Virus record (IMG/VR): IMGVR_UViG_3300021091_000089
Span: 1-55,977 of that record
Reading direction: 5' to 3' (one strand)
Length of the DNA stretch: 55,977 nucleotides
DNA from: a virus
Numbering within the stretch: the first letter of the stretch is position 1; each line of letters begins with the position of its first letter. This document shows, piece by piece, positions 1 through 55,977 of the stretch. Both the position numbers and the translations under genes were made by a program. The notes beneath the pieces are model-generated. The model ran no database searches, was not told the DNA's origin, and was given only the letters and a program-made list of their open reading frames with translations.

Positions 1-165
1 GTCTTTGCGGCCTACTTCCTTTTTGCGATGATGTCGGCTTATGGGCATAACGCTAACGAAGTGTATGTGACTCTTCTCGGGCAATGGGGAATGCTTATTT
101 TTTCCTTCTATTTTGGTTCTCGTGGTATGGAAAAAATTGCGGAAATCTGGAGTAAGAAGAAGTGA
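1..165 (+). CDS. Holin, C-terminal part (left-truncated)
   Basis: The open frame runs from the left edge to TGA at 163-165, so only the last 54 residues are present. They include two hydrophobic stretches (VFAAYFLFAMMSAY and LLGQWGMLIFSFYFG), the second followed by a charged tail ending EIWSKKK. Membrane helices ending in a short lysine-rich tail directly before an endolysin are the usual arrangement for phage holins, which make the inner-membrane holes that release the lysin. The stop codon overlaps the GTG start of the endolysin gene (GTGA), so the two are probably translationally coupled. The missing N-terminus prevents assignment to a holin class. The function rests on position and hydropathy, not on a catalytic motif. 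Confidence 0.65.
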   Translation, partial: VFAAYFLFAMMSAYGHNANEVYVTLLGQWGMLIFSFYFGSRGMEKIAEIWSKKK

Positions 166-539
166 TTAACTGGGAAAAATACCCCAACTTTTCGGTCAGA
201 GAGTTCATCTGCTCTCATTGCGGGGGTGAGGGTGTCCAAGAAGGTCTGTTGGATAAGCTCCAGGCGATGCGCACCGAGTACGGTAAACCCATAAAGATCA
301 CCTCCGGATATCGTTGTCCACAGCACCCCGTAGAAGCCAAGAAAACCGCCCCTGGCGCTCACGCATTAGGCTTGGCTGCTGACATCGCGGCTGAGGGTGC
401 AGAGGCCCACAGAATCCTCTCCCTGGCGTTCAAACACGGCTTCACCGGTGTTGGTGTGCAACAAAAAGGCACAGGTCGTTTTATCCACGTAGACATTCGG
501 TCTGGGCAACTACCTACCCCGAGCGTATGGAGCTATTGA
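162..539 (+). CDS. Endolysin, M15-type L-Ala-D-Glu/D-Ala-D-Ala peptidase
   Basis: This 125-aa protein starts at GTG 162, overlapping the holin stop. It carries the M15 zinc-peptidase pattern: SGYRCPQHP near residue 48, HALGLAAD with His67 and Asp74, and FIHVDIR with His109. These supply the expected His/Asp/His zinc ligands. The family cuts peptide cross-links in peptidoglycan, and many phages use it as a single-domain endolysin of about 120-150 aa, which fits this length. There is no signal peptide or separate cell-wall-binding domain, so export should depend on the preceding holin. The following gene starts one base after the stop. I did not recognise spanin (Rz/Rz1) genes beside it. Confidence 0.92.
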   Translation: MINWEKYPNFSVREFICSHCGGEGVQEGLLDKLQAMRTEYGKPIKITSGYRCPQHPVEAKKTAPGAHALGLAADIAAEGAEAHRILSLAFKHGFTGVGVQQKGTGRFIHVDIRSGQLPTPSVWSY

Positions 540-2450
540 GTGCCCTTCCTTAAACTCAACTTTAAACCGGGGATCGTCAAAGACACGACGAACTACGCCA
601 ATGAGGGTGGGTTTTCTGACGGGGATAAGATCCGGTTTTTCTCTGGGTTCCCACAAAAAATAGGTGGTTGGATTAAGCCTACGCCAAATTCGTTTCTCGG
701 TGTCTGCCGTCAGATGTGGAACTGGATCACGTCTTTCTCGGATAACTTCTTAGCAGTTGGTACAAACATTAAAGTCTACATTGAGGTTGGTGGGGTCTTT
801 TATGACATCACGCCCTTAAGAATCACCCTCATCTCCCCGGCTACAAACAACAGCATTGCCACGACAAATGGATCAACCACAGTCACATTCACGGTATCAA
901 GCCATGGGTTAGAGACAGGCGCGTATGTGACTATCTCAGGTGTTACTGGTAATCCTGGTGGGGTGACAAATGCAGAGATAAACAAAGAACACCAAGTCAC
1001 TGTTGTTGGTTCAAGCGTATTTACCATTACTGTAACTACTCCCGCTTCATCTACCGTATCTAACCAAGGCGGCACAAGTATCTCCATAGCCTGCCAAATA
1101 AACCCTGGGTTCGCCTCCGCTACTCTTGGCTACGGCTGGGGTACTGGGTCTTGGAATGATCCGCAGACATCGTGGGGGCTGGCTAGTCCTGATCCGGTTG
1201 TGTTGATGCAAAGGGATTGGTGGTTTGACAACTTCGATAACGACTTGGTGATGAACATCCGCAAAGGGCCTATTTATTATTGGGAGCGGGGTTCCTTAGC
1301 GAGTCCTTCTACAGCCTTAGGCGTTCGGGCGGTGCTTCTTTCCAGTCTTGCTGGGGCTAGTAGCGTGCCCAATATCGCTATGCAGACTCTTGTGTCTCAG
1401 AATGATAAGCACCTGATGGCCTTTGGATGTCAGCCGTTTGGGGGTATCTCTACCGACTATGACCCGCTTCTGATCCGTTGGGCTAGTCAGGATGAGCCTC
1501 AGTATTGGAGCCCCACAGGCACAACCCCAGGCGGTGCGGTTAGTAGTGCTGGATTCTTGCGGGTTTCTCGCGGGTCGGAGATCGTGCGTGCACTGCCTAC
1601 AAGACAGGAAATATTGGTCTGGACTAATTCAAACTTGTATTCCTTGCAATACACAGGCACCACGGACGTGTTTGCCCTACAAGAACTTGCTGACAATATC
1701 TCCATCATCAGCCCCCGTGCGGTGGCCTCGGCAAACAATGTGACCTACTGGATGGGGCAGGACAAGTTCTATGTCTATACTGGTCAGGTTCAGACACTAC
1801 CTTGCACGATCAGGGATTATGTTTTCAAAGACATCAACTTTAACCAGTCAGATCAGATAATTTGTGGCACCAACGAGGGCTTTACGGAAATCTGGTGGTT
1901 CTATCCCACTGCCAACTCTAACTGGATTGATCAATATGTAATTTATAACCACCTGGAACAGGTCTGGTATTACGGCACTCTTGTCCGCACGGCTTGGCTA
2001 GACACCGCTATTAGGGGAAACCCTATAGCTGCCAGAACTCTAAACGGCGCCTCAACAGGACACTTATTTGAGCATGAGGTTGGGGTAAACGATGACACGT
2101 CACCGATGCAGTCTTATATTGAGTCGTCAGACTTTGACTTAGGCGATGGTGAGAAGTTCATGCTAACTGACCGCATGATCCCAGACTTTAGATTTGACGG
2201 GTCCACGGCTGATAATCCAACGCTTACCATGACCATTAAGCCCAAGCGGTTCTCTGGTACAGCGTATGAGAACCAAGCATCTGACACCCAGCCGGTCATT
2301 GAGGTGCCGATAAGCCAGACATACACGGGGCAAGTCTTTATTCGGGCACGCGGCAGGCAGGTCGCCTTCAGGGTGGATTCTGCTGACTTAAATGTGCAGT
2401 GGCAGTTGGGTTCGGTACGACTTAGTGTGCGCGAAGATGGGCGACGGTAA
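540..2450 (+). CDS. Beta-rich tail hub / DNA-stabilisation protein (P22 gp10-like)
   Basis: This 636-aa protein starts at GTG 540, abutting the endolysin stop. The N-terminus (LKLNFKPGIVKDTTNYANE) and repeated W-rich beta strands (WWFDNF, WGTGSWNDPQTSW, YWSPTG, ILVWTNSNLYSLQY, YWMGQDKFYVYTG) suggest a propeller-like fold of the P22 gp10 packaged-DNA stabilisation type, which sits under the portal and carries the tail needle. Residues of about 100-180 form a Thr/Ser/Gly-rich insertion with the pattern VTFTVSSHGLETGAYVTISG, resembling the FCCH-like insertion domain seen in virion proteins. The next gene overlaps by one base (TAATG). The family call comes from fold-level resemblance and context. 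A different tail protein with a propeller is possible. Confidence 0.55.
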   Translation: MPFLKLNFKPGIVKDTTNYANEGGFSDGDKIRFFSGFPQKIGGWIKPTPNSFLGVCRQMWNWITSFSDNFLAVGTNIKVYIEVGGVFYDITPLRITLISPATNNSIATTNGSTTVTFTVSSHGLETGAYVTISGVTGNPGGVTNAEINKEHQVTVVGSSVFTITVTTPASSTVSNQGGTSISIACQINPGFASATLGYGWGTGSWNDPQTSWGLASPDPVVLMQRDWWFDNFDNDLVMNIRKGPIYYWERGSLASPSTALGVRAVLLSSLAGASSVPNIAMQTLVSQNDKHLMAFGCQPFGGISTDYDPLLIRWASQDEPQYWSPTGTTPGGAVSSAGFLRVSRGSEIVRALPTRQEILVWTNSNLYSLQYTGTTDVFALQELADNISIISPRAVASANNVTYWMGQDKFYVYTGQVQTLPCTIRDYVFKDINFNQSDQIICGTNEGFTEIWWFYPTANSNWIDQYVIYNHLEQVWYYGTLVRTAWLDTAIRGNPIAARTLNGASTGHLFEHEVGVNDDTSPMQSYIESSDFDLGDGEKFMLTDRMIPDFRFDGSTADNPTLTMTIKPKRFSGTAYENQASDTQPVIEVPISQTYTGQVFIRARGRQVAFRVDSADLNVQWQLGSVRLSVREDGRR

Positions 2451-3322
2451 TGGCGCTAGTTGGGTTCCGTGCTCCGGCTCTACCCCTCCCTCCTGGGCAA
2501 TATGACTCACGGCAGCAGGCCGAGCTTATCCGGGCGCTTAGGCTGTATTTTAACCTCATAGACTCACTCACCCCCCAACAGGCGCAGTCGTACAAAGCGG
2601 AGAACTTTATTGGTGGTACGTTTACTGGAGATTTTGTTGGGGATTTTACTGGTGGTACATTCAGTGGAAATGTTTTAGGGGGTACGCTGTCTGGGTTCGG
2701 GCTTGGGTTAGAAGTTCCCTACGCTCTGTTAATGTCGGATCAGGACCAGGACAGTGCAGGTGTGACTTCAGAGAACATTGTCACCCTAAACCAAATAATT
2801 CTAAGCGACGGGATCAATGTAGAAAATAACAGCCGGATTACGTTTGCCTATCCCGGACAGTACCTAGTGACTGCCAGGTTCCAATTCGCCAACCGGGGAA
2901 ATGCGGCAGCTGAGTTTGAGATCTGGGTCAAGAACAGTGGTACAAATTACCCTTTAAGTGGCACACGGTTTGACATCCCGGCCAGGAAGAGTGGGTCCAT
3001 ATGGTCGCACGTGACAGCCAATATTTCGGGAATATTCACGGTTCAGGCAGATGAATACTTAGAGTTTGCCTGGTGGTCAGACGAAGCCGACATGTATATT
3101 GAGCACTATGCGGCAGGGACAAGCCCAACAAGACCGGAGATCGCCTCAGTTATTGTGACGGTCAACTTCTTGTCTGCGCTGCCCCCGAGGTTTGTACCGA
3201 CTCTGCCAGACCGACTGGTGATTCAAGGTGCCGCACCAAGTTTGTTACGAGGAACAGTAGCCATACCCCCCGCAGCAGGCTTGTCGCTTCAAGGCGTTGC
3301 GCCTACAATAGTAATCGCGTAG
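2450..3322 (+). CDS. Putative receptor-binding/appendage protein with TNF/C1q-like jelly roll
   Basis: This 290-aa protein starts in the TAATG overlap with the preceding tail gene. Residues of about 50-80 are a glycine-spaced run (FIGGTFTGDFVGDF, GGTFSGNVLGGTLSG) typical of short triple-helical or beta-helical shafts. Residues of about 90-245 look like a trimeric jelly roll of the TNF/C1q class: TFAYPGQYLVTARFQF, SGSIWSHVTANISGIFTV and DEYLEFAWWSDEADMYIEH match the alternating strands of such domains in phage fibres. The last 45 residues are Pro/Ala-rich with the near-repeat LVIQGAAPSLLRG and LSLQGVAPTIVIA. Shaft plus terminal head after a tail gene argues for host-surface binding. No enzymatic site is visible. 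Confidence 0.55.
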   Translation: MALVGFRAPALPLPPGQYDSRQQAELIRALRLYFNLIDSLTPQQAQSYKAENFIGGTFTGDFVGDFTGGTFSGNVLGGTLSGFGLGLEVPYALLMSDQDQDSAGVTSENIVTLNQIILSDGINVENNSRITFAYPGQYLVTARFQFANRGNAAAEFEIWVKNSGTNYPLSGTRFDIPARKSGSIWSHVTANISGIFTVQADEYLEFAWWSDEADMYIEHYAAGTSPTRPEIASVIVTVNFLSALPPRFVPTLPDRLVIQGAAPSLLRGTVAIPPAAGLSLQGVAPTIVIA

Positions 3323-3358
3323 TACCTCTGTAGTTCAACTTAACCAAAGGAGAGTTCC

Positions 3359-3535
3359 ATGGTCTCAGAAGTCACTAAAGACGACACGTTTTTTATCCAC
3401 TGCCTGTATGACTATGTTCTAGGGCGTAAGCCTGACGAAGAAGGTCTGCGGTTTTGGGAGCATTACGAACCACGTTCTAATCTAGTAGCGGCGTTTGTGG
3501 TTGAAGCTAAGAAAGAGCTTGCCGCTCGCGCTTAA
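3359..3535 (+). CDS. Small DUF4214-like protein (58 aa)
   Basis: ATG at 3359 is preceded by a good ribosome site (AAAGGAGAG, spacing about 5) and the frame closes with TAA at 3533. The peptide contains FIHCLYDYVLGRKPDEEGLRFW, which matches the core of DUF4214: an aromatic helix, LGRxPD, then GLxxW. DUF4214 units are usually found repeated in long surface or virion proteins. Here a single unit stands alone, immediately before a large protein that carries two more divergent copies. The C-terminus (VVEAKKELAARA) is a short helix. It may pack with the next gene product in the virion, which is inference. Confidence 0.7.
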   Translation: MVSEVTKDDTFFIHCLYDYVLGRKPDEEGLRFWEHYEPRSNLVAAFVVEAKKELAARA

Positions 3536-3544
3536 CTAACGAGG

Positions 3545-3564
3545 TAGCCCCCTTCGGGGGGCTA
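3545..3564 (+). promoter_or_regulatory. 8-bp hairpin with TTCG loop over the ribosome site of the 3572 gene
   Basis: TAGCCCCC and GGGGGCTA form a perfect 8-bp stem closed by the stable TTCG tetraloop. It ends 7 bases before the ATG at 3572. There is no T-run, so it is not a standard intrinsic terminator. The only purine-rich sequence that could serve as a ribosome site for the downstream gene lies in the 3' arm. It may therefore slow initiation, or protect or separate the transcripts of the two genes. Confidence 0.6.
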
Positions 3565-3571
3565 AGTAACT

Positions 3572-6500
3572 ATGGCACTGACATACGCACAAGCCCAACA
3601 AATTGCTGCAGCAAACCAGCCTCCGGGTGGATACACACAGGATCAGATTAATCAATGGGCTAGTTGGGCGGTGAGTAGCCCAGATGTTGCGTATTCTCCA
3701 AATCCAGCGCAACAGGTAAAAGATTCTATAGTTGTTGCACAAGCTAAAGCAGGTGAACGTAGTGGTGGTGAAAACTTAACTCAGTCTGATGTAAACCAAT
3801 TTAATAGCTTAGTTGCTTCTGGTGATTTTGTAAAAGCAGCACAGTTTTCTGAATCAAAAGGAGTCGATCCTGCGATTACAGCAGCTTATATTAATGCAAA
3901 TGCTGCTAATTTAGGCCTTCCCGCTGACTTTCGGGTCAATGCTATAAACGTCACCTCAGCGGCAGTAGCAGCCGCACAAGCAGCCGCACCAGCACCAGCA
4001 CCTGCTTCCGGTATAGCTGCTATTCCAATAACTTCACCAGCACCCGCACCAGCACCAGCACCAGCAGCCGCACCTGTTCCAACAGCACAAGCTGCCTTAG
4101 ATTATTACAGGGCAACTGGAGATATTGTAGGGACGCAGCAAAGACTTGCTGCGTCTGCGGGTATGCCAAACCTAACTAAAGAACAAGCAGCGGCTGGTGT
4201 TGTTACAAATATCTACGAAAAAAATTTAGATCGGGCGCCAGACCCATCGGGGCTACAAAATTACACAACTCAAATATTAAGCGGAGTTCCTTACGATACG
4301 GTTGTAAAAGAAATACAAGGATCTGCCGAAGCTGCTGCAAAAAAACCCGCTGAAGACGCTGCAAAAGCGCAAACTGCCCCACAAAGAAAGGGCTTAGATG
4401 CTCCAGTTTTAAATCGGTCTGAGATTATTGAGCTTTATCGTGGTATTGGTATGAACAAACCCAAAGATGAAGATATTGGGTTTTGGTTAGAGTACGCGCA
4501 ATACAACCCGGACGTTATAAATTCTGGCAACCCTAGAAACCAAGTAATCAATGCGTTTAAAGCAGCGGCTAAAGGCTACGGCTTAACACCTGCGGAAGAT
4601 TTTGGGCAGTTTGGTAGATCAGGCGCAAGGCCGACAATTACGTCTCCGATTCTCCCTGCGGGGCAAAAACTTTCCCCACTTCAATTTGCGACTCCGCAAA
4701 GGGGTATTGCTGCGCTCCGTGGCCCGGCGTATATGTCAAGTCTTTTAGAGATGCCTGTGGGTGCCACTAATGTAACCACTCCGTTTGGTGGTTCTCAAAC
4801 ACAGCAATTACCTGCAGCCCCAACAACTGTTCAACGACCCGGACCTTTTGCTTTAGAGACAGGTGTGTCGTTTGGTCCTTTAGCCGTATCTCCTGAAGCT
4901 GTTGCCCGTGAACAAGCCGCTGCGGTTAAAACTGCTACAAATGCCGCAAACGCTAAATTAAATCCTGCGGGTGGTACTACAAGCCTTCTTGATTATGGTG
5001 GTGGAGATAGTGATGGTTCGCCTGGACCGACAGGCCCAGGGATGTCGGCTAGTGATTTAGGTAATGCAATTGCACTTGGTTTAAATGCGCTTGGTTTGTC
5101 TGGCCTTGGTAGTATAGGTTTAGGTTCTTTTGGAGCGCCTGTTTCTGGTCCTGGAATGACAGGGCATGGTGGTAATGTTGCAGGTGGTCCTGATGATAGT
5201 CCTGCTCCTGGTCCTCCTGGGGCTGCGCCCGGAGTGGATGGCGATTTGGCAAAAGGCGGTTTAATTACATACCAAGAAGGTGGCATGTCTAAGCTTACGG
5301 CGAAAGAAGCTGGGTCGCAGTTTGATATGTCAAAGCTTCTCGATGAGCAAGGCCGCTTAATTGGTGGGTTTTTACGGCCTGAGTCAAGACCTGACCGCAA
5401 GGTTCCTGATGAGTATGGGGCTTACGGTAGGCCGGTTCGTGATGAATCTGGAAAGATTACAAACTACGAGTTTGTTCCGTATCAAAGCAACGTAGTCTTT
5501 AACCCCCGTCTAAGTGAAGCTGAAGCTCGTGGAATGACTGAAGATGAAAAAGCTCGTGCAATAAGAAATATGCAGATACGTATGGGGCTAACTGATCCTA
5601 TACCTCAAGGAATTATTTCTACAGGAATACCAGCAAATATACGTAGGTCAAGGGGATACGAACTTGCTCAAGGTGGCCTAGCCTCTCTTGCTGAAAACCT
5701 AGCCGATAAAGGCCGTGGCGGTGACTCCATGCTGGTCCACATGTCGCCTGAAGAAGTGTCAGGGTTGCGTGGGCTGGCTATGCACATGGGTGAGGACTTG
5801 ACCATTAACCCTCAGACTGGGTTGCCTGAAGCTAAACTTTTGAAGAAACTATTGCCAATCCTTCCGTTCATTCCGGGCATCGGTCAGATCTTAGGGCCTA
5901 TTGCTGCAAGCATGGGTTCTTTAGGCACGGCGTTATCAAGTTTTGCTTCTGCTAGTCCTCTTTTAGCTAAATCAATTGCTTCAGGAATTATTGGTGGGTT
6001 CACTGCGCCGGGCAAAGGGTTTAACTTTAAAGAAGGCTTGAAGACCGGTATAGGCGCCTTTGCTGGTGGTAAGCTGTTTGAAACTCTTAGCGCAATGGGT
6101 GCGCCGGGTGGAAGTGGTGTTAGTCCAAGTGGCGGTCAAGGAGTTAAAGTTGCTCCCGCATATGGGGGAGTGCCAACAACAGAAATTTTAATCCCGCCAA
6201 ATATTGATTACGCAAACGTTTTGGCTCAAGGTGCTCCCGGTTCTTTCCCAAAAATGACACCTACTGACTTTTCTAATATTTTAACTCCACCTGAAGGTGC
6301 TAGACTCGGATCTGGACCTACGGGAATTAAACTTAGCCCATCTGCAACAACTCCAGTTACTCCTGATTTTACTTCTCAAGTTAATCTACCAGGTGCTCCC
6401 GCATCAACTGATTACGCTCTTACTGGGCCTTCATCGTCATCGGCAGCATACCCTTCAACAGCTACAGGGGGGGAAAGAAAAATATTGGGCATGACTCCGG

Positions 6501-6994
6501 CTGAGATTTCTCTTGGTTTTACTGCTGGCTCTGCTTTGATGGGGTACGATGAACAACAAAAATTTGCTGCTGCTCAAGCTGCTAAAGAGCGTGAAGAAGA
6601 CGAGCGTCGCCGCAAATATGAAGAATTGTTTAGTCGTACACTTGGGCGTGTGCCTATGGCTGCTGGTGGTGGTCTTGTCGCTATGGCTGGCGGCGGGATG
6701 CCTACGTTTGAATATGGTGGTACGACTGCGCCGACTGGTGAGCCTCGGATGGTTACGGGTGCTGGTGATGGTATGAGCGATAATATACCTGCCAATATTG
6801 AAGGTGTGCAGGAAGCCCGGTTGGCTAACGATGAGTTTGTAGTGCCTGCTGATGTTGTAGCAGATATTGGCAACGGCTCCAGTAGTGCTGGGGCTAAGAA
6901 ACTTTACGCCATGATGGATCGAATCCGTAAAGCACGGCATGGCACGACAGAGCAACCCCCTGAAATTGATGCTGAGCGCTTAATGCCAGCGTAA
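3572..6994 (+). CDS. Large internal/minor virion protein with DUF4214-like units and Gly-rich segments
   Basis: This 1140-aa protein has two DUF4214-like units at about residues 211-240 (EKNLDRAPDPSGLQNY) and 286-310 (YRGIGMNKPKDEDIGFW). They are separated from the N-terminus by Ala/Pro repeats (PAPAPAPAPAAAP, about residues 135-170). The middle is Gly/Pro-rich. About residues 750-830 hold hydrophobic helices (LLPILPFIPGIGQILGPIA) suited to membrane insertion. The C-terminal part contains charged coil (AAKEREEDERRRKYEELF), then GGGLVAMAGGGMP and a conserved-looking end with LANDEFVVPADVVADIGNG. It is the first of four large genes between tail and early block, where podoviruses encode internal or ejected proteins. 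No enzyme motif is seen. Transit into the host envelope with DNA is inferred. Confidence 0.6.
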   Translation: MALTYAQAQQIAAANQPPGGYTQDQINQWASWAVSSPDVAYSPNPAQQVKDSIVVAQAKAGERSGGENLTQSDVNQFNSLVASGDFVKAAQFSESKGVDPAITAAYINANAANLGLPADFRVNAINVTSAAVAAAQAAAPAPAPASGIAAIPITSPAPAPAPAPAAAPVPTAQAALDYYRATGDIVGTQQRLAASAGMPNLTKEQAAAGVVTNIYEKNLDRAPDPSGLQNYTTQILSGVPYDTVVKEIQGSAEAAAKKPAEDAAKAQTAPQRKGLDAPVLNRSEIIELYRGIGMNKPKDEDIGFWLEYAQYNPDVINSGNPRNQVINAFKAAAKGYGLTPAEDFGQFGRSGARPTITSPILPAGQKLSPLQFATPQRGIAALRGPAYMSSLLEMPVGATNVTTPFGGSQTQQLPAAPTTVQRPGPFALETGVSFGPLAVSPEAVAREQAAAVKTATNAANAKLNPAGGTTSLLDYGGGDSDGSPGPTGPGMSASDLGNAIALGLNALGLSGLGSIGLGSFGAPVSGPGMTGHGGNVAGGPDDSPAPGPPGAAPGVDGDLAKGGLITYQEGGMSKLTAKEAGSQFDMSKLLDEQGRLIGGFLRPESRPDRKVPDEYGAYGRPVRDESGKITNYEFVPYQSNVVFNPRLSEAEARGMTEDEKARAIRNMQIRMGLTDPIPQGIISTGIPANIRRSRGYELAQGGLASLAENLADKGRGGDSMLVHMSPEEVSGLRGLAMHMGEDLTINPQTGLPEAKLLKKLLPILPFIPGIGQILGPIAASMGSLGTALSSFASASPLLAKSIASGIIGGFTAPGKGFNFKEGLKTGIGAFAGGKLFETLSAMGAPGGSGVSPSGGQGVKVAPAYGGVPTTEILIPPNIDYANVLAQGAPGSFPKMTPTDFSNILTPPEGARLGSGPTGIKLSPSATTPVTPDFTSQVNLPGAPASTDYALTGPSSSSAAYPSTATGGERKILGMTPAEISLGFTAGSALMGYDEQQKFAAAQAAKEREEDERRRKYEELFSRTLGRVPMAAGGGLVAMAGGGMPTFEYGGTTAPTGEPRMVTGAGDGMSDNIPANIEGVQEARLANDEFVVPADVVADIGNGSSSAGAKKLYAMMDRIRKARHGTTEQPPEIDAERLMPA

Positions 6995-7002
6995 GGACTA
7001 AT

Positions 7003-8034
7003 ATGGCAACGCAAACAATTACCACTGCCGGTGAAGTACCGAAAGTACTAGAACCTTTTTATTTAGGAAAAGAGGGGCAACCCGGACTTATAGAACGTGG
7101 TATGAGCGCCATATTTCCTGGCGACTTATCTGGTGAACGTGCTTTCTTATCTCGCTATGCACCAGTCATCGGTGCGGATCTTATGGGTGCAGGTGAAATT
7201 GCACCGATGTCTCAGTTCCAACAACAGGTTGGGCAACAGCTAGGAACCTTTGTATCTCCAGAACAGTTTGGCCTTGGTACGCAAGCCGGACAAGAATCTG
7301 CTGCAGGACTGCAGGCTTTAATGCAGTTGCAAGCCCCTGGTATTGGTCCAGCACGGGAGTTTACTGGAGCAGAAGCAAAAACCTATATGTCCCCCTACAT
7401 GCAAAATGTGGTGGATATACAGCAAAGACAAGCGATTGAAGCTGCACGGCAGGCTCAGCTTGGTGGGAATTTAGCGGCTGCAAGACAGGGCACTTACGGT
7501 GGTGCACGACAGGCTCTTTTACAGGGACAACGCGAATCAGGGCTTCGTCAACAATTAGGTGATATTCAAGCCCAAGGTCTTCAGAGTGCCTTTAATCAGG
7601 CACAACAAGCGTTCCAAGCCGACCGTGCAGCACAGATGGATGTGGCCCGAGCAAATCAAGCCGCCGCCTTACAAGCAGGACAACAAAGACTCGGCGCGGC
7701 TCAAGGGTTGGGTGGGCTGGCACAGACCTTTGGTGGTTTGGGTACGCAACAGCTTGCCGGTGAACTCGACATCCTCAAGACTCAGGGTGCCTTTGGCGAT
7801 CTACAGAGAAATATTGCGCAGCAGCAACTTGATGCTCAACGTAGTGCTCTTATGCAAGGAGCGGAATACGGTACAACGCAAGTGGGACAGCTTTCTAATC
7901 TCTTACGTGGCATCCCGCTTACAGACACAACTCAGAAAACAACCACACCTCCGCCTTCGTTTGCAAGCCAGCTAACCGGTATGGGTCTAACTGGTATCGG
8001 TTTGTACAATCTCCTTGGTGGAGGTAGGTCATAA
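7003..8034 (+). CDS. Ala/Gln-rich internal virion protein candidate
   Basis: This 343-aa protein begins 8 bases after the previous stop (AAGGACTAAT before ATG). Residues of about 130-270 are strongly helical and Ala/Gln-rich (QQRQAIEAARQAQLGGN, AFQADRAAQMDVARANQ), resembling long coiled internal core proteins. The end (GMGLTGIGLYNLLGGG) is Gly-rich and mildly hydrophobic. The gene ends in a TAATG overlap with the next. Composition and position between two other large virion-type genes suggest an internal or ejection protein. I recognise no catalytic residues and no named family. Confidence 0.55.
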   Translation: MATQTITTAGEVPKVLEPFYLGKEGQPGLIERGMSAIFPGDLSGERAFLSRYAPVIGADLMGAGEIAPMSQFQQQVGQQLGTFVSPEQFGLGTQAGQESAAGLQALMQLQAPGIGPAREFTGAEAKTYMSPYMQNVVDIQQRQAIEAARQAQLGGNLAAARQGTYGGARQALLQGQRESGLRQQLGDIQAQGLQSAFNQAQQAFQADRAAQMDVARANQAAALQAGQQRLGAAQGLGGLAQTFGGLGTQQLAGELDILKTQGAFGDLQRNIAQQQLDAQRSALMQGAEYGTTQVGQLSNLLRGIPLTDTTQKTTTPPPSFASQLTGMGLTGIGLYNLLGGGRS

Positions 8035-9689
8035 TGTTAAACCCAGTTCAGGAGTACGCAAAAGCTAGGGCGATGCCCATACCGGCGCTTGTAGCCGTGT
8101 TGCAGGGAAAAAGTGACATGGTTAGCCTTGGGGTTGCCCATGCTGCGTTAAAAGAAAAGACCGAAGCTGAGATTGCACAAAAAGGGGCTAACGCTGCCAT
8201 GATGGCGCAGGCTCCCAAAGTTGTTAATCGTGATATTGCTATGGCCCAGGGTATTGCTGCGATGCCTACAGATGTTGACGTGCCCATGGGGGGCATAGTG
8301 GGTAATGATGGGCAGATGACAGACACAGCGGCTGGCGGGGGCATAGTGGCGTTTAGCAATGGGGGTGATCCTCGTGCGCAGTTACGTAAAACACCTCCAA
8401 CGTCTGTTCCACGAACACCGGTTGATCCTCGTGCGCAAGTACGCCCAACTTTTCCGCCAGTTTCTGCAACCGGTCAACCTTTACCTCCTATAGCCCCTTC
8501 GCCCTCTATTCCACGTCAGCCGGGGATATTTTCTCGTGCTGCACAATCTCTTTCAAAATCTCCTATTGGTCGGGCTATTCCTGGCGCTGCGCTGTTGTCA
8601 GAACTTTTTTCGTCACGCCCTACAAACGTTGGCGAAGAAGAGCAACTAGATATGTATCGCACGCTGTTGGGGTTGGGCTACACCGAAGAAGATGTTCGGA
8701 ACATGCCTCCAGAGATTCGCAAACAGATTGTTAACACGGTTAAACAATCACAGGCACAGCAAGCCCAACAAGCGCCACAGGCACAACCAGAAGGCCAAGG
8801 GCAGCAAATGCCACCACAAGACCAAGGGCAACAAGCTCCGGGTGGGATAGCAGCATTACCGACTCGCGGTGCGCCTGATGCAGGCAACTTAATGGAACGC
8901 GCTAGTACACTTCTTGGACCCCAACGACAAATTGAAGGCGGGATTCCGTCTATTCAACAGGCTGTACAGCAAGAACGAGAAGGACTTACTGCAGCTGGGT
9001 TTGACTTTAATCTGATGAAAAACCAAATCAGAGACATTCGTGCAGAAAAAGAAGAACTAAAAGGCTCCAGAAAAGAAGCAGCTAACCTACGCCTAATTGA
9101 AGCAGGTCTGGGTATTTTGGGCGGTGAGTCTCCGTATGCGTTTGTTAACATCGGTAAAGGCGCTACTCCAGCCCTTAAAGGTTTGGCGGAAGATCTTAAA
9201 GACATCAAGAAAGAACAGCGTGCTTACGATAAAGCCCTACGCGATGTCCAGCTTGCTGAAAACCAAATTGCTGCAGGTGTGGGTGCTGGGGCTATGCGGC
9301 GACGTGACTCTGCTATGGAGCGTGCTGATCGTGCGGCGGAGCGTATGGAAACCAATAAAGTTTCTATGGCTCAGAGCTTGTTAAGCGCAGACACCCAACG
9401 CTATGTTGCAGACACTGCTCGGGAAACAGCTGGATTACAACGCGCAGAAACTGCTGAAGCTACACGTCGAAACAATGCGCTAACCTTGGCGCGTCAACAA
9501 GTTCAGGCGGCGATGCAGCGTGATCCAAGATTAGGTATGGATACGGCAAAGCAAGAAGAACTACTAAACCAGTACTTCAACGAAAACTACAAGCGTTTAA
9601 GCCAAGGCCCGACCGCAGAACAAACTCCTTCTGGTTTACCTAGTCAAAGCGCAATACGAGCAGAAATGGCGCGTAGAGGACTTAAATAA
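8034..9689 (+). CDS. Internal virion protein candidate, Pro/Gln-rich with coiled coil
   Basis: This 551-aa protein is coupled to its neighbours by TAATG overlaps at both ends. It has an N-terminal helical domain (residues 1-75), then GGIVGNDGQMTDTAAGGGIVAFSNGG, a Gly-rich signature of the same kind as in the 3572 gene product. A Pro-rich linker with repeated DPRAQ (residues about 115-135) and a Gln-rich stretch (SQAQQAQQAPQAQPEGQ) follow. The C-terminal 250 residues are charged coiled coil (IRDIRAEKEELKGSRKEA). Internal podovirus proteins of this size are ejected into the host cell. That role is inferred from position and composition. Confidence 0.5.
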   Translation: MLNPVQEYAKARAMPIPALVAVLQGKSDMVSLGVAHAALKEKTEAEIAQKGANAAMMAQAPKVVNRDIAMAQGIAAMPTDVDVPMGGIVGNDGQMTDTAAGGGIVAFSNGGDPRAQLRKTPPTSVPRTPVDPRAQVRPTFPPVSATGQPLPPIAPSPSIPRQPGIFSRAAQSLSKSPIGRAIPGAALLSELFSSRPTNVGEEEQLDMYRTLLGLGYTEEDVRNMPPEIRKQIVNTVKQSQAQQAQQAPQAQPEGQGQQMPPQDQGQQAPGGIAALPTRGAPDAGNLMERASTLLGPQRQIEGGIPSIQQAVQQEREGLTAAGFDFNLMKNQIRDIRAEKEELKGSRKEAANLRLIEAGLGILGGESPYAFVNIGKGATPALKGLAEDLKDIKKEQRAYDKALRDVQLAENQIAAGVGAGAMRRRDSAMERADRAAERMETNKVSMAQSLLSADTQRYVADTARETAGLQRAETAEATRRNNALTLARQQVQAAMQRDPRLGMDTAKQEELLNQYFNENYKRLSQGPTAEQTPSGLPSQSAIRAEMARRGLK

Positions 9690-12600
9690 TGGATCTTTCC
9701 AGACTATCTGATGAGGATTTAAAGGCGCTTTCTGAAGGGCGTTTGCAAGCAGTATCAGATCGTGGTCTACGCATACTGTCTGGAGAAGCCCCGCCTGAAC
9801 CAAAAGAAGGGATGCTTGCTGCTGGTATTGGCGGATTCAAAAGCACTTTGTCACGGGGTAGAACTGCGGTTGAATCTATCTTTGACCCAGAAGGTGCAGC
9901 TCGTCGTGGTGTCGAACGTGGTGAAGAAATTAGGGAACAATACGCCCCAGGCGCCAGCCTGCAACGCGTCAAAGATGTCTATACTGAGCGTGGTTTTCTG
10001 CCTGCGGCAGGCGAAGTTATTAGCCAGATCCCCGGCGCTTTGGCGGAACAAGCCCCACAGATTGCAGCTACATTGGGTGGCGCTAAAGCAGGCGCTATGG
10101 CTGGGGCTAGATTCGGCCCTAAAGGTGCCCTAATTGGTGGTCTTGGGGGCGCTGTTGCGCCGTCTTTGGCACAGTTGTACGCCGGTAATATTGAACGCCA
10201 ATCTGAAGAAGGTGCCGAAGAAATTAGCCGTGGGCGTGCATTAGCCGCTGCTGCTCCGGGTGCTGCCTTAGAGGTGGCGTCTACTTTTATTCCTTTAGGG
10301 CGGTCACTTGTCGGTAAACTCTTAGGGCCAGAAGCACGTCAGGTTTTAGAGCGTGGCAGCGCAGAAGCAGCCGAAAGAGTTGTCCGAGATGGGCTACTAA
10401 AAACCGTCGGTAAAGGTGCAGCTGTTGGTGCGGCGGCAGAAGTGCCAACTGAAGTTATCCAGCAGATGCTGGAGCGTTTGCAAGCAGGACTGCCCGTAAC
10501 ATCAGAAGACGCTTTGGCTGAGTATGGTGAGGCTGCATATGGCGGTGCTTTAGTTGGTGGTCCGTTTGGTGCGGCTGGTCGGTTAGGGCAGCGTACGGTA
10601 GCCCGTGGTGAAAGAGAACGGGAAGAGTCTGAACGGCAGGCAGAGATTCAACGCCAAGAGGCAGCACAAGCACGCCAAGAGGCTGAAGAAGCAGAAGCCT
10701 ACAAGCTGACGCCTGAGTACAGGCAAGAGCTTAACGTCAAAATTGTAGCCAACAAAGACCGGCTGCGTGAGATTGAAACGCTGCTACAGAATAAAACCCT
10801 GGACCCTGATGTTCGGGAAGACGCCAAAGAAGAAGCTAAAGAGATTAGAAAAGAGCTGAAGCAGCTCACCAAGGACATGCAGGACGCTGTCCGTGCGTCT
10901 CGTAAAGAAGGCGAACCTACCACAGTTGAAGCAGCGATTCAACGGCAGCGTGAGCGCATGCAAGAAGAAACTGTGACTGACGAGTTTGGGAATGTAGTTA
11001 CGGTCGACACTACTTTGGATGTGCCTCAATTTGATGAACAAGGGCGCCCAATAACCCGCAAAACTAAAGAAGGCAAGACAGTATTAAAAACGGCTAAAGG
11101 GCAAATGCCTAAAGCCATGACGCCTGAAGAAGAAGCTGATGCATACCAACGCCAAGCAAATGAAACACTAAAACTATTTAAAGAACGTGAAGCTGCCCTT
11201 GAGCGTTTGCGTGAGAAAGAACAGCAAGAGAAGGTTAAAAAAGACGAAGAACTGCAAACTGGCATCCGTACTTTCTTGCAACAAACAGAAGAGATGGCTG
11301 AGCTTGAACCGGGTGCCGCTGTTGCAACTCGTGAGATGGCGGCTGAAAAGAAAACCAAAGAGGCTCAGGCTGCAGCGCAAGAAATAACGTTAGACCGTAT
11401 CCAGCTTGTGCTGGAGAACTTTGGTTTGCGTGCAGCTGGAGTACCACAAGAAAAACGCCTTGATATTGAAAGTAAAGTCAACGAAGGTCGGGTTGACCGT
11501 GTTGTAACCAGTGTTCTTGGTATTAAAGGCTTAGGTGGGCGCACAGTTAGTGCAGCTGAGGCTTTGCCAAATATCCAAAACCGGATTCAAGAACTAGAAG
11601 ATCGTCGTCAGAAAGCATTGGTTTCTAAAGACCCGCTGATGCTGGACAACGGTCAACTTACCGATAAAGGCTACGACCTTGTAGCCACAGAAGCCAAACT
11701 AAACGAACTGCGTAAGCTACAAGCCGTAGCTCAGTCACAAGCACCTGCAGAAACCGCTACCGAAGCAGGGATGGTTGGGCAGTTACAGGCTGCGTTTGCT
11801 GGGCAGACTGAAGGATTTGCTGTACCAGAAGCTCAAGGACTGCCCAGGTCTGCATATCCAGGGCGTATTGAAACTGCTAACAAAGAAGCCAGTGGTGCGT
11901 TTGATGATCTTGTCAGTTTTGTTGATGATCTTCAAAAGAAACAATACATAGGCGGTGTGGTTTCCCAACTTGCTATCCAAGACTTAAATGTATCACTACG
12001 CAAGTTGCGTACGCTTCCTCCTGATTCGCCAGAACGTAAACGCTTAGAAAGCCGCATAGCACAACAAAAGGCGGTGCTGCCAACTTCTACACGGGAAAAA
12101 CTAGAAGCAGATGTTGAGGCTTCTAAAGAACGCGTTATCAACAGCCTTGTTAACGAAGTAGCGTTTACCCGTGCACAACGAAATATGCAGCCGCTTCGTA
12201 CAGACGAAGTTCAAGTTTTTAAAGAAGATATTGCCAGCCTGTTGGATATGCTTGTGGAGCGTAGTTTGGCTCCTGCGCCAGGAATGTTGGCAGAGACGAC
12301 ATACAAAGGTGGACGTGAAACACGGCGTGGGTTGGTGGAGGGCGCTACAGAAGTTACAGAAGATCCCCGCAGCAATATCCGTCAACTCCCGTTTGGTGCG
12401 TCTGAGAAAAAACCGCGTTTATTAAATCCTGAAGAACAGAAAAAAGTAAAAGCTAGTCTCAGCCAGTTAAAGAGCGCTGCTATTCGTGCTAATAGCGTCA
12501 TGCAAAATTTAGATGCACGAATTCGTGAGTTGCCACCAGATACGCCACAGTCTGAGGTTCAAGCTCTTTTAGAAGAGCGTCGTGCACTGTTTGATGAAGC

Positions 12601-15600
12601 AGAAAAAGCCCAACGTGACTACGTAAACTATCGTACCGCTATTGGACTGAACCTAGCTTCTACAGGTGTGACGCAACAACAAGCCGTAAAAAATATTAAA
12701 GGCGTCATTCGGTCGTTGAAAGAGTCTTTAATTGAAGAAGGTAAACGGCCTGTTCGGGCAGAGCGTCCAGTCCTGCGCCAACAATTCCAAGGCTATAGGC
12801 CTGATGAGTCTTACCTTGAGCGTGGCAATAGGATTGTGCGTGACGTTCAAGATTTACTAAACAGGCCAGACATTGACCCGACAGTTGCCAGAACGCTTGA
12901 ACAGGCGGCAGACCTCATCGCCACAGAAGACGTTAATCCTACGTTCTTGGAAACTGTAGACGAACAAATAGGGCGTATAAAACGTGGCACAGACAAACCC
13001 GATGCTTCTGCTGCGCTTATTAACGACATCCAGCAGGACATGAACCAACAGCGTGCGCTACGTGCGTATGCTGAAGGTGAGCAGTTTACTATGGTGCCCA
13101 GGGGTCAGGGGTTTGCTGAGGTGGAAGTGCAGCCGGATTTGTTCCCTGAAACACGGGCCACCATGCGTGCGACCCCGACTACGTTCCAGCGCCTGCAGAA
13201 GTCCCGTGAGGTTCGCAAAGCCAAAGAGAAGATTGAAAAAGAAAAAGCGGAAACGCAACAAACCCGCAAAGCAATGCTTGAAGCTAAGCGTGAGTTAGAA
13301 AAAGAGTTAAGCGAAAAATTAGATGTAAAAAAATTGCGTAATAGAGAACGCGATTTAATAGGAAAAATTCAGACTTTAGCAAATGAAATTAGAACACGGG
13401 GAGGGTACACTGAAGCTACAGTTTCAGGGCTTCGGTATAAATGGGAAAACAGTAAAGACCCACAAGATATTCAACAGTATAAAAAAGAAATGGCAGTTTA
13501 CAATGCACGCCCTCCAGAAGAACGTGTAAAAGTAGCTAAGCCGGTGCATGCTGGTGAATGGGTAGTTGTTGGAGAATCGACATCAAAAGTTAACGTGCTT
13601 AAGATGTCTGATGAAACCGCTAAACAAGAAGCACTGGTTGACAAAAGTATTCAAAACGAAATTGTCGAATTACGTAAGTTAGAAAAAATTATCAAAAATT
13701 ATGAAGGCACTCCTTTTGAACAAGAGGCAAAAAAGAGGCTTTCGATTCAACGCGGAATTGTTATAAAAGCTGAACGGGCATTACAAGACGCTAAAGACAA
13801 AGCCAATAAATTTAAAGAAGCTTTGCAGGCTAGACTAGCGCGGGGGTTAGATTTACCCGAAACTAAAGTAGAAAGAACCCCCGTAGGCAAAGTTAAGTAT
13901 GTGAAGCCAAAAGCTGTGTACGACTTAGAAATGCAACGGTATAGGGAAGCCATAAAAGGGCTAACACCACAACAAATTAAAGACGTTCCAAAACCAACTA
14001 AGAGCACAACGGGTAACGTATACAAGCGTAGGATTGTTCAAGTCCTGGGGCCAGCAGAAGCCGACGCAACTTTTGAAGCGGAGTACCAACAACGCGCTAA
14101 CAGTTTACGTCGGATGCAGGCGTTGTCGCCTCAGGAAATGGCAGCTAAGTGGAGAGAAAAAGAAAAAGAAGCTAAAGCGGCTAGAAACTCTGCTAAAAAT
14201 GCGTTGGACAGTTTTGTATCTTCTGTTCGATCTGGCACAAAAGCAAAGAATTTTCCGCAGTACAAAAAGCTAGCAGACGTACTTGATCGTGCTGATGCAG
14301 AGTTGCGCAGTATACGAGAAAACATAAGGCTGATGAAAGCCGCTGAGTACAACCCCGACCAAGTTAAACGTAACGCCCCTGTCCGCACAACGACTGGGCC
14401 AACTAAGCCTGCACGTCTTGGCGTTACTGAAGATCAGATGTATGACCTGCTTGGTGAGCGTGGGCGGATGGTGGGTCCGCGTACCTACTCTGTGGATGAC
14501 ATACCTGATCTGAGAATCAGTGACCATGATGCTACTGGTGAAATTGACGTAAAAGCAGCCACAGACCGTTTGAAGGCGATGAAAGAAAAAGCCGAGAAAC
14601 GCGGCATCAAATTCAAGTACTACGCGGTGTCTGAAGTGCTGCCCCCTGAGATTCGTACCAGCGTGGAGCGTCTGGGCTATTACGCCAAACGTGTTAAGGG
14701 TGGTGTGATGCCTGATGGCACGGTGTTTGTTGTCATTGAATCCCATGACAGCCTTGCGGATCTGGAAAAGACCATCGCCCACGAGCTTATCGGTCACTAT
14801 GGATTTGAAGGTTTTGTTGGTGAGCAGGGGATGAAAGACCTTCTTCAGAAGGTTGAGAACACTTTTGATACTGTGTTCAAGATGGCTGACGCCATAGGCG
14901 TGGGAAAAGAAGCAGAAGATGCTGCCGTTGCTGTGTGGCGTGCCACAAACAATACCGACGCTGGCAAGATGCAGGCGCTCAAAGAAGCCATTGCGTACAC
15001 AATGGAGAAGCGTGTTGACCAGTCGTTTATGGAGAAAGCTAAGCGCTGGCTACAAGAATTAACAGGCGCCCTGCGTGCGGGTTTAAAACGCCTTGGTTTG
15101 GTGGACTCATCTAGGATGACCACCTCTGACCTGTTCTATCTGATGAAACAGGCAGACAGCAACTTCAAAGAAGGCAAGCCTATTGCTTACCGTTCAGCCA
15201 ATGGTGAAGTATCGTTTAGCGTTGGTGCTGCCAAGTACAACCCAGGCATGGAAGAAGTTGGGCGTATTGCAGACAAGATTGTGGCTCGGCAAAAGACCTT
15301 TGTGGATAAGGTCAAAGCCAACACCAGAGGTCTGGCGTTCCGCACGCAGTTCATTGACAGGCTGGCTGCACTAGAAGCACTGGTCAACAAAGGCATGTCG
15401 CGGGGTGAGATTGACTCCCTGAAGGCGGCAGACGTTATGTACTTCAGCCGCATGGCTGATCAACGCCATGGTTTCGTTGCAGCGATTGCAAACAACGGCG
15501 CCCTAAAGCTCAAAGATGTTAAGCGCCCAGATGGTAACGTTGAGAAGATCATGGAGGTCGAACCCAGCGCCAGTCTGCGGGATGTATCCGAAGCGCTACA

Positions 15601-17854
15601 GGGTGCCAATGTTGGTAACGCAGAAGCTACTGGGCGGTTGTTCACAATGTATCTGGCCGCAGAGCGTGCGGCTAATCCAAACGTTGGTAAAGACAAACTT
15701 AACTTTGGTCCTGATTTAACTGAGGCAGACTTAGCTAAAGCACGAGCAATTGGGCTTGCAAACCCTGCTTTCCAAAAAGCCCGGAAGCTGTACAACGAGT
15801 ACAACAAAGGGTTGATTAACTTTGCAGTACAGTCTGGCGCACTTAGTAAAGAGCTTGGTGATAAGCTAAATAGTACTAACGACTACGTGCCTTTTTACCG
15901 GGTACGGGAAGGGGTGGTTGACCTTGTTATTGCTGGTGAAAAACCCATTCGTATTGGCGACATAAAGAACCAGCCGTACCTGAAAGAACTTGTGGGCGGC
16001 GATCAGGCGATTATGGACTTCTTTACCTCGTCACTTCAGAACACCACCATGCTGACCGATATGGCGTTGAAGAACCTAGCCACTCGGAACGCTGCCTTTG
16101 TGATGAAAGACTTGGGGATTGGCGAGATCCAAAAGGGTACCGGGCCTGCTTCTAAGAACGTCGTACGGTTCAAACGTGACGGCATCGACTACCACCTCAC
16201 AATGGACAAGAAGGCTGTCGATACGCTCTTTGGTGAAAACTTCCCGGTTGAACTTATTGCCGAGGGTATGGAAGGCATAAAGATTTCGATGCCCTTTTTG
16301 GTTCGCGCCATGGCGCTGCCTGCCAATACACTGCGAAAGTTCATTACCCGTGACCCACGCTACGCGGTTCGCCAGCTTTTCCGTGACTCTATGGATGCGG
16401 CGCTCACCACTGGTACGAACGCTGTGCCTGTACTGGGTGCCCTGAAGCAAGCCACTAAGATGTTTAGTGGAAAGAGCGAGGAGTACCAGAAGCTGCAGCG
16501 CAGGGGCATTGTAGGTGGTCAGGTCATTACGGGCGCCCCAGAAGACATGCAAAAGATCATGCAGCACATCACCTCTGGTCGCCCAGGGTGGGACTGGGCT
16601 TTTGCTAAGCTGGATCAGATCGCGCTGGCTGGCGATGCTGCCACCCGTGCTTCTGCCTACAACTCGTTTTTGAAACAAGGTTTATCTGAACGGGAAGCTA
16701 CGCTTGCGTCGTTGGAGATTATGAACTTTGGACGACGTGGGGTTTCCCCTAGTATGTATTTCTTAAACGCCACGATCCCCTTCTTTAACGCAGGTATCCA
16801 GGGTATCGACAAGATTTACCGGGCGTTTACCGGCCAGATGCCATACAACGAGAAGCTGAAGGTACAGCAAAAGCTTATTGCCCGTGGCCTGATGATGGCG
16901 GCGTTTACCATGACCTATGCAGCCATGATGCAGGACGATGAGGCGTATGAGAACGCCACACCAGAGCAGCGCTATGGCAACTGGTTTATCCGTATCCCAG
17001 GCTTGGAAGAGCCTTTCCGTGTGCCTATCCCGTTTGAAGTTGGGCTGCTGTTTAAGTCAATCCCAGAAGGCGTCTTCAACGCCATGTTTACGGACGAGGA
17101 CACAGAAAAGATTGCAAAAGACTTGGCGAAACAGATTGGGCGGTCGTTGCCAGGGGGCATTGCAGAGTCGGGCGTTCCGATCCCTGCAGCCGTTAAACCC
17201 ATACTGGAGAACATCACCAACACCTCGTTCTTCTCCGGGCGTGACATCGTTGACGCTAGGCTGGAAGGGGTGGAGAAAGAACTTCAGTACCGCGACAAGA
17301 CGCCTGAACTTCTAAAAGCTCTGGGGCCAATCACAGCAGCATTAGGGATTTCCCCAGTACAGATGGAAAACCTTATCCGTGGTTACTTTGGCACATTGGG
17401 TATCGGCATCGTGAGTATCGCCAACCCGATTTTGGGCGCAGGTGAGGCCGGTGCCGTAGAAGGGCGCCCAAGTGAGCTGCCGATTGTGGGCGGCTTGCTC
17501 CAGCCTAACGATGCTGGTCGTGTCGTGATTGAAGCCTATGACTCCATGAAGGTGGTGGAGCGTGCGCAGCGTTCGTATAGTAAGTTGCTGGAAGAAGGCA
17601 AAGAGGAAGAAGCACAGCGGTTCTTGGAAAAGAATATTGATAAAGTATCCATGGCGTCGTTTGCAGGTTCTGTGCGGCAGCAGATGGGTGAGCTTGCCAA
17701 AGCAGAACGGGCGATCCGTGCTTTGCCTTCCGAAGATATGTCGCCCCAAGAAAAGCGCAAGGAACTTGACGAACTACGGGATATTAGAAATCTGCTGGCA
17801 AAACAGTTTATTGATGTGTCCGCAGAAATAAAACGCCAAGGCGTTTCCCAATAA
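9689..17854 (+). CDS. Giant polyvalent virion protein with HExxH peptidase motif and LPD38-like C-terminal region
   Basis: This 2721-aa protein is the largest gene here. Residues of about 80-160 are Gly/Ala-rich and membrane-prone (GGAKAGAMAGARFGPKGALIG). Long charged coiled coils fill about residues 300-1500. Residues of about 1610-1720 form a compact domain with IAHELIGHYGFEG, giving the zinc-peptidase motif H1698-E1699-x2-H1702. The region of about residues 2210-2400 (RKFITRDPRYAVRQLFRD, then GRRGVSPSMYFLNATIPF) resembles LPD38, one of the large polyvalent-protein associated domains. Polyvalent proteins enter the host with phage or plasmid DNA and act on host defence or envelope targets. 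There is no frameshift across 8.1 kb. A role in protecting incoming DNA is plausible but unproven. Confidence 0.75.
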   Translation: MDLSRLSDEDLKALSEGRLQAVSDRGLRILSGEAPPEPKEGMLAAGIGGFKSTLSRGRTAVESIFDPEGAARRGVERGEEIREQYAPGASLQRVKDVYTERGFLPAAGEVISQIPGALAEQAPQIAATLGGAKAGAMAGARFGPKGALIGGLGGAVAPSLAQLYAGNIERQSEEGAEEISRGRALAAAAPGAALEVASTFIPLGRSLVGKLLGPEARQVLERGSAEAAERVVRDGLLKTVGKGAAVGAAAEVPTEVIQQMLERLQAGLPVTSEDALAEYGEAAYGGALVGGPFGAAGRLGQRTVARGEREREESERQAEIQRQEAAQARQEAEEAEAYKLTPEYRQELNVKIVANKDRLREIETLLQNKTLDPDVREDAKEEAKEIRKELKQLTKDMQDAVRASRKEGEPTTVEAAIQRQRERMQEETVTDEFGNVVTVDTTLDVPQFDEQGRPITRKTKEGKTVLKTAKGQMPKAMTPEEEADAYQRQANETLKLFKEREAALERLREKEQQEKVKKDEELQTGIRTFLQQTEEMAELEPGAAVATREMAAEKKTKEAQAAAQEITLDRIQLVLENFGLRAAGVPQEKRLDIESKVNEGRVDRVVTSVLGIKGLGGRTVSAAEALPNIQNRIQELEDRRQKALVSKDPLMLDNGQLTDKGYDLVATEAKLNELRKLQAVAQSQAPAETATEAGMVGQLQAAFAGQTEGFAVPEAQGLPRSAYPGRIETANKEASGAFDDLVSFVDDLQKKQYIGGVVSQLAIQDLNVSLRKLRTLPPDSPERKRLESRIAQQKAVLPTSTREKLEADVEASKERVINSLVNEVAFTRAQRNMQPLRTDEVQVFKEDIASLLDMLVERSLAPAPGMLAETTYKGGRETRRGLVEGATEVTEDPRSNIRQLPFGASEKKPRLLNPEEQKKVKASLSQLKSAAIRANSVMQNLDARIRELPPDTPQSEVQALLEERRALFDEAEKAQRDYVNYRTAIGLNLASTGVTQQQAVKNIKGVIRSLKESLIEEGKRPVRAERPVLRQQFQGYRPDESYLERGNRIVRDVQDLLNRPDIDPTVARTLEQAADLIATEDVNPTFLETVDEQIGRIKRGTDKPDASAALINDIQQDMNQQRALRAYAEGEQFTMVPRGQGFAEVEVQPDLFPETRATMRATPTTFQRLQKSREVRKAKEKIEKEKAETQQTRKAMLEAKRELEKELSEKLDVKKLRNRERDLIGKIQTLANEIRTRGGYTEATVSGLRYKWENSKDPQDIQQYKKEMAVYNARPPEERVKVAKPVHAGEWVVVGESTSKVNVLKMSDETAKQEALVDKSIQNEIVELRKLEKIIKNYEGTPFEQEAKKRLSIQRGIVIKAERALQDAKDKANKFKEALQARLARGLDLPETKVERTPVGKVKYVKPKAVYDLEMQRYREAIKGLTPQQIKDVPKPTKSTTGNVYKRRIVQVLGPAEADATFEAEYQQRANSLRRMQALSPQEMAAKWREKEKEAKAARNSAKNALDSFVSSVRSGTKAKNFPQYKKLADVLDRADAELRSIRENIRLMKAAEYNPDQVKRNAPVRTTTGPTKPARLGVTEDQMYDLLGERGRMVGPRTYSVDDIPDLRISDHDATGEIDVKAATDRLKAMKEKAEKRGIKFKYYAVSEVLPPEIRTSVERLGYYAKRVKGGVMPDGTVFVVIESHDSLADLEKTIAHELIGHYGFEGFVGEQGMKDLLQKVENTFDTVFKMADAIGVGKEAEDAAVAVWRATNNTDAGKMQALKEAIAYTMEKRVDQSFMEKAKRWLQELTGALRAGLKRLGLVDSSRMTTSDLFYLMKQADSNFKEGKPIAYRSANGEVSFSVGAAKYNPGMEEVGRIADKIVARQKTFVDKVKANTRGLAFRTQFIDRLAALEALVNKGMSRGEIDSLKAADVMYFSRMADQRHGFVAAIANNGALKLKDVKRPDGNVEKIMEVEPSASLRDVSEALQGANVGNAEATGRLFTMYLAAERAANPNVGKDKLNFGPDLTEADLAKARAIGLANPAFQKARKLYNEYNKGLINFAVQSGALSKELGDKLNSTNDYVPFYRVREGVVDLVIAGEKPIRIGDIKNQPYLKELVGGDQAIMDFFTSSLQNTTMLTDMALKNLATRNAAFVMKDLGIGEIQKGTGPASKNVVRFKRDGIDYHLTMDKKAVDTLFGENFPVELIAEGMEGIKISMPFLVRAMALPANTLRKFITRDPRYAVRQLFRDSMDAALTTGTNAVPVLGALKQATKMFSGKSEEYQKLQRRGIVGGQVITGAPEDMQKIMQHITSGRPGWDWAFAKLDQIALAGDAATRASAYNSFLKQGLSEREATLASLEIMNFGRRGVSPSMYFLNATIPFFNAGIQGIDKIYRAFTGQMPYNEKLKVQQKLIARGLMMAAFTMTYAAMMQDDEAYENATPEQRYGNWFIRIPGLEEPFRVPIPFEVGLLFKSIPEGVFNAMFTDEDTEKIAKDLAKQIGRSLPGGIAESGVPIPAAVKPILENITNTSFFSGRDIVDARLEGVEKELQYRDKTPELLKALGPITAALGISPVQMENLIRGYFGTLGIGIVSIANPILGAGEAGAVEGRPSELPIVGGLLQPNDAGRVVIEAYDSMKVVERAQRSYSKLLEEGKEEEAQRFLEKNIDKVSMASFAGSVRQQMGELAKAERAIRALPSEDMSPQEKRKELDELRDIRNLLAKQFIDVSAEIKRQGVSQ

Positions 17855-17932
17855 TACCCACCACTGCCTTGCCCATCACCCTAGCGATGAGGGCGGCTTT
17901 CATTCCTTCTTGTAGCGTCTTTTCGGTGTCTA

Positions 17933-17962
17933 GGCAGGGGACAAAGAACCCCTGCCCCTTTT
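17933..17962 (+). terminator. Intrinsic terminator between convergent late and early blocks
   Basis: GGCAGGGG (17933-17940) pairs with CCCCTGCC (17949-17956), an 8-bp stem with an 8-nt loop, followed by CCTTTTC. It sits between the end of the 2721-aa gene and the end of the convergent primase-helicase gene. The T-run favours the plus strand. The rest of 17855-17961 holds no supported gene. Confidence 0.7.
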
Positions 17963-20835
17963 CAAGCTGCTTCCATGGGTATCGGATCTTCATCATCTTC
18001 GTCAATTCTGCGAGAGATCTTCATGGCGTTGACGCGCATCTGTGGGCCTTTAGTCTTTGACATGAGGTCCTTCTTGGAATACGACACCATGTACATCGCC
18101 TCCATCTGCCGCTTAAAATCCGTGTAGCCAAAGCTCATACTGGAGCAGTACTGTTTCATCAACTTCTCTTCTATGTAGAAGTCAACAAACCCCACCGTGA
18201 CGCCGTGTTCCACACGCCCAAAGATCTCGCTGCGGGTAATGCTCTGGTCAATAACGCCATTGTCGCCAAGGGATGCTGCCAACGTATTATCTAGGGTTTT
18301 CACTACCACAAACTTACCGTAGAACTCTCTGATGTAAGCGTTTAGAATGTCCTCGGCTGTTCGGACATTGGCTTTGATCGTAGCCCGTGCGTTCTGCACG
18401 ATCTTGCGCAGAACCTCTGTTATGCCTGCCATGGGGAAGTCAGCGATCTTGGCGTGTGATGATCCAGCCAGAAGCCCACCAGCCAGCAGACAGGTACAGC
18501 CTGCCAGCCAGTACCGCTCATCATCGGTGAATTGAAAGTCGCGTTTCAGTTTGGCCCGAACCTGCCGGACGGTGTCCTCCACAACGTCTTTGTTATCCAC
18601 AAGAAACTGTGCGTACTGCTGACCTGCCACCCCGTAGTTATTTTTCAGGGTGGAGATGATCTCCGTGTCGCCTTCTTGCCACTGAATGATGTTGCTTAGG
18701 GTCAACTCTAATACCCGCCGAATTTCACCTTCTGATGAGTGTTTCCGTGCTCCAGTCAGGTAGTCGATCACGTGGGTGTTGGAGGATAGCAGCGCCATGG
18801 ACTTCCAATAGGTCGTGTTCTCGCGCTCTTTGTTGGCGCCAGACTCCATCCGCTCTTTGCCTTGCCCCTCTGCCATATCGAAGATAAACCCAGGCATCCA
18901 TTCAAAATCTTTGCGGTTCTTACTGGTGATTTCGTCAGAGATCAGGGGCAGGTTGTTCAACATCCCCAGGCGTTGTTGCATCGCCACATCAGACGTGGAC
19001 TTGCTCACCCTGAACTTGGTGGGATGCCCCCATATGGACGCAGCCAGTTCTAAGGTTAGGGTTTTCCCTGTACCAGATTCACTAGACCCCAGGTGAAACG
19101 TAAACCCGTCATACCCCGTGAATCGCATCAGCGGGGCACCAAAGCCCACCAGAGAGAGCGCCAACACCTCGTGCATCTTCCTGGCAGTCAGCATGTTGAT
19201 GACCTTTCGCCAGTTATCCAGCGTGCCTGTGGGCACCGTGGCCTTATTGATGTTGACCAGATGGCGCATAGGTATGTGGCGCGGTACAGAATGAGGGGCG
19301 TACACCCGCTCATTAAAGACAAAGGTATCGTTGAGTTGCCACCCATAACTGTCTGGTACATCCACAGTTTTCTGGTTGGCTGACGCCTGTTCTACAGCGG
19401 CCCGAACGTACTCGTAAAGGTTTTTATCATTGCCCGACCCAAACAATGCCATGACGTTTTGCTGGGCTAGGGTTTTTATCGTCTCGTCTTTTGATGCCGT
19501 GGCGCGTTGTGACATGGTTATTTCCTGAGCGCCGGTGGGGCGCATCGCCAACATGTGCACGGTGTGTTCGTTGCTCTGGCACAGAATATTTACTACAAAC
19601 AAGTCATACGGAATAAGAGGAACTTGGTTAGTGCTCTGGTTTCCTTGGGCATCTGTGGTTGTTTTATCCAAGTAAACCCCACCATTCTTACCGTATGAAT
19701 ACCCCTTTGGTGGCGCAGGTCTTGTAATGGTGATGGGCGTGGGTGTCTTCGGTAGTGGTTCTATGACCACTTCTTTTTCTGTCGTTTCCAGTTCTACCTC
19801 GCGTCCAAGCGCCAGAGGGTTGGTAATTTTGCCGAAGTGTGGGCACCCACTACATACTCCAGGGTTGAGACTGTCGATCTTGACGCAGGCGTACGGACCT
19901 TTGATCTCGTTGAGCTTAGTCTGCATACGCTCAGCGTCGTAAGGATGTAACTGACTTAGCCAAACTGCCGCCTTGATCCCATCTTTGCAAGGCTTGGCAA
20001 TCGACAACATTGCACGCCATAACGGTTCCATGCCATCGTCTGCAGCGTTTTCAATGTAGTGCGCTAGTTGCCCACACCCTGTGCCTTCTTTAGTGCGCGT
20101 CAGAATGTTTTTAAATACTGTCACGCTGTTTGACATAAGCGTGAGGTTTGTCTGGCTTTTAGATGTTGGGCGTGTACCGGGCAGACTAAGGGCTGGCATC
20201 GCCACCGGTTTGACGGTCAACTTAGAGTTGATGAACTCTTCCAGCGTTTCTAAGTCAAAAGCACCAGAGCCTTCTCCTAACAGCTTTACAGGTTTGGGCG
20301 GGTTGAACTTAAAGTTTAGCGTCCCTGGTACGCGTAGTACCCTGGCGGCATCAGCCGTGCAGTTCCAGTCAATCTCCATCCCTTCCTGTTTCAACAGTCG
20401 CTTAAAATTCTCTGCGACAGGTTTCCATCGGGCGACTTCGGCTTCCTCGGTCAGAGGCCAGTAGATGTGATACCCACCGCCTGATGACACGACAATTGGC
20501 TGGCCCAGCGTGTTCATGCCAGTTTTAAGCATGAACTCCTCAAATGCCTGTGCAGCTTCTTTGCGCGTCTTGTACCGCTTCTTGTCGCCCAGGTCTACGT
20601 CTATAAACAACGACTTTAAGACACGCGCATTGTCTGCGGTTCTGTTGTCCTTTGTTTTGTATGCAGCTAGGCCAAAATAACTGTGCAGTCCTTTCTGCAC
20701 AAATACATTTGCTGCGCTAGGGATTTCCCTAATATCAGATAAAAAGACGTGCTCTCTTCTTGGTGTGTCGAATTCTGCAACACAATAAAAACCGGAAGAC
20801 GGGAGCACTGCCGCTAGAAAATCAAGCGGTTGCAT
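17962..20835 (-). CDS. Primase-helicase fusion (AEP-like primase plus DUF927-type helicase)
   Basis: This 957-aa protein begins with an archaeo-eukaryotic primase/RepB-type domain: FIDVDLG with Asp79 and Asp81, SSGGGYHIYW with His123, and ADAARVLRVPGTLNFK. These are the metal and nucleotide-binding positions of that fold. A Cys-containing stretch (about residues 317-333, GVCSGCPHFG) may bind zinc. The C-terminal half has Walker A GSSESGTGKT (583-592) and LPLISDEIT (about 629-637) as Walker B, matching DUF927-like helicases of mobile elements. One polypeptide would unwind DNA and lay primers for the encoded family A polymerase. It is the last gene of the minus-strand block and ends at the convergent terminator. 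Confidence 0.88.
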   Translation of the reverse strand: MQPLDFLAAVLPSSGFYCVAEFDTPRREHVFLSDIREIPSAANVFVQKGLHSYFGLAAYKTKDNRTADNARVLKSLFIDVDLGDKKRYKTRKEAAQAFEEFMLKTGMNTLGQPIVVSSGGGYHIYWPLTEEAEVARWKPVAENFKRLLKQEGMEIDWNCTADAARVLRVPGTLNFKFNPPKPVKLLGEGSGAFDLETLEEFINSKLTVKPVAMPALSLPGTRPTSKSQTNLTLMSNSVTVFKNILTRTKEGTGCGQLAHYIENAADDGMEPLWRAMLSIAKPCKDGIKAAVWLSQLHPYDAERMQTKLNEIKGPYACVKIDSLNPGVCSGCPHFGKITNPLALGREVELETTEKEVVIEPLPKTPTPITITRPAPPKGYSYGKNGGVYLDKTTTDAQGNQSTNQVPLIPYDLFVVNILCQSNEHTVHMLAMRPTGAQEITMSQRATASKDETIKTLAQQNVMALFGSGNDKNLYEYVRAAVEQASANQKTVDVPDSYGWQLNDTFVFNERVYAPHSVPRHIPMRHLVNINKATVPTGTLDNWRKVINMLTARKMHEVLALSLVGFGAPLMRFTGYDGFTFHLGSSESGTGKTLTLELAASIWGHPTKFRVSKSTSDVAMQQRLGMLNNLPLISDEITSKNRKDFEWMPGFIFDMAEGQGKERMESGANKERENTTYWKSMALLSSNTHVIDYLTGARKHSSEGEIRRVLELTLSNIIQWQEGDTEIISTLKNNYGVAGQQYAQFLVDNKDVVEDTVRQVRAKLKRDFQFTDDERYWLAGCTCLLAGGLLAGSSHAKIADFPMAGITEVLRKIVQNARATIKANVRTAEDILNAYIREFYGKFVVVKTLDNTLAASLGDNGVIDQSITRSEIFGRVEHGVTVGFVDFYIEEKLMKQYCSSMSFGYTDFKRQMEAMYMVSYSKKDLMSKTKGPQMRVNAMKISRRIDEDDEDPIPMEAA

Positions 20836-20850
20836 GAGTACCCCCTGTTG

Positions 20851-21006
20851 TTATTGTGCTGTTGATGCCAGCTTATCTAAGGCAGCTTCGTATCGTTTTA
20901 AAAGCTCCTCCTGATAACTTTTATGTAATTCATCAGTGGCTAGTATTTGCCAGCAAAAACGCGCAAATTCTTCGTCGGTTAACTGCGAAGGTTGAATGTA
21001 TTGCAT
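20851..21006 (-). CDS. Small acidic protein of unknown function (51 aa)
   Basis: ATG at 21006 follows GGAGA at good spacing and the frame ends at TAA 20851. The product is helical (LTDEEFARFCWQILATDELH) with no domain I recognise. Its start lies 28 bases inside the end of the upstream HTH gene and its stop is 15 bases before the primase-helicase start, so it fits the operon. It could be a small partner of either neighbour, which is only positional inference. Confidence 0.6.
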   Translation of the reverse strand: MQYIQPSQLTDEEFARFCWQILATDELHKSYQEELLKRYEAALDKLASTAQ

Positions 21007-21284
21007 AGTGTTCTCCAAGCGTCTTCTGTCTGACTGGTTTTTTTAAGCACCTCCAAGATCGCGTTGACTTTCTCTTTATACGCCGGAGTCACTTCTGTAG
21101 ATCCTGTAAACCAGTTGTAGACAGTTTGTCGTGTTGCGCCAGTTAGCATGGCGATGCGTTGCATTGATATGTCTCGTAAAACCGCCCAACGCCCAAGCTG
21201 AGTACCTAGGGTACGTGGGCTGTTGTTTACGGTGCTTTTAATTTTTTCAGAGTAGGGCATAGGTAGAGGCGGGGGTACTAACAC
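20979..21284 (-). CDS. HTH DNA-binding protein, XRE-like
   Basis: This 101-aa protein has a helix-turn-helix around residues 32-60: LGRWAVLRDISMQRIAMLTG followed by ATRQTVYNWFTG, the recognition-helix pattern of XRE/Cro-type regulators (Q-T-V-Y-N-W). The start is uncertain. GTG at 21284 or ATG at 21260 are both possible and neither has a clear ribosome site. It sits inside the replication gene string rather than beside a lysogeny module, so it may tune early expression. The TAC of phage early genes often includes such proteins. No dimerisation domain can be identified with certainty. Confidence 0.75.
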   Translation of the reverse strand: MLVPPPLPMPYSEKIKSTVNNSPRTLGTQLGRWAVLRDISMQRIAMLTGATRQTVYNWFTGSTEVTPAYKEKVNAILEVLKKTSQTEDAWRTLCNTFNLRS

Positions 21285-21323
21285 AAAGCGCTTGAGCCGA
21301 CGCCGTGCGTTCCCCCAAGTTGA

Positions 21324-22226
21324 TTAGTCGTCGGTATCCCAGTCTGCCACAACTGACGCCAGATTGTTTTTCTTTGGCGCTGGGGGGGATGATACTTCTT
21401 TCCTAACCTCCGGCTCTTCTACCTCTTGCGCCGGTTCCTCTTTAGGCTTAGTGGTTTTCTTAGCCGAAGGGGGAGCGCCTTCCAGAACCACGGGCTTGGC
21501 CTCCACCTTATCGACCTGCGCCACGGTCATGGTCACAGCACGCTTAGCGTCCTCAGACTGACCCTTCTCCACGGCAGTGGCATGCTCACTATCGGTAAGC
21601 CAACGCACGGGCCTAAAGAACAGCTTGGGCGACTCTTTGTTGGTGTCGAACTTCATGCGGGTGACAACCATCTCCGGGCTGATGGACTGCGCAGCCAACC
21701 AACGAGCGTATGCCTGCAGGGGATAGTTGTCGCCTTCTGCCTTACCGAAGATCGACGTGGCGGGTAGCTGAAGCTGCAACACATCTCCCTCTATGTCGTT
21801 AGCGAGAACTACTGCCAGCCGTTGGTTAAACCGACATGCCCGTGACTCACCCGCACCGGAACCCTTGATGTTCTGTGGGCAGGTTGCGCAGCTTGGCGAC
21901 TGTGGTGCGTTGGCCTTGGCGTCTGGCTTCTCGCCATCTGCTGACCAGCAGTCAGGAGGAGCGGGGTTCTCAGGATCCCATGCGCCAGCATAAAAGGTAC
22001 GGCTGATCTTCTCAGCGGCGTTGACGATCACGATGTCCAAGTACCGCTCTTCGATGGCGGCGATCTGCTTGCCATCATGCACTAAGCGGAACACACCGCC
22101 CTTGATTGAAATGCGCTTGCCGCTCTGGACACCACCACCTGCAAGGGCTTTGGCTACAGCAGACAGCTCACGGTTTTTTGCAAATGCAGGCAGATTGCCT
22201 GTCTGAAACAAAGTCACATCTGACAT
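21324..22226 (-). CDS. Candidate single-stranded DNA-binding protein with four-Cys zinc site
   Basis: This 300-aa protein has a beta-rich N-terminal two thirds (GKRISIKGGVFRLVHDGKQ, RYLDIVIVNAA) holding four cysteines, Cys93, Cys113, Cys116 and Cys131, spaced like a zinc ribbon. The last 70 residues are a disordered Pro/Lys/Glu linker ending in an acidic tip (VVADWDTDD). A core domain, flexible linker and acidic tail form the organisation of phage and bacterial SSBs, where the tip recruits replication partners. The gene lies between an HTH and a helicase in the replication block. No Pfam family is assigned by me. The SSB role is inference from architecture and neighbours. Confidence 0.55.
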   Translation of the reverse strand: MSDVTLFQTGNLPAFAKNRELSAVAKALAGGGVQSGKRISIKGGVFRLVHDGKQIAAIEERYLDIVIVNAAEKISRTFYAGAWDPENPAPPDCWSADGEKPDAKANAPQSPSCATCPQNIKGSGAGESRACRFNQRLAVVLANDIEGDVLQLQLPATSIFGKAEGDNYPLQAYARWLAAQSISPEMVVTRMKFDTNKESPKLFFRPVRWLTDSEHATAVEKGQSEDAKRAVTMTVAQVDKVEAKPVVLEGAPPSAKKTTKPKEEPAQEVEEPEVRKEVSSPPAPKKNNLASVVADWDTDD

Positions 22227-22237
22227 TTACTTCTCCT

Positions 22238-22639
22238 TTACTTCGTAGGTTTGCGGACAGTTACGGTAAATTCGCTGTCCGAGTTAAGGCCCGGTGGAAC
22301 AAGTCCGGGGTTTTCTTCAAGGAACTGCGCCATGTTTGACTGAGCTATGCGCTTTTCAAACAGGTCAAGCACCTCATGTTCTAAGACAAACTTCTTAAAT
22401 GAATCCCAATCACTTGTGGTGTACCGCGTCTTTTGCCCCAATATGATTGTGCCTTCATCAGTGCGCACGCTCTTTAGCCCCGCCGCCATCATGTGGTCTT
22501 TAATGGCGTTGCTGACTTCCTGTTGCTGAGCCTTGAGCGTTTCAACTTCTGTTTCGTACGCTGTGGTCAGCTCTTGGACCTTCGTGCGGATCTTGCGGTA
22601 AATCTTTGCCAACTTGTCTAACGGTATTTGGTCTTCCAT
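22238..22639 (-). CDS. Conserved-type phage replication-block protein, coiled-coil N-terminus
   Basis: This 133-aa protein follows ribosome site AAAGGAGCG before ATG 22639. Residues 1-50 are a coiled coil (LAKIYRKIRTKVQELTTAYE, VETLKAQQQEVSNAIKDHM). The C-terminal half has SVRTDEGTIILGQKTRYTTS and a helical segment. A long N-terminal coil followed by a small beta-containing domain in a recombination/replication cassette recalls Gp157-like proteins, but I cannot confirm that family. It is directly upstream of the SSB candidate, 11 bases apart, suggesting a shared function in handling single-stranded DNA. Confidence 0.55.
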   Translation of the reverse strand: MEDQIPLDKLAKIYRKIRTKVQELTTAYETEVETLKAQQQEVSNAIKDHMMAAGLKSVRTDEGTIILGQKTRYTTSDWDSFKKFVLEHEVLDLFEKRIAQSNMAQFLEENPGLVPPGLNSDSEFTVTVRKPTK

Positions 22640-22680
22640 GTAACGCTCCTTTTAGTGTTTTGAGTATTTTGTCAAACATT

Positions 22681-24243
22681 TTACTTCATGTCAAGCACTT
22701 CTTCGTACAACTTCACCAGCATGTTGTTGTCCTCCACTCGTTCGGCTAAGCGCTTAAACATCTTGCGTTCAATGTCACTGCCCTGGATGTGGACGACTGT
22801 GACCTTATCGCTTGTCTGGCCTTTGCGATCAGATCGTGCGCAGCACTGAATGTATGTTTCGGTGGACATCACTGGCCCCCAGAACACAACAGTGTCGGCT
22901 GCGGTCAGCGTGACGCCATGCGCCGCTGCCTGTGGTTGGATTACCAAGACGCGAGGGTCTTGTTCTTCTTGAAAATGTTTAAAAATTTTTGTGCGCTTTG
23001 CAGGCGACACATCGCCATGAATAGTGCTTACAGAGGTTTTGTTGATAGTAAGATAGTTTGTAATGGTGTCTATGCTGTGGCGATATGGGGCGAACACTAA
23101 GACTTTGCGCTGTGTTTCTTCCAACACCTCCATGAGGACAGCTAGTCTTGGGGCACAGTCAAACTCCACAACTTCTGCGTTATCTGTATAGGCTGCTCCA
23201 GCGCTAATTTGTAAGAGCTTATTAACTTCTGCGGCGGCGTTAATCGCCGTGATTGTTTCACCAGCCGCCTTGACAAGCATCTGCTCCTTGAGGATGTTGT
23301 AGTACTTTTTCTGCTGGGGGGTGAGAGGGACATCGCGTGTCTCCGTTATTACTGGTGGAAGATCAAGGCACTGTGCCTTCGTATAGCGTATTGCAGGCTG
23401 CAGCACCGTGTGGATCTTTTCTTGTGCTGAAGGTTTAGGCGCCCACTTAAACATCGTCAGCTTCTGCATCGTCGCATCTCGCCATGCTGTAAAGAACTTA
23501 GGCACAGCATTGGGGTTGACCAGTTTAGCCAAGCCATACGCATCAAGGGGCGACTGTGACGCAGGGGTACCGGTCATCATCCACAGGTAAGTGTCGGGCT
23601 TCAAAATCTTGTTAAGCGACTTCCAACGTTTTGTTTGCACGTTCTTGTAGGCATTGGCCTCGTCAGCTACAACAAGATCAAACCGTCCATCGTTGTTTAT
23701 CTCATCTGCGATGAGGTTCAGTCCGTCATAGTTCGTGATGACAAACTCGTAATCACCTTGCACCATCTCGATACGACGTGATGCTTGCTGGTGGTGAGCC
23801 ACAATGGCGCTGCGGTGAATGATGCTGTTGCCCAAGTCGTTTATCCAAGCTGACTGCATAATCGACACAGGGCAGAGCACCAGACACCGACGCACCTGCT
23901 TAGTTCGCATGAGATAGTCAGCCGCCCAGAGCGCCGACAGCGTCTTGCCTGTGCCGGGTTCAGAGAAAACAAACGCTCGTCTGTGCAAGGTCAAAAACGC
24001 AGCCGTCTCCATCTGATGCTTCATCGGCTTAAACCTGCCCGGCCAGTCGTAGCGTGCAGTGATGGGGGAGGGTACGTTTCTCACACCCAGGTTGCGCAGC
24101 ACACGCGCTTCGTCTAACCCCCATCGCACAGCGATCTCATACACGCCGTCCTGCTCACCAACTACTGCAAACTTGGGAATAACTTTGTACTTGTCTGGAT
24201 TGCGCGTTCGTAACAGCAACGCTTTGTTTTCAACGATTTGCAT
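22681..24243 (-). CDS. SNF2-family DEAD-like helicase/translocase
   Basis: This 520-aa protein has the superfamily 2 motifs in order: SEPGTGKT (Walker A, 94-101), VVADEANAYK (Walker B DEAN, 194-197), MMTGTPASQSP (motif III, about 223-233) and QCCARSDRKGQT (motif VI, near 480). The last, with the arginine finger in the R-x-D-R-x-G-Q context, identifies the SNF2 branch. Phage SNF2-like proteins remodel or unwind DNA during replication and recombination. The length is typical for a stripped two-lobe phage form without accessory domains. It overlaps the upstream small gene by 14 bases. Confidence 0.92.
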   Translation of the reverse strand: MQIVENKALLLRTRNPDKYKVIPKFAVVGEQDGVYEIAVRWGLDEARVLRNLGVRNVPSPITARYDWPGRFKPMKHQMETAAFLTLHRRAFVFSEPGTGKTLSALWAADYLMRTKQVRRCLVLCPVSIMQSAWINDLGNSIIHRSAIVAHHQQASRRIEMVQGDYEFVITNYDGLNLIADEINNDGRFDLVVADEANAYKNVQTKRWKSLNKILKPDTYLWMMTGTPASQSPLDAYGLAKLVNPNAVPKFFTAWRDATMQKLTMFKWAPKPSAQEKIHTVLQPAIRYTKAQCLDLPPVITETRDVPLTPQQKKYYNILKEQMLVKAAGETITAINAAAEVNKLLQISAGAAYTDNAEVVEFDCAPRLAVLMEVLEETQRKVLVFAPYRHSIDTITNYLTINKTSVSTIHGDVSPAKRTKIFKHFQEEQDPRVLVIQPQAAAHGVTLTAADTVVFWGPVMSTETYIQCCARSDRKGQTSDKVTVVHIQGSDIERKMFKRLAERVEDNNMLVKLYEEVLDMK

Positions 24244-24439
24244 GGTTCTCTCTCAATTTATAAACTTCTCTTATGCCTGCTTTGTCTTGCACAAGGTGGT
24301 AATCCAAAAGACTCTGACGCATAAGCGTGTTAATCATTTTTTTCCACGTCTCGTCCTCCACGTCTGTGGAATCTACCCACGAATAACCAAACCGTAAGTA
24401 CCAAACATCCGCAAGCTGCTGCGGATTTAGCTTTTTCAT
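24230..24439 (-). CDS. Small protein of unknown function (69 aa)
   Basis: The product is mixed helical (LNPQQLADVWYLRFGYSWVD, TLMRQSLLDYHLVQDKAG). Its start overlaps the stop of the HNH-like gene (ATGA) and its end overlaps the SNF2 helicase start, so it is embedded in the operon. I recognise no family. Tight coupling to the helicase suggests a small accessory subunit, which is only positional. Confidence 0.65.
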   Translation of the reverse strand: MKKLNPQQLADVWYLRFGYSWVDSTDVEDETWKKMINTLMRQSLLDYHLVQDKAGIREVYKLRENHANR

Positions 24440-24690
24440 CGACCGTTTTCTCCTCGGTTCGCTTTCACGCTACGGATGCGCAGATTGCTTTTAGCTGACG
24501 AGCCGCCTGAGCGCAGTGGTTTCTTGTGGTCAATGTCTTTGCCCTCACGAGCATCGGCCTTGCCATTGTTGTTTTTATCAACGCCTGTCTTATCGACTAA
24601 GCGTTGAGCTTTAACCCGCTCAGCCCTTTGCTTAATCTGCTCAGGCTTGCCGTGGTATTTCGCATATTCTCTTTTGTAGTCTCTTGACAT
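24436..24690 (-). CDS. Small HNH-like protein (84 aa)
   Basis: ATG 24690 follows AGGAG. The N-terminal half is very basic (KREYAKYHGKPEQIKQRAER). The C-terminal half carries GKDIDHKKPLRSGGSSAKSN, which has the D-H-x2-P and downstream Asn spacing of an HNH nuclease core, followed by NLRIRSVKANRGENGR. The usual CxxC zinc pairs are absent and the chain is short, so it may be a minimal nickase or a DNA-binding remnant. It lies between a RecB-like nuclease and an SNF2 helicase in the DNA-processing cassette. Confidence 0.65.
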   Translation of the reverse strand: MSRDYKREYAKYHGKPEQIKQRAERVKAQRLVDKTGVDKNNNGKADAREGKDIDHKKPLRSGGSSAKSNLRIRSVKANRGENGR

Positions 24691-24699
24691 GATTGGCTC

Positions 24700-25371
24700 C
24701 TAATGTTTGGGGTGAAGTTCACAACTTTTTACTGGGCACCATCCGCACAGTGCGCTTTGTGTGGGGTTCCACACATTGTTCTCAAACGCTACGGATAGTT
24801 TTGCCACCCGTTGTCTGTACTGCCACCACGCTGGCTCAATGTCTTCCACCGACATCTTGTGTTTGACCATGCTCTCCTTCACCACAAACAACAAGGCCGA
24901 ATTGACCTGTCGAATGTGGGGAAAGTGCGCAAAAGTCATCAGCGACATCAACACAAGCTGATCGGTATCGGGGTACTTGTTGTTGCCAGTTTTATAGTCA
25001 ACGATCCATGCGGTGAGGTTTTCGTCGTCTACGATTAACAAGTCAGCAATACCACGCACCCATACGGAGTCGTCTTTGAAACCGCACGGCTTAAGGTCAA
25101 CGGTCAGGCCCATCTCGTGCTCAGGGTACTTGCGCCCAGGCTTTTGAAGTAGCGCGTCAAGGGTTGGCTTTACAAACTCAAACTGCGGTGGGATGGGGGT
25201 GCCATCCTGCACATAGTTCTCTGCTGCTGTGTGTAACTCCTTACCGTAACGAATCTGCTCCGTGTCTGGGAACGGGTGCTTCTTTAGAACCTTTACCTCG
25301 TGATAGCGTCTGGCACAGCCTTCAAAATCTTTCAGACTGCTGTGTGACCATGTGACCTTGTGCGTTGTCAT
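24700..25371 (-). CDS. RecB/Cas4-type PD-(D/E)XK exonuclease with Fe-S cysteines
   Basis: This 223-aa protein shows the RecB nuclease motifs: SHSSLKDFEGCARRYHE, RYGKELHTAAE (His47), VRGIADLLIV (Asp110), WIVDYKTGN (Asp125, Lys127) and DQLVLMSL (Gln138). Cys19 near the N-terminus and Cys209, Cys212 and Cys217 at the C-terminus (CGWCPVKSC) match the split four-Cys Fe-S cluster of the Cas4/AddB/Dna2 nucleases. Such enzymes resect DNA ends for recombination or recycle host DNA. The TAATG overlap with the upstream metallopeptidase gene and the nearby SNF2 helicase suggest a recombination module. There is no CRISPR array nearby, so a Cas4 adaptation role is unsupported. Confidence 0.87.
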   Translation of the reverse strand: MTTHKVTWSHSSLKDFEGCARRYHEVKVLKKHPFPDTEQIRYGKELHTAAENYVQDGTPIPPQFEFVKPTLDALLQKPGRKYPEHEMGLTVDLKPCGFKDDSVWVRGIADLLIVDDENLTAWIVDYKTGNNKYPDTDQLVLMSLMTFAHFPHIRQVNSALLFVVKESMVKHKMSVEDIEPAWWQYRQRVAKLSVAFENNVWNPTQSALCGWCPVKSCELHPKH

Positions 25372-25670
25372 TAGAACTCCGCTTTGGTTATGACCTTGGT
25401 TAGCCGGTTTGCGAACGCTGTGACAAACCTCTCATCAGCTTCAAGTTTGTTGTTCATGTCCTTCAGGATGGCGTGGGTAACTTCGTGCCAGAAGGTGTCT
25501 GTAATTTCTTCTTGCTTGAACCGCCTGTTGTCGTATGAGCTGCGTGTGCCGATCTTGATCATCTTACCGTTATAAAACACGCCACCCATAGCTCCCTTCT
25601 GGGGCATACGCCCACACATAACAACGTCGTATTTGGTTTTACCAACTGTAATTTTTTTAGGCATTTTCAT
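25371..25670 (-). CDS. Small zinc metallopeptidase-like protein (HExxH)
   Basis: I start this at ATG 25670, in an ATGA overlap with the polymerase stop and preceded by GAGAAG, rather than at an upstream in-frame start inside the polymerase gene. The 99-aa product carries TFWHEVTHAIL, giving His62-Glu63-x2-His66, with acidic residues downstream (EADERFV) that could supply the third ligand. The N-terminus is beta-rich (KITVGKTKYDVVMCG). Minimal HExxH proteins of this size occur in many phages with unknown substrates. The location between DNA polymerase and exonuclease may indicate processing of a replication or host protein. Confidence 0.75.
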   Translation of the reverse strand: MKMPKKITVGKTKYDVVMCGRMPQKGAMGGVFYNGKMIKIGTRSSYDNRRFKQEEITDTFWHEVTHAILKDMNNKLEADERFVTAFANRLTKVITKAEF

Positions 25671-27631
25671 TTTGCTTCTCCATATCGTTTTGCAGAGCCT
25701 ACCTCCGCTGCCAGTGGAATACCCGGCATGTACTTCGGCTCCATAGTCATCTGCGCTAAAACCCAAGTTTTAGCGTTCGCTTCTTCTGCCTCAGGTACAA
25801 GGCAGACTACTTCATCATGGACAGTTAACACACACGGATACTCTTTTTGTATCCGCAGCATGCCGTCTGTCATCACACACCTAGCCACTGCCTGAACAAT
25901 GTTTTCAGTCAGCGCCCCCCCGTACACCTTTTTTTCATTTGGCCCGTAGACCCACTGCAGCCGACCTTTTGGATCAGCATTTCCTTTCAGGGAAGGATAC
26001 TTCAAAGTCATACCGTTTGGCAAGAAGATTTTTTCTTTTTCAAACTGCAGGCACTTGTGATGGTAAACCCTACCCTCAAACAGCCCACGCTGAATAAGCT
26101 CCTGGCACAACTGCCAGAACTGCGTGACCGGCTGCGCTGCTTCACGGTACTTATCAATGATCTTCTTGGCAGACACCGCATGAATCAGTAGTTCATCTTC
26201 AGTGCAAGTGTGTGGTATATCCCATAAGCGCTTAGCGTTCTCATCCCATTCTAAGAAGCTGCCTATGTAGTCAGACGTTACGCCTAACTGCTTAGCAAAA
26301 GCCCTGTCGTACCGTGTGGATGGTGCGCCTAGGAACCCCGTCAACAACTGCGCAGCAAACGATGCCCACCCCAAACCATAACCTGCCCCCAACAAAGCAG
26401 ACTTAGCAGACTGGCGAAGGTCAGGGTGTAATTCTTTGCTTAACCCTGGTATGCCGAACATCTGCGCACCAAACATAGCGTACGCATCCTGCCCTGATCT
26501 AAAGATGTTAAGGAGATCTTCGTAATCAGCCAGCCACGCCAATACACGCGGTTCGATCTGCGACAAGTCACACACCACTAAGGTATACCCCTCAGGGGCC
26601 ATGATCGACTTACGAAGGAACGACCCACGTTTTAAGTTCTGCAGATTAAGTCCAGATCCCTTACTTGCAGACCAGCGCCCTGTATGTGCGCCGTAATAGT
26701 TAAGGGGCACCGGAAGAACACCGCGTTGTGCAATATCCAAGAATCGTTGCGCTCTAGTGCGCTCCAATGTTGATTTAACGGCCAGCCGCGCTTCACATAA
26801 GAGAGCAACATCTTCATTGTCGGCGTTGAGCAACGCCTGAAAGAGTGCATCGTTTTTAGCAAGCGCAAGCGCCTTTTCACCGGTGGTCTTGCTGATTTTA
26901 ATCGGCGGCTCCACGCCAAGGCTGCGTAACAACTCGCCAAACTGCGGGTTGCTTGCAAGGATAGTTTCTTCGACACCAAGACGTTGAAGAAGTGTTTCTC
27001 TCTTTTCTCTTTCTTCGTTAATCGCTTCACTGAGCATCTCCTTATCTAGTTGTAGCACAGGGTTAGTGAACATCTTCAGCGTCAAGTCTATAAGTCGTAA
27101 CTCTTTGGCAGGGTAGCCCTGCACCAGACGCTTAAAAACCTCCTCACACAGGAACGTATCGTGCGCACAGTAGTCAGCCAGTTCTTTTTCTATCTCATGG
27201 GTAAGCTCGTCTAGCCCGTCTGTGCTGTACACAGCTTTGCCTTTGGGCGGCAGGCCAAACTCTTCTGCAAGTTTTGCCAAGCTGTTGCCCACCTCCACCC
27301 CACGCAAGGCACGCGCCATGGACAGCGAGTCGAATATGAACGCAGGCTTGCAACCATAGACCCACGACAGTATGGCGACATCGAACTGTGCGTTGTGCGC
27401 CAGCACCGCTGTCTCTGACCAGTCTATCGCAGCAAACGCTGCGGGTAGTTCAGCATGGCTGTGCCACGTGGTGTTGTCCTCTCCGTAGTCTTTTATGCAG
27501 GCACCAAACGCTTTGAAGTTCTCGTGTCGTATGTACTGCTCAGTAGTAAGTTTAGATAGTGTGTAGTCTTTACTCGACCAGCGTGTTTCAAAGTCAATTA
27601 CCACTATGCGCTTGTATGGCGGCTTTGACAT
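25667..27631 (-). CDS. polA: Family A DNA polymerase with 3'-5' exonuclease
   Basis: This 654-aa polymerase has an N-terminal DnaQ-like exonuclease (VIDFET with Asp13/Glu15, AHNAQFDVAI with Asp84, YCAHD with Asp158) and a complete family A palm. Motif A is VVCDLSQIEPRV (Asp355), motif B RQSAKSALLGAGYG (Arg406, Lys410), and motif C LTVHDEVV (605-607). There is no 5'-3' exonuclease domain, as usual for phage replicative PolA. The position equivalent to E. coli Phe762 is leucine (Leu414). The ribosome site GAGGAG precedes ATG 27631, and the start overlaps the VRR-NUC gene by 38 bases. It replicates phage DNA with the primase-helicase at the end of this block. Confidence 0.97.
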   Translation of the reverse strand: MSKPPYKRIVVIDFETRWSSKDYTLSKLTTEQYIRHENFKAFGACIKDYGEDNTTWHSHAELPAAFAAIDWSETAVLAHNAQFDVAILSWVYGCKPAFIFDSLSMARALRGVEVGNSLAKLAEEFGLPPKGKAVYSTDGLDELTHEIEKELADYCAHDTFLCEEVFKRLVQGYPAKELRLIDLTLKMFTNPVLQLDKEMLSEAINEEREKRETLLQRLGVEETILASNPQFGELLRSLGVEPPIKISKTTGEKALALAKNDALFQALLNADNEDVALLCEARLAVKSTLERTRAQRFLDIAQRGVLPVPLNYYGAHTGRWSASKGSGLNLQNLKRGSFLRKSIMAPEGYTLVVCDLSQIEPRVLAWLADYEDLLNIFRSGQDAYAMFGAQMFGIPGLSKELHPDLRQSAKSALLGAGYGLGWASFAAQLLTGFLGAPSTRYDRAFAKQLGVTSDYIGSFLEWDENAKRLWDIPHTCTEDELLIHAVSAKKIIDKYREAAQPVTQFWQLCQELIQRGLFEGRVYHHKCLQFEKEKIFLPNGMTLKYPSLKGNADPKGRLQWVYGPNEKKVYGGALTENIVQAVARCVMTDGMLRIQKEYPCVLTVHDEVVCLVPEAEEANAKTWVLAQMTMEPKYMPGIPLAAEVGSAKRYGEAK

Positions 27632-27887
27632 GTTTGATGTTCTCCTCGTTAATTATGATTGCAACGCCACCAGCTTTACGAATTTTTTCTAACTCGCGGT
27701 CTTGTAACGCAGTCGTTGTATTACTGCCTGCCTTGCACTCTATGGCAAAGAAATACCCCTTGTAACAGCCGATGATGTCTGGCACCCCAGCCCTACCAAA
27801 CCCCCCCATGAGGGGGAGAAAATGGTAGGCGCCAAGCTCATCAAGAACTAACTTCACCTCCTTTTTAACCTTGGCTTCTGGGGTCAT
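27594..27887 (-). CDS. VRR-NUC domain nuclease
   Basis: This 97-aa protein matches the whole VRR-NUC fold: TPEAKVKKEVKLVLDELG, then GVPDIIGCYKG (Asp37) and FFAIECKAG (Glu50, Lys52), with ALQDRELEKIRKAGG (Gln62) behind. This PD-(D/E)xK variant cuts structured DNA such as branched junctions, and stand-alone phage copies are about this long. Its start forms an ATGA overlap with the preceding 63-aa frame and its end overlaps the polymerase start, so it is transcribed with the replication genes. Confidence 0.93.
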   Translation of the reverse strand: MTPEAKVKKEVKLVLDELGAYHFLPLMGGFGRAGVPDIIGCYKGYFFAIECKAGSNTTTALQDRELEKIRKAGGVAIIINEENIKHVKAAIQAHSGN

Positions 27888-28075
27888 AGCGGGGCTTTCT
27901 CAAACTCACTGAATGTTAGGGTTGTTTTTTGTGATCTCTTCGCCAGCTCGTACGGATTCACTAGCGTAAAGGGCCATGTAGGATACGGATGCGATGCTTT
28001 CCAATGCGGATCGTAGTATGGCGACTTCTCTAGTTCGGAAAGCAAGATCGGTTTGTAGCGCTTTGATTTGGGCAT
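27884..28075 (-). CDS. Small protein of unknown function, overlapping in another frame (63 aa)
   Basis: ATG 28075 has a strong ribosome site (AGGAG, 7-8 bases before). The stop overlaps the VRR-NUC start (ATGA). The sequence is Pro/Tyr/Trp-rich (KSPYYDPHWKASHPYPTWPF) with two similar pieces (LLSELEKSPY and FSEFEKAPL). It lies almost completely on top of the 27906-28103 gene in a different frame. Both have translation signals, so this is either a true overlapping pair or one is spurious. No family is recognised. Confidence 0.5.
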   Translation of the reverse strand: MPKSKRYKPILLSELEKSPYYDPHWKASHPYPTWPFTLVNPYELAKRSQKTTLTFSEFEKAPL

Positions 28076-28103
28076 GTAGTTGCTCCTGTTCTTCGGCGTT
28101 CAT
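27906..28103 (-). CDS. Small coiled-coil phage protein (65 aa)
   Basis: I take ATG 28103, which overlaps the stop of the 28100-28291 gene (ATGA), over an upstream in-frame GTG. The product has a coiled N-terminus (EEQEQLHAQIKALQTDLAF) and then a helical Ala-rich part. Proteins of this character are common in phage early operons. No function can be given. It shares 170 bases with the out-of-frame 63-aa gene. Confidence 0.6.
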   Translation of the reverse strand: MNAEEQEQLHAQIKALQTDLAFRTREVAILRSALESIASVSYMALYASESVRAGEEITKNNPNIQ

Positions 28104-28291
28104 CGTGGCAAGCTCTCTGCCCACACAAGTATGGCGCTGGATGCACGCACAATGTTCTTACTGATGTTGGCGATCTCAAGAACTTCTCGTTCGCTTAACC
28201 TTGCGTTTGCGCACAGTTCTTGTAGCCTTTCTGATGACTGCTTCAGGACTATTACTGACTGTGCTGGATCCCTGATCTCTGTTGCTTGCAT
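28100..28291 (-). CDS. Small helical protein (63 aa)
   Basis: ATG 28291 has a strong GGAGG ribosome site with 6-base spacing. It overlaps the end of the DUF3310 gene by 116 bases in another frame. The product is amphipathic helix (SVIVLKQSSERLQELCANAR, SEREVLEIANISKNIVRASS). There is no recognised family. Coupling by ATGA to the next gene supports expression. Confidence 0.6.
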   Translation of the reverse strand: MQATEIRDPAQSVIVLKQSSERLQELCANARLSEREVLEIANISKNIVRASSAILVWAESLPR

Positions 28292-28505
28292 CCAATACCT
28301 CCATTAGTTTTTCAAGATAATGTTTGCCCTTACCAATCTCGGTAAAAGCTTCGTCTTTGTTGCCCATGCGCATCACGTACTTCAGTGCGCCACCACGATA
28401 GTAGCCGATACGTTGTTCAACGGGCCACGTATCCACCACATCCCATGGTTCTATGCCCATAAGTTTGTAATGCGAACCACCAATCTGTTTATCTTTTGCT
28501 GCCAT
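28176..28505 (-). CDS. DUF3310 phage protein
   Basis: This 109-aa protein carries GGSHYKLMGIEPWDVVDTWP and GYYRGGALKYVMRMGNKDEAF, the signature of DUF3310, a family found almost exclusively in phages and sometimes annotated as nucleotide-kinase-like. The last 25 residues are strongly basic (RKATRTVRKRKVKRTRSS) and overlap the following gene. The basic tail could mediate nucleic-acid contact. Function is unknown for the family, and it usually sits with replication genes, as here. Confidence 0.88.
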   Translation of the reverse strand: MAAKDKQIGGSHYKLMGIEPWDVVDTWPVEQRIGYYRGGALKYVMRMGNKDEAFTEIGKGKHYLEKLMEVLDASNRDQGSSTVSNSPEAVIRKATRTVRKRKVKRTRSS

Positions 28506-28508
28506 ATA

Positions 28509-28811
28509 TCACCTCAAAGGTTGTTTGTTAGCCCACATGTTTACGCAGGTCTGCTCCAAGTCCATAGAAGGCGGGTTTGTTTTTAATGCATCTTTCAGAC
28601 CCATGTTGTATGCCTCGATCACGGTCTTGGGCAGTATCTCCATAGGCGGATCGTTAGATTTCATTTTGCTGATGCCGATTGCGATCAGACTTGTTAGCAC
28701 TACCCCAACCAAGACACCCAGGCCCCACTGTTTGTTGCTTTCGTTCATTACATTCTCCTTTCTAAATGGGCAGTCGCGCCCTTGTTCACAATCTCCTTGG
28801 CAGCAGATCAT
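28509..28811 (-). CDS. Cys-rich N-terminus fused to single membrane segment
   Basis: I start at ATG 28811, which overlaps the preceding gene's stop (ATGA) and has GGGAG upstream. An internal ATG at 28748 also has an excellent site (AAAGGAGAATGTA), so two products are possible. Residues 1-20 contain CCQGDCEQGRDCPF, a four-Cys motif that occurs as a tiny separate protein in other phages. After the internal start comes a membrane helix (WGLGVLVGVVLTSLIAIGIS) and a soluble tail. The long form would place the Cys motif just before the membrane span. The function is unknown. Confidence 0.6.
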   Translation of the reverse strand: MICCQGDCEQGRDCPFRKENVMNESNKQWGLGVLVGVVLTSLIAIGISKMKSNDPPMEILPKTVIEAYNMGLKDALKTNPPSMDLEQTCVNMWANKQPLR

Positions 28812-29167
28812 TGGTTTTTCTCCCGCAGCTTGGCTTCGACATGAGAAATTAAATTCTGTATACATTGTCTGGAAGGTGCGCCAAATTTAATTGGCTCATC
28901 ATTAGGTTCAGTAATTTTTGAATCAAAAACCAAGTCTAAACTTTCCTCATCCGTCAGCCCAACCCATTCACGCTTTGGTGCGGCATAAAGCGGAACCTCA
29001 TTTACACCTTGCTGCCGGTTAACCCAAAAGTCATGGTGCTCACGATTAAGGTCTTCTACGTGTGCGTACCCCACAGGCTTTTGTTTTTGCCACGTTTTCT
29101 CCTGGTACTTGTTCCATGTCGCTTCAACGTATGCTGTCATCTCTTCAGGTGTTATTGGTTTAGCCAC
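28808..29167 (-). CDS. Small paralogue family member 1, WVGLTDEE type
   Basis: GTG 29167 follows GAGAAG and overlaps the end of the next paralogue, so I prefer it to the far upstream start in the same frame. The 119-aa product contains VPLYAAPKREWVGLTDEESL and ends HVEAKLREKNQ. The middle motif and the C-terminal EAKLREKN are shared with the two upstream neighbours. The element YAAPKREWVGLTDEE is common in phage early proteins of unknown function. The three genes look like products of tandem duplication. Confidence 0.65.
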   Translation of the reverse strand: MAKPITPEEMTAYVEATWNKYQEKTWQKQKPVGYAHVEDLNREHHDFWVNRQQGVNEVPLYAAPKREWVGLTDEESLDLVFDSKITEPNDEPIKFGAPSRQCIQNLISHVEAKLREKNQ

Positions 29168-29393
29168 CGTTCTTCTCCCGCAGCTTAGTTTCAATGGCCC
29201 GTTCGTAATTCCATCCACGAAAAAGGTTGTCCTTTGCCCAGGCCGTGTGGATCTTTTCAATCTCCTCATCGGTCAGGTTCACCCAGGCTCTCTGCTGGCA
29301 CTCCGTGGCGTAGTGCCTCATTTGATCCTCTGTAAACAGATCCTTTCCAGCAATTCGGTACTGAGCGGATGGCATCTTTGAGATATGGATCAT
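29160..29393 (-). CDS. Small paralogue family member 2
   Basis: This 77-aa product contains RAWVNLTDEEIEKIHTAW and ends ETKLREKNGG, aligning with the motif order of the flanking genes. It has MIHISKMPSAQYRIAGKDLF as a distinct N-terminus. ATG 29393 overlaps the preceding stop and its own stop lies just inside the next start. No known function. The shared WV(G/N)LTxEE and terminal KLREKN motifs suggest a small binding module. Confidence 0.65.
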   Translation of the reverse strand: MIHISKMPSAQYRIAGKDLFTEDQMRHYATECQQRAWVNLTDEEIEKIHTAWAKDNLFRGWNYERAIETKLREKNGG

Positions 29394-29623
29394 GTGTTCT
29401 TCTCCTTCAGCTTAGCTTCAAGCGCAGCAATCATGTCGATAACATACGGGCGGTTTGCCAGTGAGATTTCTCTGGCCTCCTCCTTAGTTAACCCAACCCA
29501 TTCACGCTCCGGTTGCGCCAATGCTTTCCGCAGTGCTTCTTTGATCGCAACCTCTGTGTCTTCAAGCCCGTGAGCATTTTCAAAATACTTCAACGCCTGC
29601 TCTGCTGCTTCTCGTAATTTCAT
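29390..29623 (-). CDS. Small paralogue family member 3
   Basis: I place the start at ATG 29623 (ATGA overlap with the upstream stop at 29620) instead of an in-frame start 9 codons upstream. The 77-aa product runs MKLREAAEQALKYFENAHG, then EREWVGLTKEEAREISLA, and ends ALEAKLKEKNT. It is the clearest version of the family: a helical start, the W-VGLT-EE motif and a terminal helix. Function unknown. Confidence 0.65.
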   Translation of the reverse strand: MKLREAAEQALKYFENAHGLEDTEVAIKEALRKALAQPEREWVGLTKEEAREISLANRPYVIDMIAALEAKLKEKNT

Positions 29624-29856
29624 TTCTGACCCCTTATTCTCACCCCACACACCTCAGCCGCTAACTGCCCAACTTGTTGCTGTGTTTTGTTCAAGTCAGT
29701 TCTGGTTTTGTAGTCCTCTGAAATTCCATCACAAATCTCAGCACACGCCTCTCGCTCCCTGTCTACCGCCCAGTTCACAAGCTTAAAAATAAACTCATCG
29801 GAATCCAAGCCTTGCGGAAGTGCTGCGACCATTTCCCCAATCTGTTCCTTGGTCAT
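29620..29856 (-). CDS. Small phage protein of unknown function (78 aa)
   Basis: The sequence contains NWAVDREREACAEICDGISE, a motif that recurs in phage and prophage small proteins, and ends CGVRIRGQK. It overlaps both neighbours by ATGA. The short conserved Arg/Glu/Cys helix may form a dimer or bind metal, but nothing shows this directly. It shares helical character, not the W-VGLT-EE motif, with the following three genes. Confidence 0.65.
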   Translation of the reverse strand: MTKEQIGEMVAALPQGLDSDEFIFKLVNWAVDREREACAEICDGISEDYKTRTDLNKTQQQVGQLAAEVCGVRIRGQK

Positions 29857-30026
29857 TTCTCACCTCCTTCATTTACGATCACATCTTCAGCAGGCATCTC
29901 CACAGTCCAGAACTGATACTCACACTCCGGACACACCCGCCGCCGTTTGCTCCACCTTGGGTGCTCCTCGATCAATCTGGTCTCCTTCACCTTGGTGTAG
30001 TGGTGGTCACAGTTGGGGCAGTTCAT
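29853..30026 (-). CDS. Zinc-ribbon protein (57 aa)
   Basis: ATG 30026 follows GGAGG at 6 bases and the stop overlaps the next start (ATGA). The protein opens MNCPNCDHHY and has RRRVCPECEYQFW after a basic linker, giving two C-x2-C pairs (Cys3, Cys6, Cys32, Cys35) in the layout of an NrdR-type zinc ribbon. No ATP-cone follows, so it is a free ribbon that probably binds nucleic acid or a protein. Its start overlaps the MarR-like gene by 20 bases. Confidence 0.75.
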   Translation of the reverse strand: MNCPNCDHHYTKVKETRLIEEHPRWSKRRRVCPECEYQFWTVEMPAEDVIVNEGGEK

Positions 30027-30321
30027 GGTTGTCCTCCCATTTGTGTAGATACTGTAATCCTTTCTCGGTTATATGAATATAGGATTTACGCTGATCTCGA
30101 TCCTCAGGGTGCTCGTAGTCTGCAGCAAACCCTTTGGCTTTAAGCAACGCTAACTTTTTGTATGTTGTAGCCGGTGCAGAAATTTTGTCTTTGCGACACT
30201 CACGCACCAGCATCTCTGTGGGCACCGGCCCACGGAAATCACTTAACACATCCAACACACAATCAGCGCCCATGTCCATGCCGTGACTCTTTTGTTGATA
30301 GTAAACTCTGATGGGACGCAT
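30007..30321 (-). CDS. Winged-helix regulator, MarR-like
   Basis: This 104-aa protein has a recognition region with PVPTEMLVRECRKDKISAPA, TTYKKLALLKAKGF and a wing DRDQRKSYIHITEKG, typical for winged-helix (MarR/PadR-like) DNA-binding proteins. It has no dimerisation extension beyond short end helices. Its position after the DUF3150-like gene and before the zinc ribbon suggests it could control this part of the early block or silence host genes. The direction of regulation is unknown. Confidence 0.75.
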   Translation of the reverse strand: MRPIRVYYQQKSHGMDMGADCVLDVLSDFRGPVPTEMLVRECRKDKISAPATTYKKLALLKAKGFAADYEHPEDRDQRKSYIHITEKGLQYLHKWEDNHELPQL

Positions 30322-30330
30322 AGCTGCTCC

Positions 30331-31203
30331 TTAGAAATTAAAACGATCTACGATCTCAGCCACCTGCGCACGAATCTCCGTGCGTGCGTCTAAGTTCTTG
30401 CGCAGTTCTTCTGCGTCCACGGTACGCAGCAGTTTTTCTAACTCCAGACGCGCTGCCTCAATGGTCATATCGTTCGTCAGGTTTAGTGACTCCAACGCCT
30501 CACACAGCTCCAGCCCACCCTCGACCAGCGATGTGTGGATACGGCCCTTGCGTTGTTTGCCATTGACTTCTTCTACCTTCAGCCGCTCCATCATGCGGTC
30601 AAGGTGCGCCTTGAGTCTGCCACGTGCGTCAGACATAGCAGCTTCCACACGCTCATCAGCCAGCTTACTTAGCTTCTCCTGCAGATTTTTCTGCGCTTCG
30701 TTGCCAACATCAACACGGAAGTCCCCCGCCTTGGGCACAGGCATGTAGTTCACACGGAAAGAAAACTTGTGTGCAATCTCTTGTGGGGAAGGGTACTCAC
30801 TGCGGTTAAACATATCCCCCAACGCCATAGCTTGCGCTGTAATGAGCGACGGATACACAGCGATGAACGTGTTAACGAGATCGGCAAACTCCTGCTCAAA
30901 CTTACCCATGCGGTCATTGAAATCCATAAACTTCTTTGTGGGAAGCAAACGGATACCAGAGTCTGACCAGGGCAGCGTGCTCTCATACACATAGTTACGC
31001 ACCGCCCCGATGTGCGCTTGGATAACTTCTAACTCCTGCCGCCCTGCAAGCAGGTGCTTGTTGACCCGTGCTGCGTCTTTGGCAGTTGCGTTCTTGCTCG
31101 ACACCACCTCATCGGTGGTGCTCCTGTCCAGCTTACGTGCTGTCCATACGGGCGCGTTGAATTCAACCAGTAACGCGCAGGTGTCGATATTAAATCTGCT
31201 CAT
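30331..31203 (-). CDS. Helical partner of AAA+/VWA pair (DUF3150-like)
   Basis: This 290-aa protein follows a good ribosome site (AAAGGAG). It is almost entirely helical, with FNIDTCALLVEFNAPVWTARK at the start, a central RLLPTKKFMDFNDRMGKFEQ and a long C-terminal coil (ERVEAAMSDARGRLKAHLDR). Proteins of this build lie beside MoxR/CobS AAA+ and CobT-like VWA genes in phages and are called DUF3150. I make this family link from memory and context, so treat it as likely. It would be the third component of the chelatase-like complex encoded just upstream. No catalytic motif is seen. Confidence 0.65.
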   Translation of the reverse strand: MSRFNIDTCALLVEFNAPVWTARKLDRSTTDEVVSSKNATAKDAARVNKHLLAGRQELEVIQAHIGAVRNYVYESTLPWSDSGIRLLPTKKFMDFNDRMGKFEQEFADLVNTFIAVYPSLITAQAMALGDMFNRSEYPSPQEIAHKFSFRVNYMPVPKAGDFRVDVGNEAQKNLQEKLSKLADERVEAAMSDARGRLKAHLDRMMERLKVEEVNGKQRKGRIHTSLVEGGLELCEALESLNLTNDMTIEAARLELEKLLRTVDAEELRKNLDARTEIRAQVAEIVDRFNF

Positions 31204-31225
31204 GGTGATTCTCCTTTCTTATGTG

Positions 31226-31654
31226 TTAAAGCAACCGCAGTACTTCTAAGGCGTTGTGCTCCCTATTTATCGAAGTCATGTACGCCTTGTTACCAAAGAG
31301 CCTACTGCATAGTGCCGTAGTAGACGACTGCAATTTGTCCGGCCCATACTTACCGCCAGGCACAAACGTGCTTTCGCCAGGTTTCAGGTTCTCAATAAAC
31401 GGACGGACATAATTTCCCAACTCCCCTTTTGGAAACTCAAAGTTACGTTTCCTTCTTTGGGGAGGCGCCATCTTGACGGACACAATGTCGCCGTGCTTAA
31501 GCTCTGCACCCTCACTGGTTTTAACGTAGTAACTGCAGCCCAGATTTCTGAGTACCGTCAACAAGTCATCAATAGTTCTGTCTTTCAAACTGTAGCGTGT
31601 TGCGGTGGTGTTAGTGTTAGGACGGGTAAACAAAGGTTGTTGTTTATCATTCAT
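31226..31654 (-). CDS. Conserved-looking phage protein of unknown function (142 aa)
   Basis: ATG 31654 follows AAGGAG. The N-terminal 70 residues are polar (YSLKDRTIDDLLTVLRNLGC). The C-terminal half contains LGNYVRPFIENLKPGESTFV, PGGKYGPDKLQSSTTALCSR and a basic end, suggestive of a small nucleic-acid-binding or regulatory domain. It sits between the VWA gene and the DUF3150-like gene, so it may be a fourth subunit of that cluster. No named family is recognised. Confidence 0.6.
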   Translation of the reverse strand: MNDKQQPLFTRPNTNTTATRYSLKDRTIDDLLTVLRNLGCSYYVKTSEGAELKHGDIVSVKMAPPQRRKRNFEFPKGELGNYVRPFIENLKPGESTFVPGGKYGPDKLQSSTTALCSRLFGNKAYMTSINREHNALEVLRLL

Positions 31655-31665
31655 GGTAGATCTCC

Positions 31666-32856
<1,191 letters not shown>

Positions 32857-32858
32857 GG

Positions 32859-33998
32859 TTACACCTTGTAGAAGATACGGTTGTCGTTCATCATCTCGCC
32901 GAACTCAGCGATGGTGGAGTACAGACCGAGGTGTAGCGTGGCTGATGCAGACACACGGCGCAGGAACAATGACTGCACCTCTGGTTGTAGCCGCCTGATG
33001 TAGAGCGTGAACGCCTGTGCATCGTCGCGTGTCTTGGTCTGTGCCAACGAACGGAACACCACCACCTGCTGCGCGATCTTGTTGTCTGGCACTGGTGTGT
33101 TAAGAGGATCAGCCAGTATGTCTGTGTTGCGTGGCACCTGCGCACCGAACCGGATGAACGACATCAGGATAGAGGTAAATGCTTTGCCCACTGTGCCAGA
33201 AAGTGCTTGTTCCAAAGTAGCACTATCGAACCCCCCCACGGCATATGCGTCGAGGATGTCTGACGCAGCATGTAAGGTACGCGGCGACGCATAGGCATCT
33301 TGGACTTCTTGCGGGTTGTAAATTGATGGGTTGTCTTTCTTCTGATCTTTGTTTTCATATCTGCCTCCTGGTAAGTAGTCAACGAATGAGTCAAGCACCT
33401 GCGGGTTCTCCTCCACGCAGGCTATGAGGATGGGGTTCAACCCCATGGGCATGGCAAAGTTCTGTATCCACTCCTGCCCGTCAGCTTTGCGCAGCTTGAC
33501 CACGATCAGCCTGTTGCGCAGGTGTGCCGCTAGGCTGTCACCCAGACCCTCAATGGCGAGGTTCGTAGCGCCGAACACCACCGACCGCTCGGGCCAGTAC
33601 ATCGTCCCCACCCTGCGCTCATACATCATGGGCGCGATCATGTTCTTAACGAACTGTGGAATCTTGGCGACCTCGTCGAACATCACAAGCACAGGGCGCT
33701 CTTTGTCTGCACCGCGCTGGTTGCCAAAGCTCAGGCCCAGCCGTTGGTTGGGTAGCTCACGGGCTATGCCCTGCTCACGGTCAATGTCTGGCATGAACAA
33801 CGAACCATCAGACAACTGCGTGCAGTCGATGGGCGCAGGCTTGATGTGGTCAGCAAAGAACGGATCAGCCGACAGCGTGCGGTGTAGCCATGACTTGCCT
33901 GTGCCGTTCTCACCCATTATGAGGACGGTGCGCTTGTGGCCCACGGCCTTGATCAGATCAACGATCTGGCTGTGTGTAAGGAATTCATTAGCATCCAT
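32859..33998 (-). CDS. MoxR/CobS-like AAA+ ATPase
   Basis: I use ATG 33998, preceded by AAAGGAG at 8-10 bases, giving 379 aa. The long in-frame extension to 34145 would run through a promoter. Walker A is MGENGTGKSW (29-36), Walker B is VLVMFDEVAKIPQ (about 103-113), sensor 1 is VVFGATNLA, and an arginine-rich HLRNRLIVVKLR follows, all in MoxR/CobS order. The ATPase drives conformational change in a VWA partner, encoded right after it. A consensus sigma70-type promoter stands just upstream, so the AAA+/VWA/DUF3150-like group can be expressed as a sub-operon. Confidence 0.88.
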   Translation of the reverse strand: MDANEFLTHSQIVDLIKAVGHKRTVLIMGENGTGKSWLHRTLSADPFFADHIKPAPIDCTQLSDGSLFMPDIDREQGIARELPNQRLGLSFGNQRGADKERPVLVMFDEVAKIPQFVKNMIAPMMYERRVGTMYWPERSVVFGATNLAIEGLGDSLAAHLRNRLIVVKLRKADGQEWIQNFAMPMGLNPILIACVEENPQVLDSFVDYLPGGRYENKDQKKDNPSIYNPQEVQDAYASPRTLHAASDILDAYAVGGFDSATLEQALSGTVGKAFTSILMSFIRFGAQVPRNTDILADPLNTPVPDNKIAQQVVVFRSLAQTKTRDDAQAFTLYIRRLQPEVQSLFLRRVSASATLHLGLYSTIAEFGEMMNDNRIFYKV

Positions 33999-34039
33999 GG
34001 TTGTACTCTCCTTTTGGAATTTAACTGCATTGTTAAAAG

Positions 34040-34068
34040 ATTGTAGAGCAAAGTAAAACCTTTGACAA
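34040..34068 (-). promoter_or_regulatory. Sigma70-type promoter for the AAA+/VWA cluster
   Basis: On the minus strand TTGTCA (34068-34063) and TACAAT (34045-34040) are separated by exactly 17 bases. The predicted start is near 34033, about 35 bases before the AAA+ ATG at 33998. It lies in the gap before the gene. It supports separate expression of the cluster by host RNA polymerase. Confidence 0.65.
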
Positions 34069-34074
34069 GCGTTT

Positions 34075-34275
34075 TTATACGGCATCCTCCTTCCTATTGA
34101 TACGTTGACAATAACGACGGTACTGCTCAGGCGTGTGCCTTGCAATGATGGTCAGGCGTCGGGGTGCGCCGTTCATGTGCTCAATCCAGCGGTCAAAACT
34201 GGCGTAGTCCAGTGCCTCTTGCTTGGTCTTGAACTTGTGGGTGCTCCCCTCGACTGTGTAGATATATTTGCCCAT
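34075..34275 (-). CDS. Small basic protein of unknown function (66 aa)
   Basis: ATG 34275 has AAAGGAG upstream. It starts MGKYIYTVEGSTHKFKTKQE, a beta hairpin followed by a helix, and ends RRYCQRINRKEDAV. The opening strand-helix pattern loosely resembles the MK-x-YEI small proteins near 37-38 kb. No family is recognised. Confidence 0.6.
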   Translation of the reverse strand: MGKYIYTVEGSTHKFKTKQEALDYASFDRWIEHMNGAPRRLTIIARHTPEQYRRYCQRINRKEDAV

Positions 34276-34310
34276 ATGTACTCTCCTTTCCTATCGTTAG
34301 TTACTGCTAG

Positions 34311-35315
34311 TTACTTATACATAAACTCATCGTAGCCGTAGTCGCTGCTCGCGTACTTGGCAGACTCTATCGGCTCGCCGAACAACTCGTTGCGCACCAG
34401 CATGACGAAGGTTTCTGGGTCGGTGTATGCCATGTCGAACATCTCCGCCTTTGTCATGCCGTACAGACTGTAGTCGTTATCTGTAGTTTGTTTGTAGTAA
34501 CTGCCACCCCTGGCCCAGCTGTAGTCTTTGTAGTCATTGACCTGCGGATCTCTGTCGGTGGGCAGTGCTTCCCAGTCGATGGTCAGGCAAGAGTCACGCA
34601 GGTGGAACAGTGTGGGCAGGTGTAGCGTCTCGTTGCCGGTGTGCTCGTTGAGGTAGCCGCACGAGATGTTGGTGCACTCAGGGATGATGTGGGTGTAGTT
34701 GGCAGTGTCAGTGAACACGCCCGTGTCGTCTGGCTCGTAGATGTTGTGCTCGTTGTCATTGAGTGCATCAGCCAAGGCTTGGGCGAAAATATCCGAGCAA
34801 CACCGACCCCAGCCCTGGTGTGTGATGACGCTTGTGCTGCCGCGTCTGTCGAAGGCGATGGCACGCTTGAACTTGTAGAGCACATCAGGATACTGCTTGG
34901 CGATGTGGCTTGAACCCAGGCCACCACACTCTTCTGCGCGGTGGAAAAAGTAACAGCCAGGCACACCGGCGTCGATCATCTCCAGCATGAGCCATGCGCC
35001 AGCCGCATCGTCAGCACCCAGAGGCTCACCATCGGCTTTGAAATAGGTCTGCGTTGCGCGGTGGAACTTGGCACGCTGATGCCCCTCGGTGCGGTGCACA
35101 GTGTCGGTGTGGCAAGAGAACATAGTGTGTGGCGTGCGCCCGTCAGGGTGTAGCACCGTGACGACCAGGGCCATGTCGTCCACATTGGTGGGGTCATACG
35201 GCATGATGAACCGCTCGATCCACTGTGCCTCAGACTTCGACTTGTGTGGGCGCTTGTACCTGAGCATCTCGTGCAGACGCTCGTCGTAGAAAACAGAATT
35301 AGATTCTCGTGTCAT
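34311..35315 (-). CDS. M28/M20-type metallopeptidase
   Basis: This 334-aa protein has the co-catalytic dizinc set: MFSCHTDTVH (His69, Asp71), LGADDAAGAWLML (Asp102), FFHRAEECGGLGSS (Glu128, Glu129), IAFDRRGSTS (Asp156) and YLNEHTGNETLH (His225), which is the M28/M20/M42 aminopeptidase/carboxypeptidase arrangement. An intact site argues for an active enzyme rather than a remnant. The C-terminal 80 residues are Tyr/Asp-rich and unusual for the family. Cytosolic exopeptidases of this class are rare in phages. Substrates could be host peptides or defence signals, which is inference. It has its own ribosome site (TAAGGAG). Confidence 0.85.
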   Translation of the reverse strand: MTRESNSVFYDERLHEMLRYKRPHKSKSEAQWIERFIMPYDPTNVDDMALVVTVLHPDGRTPHTMFSCHTDTVHRTEGHQRAKFHRATQTYFKADGEPLGADDAAGAWLMLEMIDAGVPGCYFFHRAEECGGLGSSHIAKQYPDVLYKFKRAIAFDRRGSTSVITHQGWGRCCSDIFAQALADALNDNEHNIYEPDDTGVFTDTANYTHIIPECTNISCGYLNEHTGNETLHLPTLFHLRDSCLTIDWEALPTDRDPQVNDYKDYSWARGGSYYKQTTDNDYSLYGMTKAEMFDMAYTDPETFVMLVRNELFGEPIESAKYASSDYGYDEFMYK

Positions 35316-35339
35316 GTGATTCTCCTTAAGTTGTTTGAA

Positions 35340-37148
35340 TTAAAGGACATACGCAGGCAGCACGCTGCGTAGAATGTCGACCCTGGTTCTGTTGGCATAC
35401 AGGTCGAACGGCACGCCCTCAATACTGCGGAACATCTTGAGGCCGTTGGTTACGTCACGTGCGTACCGGATCAGCTGGTGCATTGTGACGAACCCAGACA
35501 CCCACTCGTTGCCGTAGTCATCGACGAACCGTGTCGCCTCGTCGTGGATCTTGGCTATGTCTTCGGGCAGGTCACCGATGTAGCACACAGGCAGGCCATT
35601 GTCTGCGCTGGGCATCCGCACCGTCACGCGTGAGGCAGCGTGGGTGTCACGATTGTGGTAGTACTCGTAGTCACCGTCAGAGTTTGTGATCTTCACCGCA
35701 TCTTCCTCGTGCATCCACTCGCCGTCAGGGTTCTGCACACACTCACTCTCGCAACGGTACGCACCCTCTGTATCGCAGTAGACAATGCCATGCCGATCAA
35801 GGTATGCGTCATGGTAGTACTCACCATCTGTCTCGCAGTACACCACATCGTCCTGGTGGATGTAGTCCCTGTCGCCGTGGCGTGAGTAGCACCAAGTGTA
35901 GTCGTCAATGCAGCACTGCCCGATGCGTATGCCGTGGTAGTCAGAGTAGACCATGTCTTCCTCGTCCTCATTGGTCTGATCACCACACGCGTCACATGTG
36001 CCACCGCTACGATAGATGCCGTTCGTCTCGCGTGCATCATGGCAGTGCTCGCCGCAGGTGTAGCCAATGACCCAGAAGCCACGCGTCAGACTGACTGTGT
36101 ACTCGTTGCCGTCGATGTACGGCATGAGGTAGTTGTTGTCGTCGTCCTGTATAGCCAGCAGGCGCAGGCCGTCAGCGTAGCCGCTCTGCCGTTCGTACCC
36201 CATCTCGATGAGCTTATCCTCAAGGGTTAGGGCTTCTGCGCCGTAGAGTCTGACGAAGTGACCGCCGTTGTTTGGCTGATCAGGGTATGCAACGATGGCG
36301 CGTGCAACGAGCTGGTCTGTCGCATCATCGGTCAGCCATGTGATAGCGAAGTCACCTGAGCCATAGACCTCGGCAGGGTGGTAGTCACCAGAGATATCAC
36401 CGATACGCGAACCGCCCATGCATGACATACATGAACTGACCCCGTCCTCGTAGATACGCTTGAAGTCTGCCGATGTCTTGCCCATGTGGAACGACAAACT
36501 CTTGACACCGTTAGCCATGGATCGGATCTGGTTCTGTGTCAGCATCTCACTGTAGAACTGTGTGAGGTAGCGTCCGATCTTCATGCGCACCTGCCGATCA
36601 GCCCTGCCGTAGTCAGGCGATGGAGTATAGGCCACCATCGTGGGTTCATCGACAGAGATATGCGGGAAGTGCCACCACAGTGACGGGTTGAGTTTGCCCA
36701 GCTGACGCAGCTGCTCTAAGAACAACGGCGCGGTGTATTTGTGCAGGTAAAACCTAGCGCACTCACGCCACACCCAGAACGCATTGGGTGTGATCAGCTC
36801 GTTGGCTAGCATGATGACCTTGGCGTTGCAATAGATCCGCGTCAGGGGACGACTGCTAAGCTGTTTGACTGCATCAGGTATAGCACCAAAGTCACACGCA
36901 ATGTCAATCCTCTCGACCATACGGTGCATCTGTTGCGGGTCGATGGGCGTGGGTTCTGCATCAAACGCAGACGCGTCTCTGTGTAACTCGTTGATGAGAA
37001 GGCATCGGCCTGGTGCGCCAGTCGAATTAGCCAAGTCAGTCAGTTTAAGCACTGGCATGAAGTTGATGGGGTTGGTGGGGTCGATTGCATGGGTATGCAA
37101 CACTTGTAGCAAAGATTCTTTGCTTTGAATCTTGGACATAATATCCAT
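35340..37148 (-). CDS. Large early protein with zinc-knuckle-like repeats
   Basis: This 602-aa protein starts after AAGGAG. Residues 1-330 have no recognised family (GVSSCMSCMGGSRIGDISGD in the middle). From about residue 390 a run of short repeats appears, each with Cys, Tyr, His and Asp residues: HDARETNGIYRSGGTCDACG, then GIRIGQCCIDDYTWCYSRHG, DVVYCETDGEYYHDAYLDRH and GIVYCDTEGAYRCESECV. The spacing looks like a chain of treble-clef or LIM-like zinc modules used for protein or RNA binding. It is the biggest protein of the early half with no enzyme motif. A role in host takeover is plausible. Confidence 0.65.
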   Translation of the reverse strand: MDIMSKIQSKESLLQVLHTHAIDPTNPINFMPVLKLTDLANSTGAPGRCLLINELHRDASAFDAEPTPIDPQQMHRMVERIDIACDFGAIPDAVKQLSSRPLTRIYCNAKVIMLANELITPNAFWVWRECARFYLHKYTAPLFLEQLRQLGKLNPSLWWHFPHISVDEPTMVAYTPSPDYGRADRQVRMKIGRYLTQFYSEMLTQNQIRSMANGVKSLSFHMGKTSADFKRIYEDGVSSCMSCMGGSRIGDISGDYHPAEVYGSGDFAITWLTDDATDQLVARAIVAYPDQPNNGGHFVRLYGAEALTLEDKLIEMGYERQSGYADGLRLLAIQDDDNNYLMPYIDGNEYTVSLTRGFWVIGYTCGEHCHDARETNGIYRSGGTCDACGDQTNEDEEDMVYSDYHGIRIGQCCIDDYTWCYSRHGDRDYIHQDDVVYCETDGEYYHDAYLDRHGIVYCDTEGAYRCESECVQNPDGEWMHEEDAVKITNSDGDYEYYHNRDTHAASRVTVRMPSADNGLPVCYIGDLPEDIAKIHDEATRFVDDYGNEWVSGFVTMHQLIRYARDVTNGLKMFRSIEGVPFDLYANRTRVDILRSVLPAYVL

Positions 37149-37171
37149 GATGTAATCTCCTTATAGTTAAG

Positions 37172-37318
37172 TTACTGCACCAACATCATTAAAATGATGT
37201 ACCCAAGAAACAAGGCGAACATAAAGCCCAGTATCCCAAGCACATCTACGAACACCGCACGCGTCTCACGCATACGGCGAATTCTTCTACGCCTTTGAAC
37301 TGAGTTAATTGAGACCAT
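37172..37318 (-). CDS. Small membrane protein with Arg-rich N-terminus (48 aa)
   Basis: ATG 37318 has the strong site GGAGG six bases upstream and the frame closes at TAA 37172. The peptide begins MVSINSVQRRRRIRRMRETR and continues into one hydrophobic segment (VLGILGFMFALFLGYIILMM). Positive charges before the helix predict N-in orientation. Its start lies 14 bases inside the upstream gene. It has no recognised relative. Disruption of, or signalling at, the host inner membrane are open options. Confidence 0.7.
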   Translation of the reverse strand: MVSINSVQRRRRIRRMRETRAVFVDVLGILGFMFALFLGYIILMMLVQ

Positions 37319-37499
37319 CTGGCACCTCCACTTCTCCTTCTAAATAAACTTCAGTGTCGTAGTCTTGCGGTTTTGTGTCGCTGGTAAGTCCACGCGCTAC
37401 CCAGTCCCAGGCTTGGTCAATGGCACCTGCCTCGGTTTCTGCTTCGACAGTTACATAGCGGTACTCTTTACTCACCACACAGATTTCGTATGTTTTCAT
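37305..37499 (-). CDS. MK-x-YEI family small protein A (64 aa)
   Basis: The sequence MKTYEICVVSKEYRYVTVEA, then ETEAGAIDQAWDW, and an acidic C-terminus (EVYLEGEVEVPDGLN) suggest a beta hairpin plus helix fold. It aligns with the gene just upstream (MKLYEIEMTRTSFVKVVIEA, ENTTEAEYKAFEE) and with the 38225 gene. Overlap with the upstream stop is ATGA. Function unknown. Confidence 0.65.
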   Translation of the reverse strand: MKTYEICVVSKEYRYVTVEAETEAGAIDQAWDWVARGLTSDTKPQDYDTEVYLEGEVEVPDGLN

Positions 37500-37669
37500 T
37501 CTTTCACCTCCTTCATGGATTCAATTTGCCAATCAGCGCCATCACGAACACCGTAGTCACCGTGTGTTACCTCTTCAAAGGCTTTGTACTCAGCCTCTGT
37601 TGTGTTCTCTGCTTCAATGACCACCTTGACAAACGATGTGCGTGTCATTTCGATTTCGTAAAGTTTCAT
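37496..37669 (-). CDS. MK-x-YEI family small protein B (57 aa)
   Basis: ATG 37669 follows AAAAGGAGATTGAT. The product begins MKLYEIEMTRTSFVKVVIEA and ends IESMKEVKE. Strand pattern and the xxEAExxxEA helix match the neighbour at 37305, pointing to tandem duplication and divergence. The final ATGA overlap shows translational coupling of the pair. No assigned function. Confidence 0.65.
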   Translation of the reverse strand: MKLYEIEMTRTSFVKVVIEAENTTEAEYKAFEEVTHGDYGVRDGADWQIESMKEVKE

Positions 37670-37681
37670 ATCAATCTCCTT

Positions 37682-38140
37682 TTAAAAGTTACCTTCAGCA
37701 ACCTGCAAGCAGGTCATTCCATTCCTACGCCACATATCAACAACCTGCTGTCTGTCATCGAGCACAAACAACACGCGGTCTTTGTCTATGTGGGCGTCAA
37801 GAATCTCTTGCTTAACGATGTAGTCGGCTCGGTAGTCGCCGTCCTTGCGCATGAGCAGTTGCATGACAGGCGGATGCCACAAACGACATTCCTCTCGTAG
37901 CCACCATATCGTGTCCTCTCTGCATCGCTCAGGTCTACCTGAACAGAAGATGACATTGAATGTGGTTGGTTTGCTATTGAGAAATGTATCCAATATGAAC
38001 AGCACTGGATCGTTGACTTTATCTTCACGCACGCCTGCATAGAAGGCGTTCCAGTTCTTGGGCTTATCACGGACATGATGAACCCTGTGCTCGCAGTTAG
38101 CGAGCGTGCCATCTAGGTCACACACAATCGTGTCTCTCAT
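37682..38140 (-). CDS. HAD-type polynucleotide 3'-phosphatase (PNKP/PseT-like)
   Basis: This 152-aa protein opens TIVCDLDGTLANCEHRVHHV with the HAD nucleophile Asp8-x-Asp10-G-T, continues to VIFCSGRPERCREDT (motif II Ser) and ends with VLFVLDDRQQVVDMWRRNG (motif IV acidic pair). The same order is found in the 3'-phosphatase half of T4 polynucleotide kinase. The kinase half is absent, so it would only remove 3' phosphates from nicked nucleic acid, such as tRNA or DNA cut by host defence nucleases. That role is inferred. Confidence 0.85.
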   Translation of the reverse strand: MRDTIVCDLDGTLANCEHRVHHVRDKPKNWNAFYAGVREDKVNDPVLFILDTFLNSKPTTFNVIFCSGRPERCREDTIWWLREECRLWHPPVMQLLMRKDGDYRADYIVKQEILDAHIDKDRVLFVLDDRQQVVDMWRRNGMTCLQVAEGNF

Positions 38141-38141
38141 C

Positions 38142-38222
38142 TCACACCCCCACGTTTAAAAGAATCAGCCCACCGCAGATGGTGAGCACGATGAAATAAA
38201 AGATAAAAAATAGCTGACCCAT
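38142..38222 (-). CDS. Membrane microprotein (26 aa)
   Basis: ATG 38222 is preceded by AAGGAGGTG at optimal distance and the frame ends with TGA 38142, a base before the phosphatase start. The peptide MGQLFFIFYFIVLTICGGLI plus LLNVGV is one hydrophobic helix. The extended ribosome site and fit between two genes argue that it is translated. No relatives known to me. Confidence 0.6.
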   Translation of the reverse strand: MGQLFFIFYFIVLTICGGLILLNVGV

Positions 38223-38224
38223 GG

Positions 38225-38434
38225 TTACACCTCCTTCTTAGTTGGTTCTTTTTGTTTCACACTTGAAAGCACCCAGTCACAGTCTTCGCCGATCTTGTTG
38301 ACTAAGACATGGGCCTTGACACGCGCGGCGTGTTCGCTATCGGCCTCAAAGATGAAGCCCACCTTCAACGGTATTGCGTCGCCCCACACCCAGTTCTCGC
38401 AGTTATCGAACTCGATTTCGTAATACGCTTTCAT
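38225..38434 (-). CDS. MK-x-YEI family small protein C (69 aa)
   Basis: I start at ATG 38434 (GGGGGTG upstream) rather than an in-frame start 37 codons earlier, which would overlap the preceding gene. The product begins MKAYYEIEFDNCENWVWGDA and continues VGFIFEADSEHAARVKAHVL. It shares the YEI strand and the EAxSExxA helix of the 37305/37496 pair, with a longer hairpin. The C-terminus is basic (KQKEPTKKEV). Function unknown. Confidence 0.6.
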   Translation of the reverse strand: MKAYYEIEFDNCENWVWGDAIPLKVGFIFEADSEHAARVKAHVLVNKIGEDCDWVLSSVKQKEPTKKEV

Positions 38435-38435
38435 C

Positions 38436-38597
38436 TCACACCCCCTTCTTTCTAAGAACGACACACTCGGACTTGAACCGCGCCCACTCTTGCTTGCCAT
38501 CACTGGCTTTTGGGACAGGTTGTCCCAAAGATTGTTTACCTTCAAAAGGTTTTGTTTTTACTGCGCGTAACAGCACACACTGCTCTGGTTTTAACAT
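38436..38597 (-). CDS. Small protein spanning palindrome copy 1 (53 aa)
   Basis: ATG 38597 has AAGGAG seven bases upstream and the frame closes at TGA 38436, 1 base before the next start. The product MLKPEQCVLLRAVKTKPFEG continues KQSLGQPVPKASDGKQEWAR and ends basic. Residues LGQPVP are encoded by the first copy of the repeated palindrome, so the repeat is tolerated in a coding frame. No family is recognised. Confidence 0.5.
   Translation of the reverse strand: MLKPEQCVLLRAVKTKPFEGKQSLGQPVPKASDGKQEWARFKSECVVLRKKGV
38509..38529. repeat. Palindrome copy 1
   Basis: TTTGGGACA, spacer GGT, TGTCCCAAA: perfect 9-bp arms around 3 bases. It lies inside the 53-aa frame. Identical arms occur in four further copies within 2.1 kb. 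Confidence 0.9.
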
Positions 38598-38650
38598 GGT
38601 GACTCTCCTTCATTAGTGCGTAGTGCGTGGGTGTGCCGCACCCACAACGG

Positions 38651-38671
38651 TTTGGGACATGGTGTCCCAAA
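38651..38671. repeat. Palindrome copy 2
   Basis: TTTGGGACA, spacer TGG, TGTCCCAAA. It lies 7 bases beyond the end of the 38679-39281 gene and before the 53-aa gene. Confidence 0.9.
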
Positions 38672-38678
38672 ATCTTTC

Positions 38679-39281
38679 TCACATCTTGTAGTCAGAGGCC
38701 AGCATCTGGCGCCAATCTTTGGGCGGTTTCTTGCCCTTCTGTTTCAGCACGCTGATGATGTATCTGGCCTTGCGTATGTCTTCCCGTAAATTCGTTATGG
38801 CTAACTCAGTCATACCATGCGCACGATCCACACGCTTGGACAGTTTCATCAGTTCGTTTTGTATTCGGGCGTAGTCATCGGCGAACAGCTTGCGCCTTGT
38901 CTTACGGATAACTTCTTTGTGAGTAGTGGTGGCACGCTGTTTTCGTTTGGCGATCTTGACCTCAACAACGAAGTCGTGCACACCCTCGGCACGCAGTCGG
39001 CGACGCATTTGCTCACGGGTTAGATCTTCAGGGCGCTTGGTTTTGGCGTCGTGACAGTCGTTGCACTCCTTGCCTTCGTACTGAAGTCGGCGTTGAGCGA
39101 GAGGGTTGTGTAGCCAAGCGCGAGTCTGAGCCAAAGACGCAAGGCGTTTGAAATGGCTCAAAGATTTTAATTGCAGACAGCTTGAACACCACGCCCCGTC
39201 TGGCTTTGAAGGCAAAGCAAGTGCGTAATCATGGGTGTAATCGGGGTCGGAAGTGTCCAGTAAAAATTTCCAAGTGGACAT
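38679..39281 (-). CDS. Early protein with four-Cys zinc site and coiled tail
   Basis: ATG 39281 follows GAGGAG. A TTG start 18 bases upstream is weaker. The 200-aa product has Cys32, Cys35, Cys73 and Cys76 (AWCSSCLQL and GKECNDCHDA), a zinc-bound fold similar to the treble clef of HNH proteins but without the HNH catalytic residues that I can see. It then has a strongly basic region (KIAKRKQRATTTHKEVIRKT) and a coiled C-terminus. It may bind DNA near the repeat-rich region that begins at its own 5' end, where GTGTCCA elements overlap its first codons. Confidence 0.65.
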   Translation of the reverse strand: MSTWKFLLDTSDPDYTHDYALALPSKPDGAWCSSCLQLKSLSHFKRLASLAQTRAWLHNPLAQRRLQYEGKECNDCHDAKTKRPEDLTREQMRRRLRAEGVHDFVVEVKIAKRKQRATTTHKEVIRKTRRKLFADDYARIQNELMKLSKRVDRAHGMTELAITNLREDIRKARYIISVLKQKGKKPPKDWRQMLASDYKM

Positions 39282-39555
39282 GAAGTGGACTCTCCTCAAA
39301 GGTTAGTGGAAGACGCTTGCGAGCGGGTGCGTCACAGGTATCATACCAAAAAAAAGAAAGGGCAAAGGAAAAGAACAAAGAAGGCCAAAAAAGAAAAAAG
39401 AGTGTCCACTTGTCTAGCCCCCTATAATAATAATAATATAAATATAAATATATTATTATAGATGTGCCTCAAAGTGGACAGCGCTAGCACTGGCGCGGGT
39501 TCGGGGGTGTCCATGTCGTGTCCACTACGCGCCAAAAGTGGGAAGTGCTGGACAC
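39253..39555. repeat. Cluster of GTGTCCA/TGGACAC iteron-like repeats
   Basis: Copies of GTGTCCA or its complement (partly extended to GTGTCCACT) are seen at 39253, 39274, 39285 (short TGGAC form), 39402, 39474, 39507, 39518 and 39549, on both strands. They flank an all-A/T inverted repeat. The segment 39282-39623 holds no supported gene, so it is free to act as an origin or control region. The exact repeat unit is my reading of the sequence. Confidence 0.6.
39422..39461. repeat. 40-bp A/T inverted repeat (candidate unwinding element)
   Basis: CTATAATAATA and its reverse complement TATTATTATAG close the two ends (11-bp arms), and the 38 bases between the outer C and G are all A or T. It sits at the centre of the GTGTCCA repeats. 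Easily melted palindromes beside iterons are hallmarks of replication origins. A terminator or promoter role is also possible. Confidence 0.6.
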
Positions 39556-39600
39556 GACCTGTTTTTACCCTAGTTACTACAAAGAAGTTATGCGTAAGGT

Positions 39601-39621
39601 TTTGGGACAAGCTGTCCCAAA
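39601..39621. repeat. Palindrome copy 3
   Basis: TTTGGGACA, spacer AGC, TGTCCCAAA. It begins 2 bases downstream of the stop codon of the 50-aa basic gene. Confidence 0.9.
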
Positions 39622-39623
39622 GA

Positions 39624-39776
39624 TTAAGCGTCCTTTCCAAGGCGTAGTTCAAGGCCTGACTTCCACTCGCGGGTTTGGGATTGCTCGCGCTTGAAGCGTA
39701 GCTCGCCTGCGTGGTGGCGTGGCTTGGGCGTGGTCTTGGGTGTGTGCTGGCGTTGGTCTTTGCGTGTCTTTGACAT
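39624..39776 (-). CDS. Small basic protein (50 aa)
   Basis: ATG 39776 follows AGGAG and the frame ends at TAA 39624. The product (MSKTRKDQRQHTPKTTPKPR, then HHAGELRFKREQSQTREWKS) is Lys/Arg/Gln-rich with no hydrophobic core, typical of small nucleic-acid binders. It ends 2 bases before palindrome copy 3. Confidence 0.55.
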   Translation of the reverse strand: MSKTRKDQRQHTPKTTPKPRHHAGELRFKREQSQTREWKSGLELRLGKDA

Positions 39777-39785
39777 GGTGTTCTC

Positions 39786-39854
39786 CTAGTAGAAAAGAAA
39801 GTAAAGGCCAAGCCCAACTGCGCTGGGGATAATGAACAAAAGGCTGGCTTGCAT
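39786..39854 (-). CDS. Membrane microprotein (22 aa)
   Basis: ATG 39854 has GGGAG at 8 bases. The product MQASLLFIIPSAVGLGLYFL ends in FY and is one hydrophobic span. Its stop TAG is part of the ribosome site (TAGGAG) of the next gene, implying coupling. The third short membrane peptide of this block. Function unknown. Confidence 0.5.
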   Translation of the reverse strand: MQASLLFIIPSAVGLGLYFLFY

Positions 39855-39856
39855 TG

Positions 39857-40054
39857 TTAGTCTCCCATGCACTCAAAGTATTGGTCGATGACATCCTCAA
39901 GCTCAAAGTCTTTTGTCGCCTCTTGGATGTTGCACGCATCGCTGTCTTGAAACCACAGGCTTTCGCCTGTCTCTTGGTCTGTTATTTCATAAGCCCAGCC
40001 GTTGCCGTGCGATGTAATGAGGTAACGCCTGTTGGGTGTGTTGAATGACATCAT
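39857..40054 (-). CDS. Small protein of unknown function (65 aa)
   Basis: AGGAG precedes two adjacent ATGs (40054 and 40051). The product is Tyr/Trp-rich beta at the start (RRYLITSHGNGWAYEITDQE) and acidic at the end (FELEDVIDQYFECMGD). It may be an acidic partner or DNA mimic, though net acidity is moderate. It sits just beyond the terminator of the first early gene, so read-through or a further promoter is needed. Confidence 0.65.
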   Translation of the reverse strand: MMSFNTPNRRYLITSHGNGWAYEITDQETGESLWFQDSDACNIQEATKDFELEDVIDQYFECMGD

Positions 40055-40071
40055 GGTGATTCTCCTAGTAG

Positions 40072-40099
40072 AAAAAAAAAAAAGGGCGCCGAAGCGCCC
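40072..40099 (-). terminator. Strong intrinsic terminator after the first early gene
   Basis: On the minus strand GGGCGC-TTCG-GCGCCC is followed by 12 T residues (plus-strand A-run 40072-40083). It stands between the 40128-40532 gene and the rest of the leftward block, immediately past palindrome copy 4. Full block transcription would need escape from this site. Confidence 0.9.
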
Positions 40100-40105
40100 G
40101 CGGGG

Positions 40106-40126
40106 TTTGGGACAAGCTGTCCCAAA
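40106..40126. repeat. Palindrome copy 4
   Basis: TTTGGGACA, spacer AGC, TGTCCCAAA. It starts 1 base after the stop of the 40128-40532 gene and leads into the T-run terminator. Confidence 0.9.
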
Positions 40127-40127
40127 A

Positions 40128-40532
40128 TTAAGCGCGACCGATATACTTCAGGAAGCGCTGAAGGTCAGCCTTGGACAGCTTGAGAGCGGCGTCACCGAGC
40201 TTCTGCCATTCGGCCTTGGGTTCGGCCTTGGTGCGTGAACCCCCGCGAGCGTCTTTCTTGATATCGTGGAACTTGGCAATGCACCGATTCCACTGCCTCT
40301 GTGCGCCCTCGTGCTTATTGGCAGATATGGCCTCCTCACTGGTGTAGAACTTCCAGCCAGACTCCTGCAGGACAAAGAAAGCCCCGTACTTGTCGGCGTG
40401 AACCTCTGCAAGTTCTGCAATGAGTGAACCCGCGAGAAAGCCCCCGCGTAGACTCTTAGCCACCTCTTTGTCAAGCTCCAAAGAGGTTTGTACCAAGGTT
40501 GCGTACAACGAAACAATAGTAGCGTTCGACAT
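40128..40532 (-). CDS. First gene of leftward block, unknown function (134 aa)
   Basis: ATG 40532 follows AGGAG at 8 bases. Residues 1-50 are helical (IVSLYATLVQTSLELDKEVA), the middle has KYGAFFVLQESGWKFYTSEE, and the C-terminal 45 residues are Lys/Arg-rich (KKDARGGSRTKAEPKAEW). It is nearest to the control region, so it is probably the first protein made on infection. It is bracketed by palindrome copies 4 and 5 and followed by a terminator, so it could be expressed alone. No family is recognised. Confidence 0.75.
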   Translation of the reverse strand: MSNATIVSLYATLVQTSLELDKEVAKSLRGGFLAGSLIAELAEVHADKYGAFFVLQESGWKFYTSEEAISANKHEGAQRQWNRCIAKFHDIKKDARGGSRTKAEPKAEWQKLGDAALKLSKADLQRFLKYIGRA

Positions 40533-40552
40533 AAGTAGTTCTCCTTAAGATC

Positions 40553-40573
40553 TTTGGGACAGGTTGTCCCAAA
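40553..40573. repeat. Palindrome copy 5
   Basis: TTTGGGACA, spacer GGT, TGTCCCAAA. It lies in the 5' leader of the first leftward gene, between the candidate promoter and the ribosome site. This is where an operator or RNA hairpin would affect expression. Confidence 0.9.
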
Positions 40574-40622
40574 CCAGCGAACTGGCTGGACAGGCCGACT
40601 GGACTACCCAATCGACACTTAC

Positions 40623-40631
40623 ATTATAACA
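40623..40631 (-). promoter_or_regulatory. Extended -10 promoter for the leftward block
   Basis: On the minus strand TG-T-TATAAT is a perfect extended -10 element. No good -35 is seen at 17 bases. Transcription would start near 40615 and run through palindrome copy 5 into the 40532 gene. Confidence 0.6.
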
Positions 40632-40811
40632 TAATAGGTAGTTTGGCTTGCCTGCTGTCGAGCCATTTTGCGGTTTTGCTGACCCCACCGTGGGGTGGCC
40701 CCCCAAAATTTTGCGGCGTAGTGGGCGGAGGGAGAAACACTATTCCACTCCCACACTTCACAGTTGTAAAATCTTTATCAAATCCCCCCAACACACCACC
40801 CCTACAAAATA

Positions 40812-40840
40812 TTTTTAAAAATTTAAACAAGCATTGTCAA
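40812..40840 (-). promoter_or_regulatory. Second candidate leftward promoter
   Basis: Minus-strand TTGACA (40840-40835) is a perfect -35, followed after 17 bases by TAAAAA (40817-40812), a weak -10. It is just beyond the insulating terminator. The rest of 40574-41019 holds A/T-rich sequence, a small CCCCA-CCG-TGGGG hairpin near 40683-40695 and no other supported gene except the leader frame. Confidence 0.45.
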
Positions 40841-40859
40841 ACTTTATACATCAACAAAT

Positions 40860-40895
40860 AAAAAAATGCCCCCGGAGCTTGCGCTCAACGGGGGC
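40860..40895 (-). terminator. Insulating intrinsic terminator (minus strand)
   Basis: Minus strand GCCCCCG ... CGGGGGC with an inner GAGC/GCTC stem is followed by AT and a seven-T run. It would stop any leftward transcription coming out of the packaging genes before it reaches the early promoters. Read on the plus strand it has no T tail. Confidence 0.7.
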
Positions 40896-40934
40896 CAAGA
40901 GGGGAGGGAGGATTCCCCTGAAGGAGAACTACAC

Positions 40935-41045
40935 ATGGAAGCCCCTTGCAAGGCTTCACAAGCGAGTATACACTTCTGCCCACTGAGCACAAGCTCTGCT
41001 TACGGGAGGAACGACCCGCGTGTTAGATCATTTGGTAAATGCTGA
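40935..41045 (+). CDS. Possible leader peptide before terminase (36 aa)
   Basis: AAGGAG is placed 7 bases before ATG 40935, a better site than that of the following gene. The frame (MEAPCKASQASIHFCPLSTS) ends at 41045 inside the small terminase gene. It may be a leader peptide whose translation opens the terminase start by coupling, or a spurious frame. No family or hydrophobic signal is visible. Confidence 0.3.
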   Translation: MEAPCKASQASIHFCPLSTSSAYGRNDPRVRSFGKC

Positions 41046-41616
41046 GTACGAGCCAGAGGTGTTAAAAGCACCCATGGAAGGGTTTACGCCTTTAAAAAAG
41101 GTGGACGCCAACACTTTGCTTGACGCACAGATCAACACGACAGACTGGCTCACAGAACTGGGAGCCAAAGACGATGAAACGCTGGTGGCTCAGGCCCAAG
41201 AAACCCAAGCAAGAGACGCGTTCCACGCCCTGACTGCGGATCCCACCCGCGCCAAAGATGCACTGACACAGATTACGCTACCCCCGGCGATTCAAAAGCT
41301 GGTTGGAATGTTGACCATCTACGACTGGTCATTTGTTGACCACGCCCGTGAGCTGCGGGGAATGGCGGTGGCGAAAATTGTGGAAGAAACAGACCACCCA
41401 GATGCTCGTATCCGGTTAAAAGCACTGGAGTTGCTGGGTAAGGTCACAGAAGTGGGGTTGTTTACGGAGCGGTTTGAGGTGAAAAAGAGCGAGATGTCGG
41501 ATGCAGAGCTGGACGCCAAGATCAAAGAAAAGCTTGCAGCCTTAAACCGCACGATAGAAGTGGACGCCACAGAAGTCGAAGACATTTCTGTCCAAGAAGA
41601 TGAACAGAACCAGTGA
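41020..41616 (+). CDS. terS: Terminase small subunit
   Basis: This 198-aa protein starts at GTG 41020 with GGGAGGA upstream. The N-terminal 80 residues are mixed, the middle has QITLPPAIQKLVGMLTIYDW, and a helical stretch with HPDARIRLKALELLGKVTEV precedes an acidic tail (TEVEDISVQEDEQNQ). Its place directly ahead of, and overlapping, the large terminase gene by 17 bases is the regular position of TerS, which recognises the packaging site. No classical HTH is obvious, so the call rests mainly on location and general helical build. Confidence 0.75.
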   Translation: MLDHLVNAEYEPEVLKAPMEGFTPLKKVDANTLLDAQINTTDWLTELGAKDDETLVAQAQETQARDAFHALTADPTRAKDALTQITLPPAIQKLVGMLTIYDWSFVDHARELRGMAVAKIVEETDHPDARIRLKALELLGKVTEVGLFTERFEVKKSEMSDAELDAKIKEKLAALNRTIEVDATEVEDISVQEDEQNQ

Positions 41617-43117
41617 TCAAGAGCTGCAGGCGCTGCTGGCAAGCATGACGCCGAAGCAAAAAATGGAGTTCTTAGAAGAGCTTGAGGAGCAGGAGCACAG
41701 GCTGCGGTTAAAAAACGCCCGGACAAACATGATCGAGTTTGCCAAAGAGATCTATCCGGGGTTTAAAGAAGGGGCGCACCACAGGCAGTTGGCGAAAATC
41801 TTCGCCGATGTGGCAGCAGGCACTAAAAAACGGGTAATTATCAATATTGCGCCACGTATGGGGAAGTCAGAGTTTGCCTCTTATTTGTTTCCGTCGTGGT
41901 TTTTAGGGCAGTACCCAGATCAGAAGATTATTATGGCAACGCACACCGCTGGGTTGTCAGAAGATTTCGGTAGAAGAGTGCGTAATTTGATTGAGTCCGA
42001 TGAATACAGAACCATATTTTCCGGCACAGTCGTGGCAGATGATCAAAAAGCAGCAGGCAAGTGGTCTACGTCGGCTGGTGGTCAGTATTACGCAGTGGGC
42101 GTGGGGGGAGCGTTGGCTGGTCGTGGTGCTGATTTATTTGTCATTGACGATCCACATTCTGAACAAGATATAAAGGCCAACAGTAGGGCGACATTTGATA
42201 ATGCATGGTCGTGGTTCCAAACAGGGCCGTTGCAGCGCTTAATGCCTGGGGGGCGCATCATCGTTGTGATGACCAGATGGTCATTGGTGGACTTAACTGG
42301 GCGGCTGCTTGCGTTTCAGGCGAGAAACCCAGAGGCAGAACCCTGGGAAATTGTGGAGCTGCCAGCCATAATGTTTGAAAACACCGAGCGCGAGAAGTCG
42401 CTCTGGCCTGAGCAGTGGCCCTTGGACCAGCTAAAAGCCAAAAAAATGGCGATGGACCCACGGTATTGGAACGCCCAGTACATGCAGCAGCCGACCTTAG
42501 ACTCGGCTGCGTTTATCAAAAGACAACACTGGAGAATCTGGGAACCAGAAGATCCACCTTCGTGCGAGTTCATTATTCAGTCTTGGGATACGGCGCACGA
42601 GGCCAAGACAACCGCTGACTACACAGCCTGCACAACCTGGGGAGTGTGGTATAACGAAGAAGAGAGCAGCAGGCCCAGCCTTATACTGTTGGACGCGTTT
42701 AAAGACCGGATGGAGTTTCCAGAGTTAAAAGAGGTGGCGTTTAAGCAATGGAAAGAATGGAACCCAGATGCGTTCTTAGTAGAAAAAAAAGCCGCAGGCG
42801 CACCATTGATTCAAGAATTGCGTAGGATGGGCATACCGGTAGATGAGTTTACGCCAAGCCGGGGCAACGATAAGATAGCCAGGGTTAACGCAGTTTCAGA
42901 CCTTTTTGCAAGCGGGTCGGTGTGGGCGCCGGATACGCGGTGGGCACGGGATGTGATTGAAGAAATTGTGGCGTTTCCTGTTGGTGAGCATGATGACTAC
43001 GTAGACACCATGACCCAGGCCCTGTTACGCTTTAGAAATGGTGGGTTTATTACACTGCCCAGTGACGAGGCTGATGAGCCAAGATTCTTTAAAAGCCGCA
43101 GGGCGGCGTACTACTAG
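41600..43117 (+). CDS. terL: Terminase large subunit (ATPase-nuclease)
   Basis: This 505-aa protein has the packaging ATPase motifs IINIAPRMGKSEFAS (Walker A, 84-90) and ADLFVIDDPHS (Walker B, 179-184). An RNase H-like nuclease follows, with IIQSWDTAHEAKTTADY (Asp330), FLVEKKAAGAP (Glu) and GEHDDYVDTMTQAL (C-terminal Asp pair). It cuts and pumps DNA through the portal. The length and motif order match Terminase_6 family enzymes of P22-like and related podoviruses. The start ATG lies inside the small subunit gene. The portal gene follows 8 bases after its stop. Confidence 0.96.
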   Translation: MNRTSDQELQALLASMTPKQKMEFLEELEEQEHRLRLKNARTNMIEFAKEIYPGFKEGAHHRQLAKIFADVAAGTKKRVIINIAPRMGKSEFASYLFPSWFLGQYPDQKIIMATHTAGLSEDFGRRVRNLIESDEYRTIFSGTVVADDQKAAGKWSTSAGGQYYAVGVGGALAGRGADLFVIDDPHSEQDIKANSRATFDNAWSWFQTGPLQRLMPGGRIIVVMTRWSLVDLTGRLLAFQARNPEAEPWEIVELPAIMFENTEREKSLWPEQWPLDQLKAKKMAMDPRYWNAQYMQQPTLDSAAFIKRQHWRIWEPEDPPSCEFIIQSWDTAHEAKTTADYTACTTWGVWYNEEESSRPSLILLDAFKDRMEFPELKEVAFKQWKEWNPDAFLVEKKAAGAPLIQELRRMGIPVDEFTPSRGNDKIARVNAVSDLFASGSVWAPDTRWARDVIEEIVAFPVGEHDDYVDTMTQALLRFRNGGFITLPSDEADEPRFFKSRRAAYY

Positions 43118-43125
43118 GAACCAAT

Positions 43126-45594
43126 ATGTCTATTGAAAAATCACTGTATCAAGCCCCGCGTGGCATCGTAGAAGATGTCGAAGATACTTTAGGCGAGCCA
43201 GAGATTGAAATTGAAATTGAAGATCCAGAGTCGGTAAAGATTGAAGCTGGTGGTTTAGAGATTTTAATTAAACCAGAAGGCGAGTCCGATTTTTACGCTA
43301 ACTTGGCAGAAGATATTGAGCCAGCAGAACTAGATTCTTTGGGTGGTGATCTACTCCAAGATATTCGCAACGACTTAGATTCCCGAAAAGACTGGGAGAA
43401 AACCTACAAAGAAGGGCTAATTCTGTTGGGCCTGAAGTACGAAGAGCGTACAGAACCCTGGGACGGCGCCTGTGGTGTGTTCCACCCCATGATTACAGAA
43501 GCCGTGGTGCGGTTCCAAAGTGAAACCATAATGGAGACGTTCCCTGCCCAGGGGCCGGTAAAGACAAAGATCCTCGGCAAAGATACACGGGAGAAGGAAG
43601 AAGCTGCGGCTCGGGTCAAAGAAGACATGAACTACGAACTGACAGAACGCATGCCAGAGTTTCGTATGGAGCACGAGCGGATGCTGTGGAACCTGCCTGC
43701 TACGGGGTCGGCGTTTAAAAAGGTGTACTTTGATCCGTCTCTGGAGCGCCAGACTTCTGTGTTTGTTCCAGCCGAAGACATCATTGTGGCCTACGGTACG
43801 GTCAGTATGGAGACTGCGGAGCGGGTAACGCACCGTATGTACAAGACCAAAAACGAGATACGCAAACTACAGGTAGCGGGGTTTTATTTAGATGTAGATT
43901 TGGGTGAGCCGTCACGAACTAAAAACGAACTACAGGAGAAAAAAGATAAAGAAAGTGGTATGTCGTCAAACAACGACGACCGTTACATACTGTATGAAGC
44001 ACACGTCAACTTAGACTTGCCGGGGTACGAAGACAAGGAAGACGGCAAGCCCACAGGCATAGCCATCCCTTATGTGGTCACGGTTGTAGAAGGCACAGGC
44101 GAGGTACTAGCCGTACGCCGTAACTACTACGAAGACGACGACACAAAACAACGTCGGGATCACTTTGTGCACTACGTGTACATCCCTGGGTTTGGGTTCT
44201 ATGGCTTTGGGCTTTTCCACCTGATTGGCGGGTTTGCCAAGTCAGCTACGTCGATAATGAGGCAGTTGGTGGATGCTGGTACGCTTTCCAATCTGCCAGG
44301 AGGGTTAAAAGCCAGAGGGCTACGGATCAAAGGCGATGACACCCCCATCGCACCAGGGGAGTTTAGAGATGTGGATATTGGCTCTGGTGCACTGCGGGAT
44401 AACATTTTGCCCCTCCCCTACAAAGAACCCAGCGCTACGCTATATCAGTTACTGGGAACAATTGTAGAAGAAGGCCGTCGGTTTGCTGCTACGGCAGATA
44501 TGAAGATTTCCGACATGAGCGCTCAGGCGCCAGTTGGCACGACTCTTGCGCTTCTGGAGCGCATGCTTAAGGTGATGTCGGCAGTACAGGCTCGGGTTCA
44601 TTACGCGTTCAAACACGAGCTGCAGCTTTTGTCTAACATTATCCGTGACTACACGGACGATGATTATGATTACGAACCACAGACTGGGGTTCGCAAAGCC
44701 AAACGTTCTGATTACGACATGGTGGAGATCATCCCTGTGTCTGATCCGAACGCAGCCACAATGTCTCAAAGGGTTGTGCAGTATCAGGCAGTGATCCAGC
44801 TGTCACAGACAGCACCGCAGATTTACGACATGCCTGCCCTGCATCGCCAGATGTTAGAAGTGTTGGGAATACGCAACGCTGCCAAGCTTGTGCCTATGGA
44901 AGATGATGAGAAACCGAAGGATCCGATCACAGAAAACATGAACGCGCTGAAGATGAAGCCGTTGAAAGCGTTTATGTATCAGGATCATCAGGCGCATATC
45001 ACGACACACATGAATATGATTAACGACCCAGCGGTCGCGCAGTTAGTCGGACAAAATCCCCAGGCGTCAGTAATGATGGCTGCACTACAGGCGCATATTG
45101 CTGAACACCTTGGGTTTTTGTACCGCCGTCAAGTTCAAGATGCGATTGGTACACCGTTGCCAGCGCCGGACGACACAATTCCGAAAGAGATGGAAGTTCA
45201 GATCTCCAAGATGGTCGCAGAAGGTTCACAGATCGTGTTGGCACAAAGCCAACAGGCTGCTGCACAGCAACAAGCACTACAAAACGCACAAGACCCGATC
45301 ATGCAGGCCGAGATGCAGAAACTGCAGATTCAACAGGCAGAAGTTCAGCGTAAGGCTCAAAAAGATCAGATGGATGCGCAGATTCGGATGCTGCAACTGC
45401 AGCTTGAAGAACTCAAAGCTCAGCAGCAAGCGGAGATTGAGGGTACACGCCTTGGTATTCAGATTGCCAAAGATCAGTCGGATTTGGAATTTAAGCAAGA
45501 CGTGGAGGCAGTAAAACAAGAGATTGAAGGTACCCGCATAGGTATGGAGCTTGCACAATCCCTTACTGAACCGGAAAGGAAACCTAAACAGTGA
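43126..45594 (+). CDS. Portal protein, P22-like
   Basis: This 822-aa protein is large for a portal, as in P22-like podoviruses. It contains WDGACGVFHPMITEAVVRFQ, DNILPLPYKEPSATLYQLLG, and ADMKISDMSAQAPVGTTLAL, with the last region characteristic of podovirus portals that carry a long C-terminal barrel. Residues of about 690-800 form a Gln/Ala-rich coiled coil (QAAAQQQALQNAQDPIMQAE) suited to such a barrel. The dodecameric portal anchors the terminase and the neck. It is followed at once by a 64-aa gene through a GTGA overlap. Confidence 0.92.
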   Translation: MSIEKSLYQAPRGIVEDVEDTLGEPEIEIEIEDPESVKIEAGGLEILIKPEGESDFYANLAEDIEPAELDSLGGDLLQDIRNDLDSRKDWEKTYKEGLILLGLKYEERTEPWDGACGVFHPMITEAVVRFQSETIMETFPAQGPVKTKILGKDTREKEEAAARVKEDMNYELTERMPEFRMEHERMLWNLPATGSAFKKVYFDPSLERQTSVFVPAEDIIVAYGTVSMETAERVTHRMYKTKNEIRKLQVAGFYLDVDLGEPSRTKNELQEKKDKESGMSSNNDDRYILYEAHVNLDLPGYEDKEDGKPTGIAIPYVVTVVEGTGEVLAVRRNYYEDDDTKQRRDHFVHYVYIPGFGFYGFGLFHLIGGFAKSATSIMRQLVDAGTLSNLPGGLKARGLRIKGDDTPIAPGEFRDVDIGSGALRDNILPLPYKEPSATLYQLLGTIVEEGRRFAATADMKISDMSAQAPVGTTLALLERMLKVMSAVQARVHYAFKHELQLLSNIIRDYTDDDYDYEPQTGVRKAKRSDYDMVEIIPVSDPNAATMSQRVVQYQAVIQLSQTAPQIYDMPALHRQMLEVLGIRNAAKLVPMEDDEKPKDPITENMNALKMKPLKAFMYQDHQAHITTHMNMINDPAVAQLVGQNPQASVMMAALQAHIAEHLGFLYRRQVQDAIGTPLPAPDDTIPKEMEVQISKMVAEGSQIVLAQSQQAAAQQQALQNAQDPIMQAEMQKLQIQQAEVQRKAQKDQMDAQIRMLQLQLEELKAQQQAEIEGTRLGIQIAKDQSDLEFKQDVEAVKQEIEGTRIGMELAQSLTEPERKPKQ

Positions 45595-45785
45595 TACAAA
45601 GTTTTGTAGAAGTTTTACGCAAAAAGATTCGTGAGGATCTAAACAACTACGCCGACGATATGGCAGGCGGCGCTTGTCAAAATTTTGAGCAGTACCAAAA
45701 ACTCTGCGGAGTCATCCAAGGTCTGGCTATGGCAGAGGCTTATTTACTTGATCTTGCAAAGAAAGTAGAGGAATCAAATGAGTGA
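45591..45785 (+). CDS. Small helical protein after portal (64 aa)
   Basis: GTG 45591 overlaps the portal stop. The helical product (MIQSFVEVLRKKIREDLNNY, then LAMAEAYLLDLAKKVEESNE) has two Cys. Similar small proteins commonly follow portal genes in podoviruses with no known role. It overlaps the GroES-like gene at its end. Confidence 0.6.
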   Translation: MIQSFVEVLRKKIREDLNNYADDMAGGACQNFEQYQKLCGVIQGLAMAEAYLLDLAKKVEESNE

Positions 45786-46140
45786 AGAATCAACCCCACG
45801 CCCAGCTACACAACTGCCAAAGCCTAAAGGGTGGAAGTTATTGTGTGCTTTGCCAGAAGTTGAAGACAAGTTTTCAGGCACTGACCTGCTTAAGCCAGAT
45901 TCGTTGGCAAAAGTAGAGGAATACAGCACAACCGTGCTTTGTGTCTTAGAGCTTGGCAGTGATGCCTACAAAGATGAAGGTAAGTTTCCTAACGGCCCGT
46001 GGTGTAAAAAGGGTGATTTTGTCTTAGTTAGGGCTTACTCAGGAACTCGTTTTAAAATTCACGGTCAAGAGTTCCGCCTGATTAACGACGATCAGGTTGA
46101 GGCTGTTGTGGAAGACCCACGCGGTTATACCCGCGCTTAA
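45778..46140 (+). CDS. GroES-like co-chaperonin
   Basis: This 120-aa protein shows the cpn10 pattern: GWKLLCALPEVEDKFSGTDL (replacing the mobile loop region), STTVLCVLELGSDAYKDEGK, then GPWCKKGDFVLVRAYSGTRF and KIHGQEFRLINDDQVEAVVE. These are the strands of the GroES barrel with the roof loop in between. Phage co-chaperonins such as T4 gp31 help GroEL fold capsid protein. Here the gene lies between portal and scaffold, upstream of the capsid genes, supporting that role. The length is close to the usual 95-120 aa. Confidence 0.85.
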   Translation: MSEESTPRPATQLPKPKGWKLLCALPEVEDKFSGTDLLKPDSLAKVEEYSTTVLCVLELGSDAYKDEGKFPNGPWCKKGDFVLVRAYSGTRFKIHGQEFRLINDDQVEAVVEDPRGYTRA

Positions 46141-46151
46141 AGGAGCAAAAA

Positions 46152-47084
46152 ATGCCTGAAAACAAATTTTCAAGTGAGCAAGAAGTACAAGAAGATAGTA
46201 TTGAGATTGAGACCGAAGAATCTGATATTGATCTTGAAATCGTAGACGACACGCCAGAAGAAGACCGTGGGCGTAAGCCTCTTGACCGGGATGTTAATGA
46301 CCCCAGTGATGAGGAAATTGCGGAATACAGCGACAAAGTCCAGAAACGGATGAAGGAGCTTACGCACGCACGTCACGACGAACGCCGTGCCAAAGAGTCA
46401 GCCTTACGGGAACGAGAAGAAGCTGTCCGTGTAGCGCAGAAACTGATTGAAGAAAATCGTGCACTGCGTCAAAACGTGAACACAAATCAGACCGTAGCCG
46501 TAGAAAGTATGAAGGCTCAGGCCGAAGCAGCGTTGGTCATGGCTCGTAAAAAGCTAAAAGAAGCCCAGGAAAACTATGACACTGACGCCATCATTGCTGC
46601 TCAAGAAGAACTGGCAGAGGCCAAATACCGGGCTGAAAGGATAAAAGACTACCGTCCTACCCCTTTACAAGAACCGAAACAAGAGGTATATAATCAGGAA
46701 ACTACGCCGCAAGTGCCTGTCCCAGACCAAAAAGCGTTGAGTTGGCAGCAACAAAACCAATGGTTTGGCGCAGATGAAGAAATGACCAGTCTCGCATTAG
46801 CGGTGCATAAGAAGTTGGTCGAATCGGGGGTTGACCCTCGCAGTGACGATTATTACGAGCGAGTAAACGCTCGCATGCGCGAAGTGTTTCCTAAATTCTT
46901 TGGAGAGACAAAAAAGGAACAACCGAGTAAACGTTCGGCTAACGTTGTAGCCGCTGTTACACGAACTGCAACTGGTAAAACCAGGGTTAAATTGACCAAG
47001 ACCCAAGAGGCGTTAGCCAGAAAATTTGGGTTAACCAACGAGCAGTACGCCAAAGAAGTCCTTAAACTTACATCGGAGTCCTAA
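46152..47084 (+). CDS. Scaffolding-like protein
   Basis: This 310-aa protein is very acidic at the start (SIEIETEESDIDLEIVDDTP) and dominated by coiled coil in the middle (RHDERRAKESALREREEAVR, ARKKLKEAQENYDT). The C-terminus is basic (TRTATGKTRVKLTKTQEALA). An acidic coiled rod with a basic capsid-binding end is the build of procapsid scaffolds. The gene is in the canonical slot between portal and capsid genes, 11 bases after the GroES-like stop and with a ribosome site AAAGGAG. No sequence family is recognised by me. Confidence 0.65.
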   Translation: MPENKFSSEQEVQEDSIEIETEESDIDLEIVDDTPEEDRGRKPLDRDVNDPSDEEIAEYSDKVQKRMKELTHARHDERRAKESALREREEAVRVAQKLIEENRALRQNVNTNQTVAVESMKAQAEAALVMARKKLKEAQENYDTDAIIAAQEELAEAKYRAERIKDYRPTPLQEPKQEVYNQETTPQVPVPDQKALSWQQQNQWFGADEEMTSLALAVHKKLVESGVDPRSDDYYERVNARMREVFPKFFGETKKEQPSKRSANVVAAVTRTATGKTRVKLTKTQEALARKFGLTNEQYAKEVLKLTSES

Positions 47085-47085
47085 A

Positions 47086-47562
47086 ATGTCTGAAAGAATT
47101 AGTCGTGATGGTACGCAAGAGCGTACGCCCAGAAACCTTCAAACACGTGAGAGTTCTGCTCGTAGCATGGAATACACCCCACCGAGCACTCTTCCTGATC
47201 CCACCCCACAACCGGGCTGGAATTTTCGATGGATTGCAACGTCTTTGTTAAATCAAGCGTTGCCCCAGAATGTTTCCAGAAAAACGCGTGATGGGTGGGA
47301 GCCGGTCAGAGCAACTGACCATCCCGAGCTAATGCTCGCAGGCGACAAAAATGGCAATGTTGAATTGGGTGGTTTAATGCTGTGCAAGATGCCTACAGAA
47401 CGTGTGGAATCTCGGACACATTTTTACCAACAAAAAAACACAGCCCAAGTGGAATCTGTTGATAACCACTTTATGCGTAACAATGATCCCCGTATGCCTT
47501 TGTTTAGCGAGAAAAAATCCGCTACGACTAGGGGTGTGGGGTTTGGTACTGGAACAAAATAA
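47086..47562 (+). CDS. Virion-associated protein before capsid genes (158 aa)
   Basis: It starts 1 base after the scaffold stop. Features are Pro/Arg-rich residues 15-70 (YTPPSTLPDPTPQPGWNFRW), the beta segment HPELMLAGDKNGNVELGGLM, and a C-terminal tail with VGFGTGTK. This sort of protein recurs in podovirus capsid operons with unknown role, possibly a minor capsid component. No catalytic motif is visible. Confidence 0.55.
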   Translation: MSERISRDGTQERTPRNLQTRESSARSMEYTPPSTLPDPTPQPGWNFRWIATSLLNQALPQNVSRKTRDGWEPVRATDHPELMLAGDKNGNVELGGLMLCKMPTERVESRTHFYQQKNTAQVESVDNHFMRNNDPRMPLFSEKKSATTRGVGFGTGTK

Positions 47563-47580
47563 CCTTTTTAGGAGTTAAAC

Positions 47581-48237
47581 ATGGCTTACCCTACTGTAGA
47601 CAAGCCTTACGGGCTTATTCCGATCAATCTGATCGGCGGTCAGGTGTTTGCTGGAGCTACCCGGAAGCGTCGTATTGCTAGTGGTTACAATACGAATATC
47701 TTCTTCGGTGATCTGGTAAAGCTGACCACTGACGGAACGATCGTTCTTGCTAATGAAACCTCTACTGGCCCTTCTACGGGTTTTGCTGGTGTTTTCCTTG
47801 GCTGCAACTTCATCAACTCTTCTACTAAGCAGTTGCAGTTTCAACAGTTTTATCCAGCCAATACGACGGCCCCTACTGGCACGTTCATTGAGGCTATTAT
47901 TGCTGATGATCCTGACACGCTGTTTAAGGTAGTTGTGGTATCCGGCACAACCGTTGTTACCGGCGTTCAGTACAGCGCCATTGGCGAAAATGCTGATCTT
48001 GTACAAAACGCAGGTTCAACGACTACTGGTAATTCGGCTGTTGCTATTAACGCAACTACCGGAACTGCTCGGACCAAACCAATCCGCATCGTGGATGTTG
48101 TTCCTGATACCTCTTACATTTCCAGTGGAAATGTTCTGTTCCCTGAGGTAATCGTCAAGATCAATGCTCCGTCTGTTGATGAAGATGGCGTACCGTCTGG
48201 CGGTCATATGTACAACAACCCGCTGGGTATTGCTTAA
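47581..48237 (+). CDS. Capsid decoration/minor capsid protein candidate
   Basis: This 218-aa protein follows GGAG before ATG 47581 and is almost all beta strand with Thr/Val/Gly (FFGDLVKLTTDGTIVLANET, TLFKVVVVSGTTVVTGVQYS). The N-terminus (YPTVDKPYGLIPINLIGGQV) is typical of DUF2190-like or decoration proteins that clamp HK97-fold shells. It is directly upstream of the major capsid gene, 11 bases away. Decoration versus minor shell component cannot be separated from sequence alone. Confidence 0.6.
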   Translation: MAYPTVDKPYGLIPINLIGGQVFAGATRKRRIASGYNTNIFFGDLVKLTTDGTIVLANETSTGPSTGFAGVFLGCNFINSSTKQLQFQQFYPANTTAPTGTFIEAIIADDPDTLFKVVVVSGTTVVTGVQYSAIGENADLVQNAGSTTTGNSAVAINATTGTARTKPIRIVDVVPDTSYISSGNVLFPEVIVKINAPSVDEDGVPSGGHMYNNPLGIA

Positions 48238-48248
48238 GGAGCTAAATC

Positions 48249-49157
48249 ATGGCTATTTCACGTGCACAACTGCTTAAAGAACTCCTTCCCGGCCTGAACG
48301 CCCTGTTTGGTCTGGAGTACGCTCGCTACGGCGAAGAGTACAAGGAGATTTACGAGACTGAGACTTCTGAGCGCTCGTTTGAAGAGGAAACCAAACTGTC
48401 TGGCTTCTCCGCCGCTCCGGTGAAGAACGAAGGCAGCGCAATTGCCTACGATAACGCGCAGGAAGCTTTCACTGCTCGCTATACCCACGAAACCATTGCT
48501 CTTGGATTCTCGCTGACTGAAGAGGCTATTGAGGACAACCTCTATGACTCCCTGTCATCGCGCTATACCAAGTCGCTGGCCCGTGCTATGGCGTACACCA
48601 AAGAGGTAAAAGGCGCATCCGTTCTCAACAACGGGTTTAGTGCTTCTTTTCCCGGTGGTGATGGTGTTCCTCTGTTCTCTACTGTTCACCCACTGATTTC
48701 TGGTGGCGTTAACAGCAACACCCCTGCGACCCCTGCAGATTTGAATGAAACTTCTCTTGAGAACGCCGTTATTCAAATTGCTGCATGGACTGATGAGCGC
48801 GGCCTGCTGATTGCGGCTAAACCGCGTAAGCTCATTATTCCTTCTGCGTTGCAGTTCGTGGCAACCCGTCTTCTTGAGACTGAACTCCGCGTCGGTACCG
48901 CTGACAACGACATCAATGCTCTGAAGAACAACGGTTCTATCCCTGGTGGTTACGCAATTAACCACTGGCTGACGGACACGGACGCATGGTTCCTGACCAC
49001 GGATGTTCCTAACGGTATGAAGCACTTTGTGCGGACTCCGCTGTCGAACTCAATGGATGGAGACTTCGATACAGGGAACGTTCGTTACAAGAGTCGCGAG
49101 CGCTACTCGTTCGGGTTCTCGGACCCGCTTGGAATGTTCGGAAGCCCCGGAGCCTAA
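48249..49157 (+). CDS. Major capsid protein (HK97 fold, Mu gpT-like)
   Basis: This 302-aa protein contains LLKELLPGLNALFGLEYARY (N-arm helix), TKSLARAMAYTKEVKGASVL (spine helix), GGDGVPLFSTVHPLISGGVN, and ERGLLIAAKPRKLIIPSALQ with AINHWLTDTDAWFLTT, the pattern of gpT-type capsid proteins. The length is usual for the family. GC and codon use are more regular than in neighbours, as expected for a highly expressed gene. An intrinsic terminator follows immediately. Confidence 0.9.
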   Translation: MAISRAQLLKELLPGLNALFGLEYARYGEEYKEIYETETSERSFEEETKLSGFSAAPVKNEGSAIAYDNAQEAFTARYTHETIALGFSLTEEAIEDNLYDSLSSRYTKSLARAMAYTKEVKGASVLNNGFSASFPGGDGVPLFSTVHPLISGGVNSNTPATPADLNETSLENAVIQIAAWTDERGLLIAAKPRKLIIPSALQFVATRLLETELRVGTADNDINALKNNGSIPGGYAINHWLTDTDAWFLTTDVPNGMKHFVRTPLSNSMDGDFDTGNVRYKSRERYSFGFSDPLGMFGSPGA

Positions 49158-49177
49158 GCTACATAAGGCTTTGCGAG

Positions 49178-49210
49178 AACCCCCGGTGTAAAAGCCGGGG
49201 GTTTTTGTTT
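49178..49210 (+). terminator. Intrinsic terminator after the major capsid gene
   Basis: ACCCCCGG (49179-49186) pairs with CCGGGGGT (49195-49202), followed by TTTTGTTTT. It ends the packaging/capsid transcript. The same stretch leads straight into a promoter for the HNH gene. Confidence 0.9.
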
Positions 49211-49212
49211 TC

Positions 49213-49241
49213 TTGCTTTTTGATTTTCTTTGTGATACATT
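49213..49241 (+). promoter_or_regulatory. Promoter of the HNH endonuclease gene
   Basis: TTGCTT (-35), 17-base spacer, TACATT (-10) with a TG one base before it. It overlaps the end of the capsid terminator and gives the HNH gene independent expression, as befits an inserted gene. Confidence 0.6.
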
Positions 49242-49269
49242 GCCTGTTACTAAGTCAAAGGAGATCAGC

Positions 49270-49872
49270 ATGGACTACAGTCAATACCCCACAAACCGCG
49301 CCGATGCCAAGGCTATTGGTGCTAAGTACTACTTCACGGGCGAACCTTGCAAACACGGGCACATAGCCTTAAGGAAGACAAAAGGGTCGTGCGTTGAGTG
49401 TTTAAAAGTTGAATGGCAACAAGCAGCCGAAAAACGCGCCGACTACTTTGTGCAGTACAACAAACGCGAAGACGTTAAAGACCGTAAACACGATTGGTAT
49501 CAGGACAATAAAGAACAAGTTATTGCCGCAGCATCAACACGGCCTCAACATGTAAAGCGGCAATACCAAACAGCTTGGAAAGAGCGAAATGTATTGTGGG
49601 TTCGGGCCGACACAAAGGCGCGTCGAAGAAAACACCGGCAGGCTACACCTCCTTGGTTAACAAGAAAGCAAAAGTCTGAGATACGACAGATTTACCAAAT
49701 AGCCATAACCATGTCTAAAACCACGGGGGAGCAGTACGTTGTAGACCATATCGTACCTTTACGTTCGGATGCGGTTTGTGGTCTGCACGTCCCTTGGAAC
49801 CTGCGGGTAATGACCCAAGAAGAAAACTTGAAGAAGTCAAACAAGCTTCTTGACTCCCCCCAAAATACCTGA
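49270..49872 (+). CDS. Free-standing HNH endonuclease (homing type)
   Basis: I use ATG 49270 with AAAGGAG upstream, giving 200 aa. A start 19 codons earlier would overlap the promoter. The protein has a Cys/His-rich N-terminus (GEPCKHGHIALRKTKGSCVECL), a basic coiled linker, and the HNH core YVVDHIVPLRSDAVCGLH (Asp159, His160), NLRVMTQEENLKKSNK (Asn177, Asn186). Such enzymes cut one strand and spread between phages near essential genes. Insertion between capsid and the next structural gene, with its own promoter and behind a terminator, fits a mobile moron. The 98 bases after it hold no supported gene. Confidence 0.9.
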   Translation: MDYSQYPTNRADAKAIGAKYYFTGEPCKHGHIALRKTKGSCVECLKVEWQQAAEKRADYFVQYNKREDVKDRKHDWYQDNKEQVIAAASTRPQHVKRQYQTAWKERNVLWVRADTKARRRKHRQATPPWLTRKQKSEIRQIYQIAITMSKTTGEQYVVDHIVPLRSDAVCGLHVPWNLRVMTQEENLKKSNKLLDSPQNT

Positions 49873-49970
49873 TACAAAGAGAAAACCAAGAAACCCACCC
49901 ATGCAGACTGGCTTGGCAGACTTAGTAGAGACTGTATGGGGATGTGCTACTACACGAAAGGACTATCGTC

Positions 49971-50510
49971 ATGGCACGTACTACTTTTCAGGGGCCAGTG
50001 CGGTCCCTTGGCGGCGTTTATCAACAAGGTGCGGATTCAGTTGTAGCAATTACTTCCAGCACTACACTTACTCCAGAAGAACACGGCGGACGGATTATTT
50101 CCGTTGGCGGCACGTTGGCGTCAAATCTTACTTTGACACTGCCAACAATTAATACCACGGCTAACGCTGCTTCTGCTGGCCCGGGGCCAGATCCTAATAC
50201 GCTGAACAATCAAGGCGTGGTCTACACCATCTGGATTCCTACCACAATTGCAACCTCATCGTTGAAGATTGGAACTGATGGAACAGACAAATATGTTGGT
50301 TCTGTGCTTTCAATAGATACCGATTCATCAGATGCTGCTCGTGGTTTTGTTTCAGGTGCTACAAATGACTTTATTAACTTTAACGGTGGCACCACTGGCG
50401 GTATTGCTGGGACATGGGTGCAGATTTTTGCCATAGCCGCATTAAAGTACATGGTTACCGGCGTAGCACTTGGATCAGGAACTGTAGCAACTCCGTTTGC
50501 TGACTCCTGA
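49971..50510 (+). CDS. Virion structural protein (179 aa)
   Basis: I start at ATG 49971 (AAAGGA upstream), not 9 codons earlier. The product is Thr/Gly/Ser-rich and beta (TFQGPVRSLGGVYQQGADSV, TSSTTLTPEEHGGRIISVGG, NFNGGTTGGIAGTWVQIFAI). It resembles decoration or tail-fibre-base proteins. It is the first gene after the HNH insertion, and promoter sequences in the 49873-49970 gap are not obvious, so it may depend on the HNH promoter. Confidence 0.6.
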   Translation: MARTTFQGPVRSLGGVYQQGADSVVAITSSTTLTPEEHGGRIISVGGTLASNLTLTLPTINTTANAASAGPGPDPNTLNNQGVVYTIWIPTTIATSSLKIGTDGTDKYVGSVLSIDTDSSDAARGFVSGATNDFINFNGGTTGGIAGTWVQIFAIAALKYMVTGVALGSGTVATPFADS

Positions 50511-50523
50511 TTAGGAGGCCAAC

Positions 50524-50829
50524 ATGGCTATGCAAACTGATGTACAGGCCAGTGTACCAATCACTGGTGATGGGTTATTTACTGACCAAGCGGCGAACAA
50601 CCTTGGCAGGACTCGGGTAAAAAGCATCTACATTGTGCCGGGGGGTTCAGCAGGAAGCGTGGTGTTTAAAGATGGCGGTTCAGGCGGTACAACCGTTATG
50701 ACTGTAAACACTGTTGCTTCCGCAATCCAACCAACGTATATACTGATGCCCGGTCAAGGTGTTTTGTTTACAACAAACGTCTATGCGGATGTGACAAACA
50801 TTGGTTCTGTCACAATTTTCTATGGCTAA
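50524..50829 (+). CDS. Small virion beta protein (101 aa)
   Basis: ATG 50524 follows AGGAGG. The beta-rich, Gly/Thr-rich product (KSIYIVPGGSAGSVVFKDGG, TVASAIQPTYILMPGQGVLF) may be a decoration or head component. Its end overlaps the DUF6321-like gene by 8 bases. No enzyme motif. Confidence 0.6.
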   Translation: MAMQTDVQASVPITGDGLFTDQAANNLGRTRVKSIYIVPGGSAGSVVFKDGGSGGTTVMTVNTVASAIQPTYILMPGQGVLFTTNVYADVTNIGSVTIFYG

Positions 50830-51109
50830 GTCAAAGGGCATGGGTATAAATACTTCTGTGAAGTCGGGCAATTTTCGCCCGACCAAGCAGGGTGCCGGTA
50901 TGACTGAGAAAGGTGTAGCTGCCTATCGTCGTGCTAATCCCGGCTCTAAACTTTCAACCGCTGTCACAGAAGATAAACCTACAGGCAAACGTGCTGCTAG
51001 GCGTAAGTCTTTCTGTGCTCGTTCACTAGGCCAGATGAAGAAATTTCCCGAGGCCGCAAAAGATCCCAACAGCCGCATTCGACAGGCTAGAAAAAGGTGG
51101 AAGTGCTAA
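50822..51109 (+). CDS. DUF6321-like basic virion protein
   Basis: I take ATG 50822 inside the end of the previous gene. The 95-aa product is highly basic and follows the DUF6321 pattern GMTEKGVAAYRRANPGSKLS, TGKRAARRKSFCARSLGQ and RQARKRWKC. The conserved Cys in SFCAR and the final KWxC-like Cys suggest a fold held by metal or disulphide. Proteins of this family occur in phage structural regions and may bind packaged DNA, which is not proven. Confidence 0.75.
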   Translation: MAKSKGMGINTSVKSGNFRPTKQGAGMTEKGVAAYRRANPGSKLSTAVTEDKPTGKRAARRKSFCARSLGQMKKFPEAAKDPNSRIRQARKRWKC

Positions 51110-51358
51110 ATGGAACTGATTAACTTTTTCTGGAACGGAGTTCTTACTTTGGCAGCGGCATTTTTTGCGCTGGTTAGCTATATGGCACAAGAAAAATTTA
51201 AAAAACTAGAACAGCTTGAACAAAGGCTTAACGACACTCGTGTGGAGGTAGCTCGTGATCACGTCACTAAAGAAGAAGTTCAACGCATTACTGAACACAT
51301 TGACGCAAGGTTTAACCGCCTTGAAGAGAAAATTGACCGACTTATTTCAAAGGGGTAA
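51110..51358 (+). CDS. Membrane-anchored coiled-coil protein (82 aa)
   Basis: ATG 51110 abuts the previous stop. One membrane helix (LINFFWNGVLTLAAAFFALV) is followed by a coiled coil (KFKKLEQLEQRLNDTRVEVA, FNRLEEKIDRLI). The layout resembles phage i-spanins or membrane accessory proteins, but it lies far from the lysis genes. It might instead be a small virion membrane protein. Role undecided. Confidence 0.6.
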   Translation: MELINFFWNGVLTLAAAFFALVSYMAQEKFKKLEQLEQRLNDTRVEVARDHVTKEEVQRITEHIDARFNRLEEKIDRLISKG

Positions 51359-51363
51359 ATAAA

Positions 51364-51522
51364 ATGCCAATTAACATCGTTCCAAAAACAGGCCCTGATA
51401 AAGACAAGCCCGTTGACGCCAAAGGAAAACCTGTAAAGAAAGCTAAAGGCGGTATGGTCTCAGCATCGAAAAGAGCTGATGGTATTGCCAAAAAAGGTAA
51501 GACAAGAGGGAAGATCTGCTAA
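51364..51522 (+). CDS. Small basic peptide with SKRADG motif (52 aa)
   Basis: ATG 51364 has GGGGTAAATAAA before it and its stop overlaps the next start (TAATG). The sequence is Lys-rich (VDAKGKPVKKAKGGMVSASK) and ends SKRADGIAKKGKTRGKIC. The tail matches that of the 52185 gene product (SKRADGVAVKGKTKGR). Probably a DNA- or RNA-compacting virion peptide. Confidence 0.65.
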   Translation: MPINIVPKTGPDKDKPVDAKGKPVKKAKGGMVSASKRADGIAKKGKTRGKIC

Positions 51523-52181
51523 TGTACTTAACCAGCAATATTCCGTACTTCAAATGCTGGGTAAGGAAAGAGTTTACAAATGGACACCAAAACTACCACG
51601 GGGAATACATACACGGGCTGGCAGTCGCAGTCACGACTATTCCTGATCGGTGCCTTGGGTTCCAAATTATTTTCACAGGGTGTGAAGCAGAAGGTGAGCC
51701 AAACCCCCACGGCGGGGCTATGTGGGCCAGGATGCCGATCACTGCTCTTGTGGGTGATATACCCCTTCAAGAGTGGCCTGAGCGGATGGAGACTCACCTG
51801 GCGCAGCCTTGGGACTGTAGCTCGTACAACCACGGGATCGTTAAGATCCAAAGAGCGCAACCTTCTCCTTGGTTATGCAAGATCAACAATGAATTTCATA
51901 CAGGGCGTTATCTGTTCACGGTGGACTATGCTGAGAGTGATGTTGCAGAAGACCCATCTCAGCACAAACAAAGTCATGTACTTATATTGACTGACGCAGG
52001 AAAATGGACGGGAAATGTAGTGGCGTTACCTAACAATCGAGTGCGAGTTACCAGCCCGGCCTATTGGGTCACTGGAGAAGGAGCACCTGATTTTAGACCG
52101 AGCCAATGGATTCATTGTGCAGAGCAGGACGATTCGTACATGGACCCCGAGGTGACTTTTAACAACTTGTATAAGGAGTAA
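51522..52181 (+). CDS. Conserved-looking virion protein (219 aa)
   Basis: It is coupled to the preceding gene by TAATG. A beta-rich protein with aromatic patches (KCWVRKEFTNGHQNYHGEYI, GLAVAVTTIPDRCLGFQIIF, AMWARMPITALVGDIPLQEW). No family is recognised. It lies among small basic virion peptides and is followed by AAGGAG for the next gene. A structural role is inferred from position. Confidence 0.6.
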   Translation: MYLTSNIPYFKCWVRKEFTNGHQNYHGEYIHGLAVAVTTIPDRCLGFQIIFTGCEAEGEPNPHGGAMWARMPITALVGDIPLQEWPERMETHLAQPWDCSSYNHGIVKIQRAQPSPWLCKINNEFHTGRYLFTVDYAESDVAEDPSQHKQSHVLILTDAGKWTGNVVALPNNRVRVTSPAYWVTGEGAPDFRPSQWIHCAEQDDSYMDPEVTFNNLYKE

Positions 52182-52184
52182 GTG

Positions 52185-52412
52185 ATGAAATCAAAAATGA
52201 TGGCTGGCGGTGGTATGGCTAAAATGGGTATGGGCGGCGGTGTGAAAGCCAAAATGGGTGTTTCTAAGATGAGCGCAGTAAAAACTGGTAAACCTGCTAT
52301 GGGTAGTGCTTCCAAGCGTGCTGATGGGGTTGCTGTAAAAGGCAAAACCAAGGGTAGGATGTTGGCTGGTGGTGGTAAAGCCAAGATGATGCGTAGCGGC
52401 GGAGCGTGCTAA
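52185..52412 (+). CDS. Met/Gly/Lys-rich basic peptide with SKRADG motif (75 aa)
   Basis: ATG 52185 is placed after AAGGAG with better spacing than GTG 52182. The peptide (MKSKMMAGGGMAKMGMGGGV) continues with GSASKRADGVAVKGKTKGR and ends AKMMRSGGAC. Low-complexity Gly-Met-Lys composition argues for a disordered, nucleic-acid-associated virion component. It shares its motif and C-terminal Cys with the 51364 gene. Confidence 0.65.
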   Translation: MKSKMMAGGGMAKMGMGGGVKAKMGVSKMSAVKTGKPAMGSASKRADGVAVKGKTKGRMLAGGGKAKMMRSGGAC

Positions 52413-52691
52413 ATGATTGCCTCGCGCGGGATGGGTGCTATCCGCAAATCCAAGATGCCTAAGGCTAAAAAGGGTAAGCGGAAAGACGGCGATACTTTTA
52501 CGATGTTTAAAGAGGGTGGTCAGTCTCGCGTCAATCAATCTGGCAATTACACGAAGCCAGAGCTACGCAAGAGGATCTTTAACCAAGTAAAAGCCGCCGC
52601 TACACACGGCACGGGTGCAGGCCAATGGTCGGCCCGTAAGGCTCAGCTAGTCGCCAAGAAGTACAAAGCTGCTGGTGGTGGCTACAAGTGA
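52413..52691 (+). CDS. Basic virion protein (92 aa), conserved phage type
   Basis: It starts directly after the previous stop. A Lys-rich N-terminus (RKSKMPKAKKGKRKDGDTFT) leads into SGNYTKPELRKRIFNQVKAA and GAGQWSARKAQLVAKKYKAA, a helix-turn pattern that I recall from many marine phages (possibly DUF5872, not certain). It may be a DNA-binding structural protein. It ends at a GTGA overlap with the next gene. Confidence 0.65.
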   Translation: MIASRGMGAIRKSKMPKAKKGKRKDGDTFTMFKEGGQSRVNQSGNYTKPELRKRIFNQVKAAATHGTGAGQWSARKAQLVAKKYKAAGGGYK

Positions 52692-52921
52692 AAGCTCCAC
52701 AACAAAGCCTTAAAGATTGGGGGGCGCAGAAATGGAGGACCAAGAGTGGTAAGAAATCTTCCGTTACAGGCGAGCGTTATTTACCAGAGAAAGCGATCCA
52801 ATCTCTATCTCCAGCAGAGTATGCAGCGACGACGCGAGCTAAAAGAGCTGGTAAAGCTAGTGGAAAGCAATTCGTTAAACAACCCAAATCAATCGCAGCA
52901 AAGACAAAGGGATTTCGATAA
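52688..52921 (+). CDS. Basic virion protein (77 aa), conserved phage type
   Basis: GTG 52688 overlaps the previous stop. The sequence SLKDWGAQKWRTKSGKKSSV, ERYLPEKAIQSLSPAEYAAT and QPKSIAAKTKGF is of a kind recurrent in phages next to the preceding type. It is nearly all basic and helical, likely compacting DNA or contacting capsid. The gene ends in a TAATG overlap. Confidence 0.65.
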   Translation: MKAPQQSLKDWGAQKWRTKSGKKSSVTGERYLPEKAIQSLSPAEYAATTRAKRAGKASGKQFVKQPKSIAAKTKGFR

Positions 52922-53181
52922 TGGCTAAACCGTTTCCAGACTTAAACAAAGACGGCGAAGTAACAAAAGCAGATGTGCTTATGGGCCGAGGTGTTATAGG
53001 TAAAAAGAAGGGCGGTTGGATTTCCAAGGCCATAAAGAAGCCCGGTGCCCTGCGTCAGTCTCTTGGCGTTAAAAAGGGTGAGAAGATTCCCGCTGGCAAA
53101 CTAGCTGCTGCCGCTAAGAAGCCCGGTAAGATGGGTCAGAGAGCGCGGTTAGCACAGACTTTAAAGGGGTTTAAGAAGTGA
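52921..53181 (+). CDS. EF-hand-like motif fused to basic tail (86 aa)
   Basis: The opening PDLNKDGEVTKADVL has Asp, Asn, Asp, Glu and Asp at the spacing of an EF-hand/dockerin calcium loop. The remainder (GWISKAIKKPGALRQSLGVK, KIPAGKLAAAAKKPGKMGQR) is basic and recurrent in phages. A calcium-sensitive switch during assembly or entry is possible, but one loop only is present. It overlaps the next gene by GTGA. Confidence 0.65.
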   Translation: MAKPFPDLNKDGEVTKADVLMGRGVIGKKKGGWISKAIKKPGALRQSLGVKKGEKIPAGKLAAAAKKPGKMGQRARLAQTLKGFKK

Positions 53182-53930
53182 CTACTTCCGGCTCAGCCAG
53201 CTTTAATCTTGACCTTAACGATATTGTCGAAGAGGCATACGAGAGAGTTGGCATTGAGGTACGCACAGGCTATGAGCACAGGACTGCACGGCGCAGTTTG
53301 AATTTGTTGTTTGCCGATTGGGCAAACCGGGGCATCAACCTGTGGACGATTGAGCAGGGGTCGCTCAATTTAACGCAAGGCGAGCCTACGTATGCGCTAC
53401 CCGTAGATACGGTAGACCTTTTAGAGCATGTCATTCGTACCGGCGCAGGCGATATTTCAACCCAGGCAGACCTGACAATCACGCGTATTAGTGTTTCTAC
53501 TTACGCCACAATCCCAAATAAACTTTCGCAAGGTCGACCTATTCAGGTCTGGATCAATCGGCAGACAGGGGCGGAATACCCCCCTGGAGGGCGTCCAGCA
53601 GGCACAAACCCCGCTACAGGTATCTTACCCCCCAACATCAACGTCTGGCCCACCCCAGACGGCTCACAGCCCTACCAATTCGTCTACTGGCGTATGCGGC
53701 GCATCCAAGATGCTGGCGGTGGCGTGAACACCCAAGACATTCCTTTTCGGTTTTTACCCTGTCTGGTGGCAGGATTGTCGTATTACTTGGCGCTCAAAGT
53801 CCCAGAGGCGTACAACCGGTTGGCTGATTTAAAAGTCATGTACGACGAGGCTTGGGAACTGGCTGCGTCTGAAGATCGTGAAAAAGCGCCGGATCGGTTG
53901 GTGCCACGTCGGATGTATATCAGCGGCTGA
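53178..53930 (+). CDS. Head-tail adaptor, P22 gp4-like
   Basis: This 250-aa protein, starting at GTG 53178, has NDIVEEAYERVGIEVRTGYE and HRTARRSLNLLFADWANRGI, followed by ADLTITRISVSTYATIPNKL, and a Pro-rich turn (YPPGGRPAGTNPATGILPPN). This N-terminal helix pair plus beta layout resembles P22 gp4 (tail accessory factor) which closes the portal. It ends LVPRRMYISG. The confidence is limited because the family is fast-evolving. Confidence 0.7.
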   Translation: MTTSGSASFNLDLNDIVEEAYERVGIEVRTGYEHRTARRSLNLLFADWANRGINLWTIEQGSLNLTQGEPTYALPVDTVDLLEHVIRTGAGDISTQADLTITRISVSTYATIPNKLSQGRPIQVWINRQTGAEYPPGGRPAGTNPATGILPPNINVWPTPDGSQPYQFVYWRMRRIQDAGGGVNTQDIPFRFLPCLVAGLSYYLALKVPEAYNRLADLKVMYDEAWELAASEDREKAPDRLVPRRMYISG

Positions 53931-53931
53931 C

Positions 53932-54324
53932 ATGAGTAACAGATTTGCTTCCGGTAAAAATGCGATTGCGCAGTGTGATCGCTGCAACTTTCGTTTTCCG
54001 CTAAAAGAATTAACCACAATAACGGTCAAAACTAAAAACGTAAACTTGTTGGTTTGCAGTGAGTGCTGGGACCCAGACCACCCACAGTTACAGTTAGGAA
54101 TGTATCCGGTTTCAGACCCACAGGCTTTACGTAACCCCAGACCTGACTCAAACAGCTACATCACTTCTGGTGTAAACGTAGACGGAAACCCGTCTGGTGG
54201 TAGTAGAATCTTCCAATGGGGTTATGCTCCTGTAGGCGGTGCGAGAGCTAACGCTGACGGGCTTACACCGAACAATCTGGCGCTGGGCGTAACGCTTGGC
54301 ACTGTAACCGTAACAACTTCATAG
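53932..54324 (+). CDS. Zinc-ribbon virion protein (130 aa)
   Basis: I use ATG 53932, one base after the adaptor stop, rather than a start inside it. Cys15, Cys18, Cys42 and Cys45 (QCDRCNF and VCSECWDPDH) form a zinc-ribbon layout, followed by a Gly/Asn-rich tail with GGSRIFQWGYAPVGG. Such proteins lie beside adaptor genes in podoviruses. It may be a neck component. Function unconfirmed. Confidence 0.65.
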   Translation: MSNRFASGKNAIAQCDRCNFRFPLKELTTITVKTKNVNLLVCSECWDPDHPQLQLGMYPVSDPQALRNPRPDSNSYITSGVNVDGNPSGGSRIFQWGYAPVGGARANADGLTPNNLALGVTLGTVTVTTS

Positions 54325-54333
54325 GAGTAAATC

Positions 54334-54501
54334 ATGGCAGACAAAAAAGCAATGCAAGCACTTAAAGAGCATGCCAATAAACCCGCTGGTGAGGCTCATA
54401 AAGGCCTGAAAAAAGGGGGCAAGACCAACCTCGACATGAAGAAGTACGGGCGTGGTATGGCTAAGGTGATGAACCAGCGGTCTTCCTCAAGGGGACGATA
54501 A
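54334..54501 (+). CDS. Small basic peptide (55 aa)
   Basis: ATG 54334 follows AGGAG. Product (MADKKAMQALKEHANKPAGE, HKGLKKGGKTNLDMKKYGRG, then MAKVMNQRSSSRGR) is strongly basic and helical. The YGRGMAKVMNQRSS end is shared with peptides in other phages in my recollection. Likely DNA-binding structural peptide. It is coupled by TAATG. Confidence 0.65.
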   Translation: MADKKAMQALKEHANKPAGEAHKGLKKGGKTNLDMKKYGRGMAKVMNQRSSSRGR

Positions 54502-54764
54502 TGGCTAAGTACAGCATGAAAGTTAAGGGTAAAGAGATTGGCCCTGCTGAAATCTATGCGCCTCCGCACACGATGAAAGGCACGCCTACCACTGTGAAGA
54601 CATATCAGACCACAGAAAGCGGCCCTGAGATAGTCAAGAAAATGAATATGTCGGTGGGTAACATCAACCGGTTTGAGCCGCCTATCAATCCCTATGGGGT
54701 TGGTGAGATGCGTGGGTATGGTGCTGCTATTAAGGGCCGTAAGATCAGCGGGAAGATGGGATGA
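54501..54764 (+). CDS. Small structural protein (87 aa)
   Basis: ATG 54501 overlaps the previous stop. The product has a beta start (MAKYSMKVKGKEIGPAEIYA), a Pro/Thr central part and a Gly/Arg-rich end (GMRGYGAAIKGRK pattern). Role unknown, transcribed with the neck genes. Confidence 0.55.
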   Translation: MAKYSMKVKGKEIGPAEIYAPPHTMKGTPTTVKTYQTTESGPEIVKKMNMSVGNINRFEPPINPYGVGEMRGYGAAIKGRKISGKMG

Positions 54765-55420
54765 ACTTAACGACGCTTCGCGCCACTATTCGGGCTTATG
54801 CTGAGAATGACTTCCCACAGACTGTGGGCAGTGGTGGTTTAACGTCTGACCAACAAGTTGATACCTTTATTCGTCAGGCTGAAGAGCGTATTTTTAATAG
54901 CGTTCAGTTTCCCAATTTTCGCAAGAACCAGACGGGCAACACGACAGCAGATAACAAGTATCTTGGGACGCCGGTAGACTTTTTGGCGCCCTATTCTCTG
55001 GCAGTTATTCTGCCCACTGGGGAGTACGAGTATCTGTTAAACAAGGATGTGAACTACATCAGAGCGGCTTTCCCAAGTCCAACATACAAAGCGGCGCCTA
55101 AGTACTACGCCATATTTGATGACAACACGTTTATCCTTGGGCCAACACCGAACCTGAACTATTCGATGGAGCTGCATTACTTCTATTACCCTGAGTCCAT
55201 TACGACTGCTAACACGACTTGGCTGGGCGATAACTTCGATATGACCCTACTCTACGGTGCGTTGTCTGAGGCTGCGGCATTTATGAAGGCTGAACAAGAT
55301 GTTATTGCCAACTACGCTAAACGGTACGAAGAGGCGATGATTCTGGCTAAGCGCATGGGTGATGGCATGGAGCGCAGGGACGCTTACAGGTCTGGTCAGG
55401 TCAGAATGACGGTGAACTAA
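54761..55420 (+). CDS. Head-tail connector/neck protein candidate (219 aa)
   Basis: Overlaps the previous gene by ATGA. TTLRATIRAYAENDFPQTVG, FIRQAEERIFNSVQFPNFRK, and a C-terminal helical piece (LLYGALSEAAAFMKAEQDVI) suggest a gp6/tail-accessory type connector fold (mixed helices around a beta core). It follows the P22 gp4-like gene, so a neck or tail completion role is likely. Exact family is not assigned. Confidence 0.6.
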   Translation: MNLTTLRATIRAYAENDFPQTVGSGGLTSDQQVDTFIRQAEERIFNSVQFPNFRKNQTGNTTADNKYLGTPVDFLAPYSLAVILPTGEYEYLLNKDVNYIRAAFPSPTYKAAPKYYAIFDDNTFILGPTPNLNYSMELHYFYYPESITTANTTWLGDNFDMTLLYGALSEAAAFMKAEQDVIANYAKRYEEAMILAKRMGDGMERRDAYRSGQVRMTVN

Positions 55421-55421
55421 A

Positions 55422-55853
55422 GTGTCATTTACAGGCAATTATGTTTGCAATTCCTTTCTTTCTGGCTCCTTTGACGGGGATTTTGATTTTGGCCCAGGCA
55501 CAGCAGATGTCTACAAGCTTGCTCTGTACACTAATGCGGCGACCCTAAATGCAGAAACGGCTGTCTACACCACCGATGGGGAAGTCGTTGCCTCTGGATA
55601 CACGGAAGGCGGTCCTGTTATTACCCCGACGAAAGGTATCGGGAACATATCGACTTCGGGCGGTACAGCCTTTGTCACCTTTGCCAACGTCACCGTGTCT
55701 GCTGCTTTCACGGCCCGTGGTGCGCTGATTTATAAGGTAGGTGGGGCAGCGATCTGCGTATTAGATTTTGGTGCCGATAGAACTTCAGTAGTGAGTTTTC
55801 AAGTGACCTTCCCCGCAGCCACCGTAACAGATGCGTTGATAAGGATCTCTTAA
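55422..55853 (+). CDS. Virion beta protein (143 aa)
   Basis: GTG 55422 is preceded by ACTAA with little ribosome site, so coupling to the previous stop is probable. The product (FLSGSFDGDFDFGPGTADVY, AETAVYTTDGEVVASGYTEG, VTPAATVTDALIRIS type end) is beta-rich with features of small tail or fibre-associated proteins. Role unknown. Confidence 0.55.
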   Translation: MSFTGNYVCNSFLSGSFDGDFDFGPGTADVYKLALYTNAATLNAETAVYTTDGEVVASGYTEGGPVITPTKGIGNISTSGGTAFVTFANVTVSAAFTARGALIYKVGGAAICVLDFGADRTSVVSFQVTFPAATVTDALIRIS

Positions 55854-55977
55854 TGTTCACCTCCTTTCACTCAGACCCACCTACAGTAGTGATTGCGCCT
55901 ATTCCTCCTAAGGAAGAAATCTGGGTAGCCGCTGAAGAAATCGAGATGAAAGGCGAGCTAAACGCTGGTCTGGATGT
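55853..55977 (+). CDS. Right-truncated tail-region gene, N-terminal 41 residues
   Basis: ATG 55853 is part of a TAATG overlap and the frame is open to the right edge. The visible start is MFTSFHSDPPTVVIAPIPPK followed by an acidic helical stretch (EEIWVAAEEIEMKGELNAGL). Nothing can be said about function. It should continue into the sequence missing before the holin at the left edge. Confidence 0.6.
   Translation, partial: MFTSFHSDPPTVVIAPIPPKEEIWVAAEEIEMKGELNAGLD

Follow-up and report, generated by a model that had tools for sequence, protein, structure and literature searches.

The early region of an uncultured phage raises the question of what function is served by a palindrome that is repeated there five times. 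We analyzed the entire virus record, 55,977 bases in length and hereafter called the window, in which TTTGGGACA-N3-TGTCCCAAA occurs with perfect arms at positions 38509, 38651, 39601, 40106 and 40553. All five copies lie within the early region, and all are perfectly symmetric rather than asymmetric and biased in orientation. No further match was found in the window at up to 3 mismatches (0.03 expected from dinucleotide shuffles), a search of the whole record at 2 mismatches returned the same five copies, and no other perfect 9-3-9 palindrome, whatever its sequence, is present in the window. The preliminary description of five such palindromes, noticed nowhere else in the window, is thus borne out, as is the gene context that it gave: three sites 1-7 nt past stop codons, one in a leader and one within a gene.

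Early genes run leftward from ~40.6 kb, and those for TerS, TerL and the portal run rightward from 41.0 kb. The first early gene, F1 (40128..40532, minus strand), encodes a 134-aa protein that we propose to be a DNA-binding regulator. It is preceded by a predicted early promoter with an extended -10 element (TGTTATAAT; 40623..40631, minus strand) and is flanked by the sites at 40553 and 40106. Palindrome 1 (40553..40573), a proposed operator, lies in the F1 5' leader, at ~+43 to +63 from the predicted transcription start and just upstream of the Shine-Dalgarno sequence. Palindrome 2 (40106..40126) is situated 1 nt past the F1 stop codon, directly before an intrinsic terminator made up of GGGCGC-TTCG-GCGCCC and a T-run (40072..40099, minus strand). 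Palindrome 3 (39601..39621) follows the stop codon of a 50-aa early gene (39624..39776, minus strand) by 2 nt, palindrome 4 (38651..38671) follows that of the gene for F2, a 206-aa early protein (38679..39299, minus strand), by 7 nt, and palindrome 5 (38509..38529) is located within a 53-aa early gene (38436..38597, minus strand); both of these small genes are conserved in relatives. At the equivalents of palindrome 5 in three relatives (G004, G006 and G014) the same neighboring sequence is kept, and in G014 the codons of the 53-aa gene follow the changed motif. Elsewhere in the window, between 30331 and 35315, genes for a DUF3150 protein, a DUF2201 metallopeptidase/VWA protein, an AAA protein and a Peptidase_M28-like protein are clustered, forming a phage-encoded VWA/AAA set.

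Lineage-specific palindromes in related phages

Relatives with the same arms, both close and more distant, carry 3-6 exact copies in the same places with differing 3-bp centers, and records of the phage family contain zero extra copies with 1-3 mismatches. Phages with other arms were found via TerL (72-100% identity). Repeated palindromes are present at the same positions in ~35 related phages, with arms and spacer varying by lineage, and arms with exactly TTTGGGACA are only one of many versions. Lineage by lineage, the same early region holds TGCGACA-3, GTTGACA-3, GCAGACA-3, GCGGACA-3, GCTGACA-3 or GGGGACA-3, and further palindromes include GGGTCAC-1, GATTCAG-1, GTGGAG-5, GTGGAGA-2, GGACGGA-2, GGGGTAG-4 and more. 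For longer relatives, the lineage's own palindrome family is the main repeated palindrome of the record. Since each lineage has its own repeated palindromes at constant distances from TerL (~1.0, 1.5, 2.0, 3.0 and sometimes 4.3 kb upstream), we regard the palindrome as a site that keeps its positions but differs in sequence between lineages. F1 is the first early gene, and in 22 of 29 phages one site lies near its start and another 0-20 nt after its stop codon; in most relatives a palindrome is found at or near the F2 stop codon. Absence of the element from equivalent places in close relatives had been named at the outset as a finding that would speak against it; the same arms are indeed missing in some close relatives, but another palindrome occupies each place. 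In one phage (L163) the early region carries TTTGCTACA-N2-TGTTGCAAA four times in one orientation, with a fixed one-base asymmetry, and such an imperfect, single-orientation site was found in this phage alone.

The cultured cyanophage Planktothrix phage Pag-Yong1 (TerL, 47%) carries GGTTCAG-N-CTGAACC or a close variant of it 17 times, across early and late genes. Ten of the 17 lie no more than 12 nt from an annotated stop codon, compared with 0.6 expected (binomial P ~3e-11). Its first early gene sits between two sites and is the top match of four F1 profiles (types A, B, C and E; E-values of 3e-5 to 2e-3), and the product of this gene is probably an F1 homolog. Palindromes are also found directly at late-gene stop codons in this phage, the terminase gene among them (L280, 21410 and 35260), so its late genes may be controlled via palindromes as well. 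No repeated palindrome was found in the stretches covered of the cultured relatives HTVC027P, HTVC023P, DSL-LC04 and 023Pt_psg01.

The F1 N-terminal domain and the type of palindrome

Two early protein families, F1 and F2, are near-universal among these phages. The C-terminal region of F1 recombines freely, and its N-terminal domain sorts into types that match the motif classes. Among 31 phages the F1 N-domain, whose types were drawn up after the motifs had been seen, predicts a shared motif with an AUC of 0.943, compared with 0.870 for F2, 0.878 for TerL and 0.595 for the F1 C-terminus (partial Mantel test for the F1 N-domain versus motif, P = 0.001). F2 and TerL likewise correlate with the motif because close relatives share everything. 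Given that the F1 types were defined with the motifs known, a held-out test and phage pairs in which the linkage is decoupled outweigh the AUC.

In one such pair, L211 and L214, TerL and its neighbors are 97-100% identical, yet the F1 N-domain and the palindromes differ (TerL 1.00, F1 C-terminus 0.56, F1 N-domain 0.04), and at one distal site only the palindrome has been replaced, with near-identical flanks. The motif has also changed between G016 and L169 (C-terminus 0.83, N-domain 0.07), and it is the same in G016 and L164 (N-domain 0.76, C-terminus 0.22, F2 0.24) as well as in L006 and G004 (N-domain 0.91, C-terminus 0.11). The decoupled pairs side with the F1 N-domain. They also bear on the idea that F2, or some other phage protein, is the binder and that F1 co-varies through linkage only. 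The near-universal presence of F2, the site at or near its stop codon and its own correlation with the motif are in keeping with this idea. However, similar F2 proteins accompany different motifs in L211/L214 (F2 0.78) and G021/L188 (0.63), and dissimilar ones accompany the same motif in the window (WIN) and L006 (0.24) and in L225/L187 (0.12), the F1 N-domain tracking the motif in each case, which makes this idea improbable. We rejected F2 as the determinant, as it is weaker than F1 and contradicted by the decoupled pairs.

In the held-out test, 12 loci gave a usable signal, and in 10 of these the best score went to the predicted class; some of these loci came from close relatives of training members. 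The wrong class scored best in L203 and L217, and no clear site was found in L181, L186, L224 and L229. A further exception is L204, which groups with type A but carries GTGAGAC-5, and no F1 turned up in G023 or L171.

The suggestion in the preliminary description that the palindromes are operators gains support from the tracking of the motif by the F1 N-domain, but the two regulators that it put forward, the products of the genes at 20979 and 30007, do not. The HTH protein at 20979, encoded by one of the conserved genes of the replication region, was rejected as the binder, its recognition helix (SRQTVYNW) being unchanged in phages with different palindromes; in G021 and G024, for example, this protein is nearly the same and the motifs are different. 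The PadR-like protein at 30007 was rejected as it is missing from most relatives.

F1 proteins are basic, with a pI mostly of 9-10. An AlphaFold model of the window F1 (mean pLDDT 85.7) consists of an N-domain (residues ~1-90) with two helices, a beta hairpin and a further helix, followed by a linker and a C-domain of two helices. The model of a type B F1 (L211; 80.6) has nearly the same order of elements with the first helix split, the two models not being fully independent as their alignments share members. Foldseek searches gave no significant PDB match with either model and no significant BFVD match with the window model. Sequence searches of Pfam, PHROGs and PDB sequences returned no match of weight and no recognizable DNA-binding domain.

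Probable DNA half-sites and a candidate repressor

Are the palindromes read as DNA or as RNA? Their two arms change independently: deviations from the consensus were one-sided in 66 cases and compensated in 5, G:U was no commoner than A:C, and of 10 sites with AACTSGCAGACA half-sites only 3 have the S position paired. Moreover, in L214, L233, L227 and L205, site 1 lies upstream of the predicted (unmapped) early promoter. Thus neither property expected of an RNA element, pairing that is kept when an arm changes and transcription of every copy, was found, the latter with promoters as predicted. Because the changes are one-sided, site 1 can be upstream of the promoter and palindrome 5 is intragenic with codons that change in G014, we favor DNA half-sites over an RNA hairpin.

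The preliminary description had also proposed hairpins for RNA processing or stability and, for want of T-runs, had set the palindromes apart from ordinary terminators. The latter point requires correction, since a separate intrinsic terminator follows the palindrome at 40106 and, in six relatives (G019, G020, G024, L214, L233 and L212), site 2 is itself a hairpin with a T-run. Leader terminators are common among relatives, and in several of them a terminator lies on each side of F1. An intrinsic terminator was observed between the early promoter and F1 in the F1 leaders of G016, L164, G019, G020, G022, L211, L214, L225, G018 and L183, which suggests that the early operon as a whole is subject to attenuation or antitermination. 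Given sites that also serve as terminator hairpins and the frequency of leader terminators, the palindromes may affect termination. These terminators, together with the location of sites at early-mRNA 3' ends and in leaders and the difference in spacer length between lineages, would fit transcribed palindromes that act as RNA hairpins in processing, stability or antitermination and are recognized by F1 or a host nuclease. Nonetheless, the pairing is not maintained, some sites precede the predicted promoter, and cleavage at the intragenic palindrome 5 would destroy the message, leaving this explanation with little probability. No match to the palindrome was found in Rfam.

We consider it likely, if well short of certain, that the palindromes are operators of F1. 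From sequence and position we infer binding, dimerization, repression, roadblock and immunity for this protein. An F1 dimer would probably bind each site, with each N-domain reading one TTTGGGACA half-site and the 3-bp center remaining unread. Binding to the leader site would lead to autorepression, and the sites at the ends of or inside downstream early genes would serve for further repression or as elongation roadblocks, such that accumulation of F1 would shut down the early operon. A superinfecting phage of the same specificity would be silenced by F1 as well, and among related phages swapping or divergence of the N-domain is matched by replacement of the operators. F1 is best read as a repressor or roadblock that is subject to its own control and acts through dispersed operators, which are comparable to stoperators, F1 itself being of a different protein family. 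That F1 instead uses these sites to activate or antiterminate early transcription is rather unlikely. The terminators on either side of F1 in several phages are consistent with such a role, as is the activator-like location of site 1 upstream of the promoter in type C phages, L205 and L214. However, in the window and its type A relatives the predicted promoter precedes site 1, most sites are at gene ends and better suited to roadblocks, and the stoperators of cluster A mycobacteriophages provide a direct precedent for repression from positions of this kind (PMC6550527).

Repression by F1 may act in early shut-off and superinfection exclusion rather than in lysogeny, since nine records yielded neither a tyrosine integrase nor a resolvase, although extrachromosomal prophages remain conceivable. 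A broader and more tentative proposal is that F1 makes up a new regulator family that binds DNA sequence-specifically and has a fold absent from the PDB, and that integrase-less phages swap its N-domain and replace all dispersed operators in concert, giving immunity-like specificity (superinfection exclusion or early shut-off) outside lysogeny. The best-documented cases of dispersed operators that change along with the regulator of the phage come from temperate actinobacteriophages. Here, uncultured phages and a single cultured cyanophage follow the same logic, no integrase being detectable and the protein family having no known fold. L211 and L214 are a natural before-and-after pair that makes the replacement of a whole operator set together with its regulator directly testable, and the many protein-site pairs on offer may help in working out a DNA-recognition code.

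A close likeness is to cluster A mycobacteriophages, such as L5 and Bxb1, in which the repressors act by blocking elongation at stoperator sites (PMC6550527, PMC9283540). There, as here, each genome has many copies of a lineage-specific site, mostly outside promoters (PMC6550527, PMC9283540), and from one related phage to another the site consensus shifts along with the regulator. The two systems differ in that stoperators are asymmetric 13-mers mostly in one orientation, whereas the sites here are symmetric with a free center. In addition, the cluster A repressor is monomeric with two DNA-binding domains including an HTH, unlike the proposed regulator, the product of the first early gene, which lacks a detectable HTH. 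Cluster A phages are also temperate, whereas no integrase was found here. The small regulator C.Kpn2I similarly limits its own gene through an elongation block inside the transcribed region, but is a restriction-modification controller acting at a single locus and is unrelated to F1 (PMC6237814). Comparison of F1 with cluster A repressors (HTH and stoperator domain) by Pfam, PHROGs, PDB sequence and Foldseek gave no match.

Repeated palindromes are also found in F plasmid sopC and other ParB-type sites, with a half-site, TGGGAC, that resembles TTTGGGACA. In these phages, by contrast, no ParB was detected among 20 window proteins scanned with Pfam, and conserved positions with switching sequences are unlike a centromere. 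That the palindromes are mobile, REP-like hairpins or parS-like partition sites, the first of which had been raised in the preliminary description, draws on the occurrence of the same 18 bases in many clostridial mobile-element contexts, four of them inside ParB_N genes. It is highly improbable, as positions in the phages are conserved rather than varying while sequences change in concert, ParB, resolvase and tyrosine integrase were not found in the proteins and records searched, and searches of the clostridial loci with F1 profiles gave no significant match. The clostridial elements were rejected as the same system on this last ground, no F1 homolog being found there by profile search. Searches of the literature for the literal palindrome sequence returned unrelated matches only.

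The same 18 fixed bases are present in more than 100 clostridial genome stretches (L020-L138), mostly mobile elements of gut Lachnospiraceae and Oscillospiraceae, where the centers are A/T-rich and the outer pair is usually C..G. The palindrome is inside a ParB_N gene in L063, L069, L099 and L132, and other copies adjoin relaxase, DarA_C and adenine methylase genes. Outer stems are slightly complementary in the clostridial elements and not at all in the phages. Finally, in a phage with an unrelated terminase (G005, L254-L256), TTTGGGACATCATGTCCCAAA or its reverse occurs four times together with one near copy, and the gene between two of these sites (1344-1892) bears a marginal resemblance to the type A F1 helix.

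Follow-up and report, generated by a model that had tools for sequence, protein, structure and literature searches.

The segment at positions 39250–39560 is, judged by its sequence, probably the replication origin of the phage studied here. The phage is represented by the record of an uncultured virus of 55,977 bp, which was analysed over its full length and is called the window below. The first-pass annotation had proposed a melting element with surrounding initiator sites. This proposal is strongly supported by an architecture that is conserved across many genomes, by the dyad arrangement of the arms, and by a SaPIbov1-Rep-type helicase encoded in the window. The relevant features are compiled in Table 1.

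The core of the element extends from C39422 to G39461 and thus corresponds to the 40-bp, C/G-capped all-A/T sequence noted previously. It comprises 38 consecutive A/T positions with perfect 11-bp inverted ends (CTATAATAATA/TATTATTATAG); A/T runs in 60 shuffles reached at most 22. Around the core, eight GTGTCCACTT-like sites are found within 303 bp (39253–39555), on both strands and with irregular spacing, which bears out the earlier count of at least seven GTGTCCA/TGGACAC copies including their exact coordinates. Five of them contain an exact GTGTCCA (at 39253, 39402, 39507 and 39518 on the plus strand, and at 39549 on the minus strand). The other three, at 39272–39281, 39283–39292 and 39472–39481, are all located on the minus strand and deviate from GTGTCCACTT by one base. 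The two facing repeats, GTGTCCACTT ending at 39411 and AAGTGGACAG starting at 39472, are each separated from the core by exactly 10 bp. When the whole window was shuffled 200 times (order-1 Markov), a stretch of 303 bp contained at most two copies of GTGTCCA and at most six of GTCCA, compared to five and eight observed. Genome-wide, GTGTCCA occurs eight times with 8.2 copies expected; the motif is clustered at the element and not enriched overall.

Table 1. Features of the putative origin and of the proteins discussed (window coordinates).
Feature	Position	Strand	Basis or remark
Whole element, putative replication origin: two inverted arms around A/T core	39250–39560		Repeat and A/T statistics; architecture in relatives
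A/T core C-[38 A/T]-G, putative DNA-unwinding element	39422–39461		11-bp inverted ends
Iteron GTGTCCAGTA, left arm, within zinc-protein gene	39253–39262	+	Repeat scan
Iteron ATGTCCACTT, overlies zinc-protein start codon	39272–39281	-	Repeat scan
Iteron GAGTCCACTT, immediately upstream of zinc-protein start codon	39283–39292	-	Repeat scan
Iteron GTGTCCACTT, inner left, 10 bp from core	39402–39411	+	Repeat scan
Iteron CTGTCCACTT, inner right, 10 bp from core	39472–39481	-	Repeat scan
Iteron GTGTCCATGT, right arm	39507–39516	+	Repeat scan
Iteron GTGTCCACTA, right arm	39518–39527	+	Repeat scan
Iteron GTGTCCAGCA, right arm	39546–39555	-	Repeat scan
Conserved arm box GCGCTAGCACTGGCGCGGGTT (reverse complement AACCCGCGCCAGTGCTAGCGC)	39481–39501	+	Inverted partner in opposite arm in several relatives
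Primase-helicase, 957 aa, proposed initiator: AEP primase fused to SaPIbov1 Rep/Cch-type (DUF927) helicase	17962–20835	-	Profile and fold matches
Zinc-ribbon origin-adjacent protein, 200 aa	38679–39281	-	Family usually found beside element
Small basic protein, 50 aa	39624–39776	-	Transcribed toward origin-like element

No DnaA boxes (TTWTNCACA, at most one mismatch) were detected in 39240–39640, and the copies, being on both strands, do not form the tandem direct iterons of DnaA-assisted iteron-plasmid origins. Support for a cruciform or hairpin formed by the A/T core is weak and not compelling (z -1.8), and the folds of the arms (z -0.5 to -2.1) are near those of shuffles. Neither Rfam nor a BLASTN search against phage records gave a match for the element region.

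A leftward early cluster, which includes a family-A polymerase, an SF2 helicase and the primase-helicase, runs from 40.5 down to 18 kb. The packaging and structural genes (terminase, portal, capsid) are oriented rightward and start at 41.0 kb. The stretch 39282–39623 contains no supported gene, as had been stated before, and is flanked by leftward genes on both sides. The description of the element as lying beside the early control region has to be corrected: it is located between two leftward early genes, and the divergent gap to the late genes (40533–41019) follows about 1 kb further to the right. In many relatives, small basic ORFs resembling the product of 39624–39776 are found at the corresponding place. 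The zinc-protein gene starts with the ATG at 39281; the respective ORF (38679–39299) opens at an upstream TTG. With this ATG, one repeat therefore lies over the start codon, one just upstream, and one within the gene.

The same region harbours five perfect palindromes TTTGGGACA-N3-TGTCCCAAA (38509–38529, 38651–38671, 39601–39621, 40106–40126, 40553–40573), which are confined to it. Three of the five start 1–7 nt past the stop codon of a leftward gene, and a strong intrinsic terminator on the minus strand (40084–40099; GGGCGCTTCGGCGCCC plus a T-run) directly follows one of them. Most relatives have a repeated palindrome of their own, in which GACA-N3-TGTC usually forms the core (e.g. GCGACA, GCAGACA, GCTGACA); it clusters around the origin-like element too. 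The palindromes are candidates for operators or 3' RNA hairpins. Elsewhere in the early cluster, an AAA ATPase adjoins a DUF2201/VWA metallopeptidase-like protein (31666–34145, minus strand), and an M28 peptidase is encoded at 34311–35315. A zinc-finger/HNH-like ORF (49213–49872, plus strand) between the capsid and downstream structural genes resembles, as judged by eye, a homing-endonuclease insertion.

Searches of viral contigs with the large terminase and the zinc protein as queries yielded the relatives. The first-pass annotation had suggested searching for the repeat in relatives, and in all nine long genomes (records of 55–66 kb, window included) as well as in about 20 fragments the element indeed occupies the equivalent position, with a repeat sequence that varies by clade. 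Most relatives that reach far enough upstream show it. In the long genomes it was located via A/T content in seven cases, via its core in G016, and by reading the end of the genome in G034. One of the long genomes, G029, has a 123-bp end repeat and is therefore probably complete. When the left arm was aligned to the right arm in inverted orientation, 26 of 29 elements scored above 95% of shuffles; in direct orientation, six of 29 did. Both tallies count sequences from related genomes and not independent events. The flanks of about 100 bp each are inverted copies despite differing repeat sequences, and the left arm of the window is among the less symmetric ones (p 0.045). Within the arms, a box of the form AACCCGC..CTAGCG recurs; the window has a clear copy in its right arm and a degraded one in its left. 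The core is variable in sequence and mostly consists of 34–38 bp that are A/T-only or A/T-rich, often 36–38 nt. The iterons are GTGTCCAC in the clade of the window and in G016, ATACCCAC in G022, G023 and L069 (with mixed sites in G026), of the TATCC type in G024, G028 and G029, and TTGCACGC in L085; G034 contains GTGTCCACTT sites. Thus, the plan of the element is kept while its A/T sequence and its repeat change. Furthermore, 2.9 million viral contigs were scanned at the DNA level for facing iterons around a 32-nt A/T run. All six matching contigs are members of the family. Two of them were new to the set of relatives; they carry genes for either the terminase and portal of the family or its origin-adjacent protein. 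HTVC027P, DSL-LC04, Pag-Yong1 and 023Pt_psg01 have related terminases, yet no detectable homologue of the 957-aa primase-helicase.

For this primase-helicase, the Pfam profile DUF927 (PF06048) scored 107.1 bits at a gathering cut-off of 22.6, and profile comparisons matched the solved structures of SCCmec Cch (5dgk) and of the SaPIbov1 initiator helicase Rep (8tch) with an E value of 7e-9. DUF927 is also part of Cch, a relative of SaPIbov1 Rep (PMC7581432). The AlphaFold model has a mean pLDDT of 68, is poor over residues 603–713, and is of low confidence in the AAA+ part. A fold search with this model identified 8tch (E 2e-9), the AEP primase domain of S-2L (6zp9, 6e-8) and RSF1010 RepB' (3h20, 6e-5). 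VIA-align gave Z values of 18.9 over 174 residues for the S-2L AEP domain, 13.1 for RepB', 12.1 over 414 residues for Cch, and 11.2 over 407 residues for SaPIbov1 Rep (model residues 375–944). The protein is therefore a fusion of an AEP primase with a Rep-like helicase that appears to be full-length. SaPI Rep recognizes origin iterons via its C-terminal domain (PMC7581432); such a domain is present in the model and, by analogy, may bind DNA. A tree of 11 primase-helicase sequences has three main clades, which correspond to the three main classes of iterons. G016 is placed with less certainty (88/92), and G034 with its GTGTCCACTT sites groups with the ACCCAC/mixed clade. We somewhat favour the primase-helicase as the reader of the iterons; shared whole-genome ancestry could also account for this correspondence.

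The zinc protein had been named as a candidate initiator or autoregulator. Its gene adjoins the element, is transcribed away from it, and has homologues across most of the phage family. The encoded proteins fall into the zinc-ribbon types A1 and A2 and a type A3 without zinc site, which are linked by profile comparisons (probabilities 98.3, 93.6, 94.6). In L034 and L035, no family member is found beside the element. The iteron GTGTCCAC co-occurs with A1, A2 and A3 and also with none of them; it is therefore unlikely that the origin-adjacent protein sets iteron identity. A role as main initiator has thus lost support: the same repeat occurs beside zinc-less relatives and, in two genomes, beside no member at all, and the repeat class follows the primase-helicase tree. 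Sequence comparison makes it more likely that the protein is an accessory factor or regulator than the main repeat reader, and the part of the earlier proposal that concerns autoregulation stays a candidate. No homologues were found in phage records or species genomes, and a fairly confident model (pLDDT 83) gave no significant fold match.

The proximity of this gene bears on a second interpretation, namely early transcription control, in which the repeats would be operators through which the origin-adjacent protein represses the operon it belongs to, and the A/T element a promoter or bendable spacer. The repeats do overlap the start of the zinc-protein gene, which in relatives, too, usually adjoins the element and points away from it. 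However, an operator array needs no symmetric arms flanking an A/T core, and the sequence of this core is free (TATAATAA, TATATATA, ATACATAC) while its length and the dyad frame are kept. Promoter-like sites are near chance (three found, 1.8 expected), and one iteron class accompanies differing protein subtypes and also occurs without the protein (L034, L035). We regard this interpretation as unlikely; transcription control could coexist with an origin. A packaging (pac) site for the small terminase, whose gene (41020) is about 1.5 kb away, is very improbable: the conserved feature is a 34–38-bp A/T core with facing iterons, which to our knowledge is not typical of pac sites, and the iteron class tracks the primase-helicase. 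Iteron clusters can also form plasmid centromeres, but a centromere-like array acting as partition or membrane-tether site is more improbable still, as it leaves the A/T core unexplained and no ParA/ParB-like protein was found among the scanned window proteins (a subset of the ORFs).

For an origin, a switch in GC skew had been predicted. In the window, the detrended cumulative GC skew reaches its minimum at 38,854, at a distance of 587 bp from the core; in seven of nine genomes, the minimum lies within 0.4–1.9 kb of the element (G028 and G034 differ). This agrees with the prediction; however, gene direction switches about 1 kb from the element and confounds the skew, and the local GC skew of the flanks alone shows no difference (mean -0.009 on both sides). 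For these two reasons, the skew neither proves nor refutes an origin.

Given the anatomy, conservation and dyad of the element and the homology of the enzyme, we infer the following course of binding, melting, loading and fork departure at the proposed origin. The primase-helicase would assemble at the short inverted iterons to either side of the 38-bp A/T core, probably contacting them via its C-terminal domain like SaPI Rep, and would melt this core. A Rep-like AAA+ ring would be loaded onto each strand, the fused AEP primase would lay the first primers, and the family-A DNA polymerase of the phage would extend them. Two forks would then depart in opposite directions, a bidirectionality to which we give even chances. 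The zinc-ribbon protein may act as an accessory origin factor or as an autoregulator that couples its own expression to origin occupancy.

The closest analogy is to the origins of PICIs and SaPIs (SaPIbov1, Gram-negative PICIs). An A/T region with a set of iterons on either side is a constant feature of PICI origins (PMC6092414). Shared features are the two sets of short iterons around an A/T melting region, a SaPIbov1-Rep-type DUF927 helicase initiator with an AEP primase, and an iteron sequence that varies by lineage. By contrast, the phage is full-size and has its own terminase, portal and capsid, whereas the satellites are helper-mobilised and lack structural genes. Moreover, its primase is fused to Rep, and the two flanks of its element are long inverted copies. 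The SaPI origin lies immediately 3' of rep, whereas the phage element is about 18.6 kb from the rep gene (stop 17962) and beside an undescribed protein family; a genome scan found no A/T core beside rep. It is plausible to assume that the element functions in the manner of a PICI/SaPI origin. In the strict sense it falls outside this class, because it is not located behind the rep gene and belongs to a full-size phage and not to a satellite.

Among other systems, Cch of SCCmec (5dgk) is, next to SaPIbov1 Rep, the other structural homologue of the helicase. Cch2 has a putative origin with short iterons (AAGTG); the Cch/Cch2 modules belong to an integrated cassette without such a primase fusion, for which an A/T core and a dyad do not seem to have been described. 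The oriV of RSF1010 contains an A/T region, iterons and two inverted priming sites, and RepB' is an AEP primase of similar fold (3h20, Z 13.1); RSF1010 differs by its separate RepA helicase and RepC iteron binder. As regards inverted single-strand priming hairpins of the kind used by its AEP primase, inverted arm boxes occur in the phage relatives, with a hairpin stability near that of shuffles. Origins of the pRN1 type share a PrimPol-helicase fusion initiator, which has been reported for some phages too (PMC4234260). They consist, however, of a single stem-loop of about 100 nt downstream of the rep gene with no iterons described; the z value of the phage core hairpin is -1.8.

Distant homologues of the primase-helicase were found in 19 phage records, two of which were inspected for the element. 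RHph_TM3_14A showed no clear element. In Pseudomonas phage Rollin L159 (OR577172.1), whose genome encodes a distant DUF927 primase-helicase, eight TTGCAT sites (TTGCAT/ATGCAA) within 420 bp flank an A/T-rich stretch of about 30 nt near position 551, in a gene-free region (261–677). The shuffle maximum was three, but this motif was picked after seeing the data. Region 261–677 is a possible origin, by its sequence, and Rollin a possible isolate for testing the origin reading.

We found no literature report of a satellite-type origin together with the same kind of starter enzyme in a self-sufficient phage. There is an even chance that we are dealing with a free-living phage family whose PICI/SaPI-type origin is located far from rep and is fired by a fusion of a primase with a SaPIbov1-like Rep helicase, with the help of an origin-adjacent zinc-ribbon family that had not been described before. 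In this family, iterons would switch between clades while the dyad plan is kept, forming a natural series of co-evolving initiator-origin pairs, with a hint of shared ancestry with satellite replicons. If this is true, the occurrence of the same plan and the same helicase family in full-size environmental phages would link satellite and phage replication. The at least four natural iteron classes offer material for studying how the DNA target of an AAA+ initiator shifts, and the architecture provides a sequence rule for locating the origin in many uncultured phage genomes.
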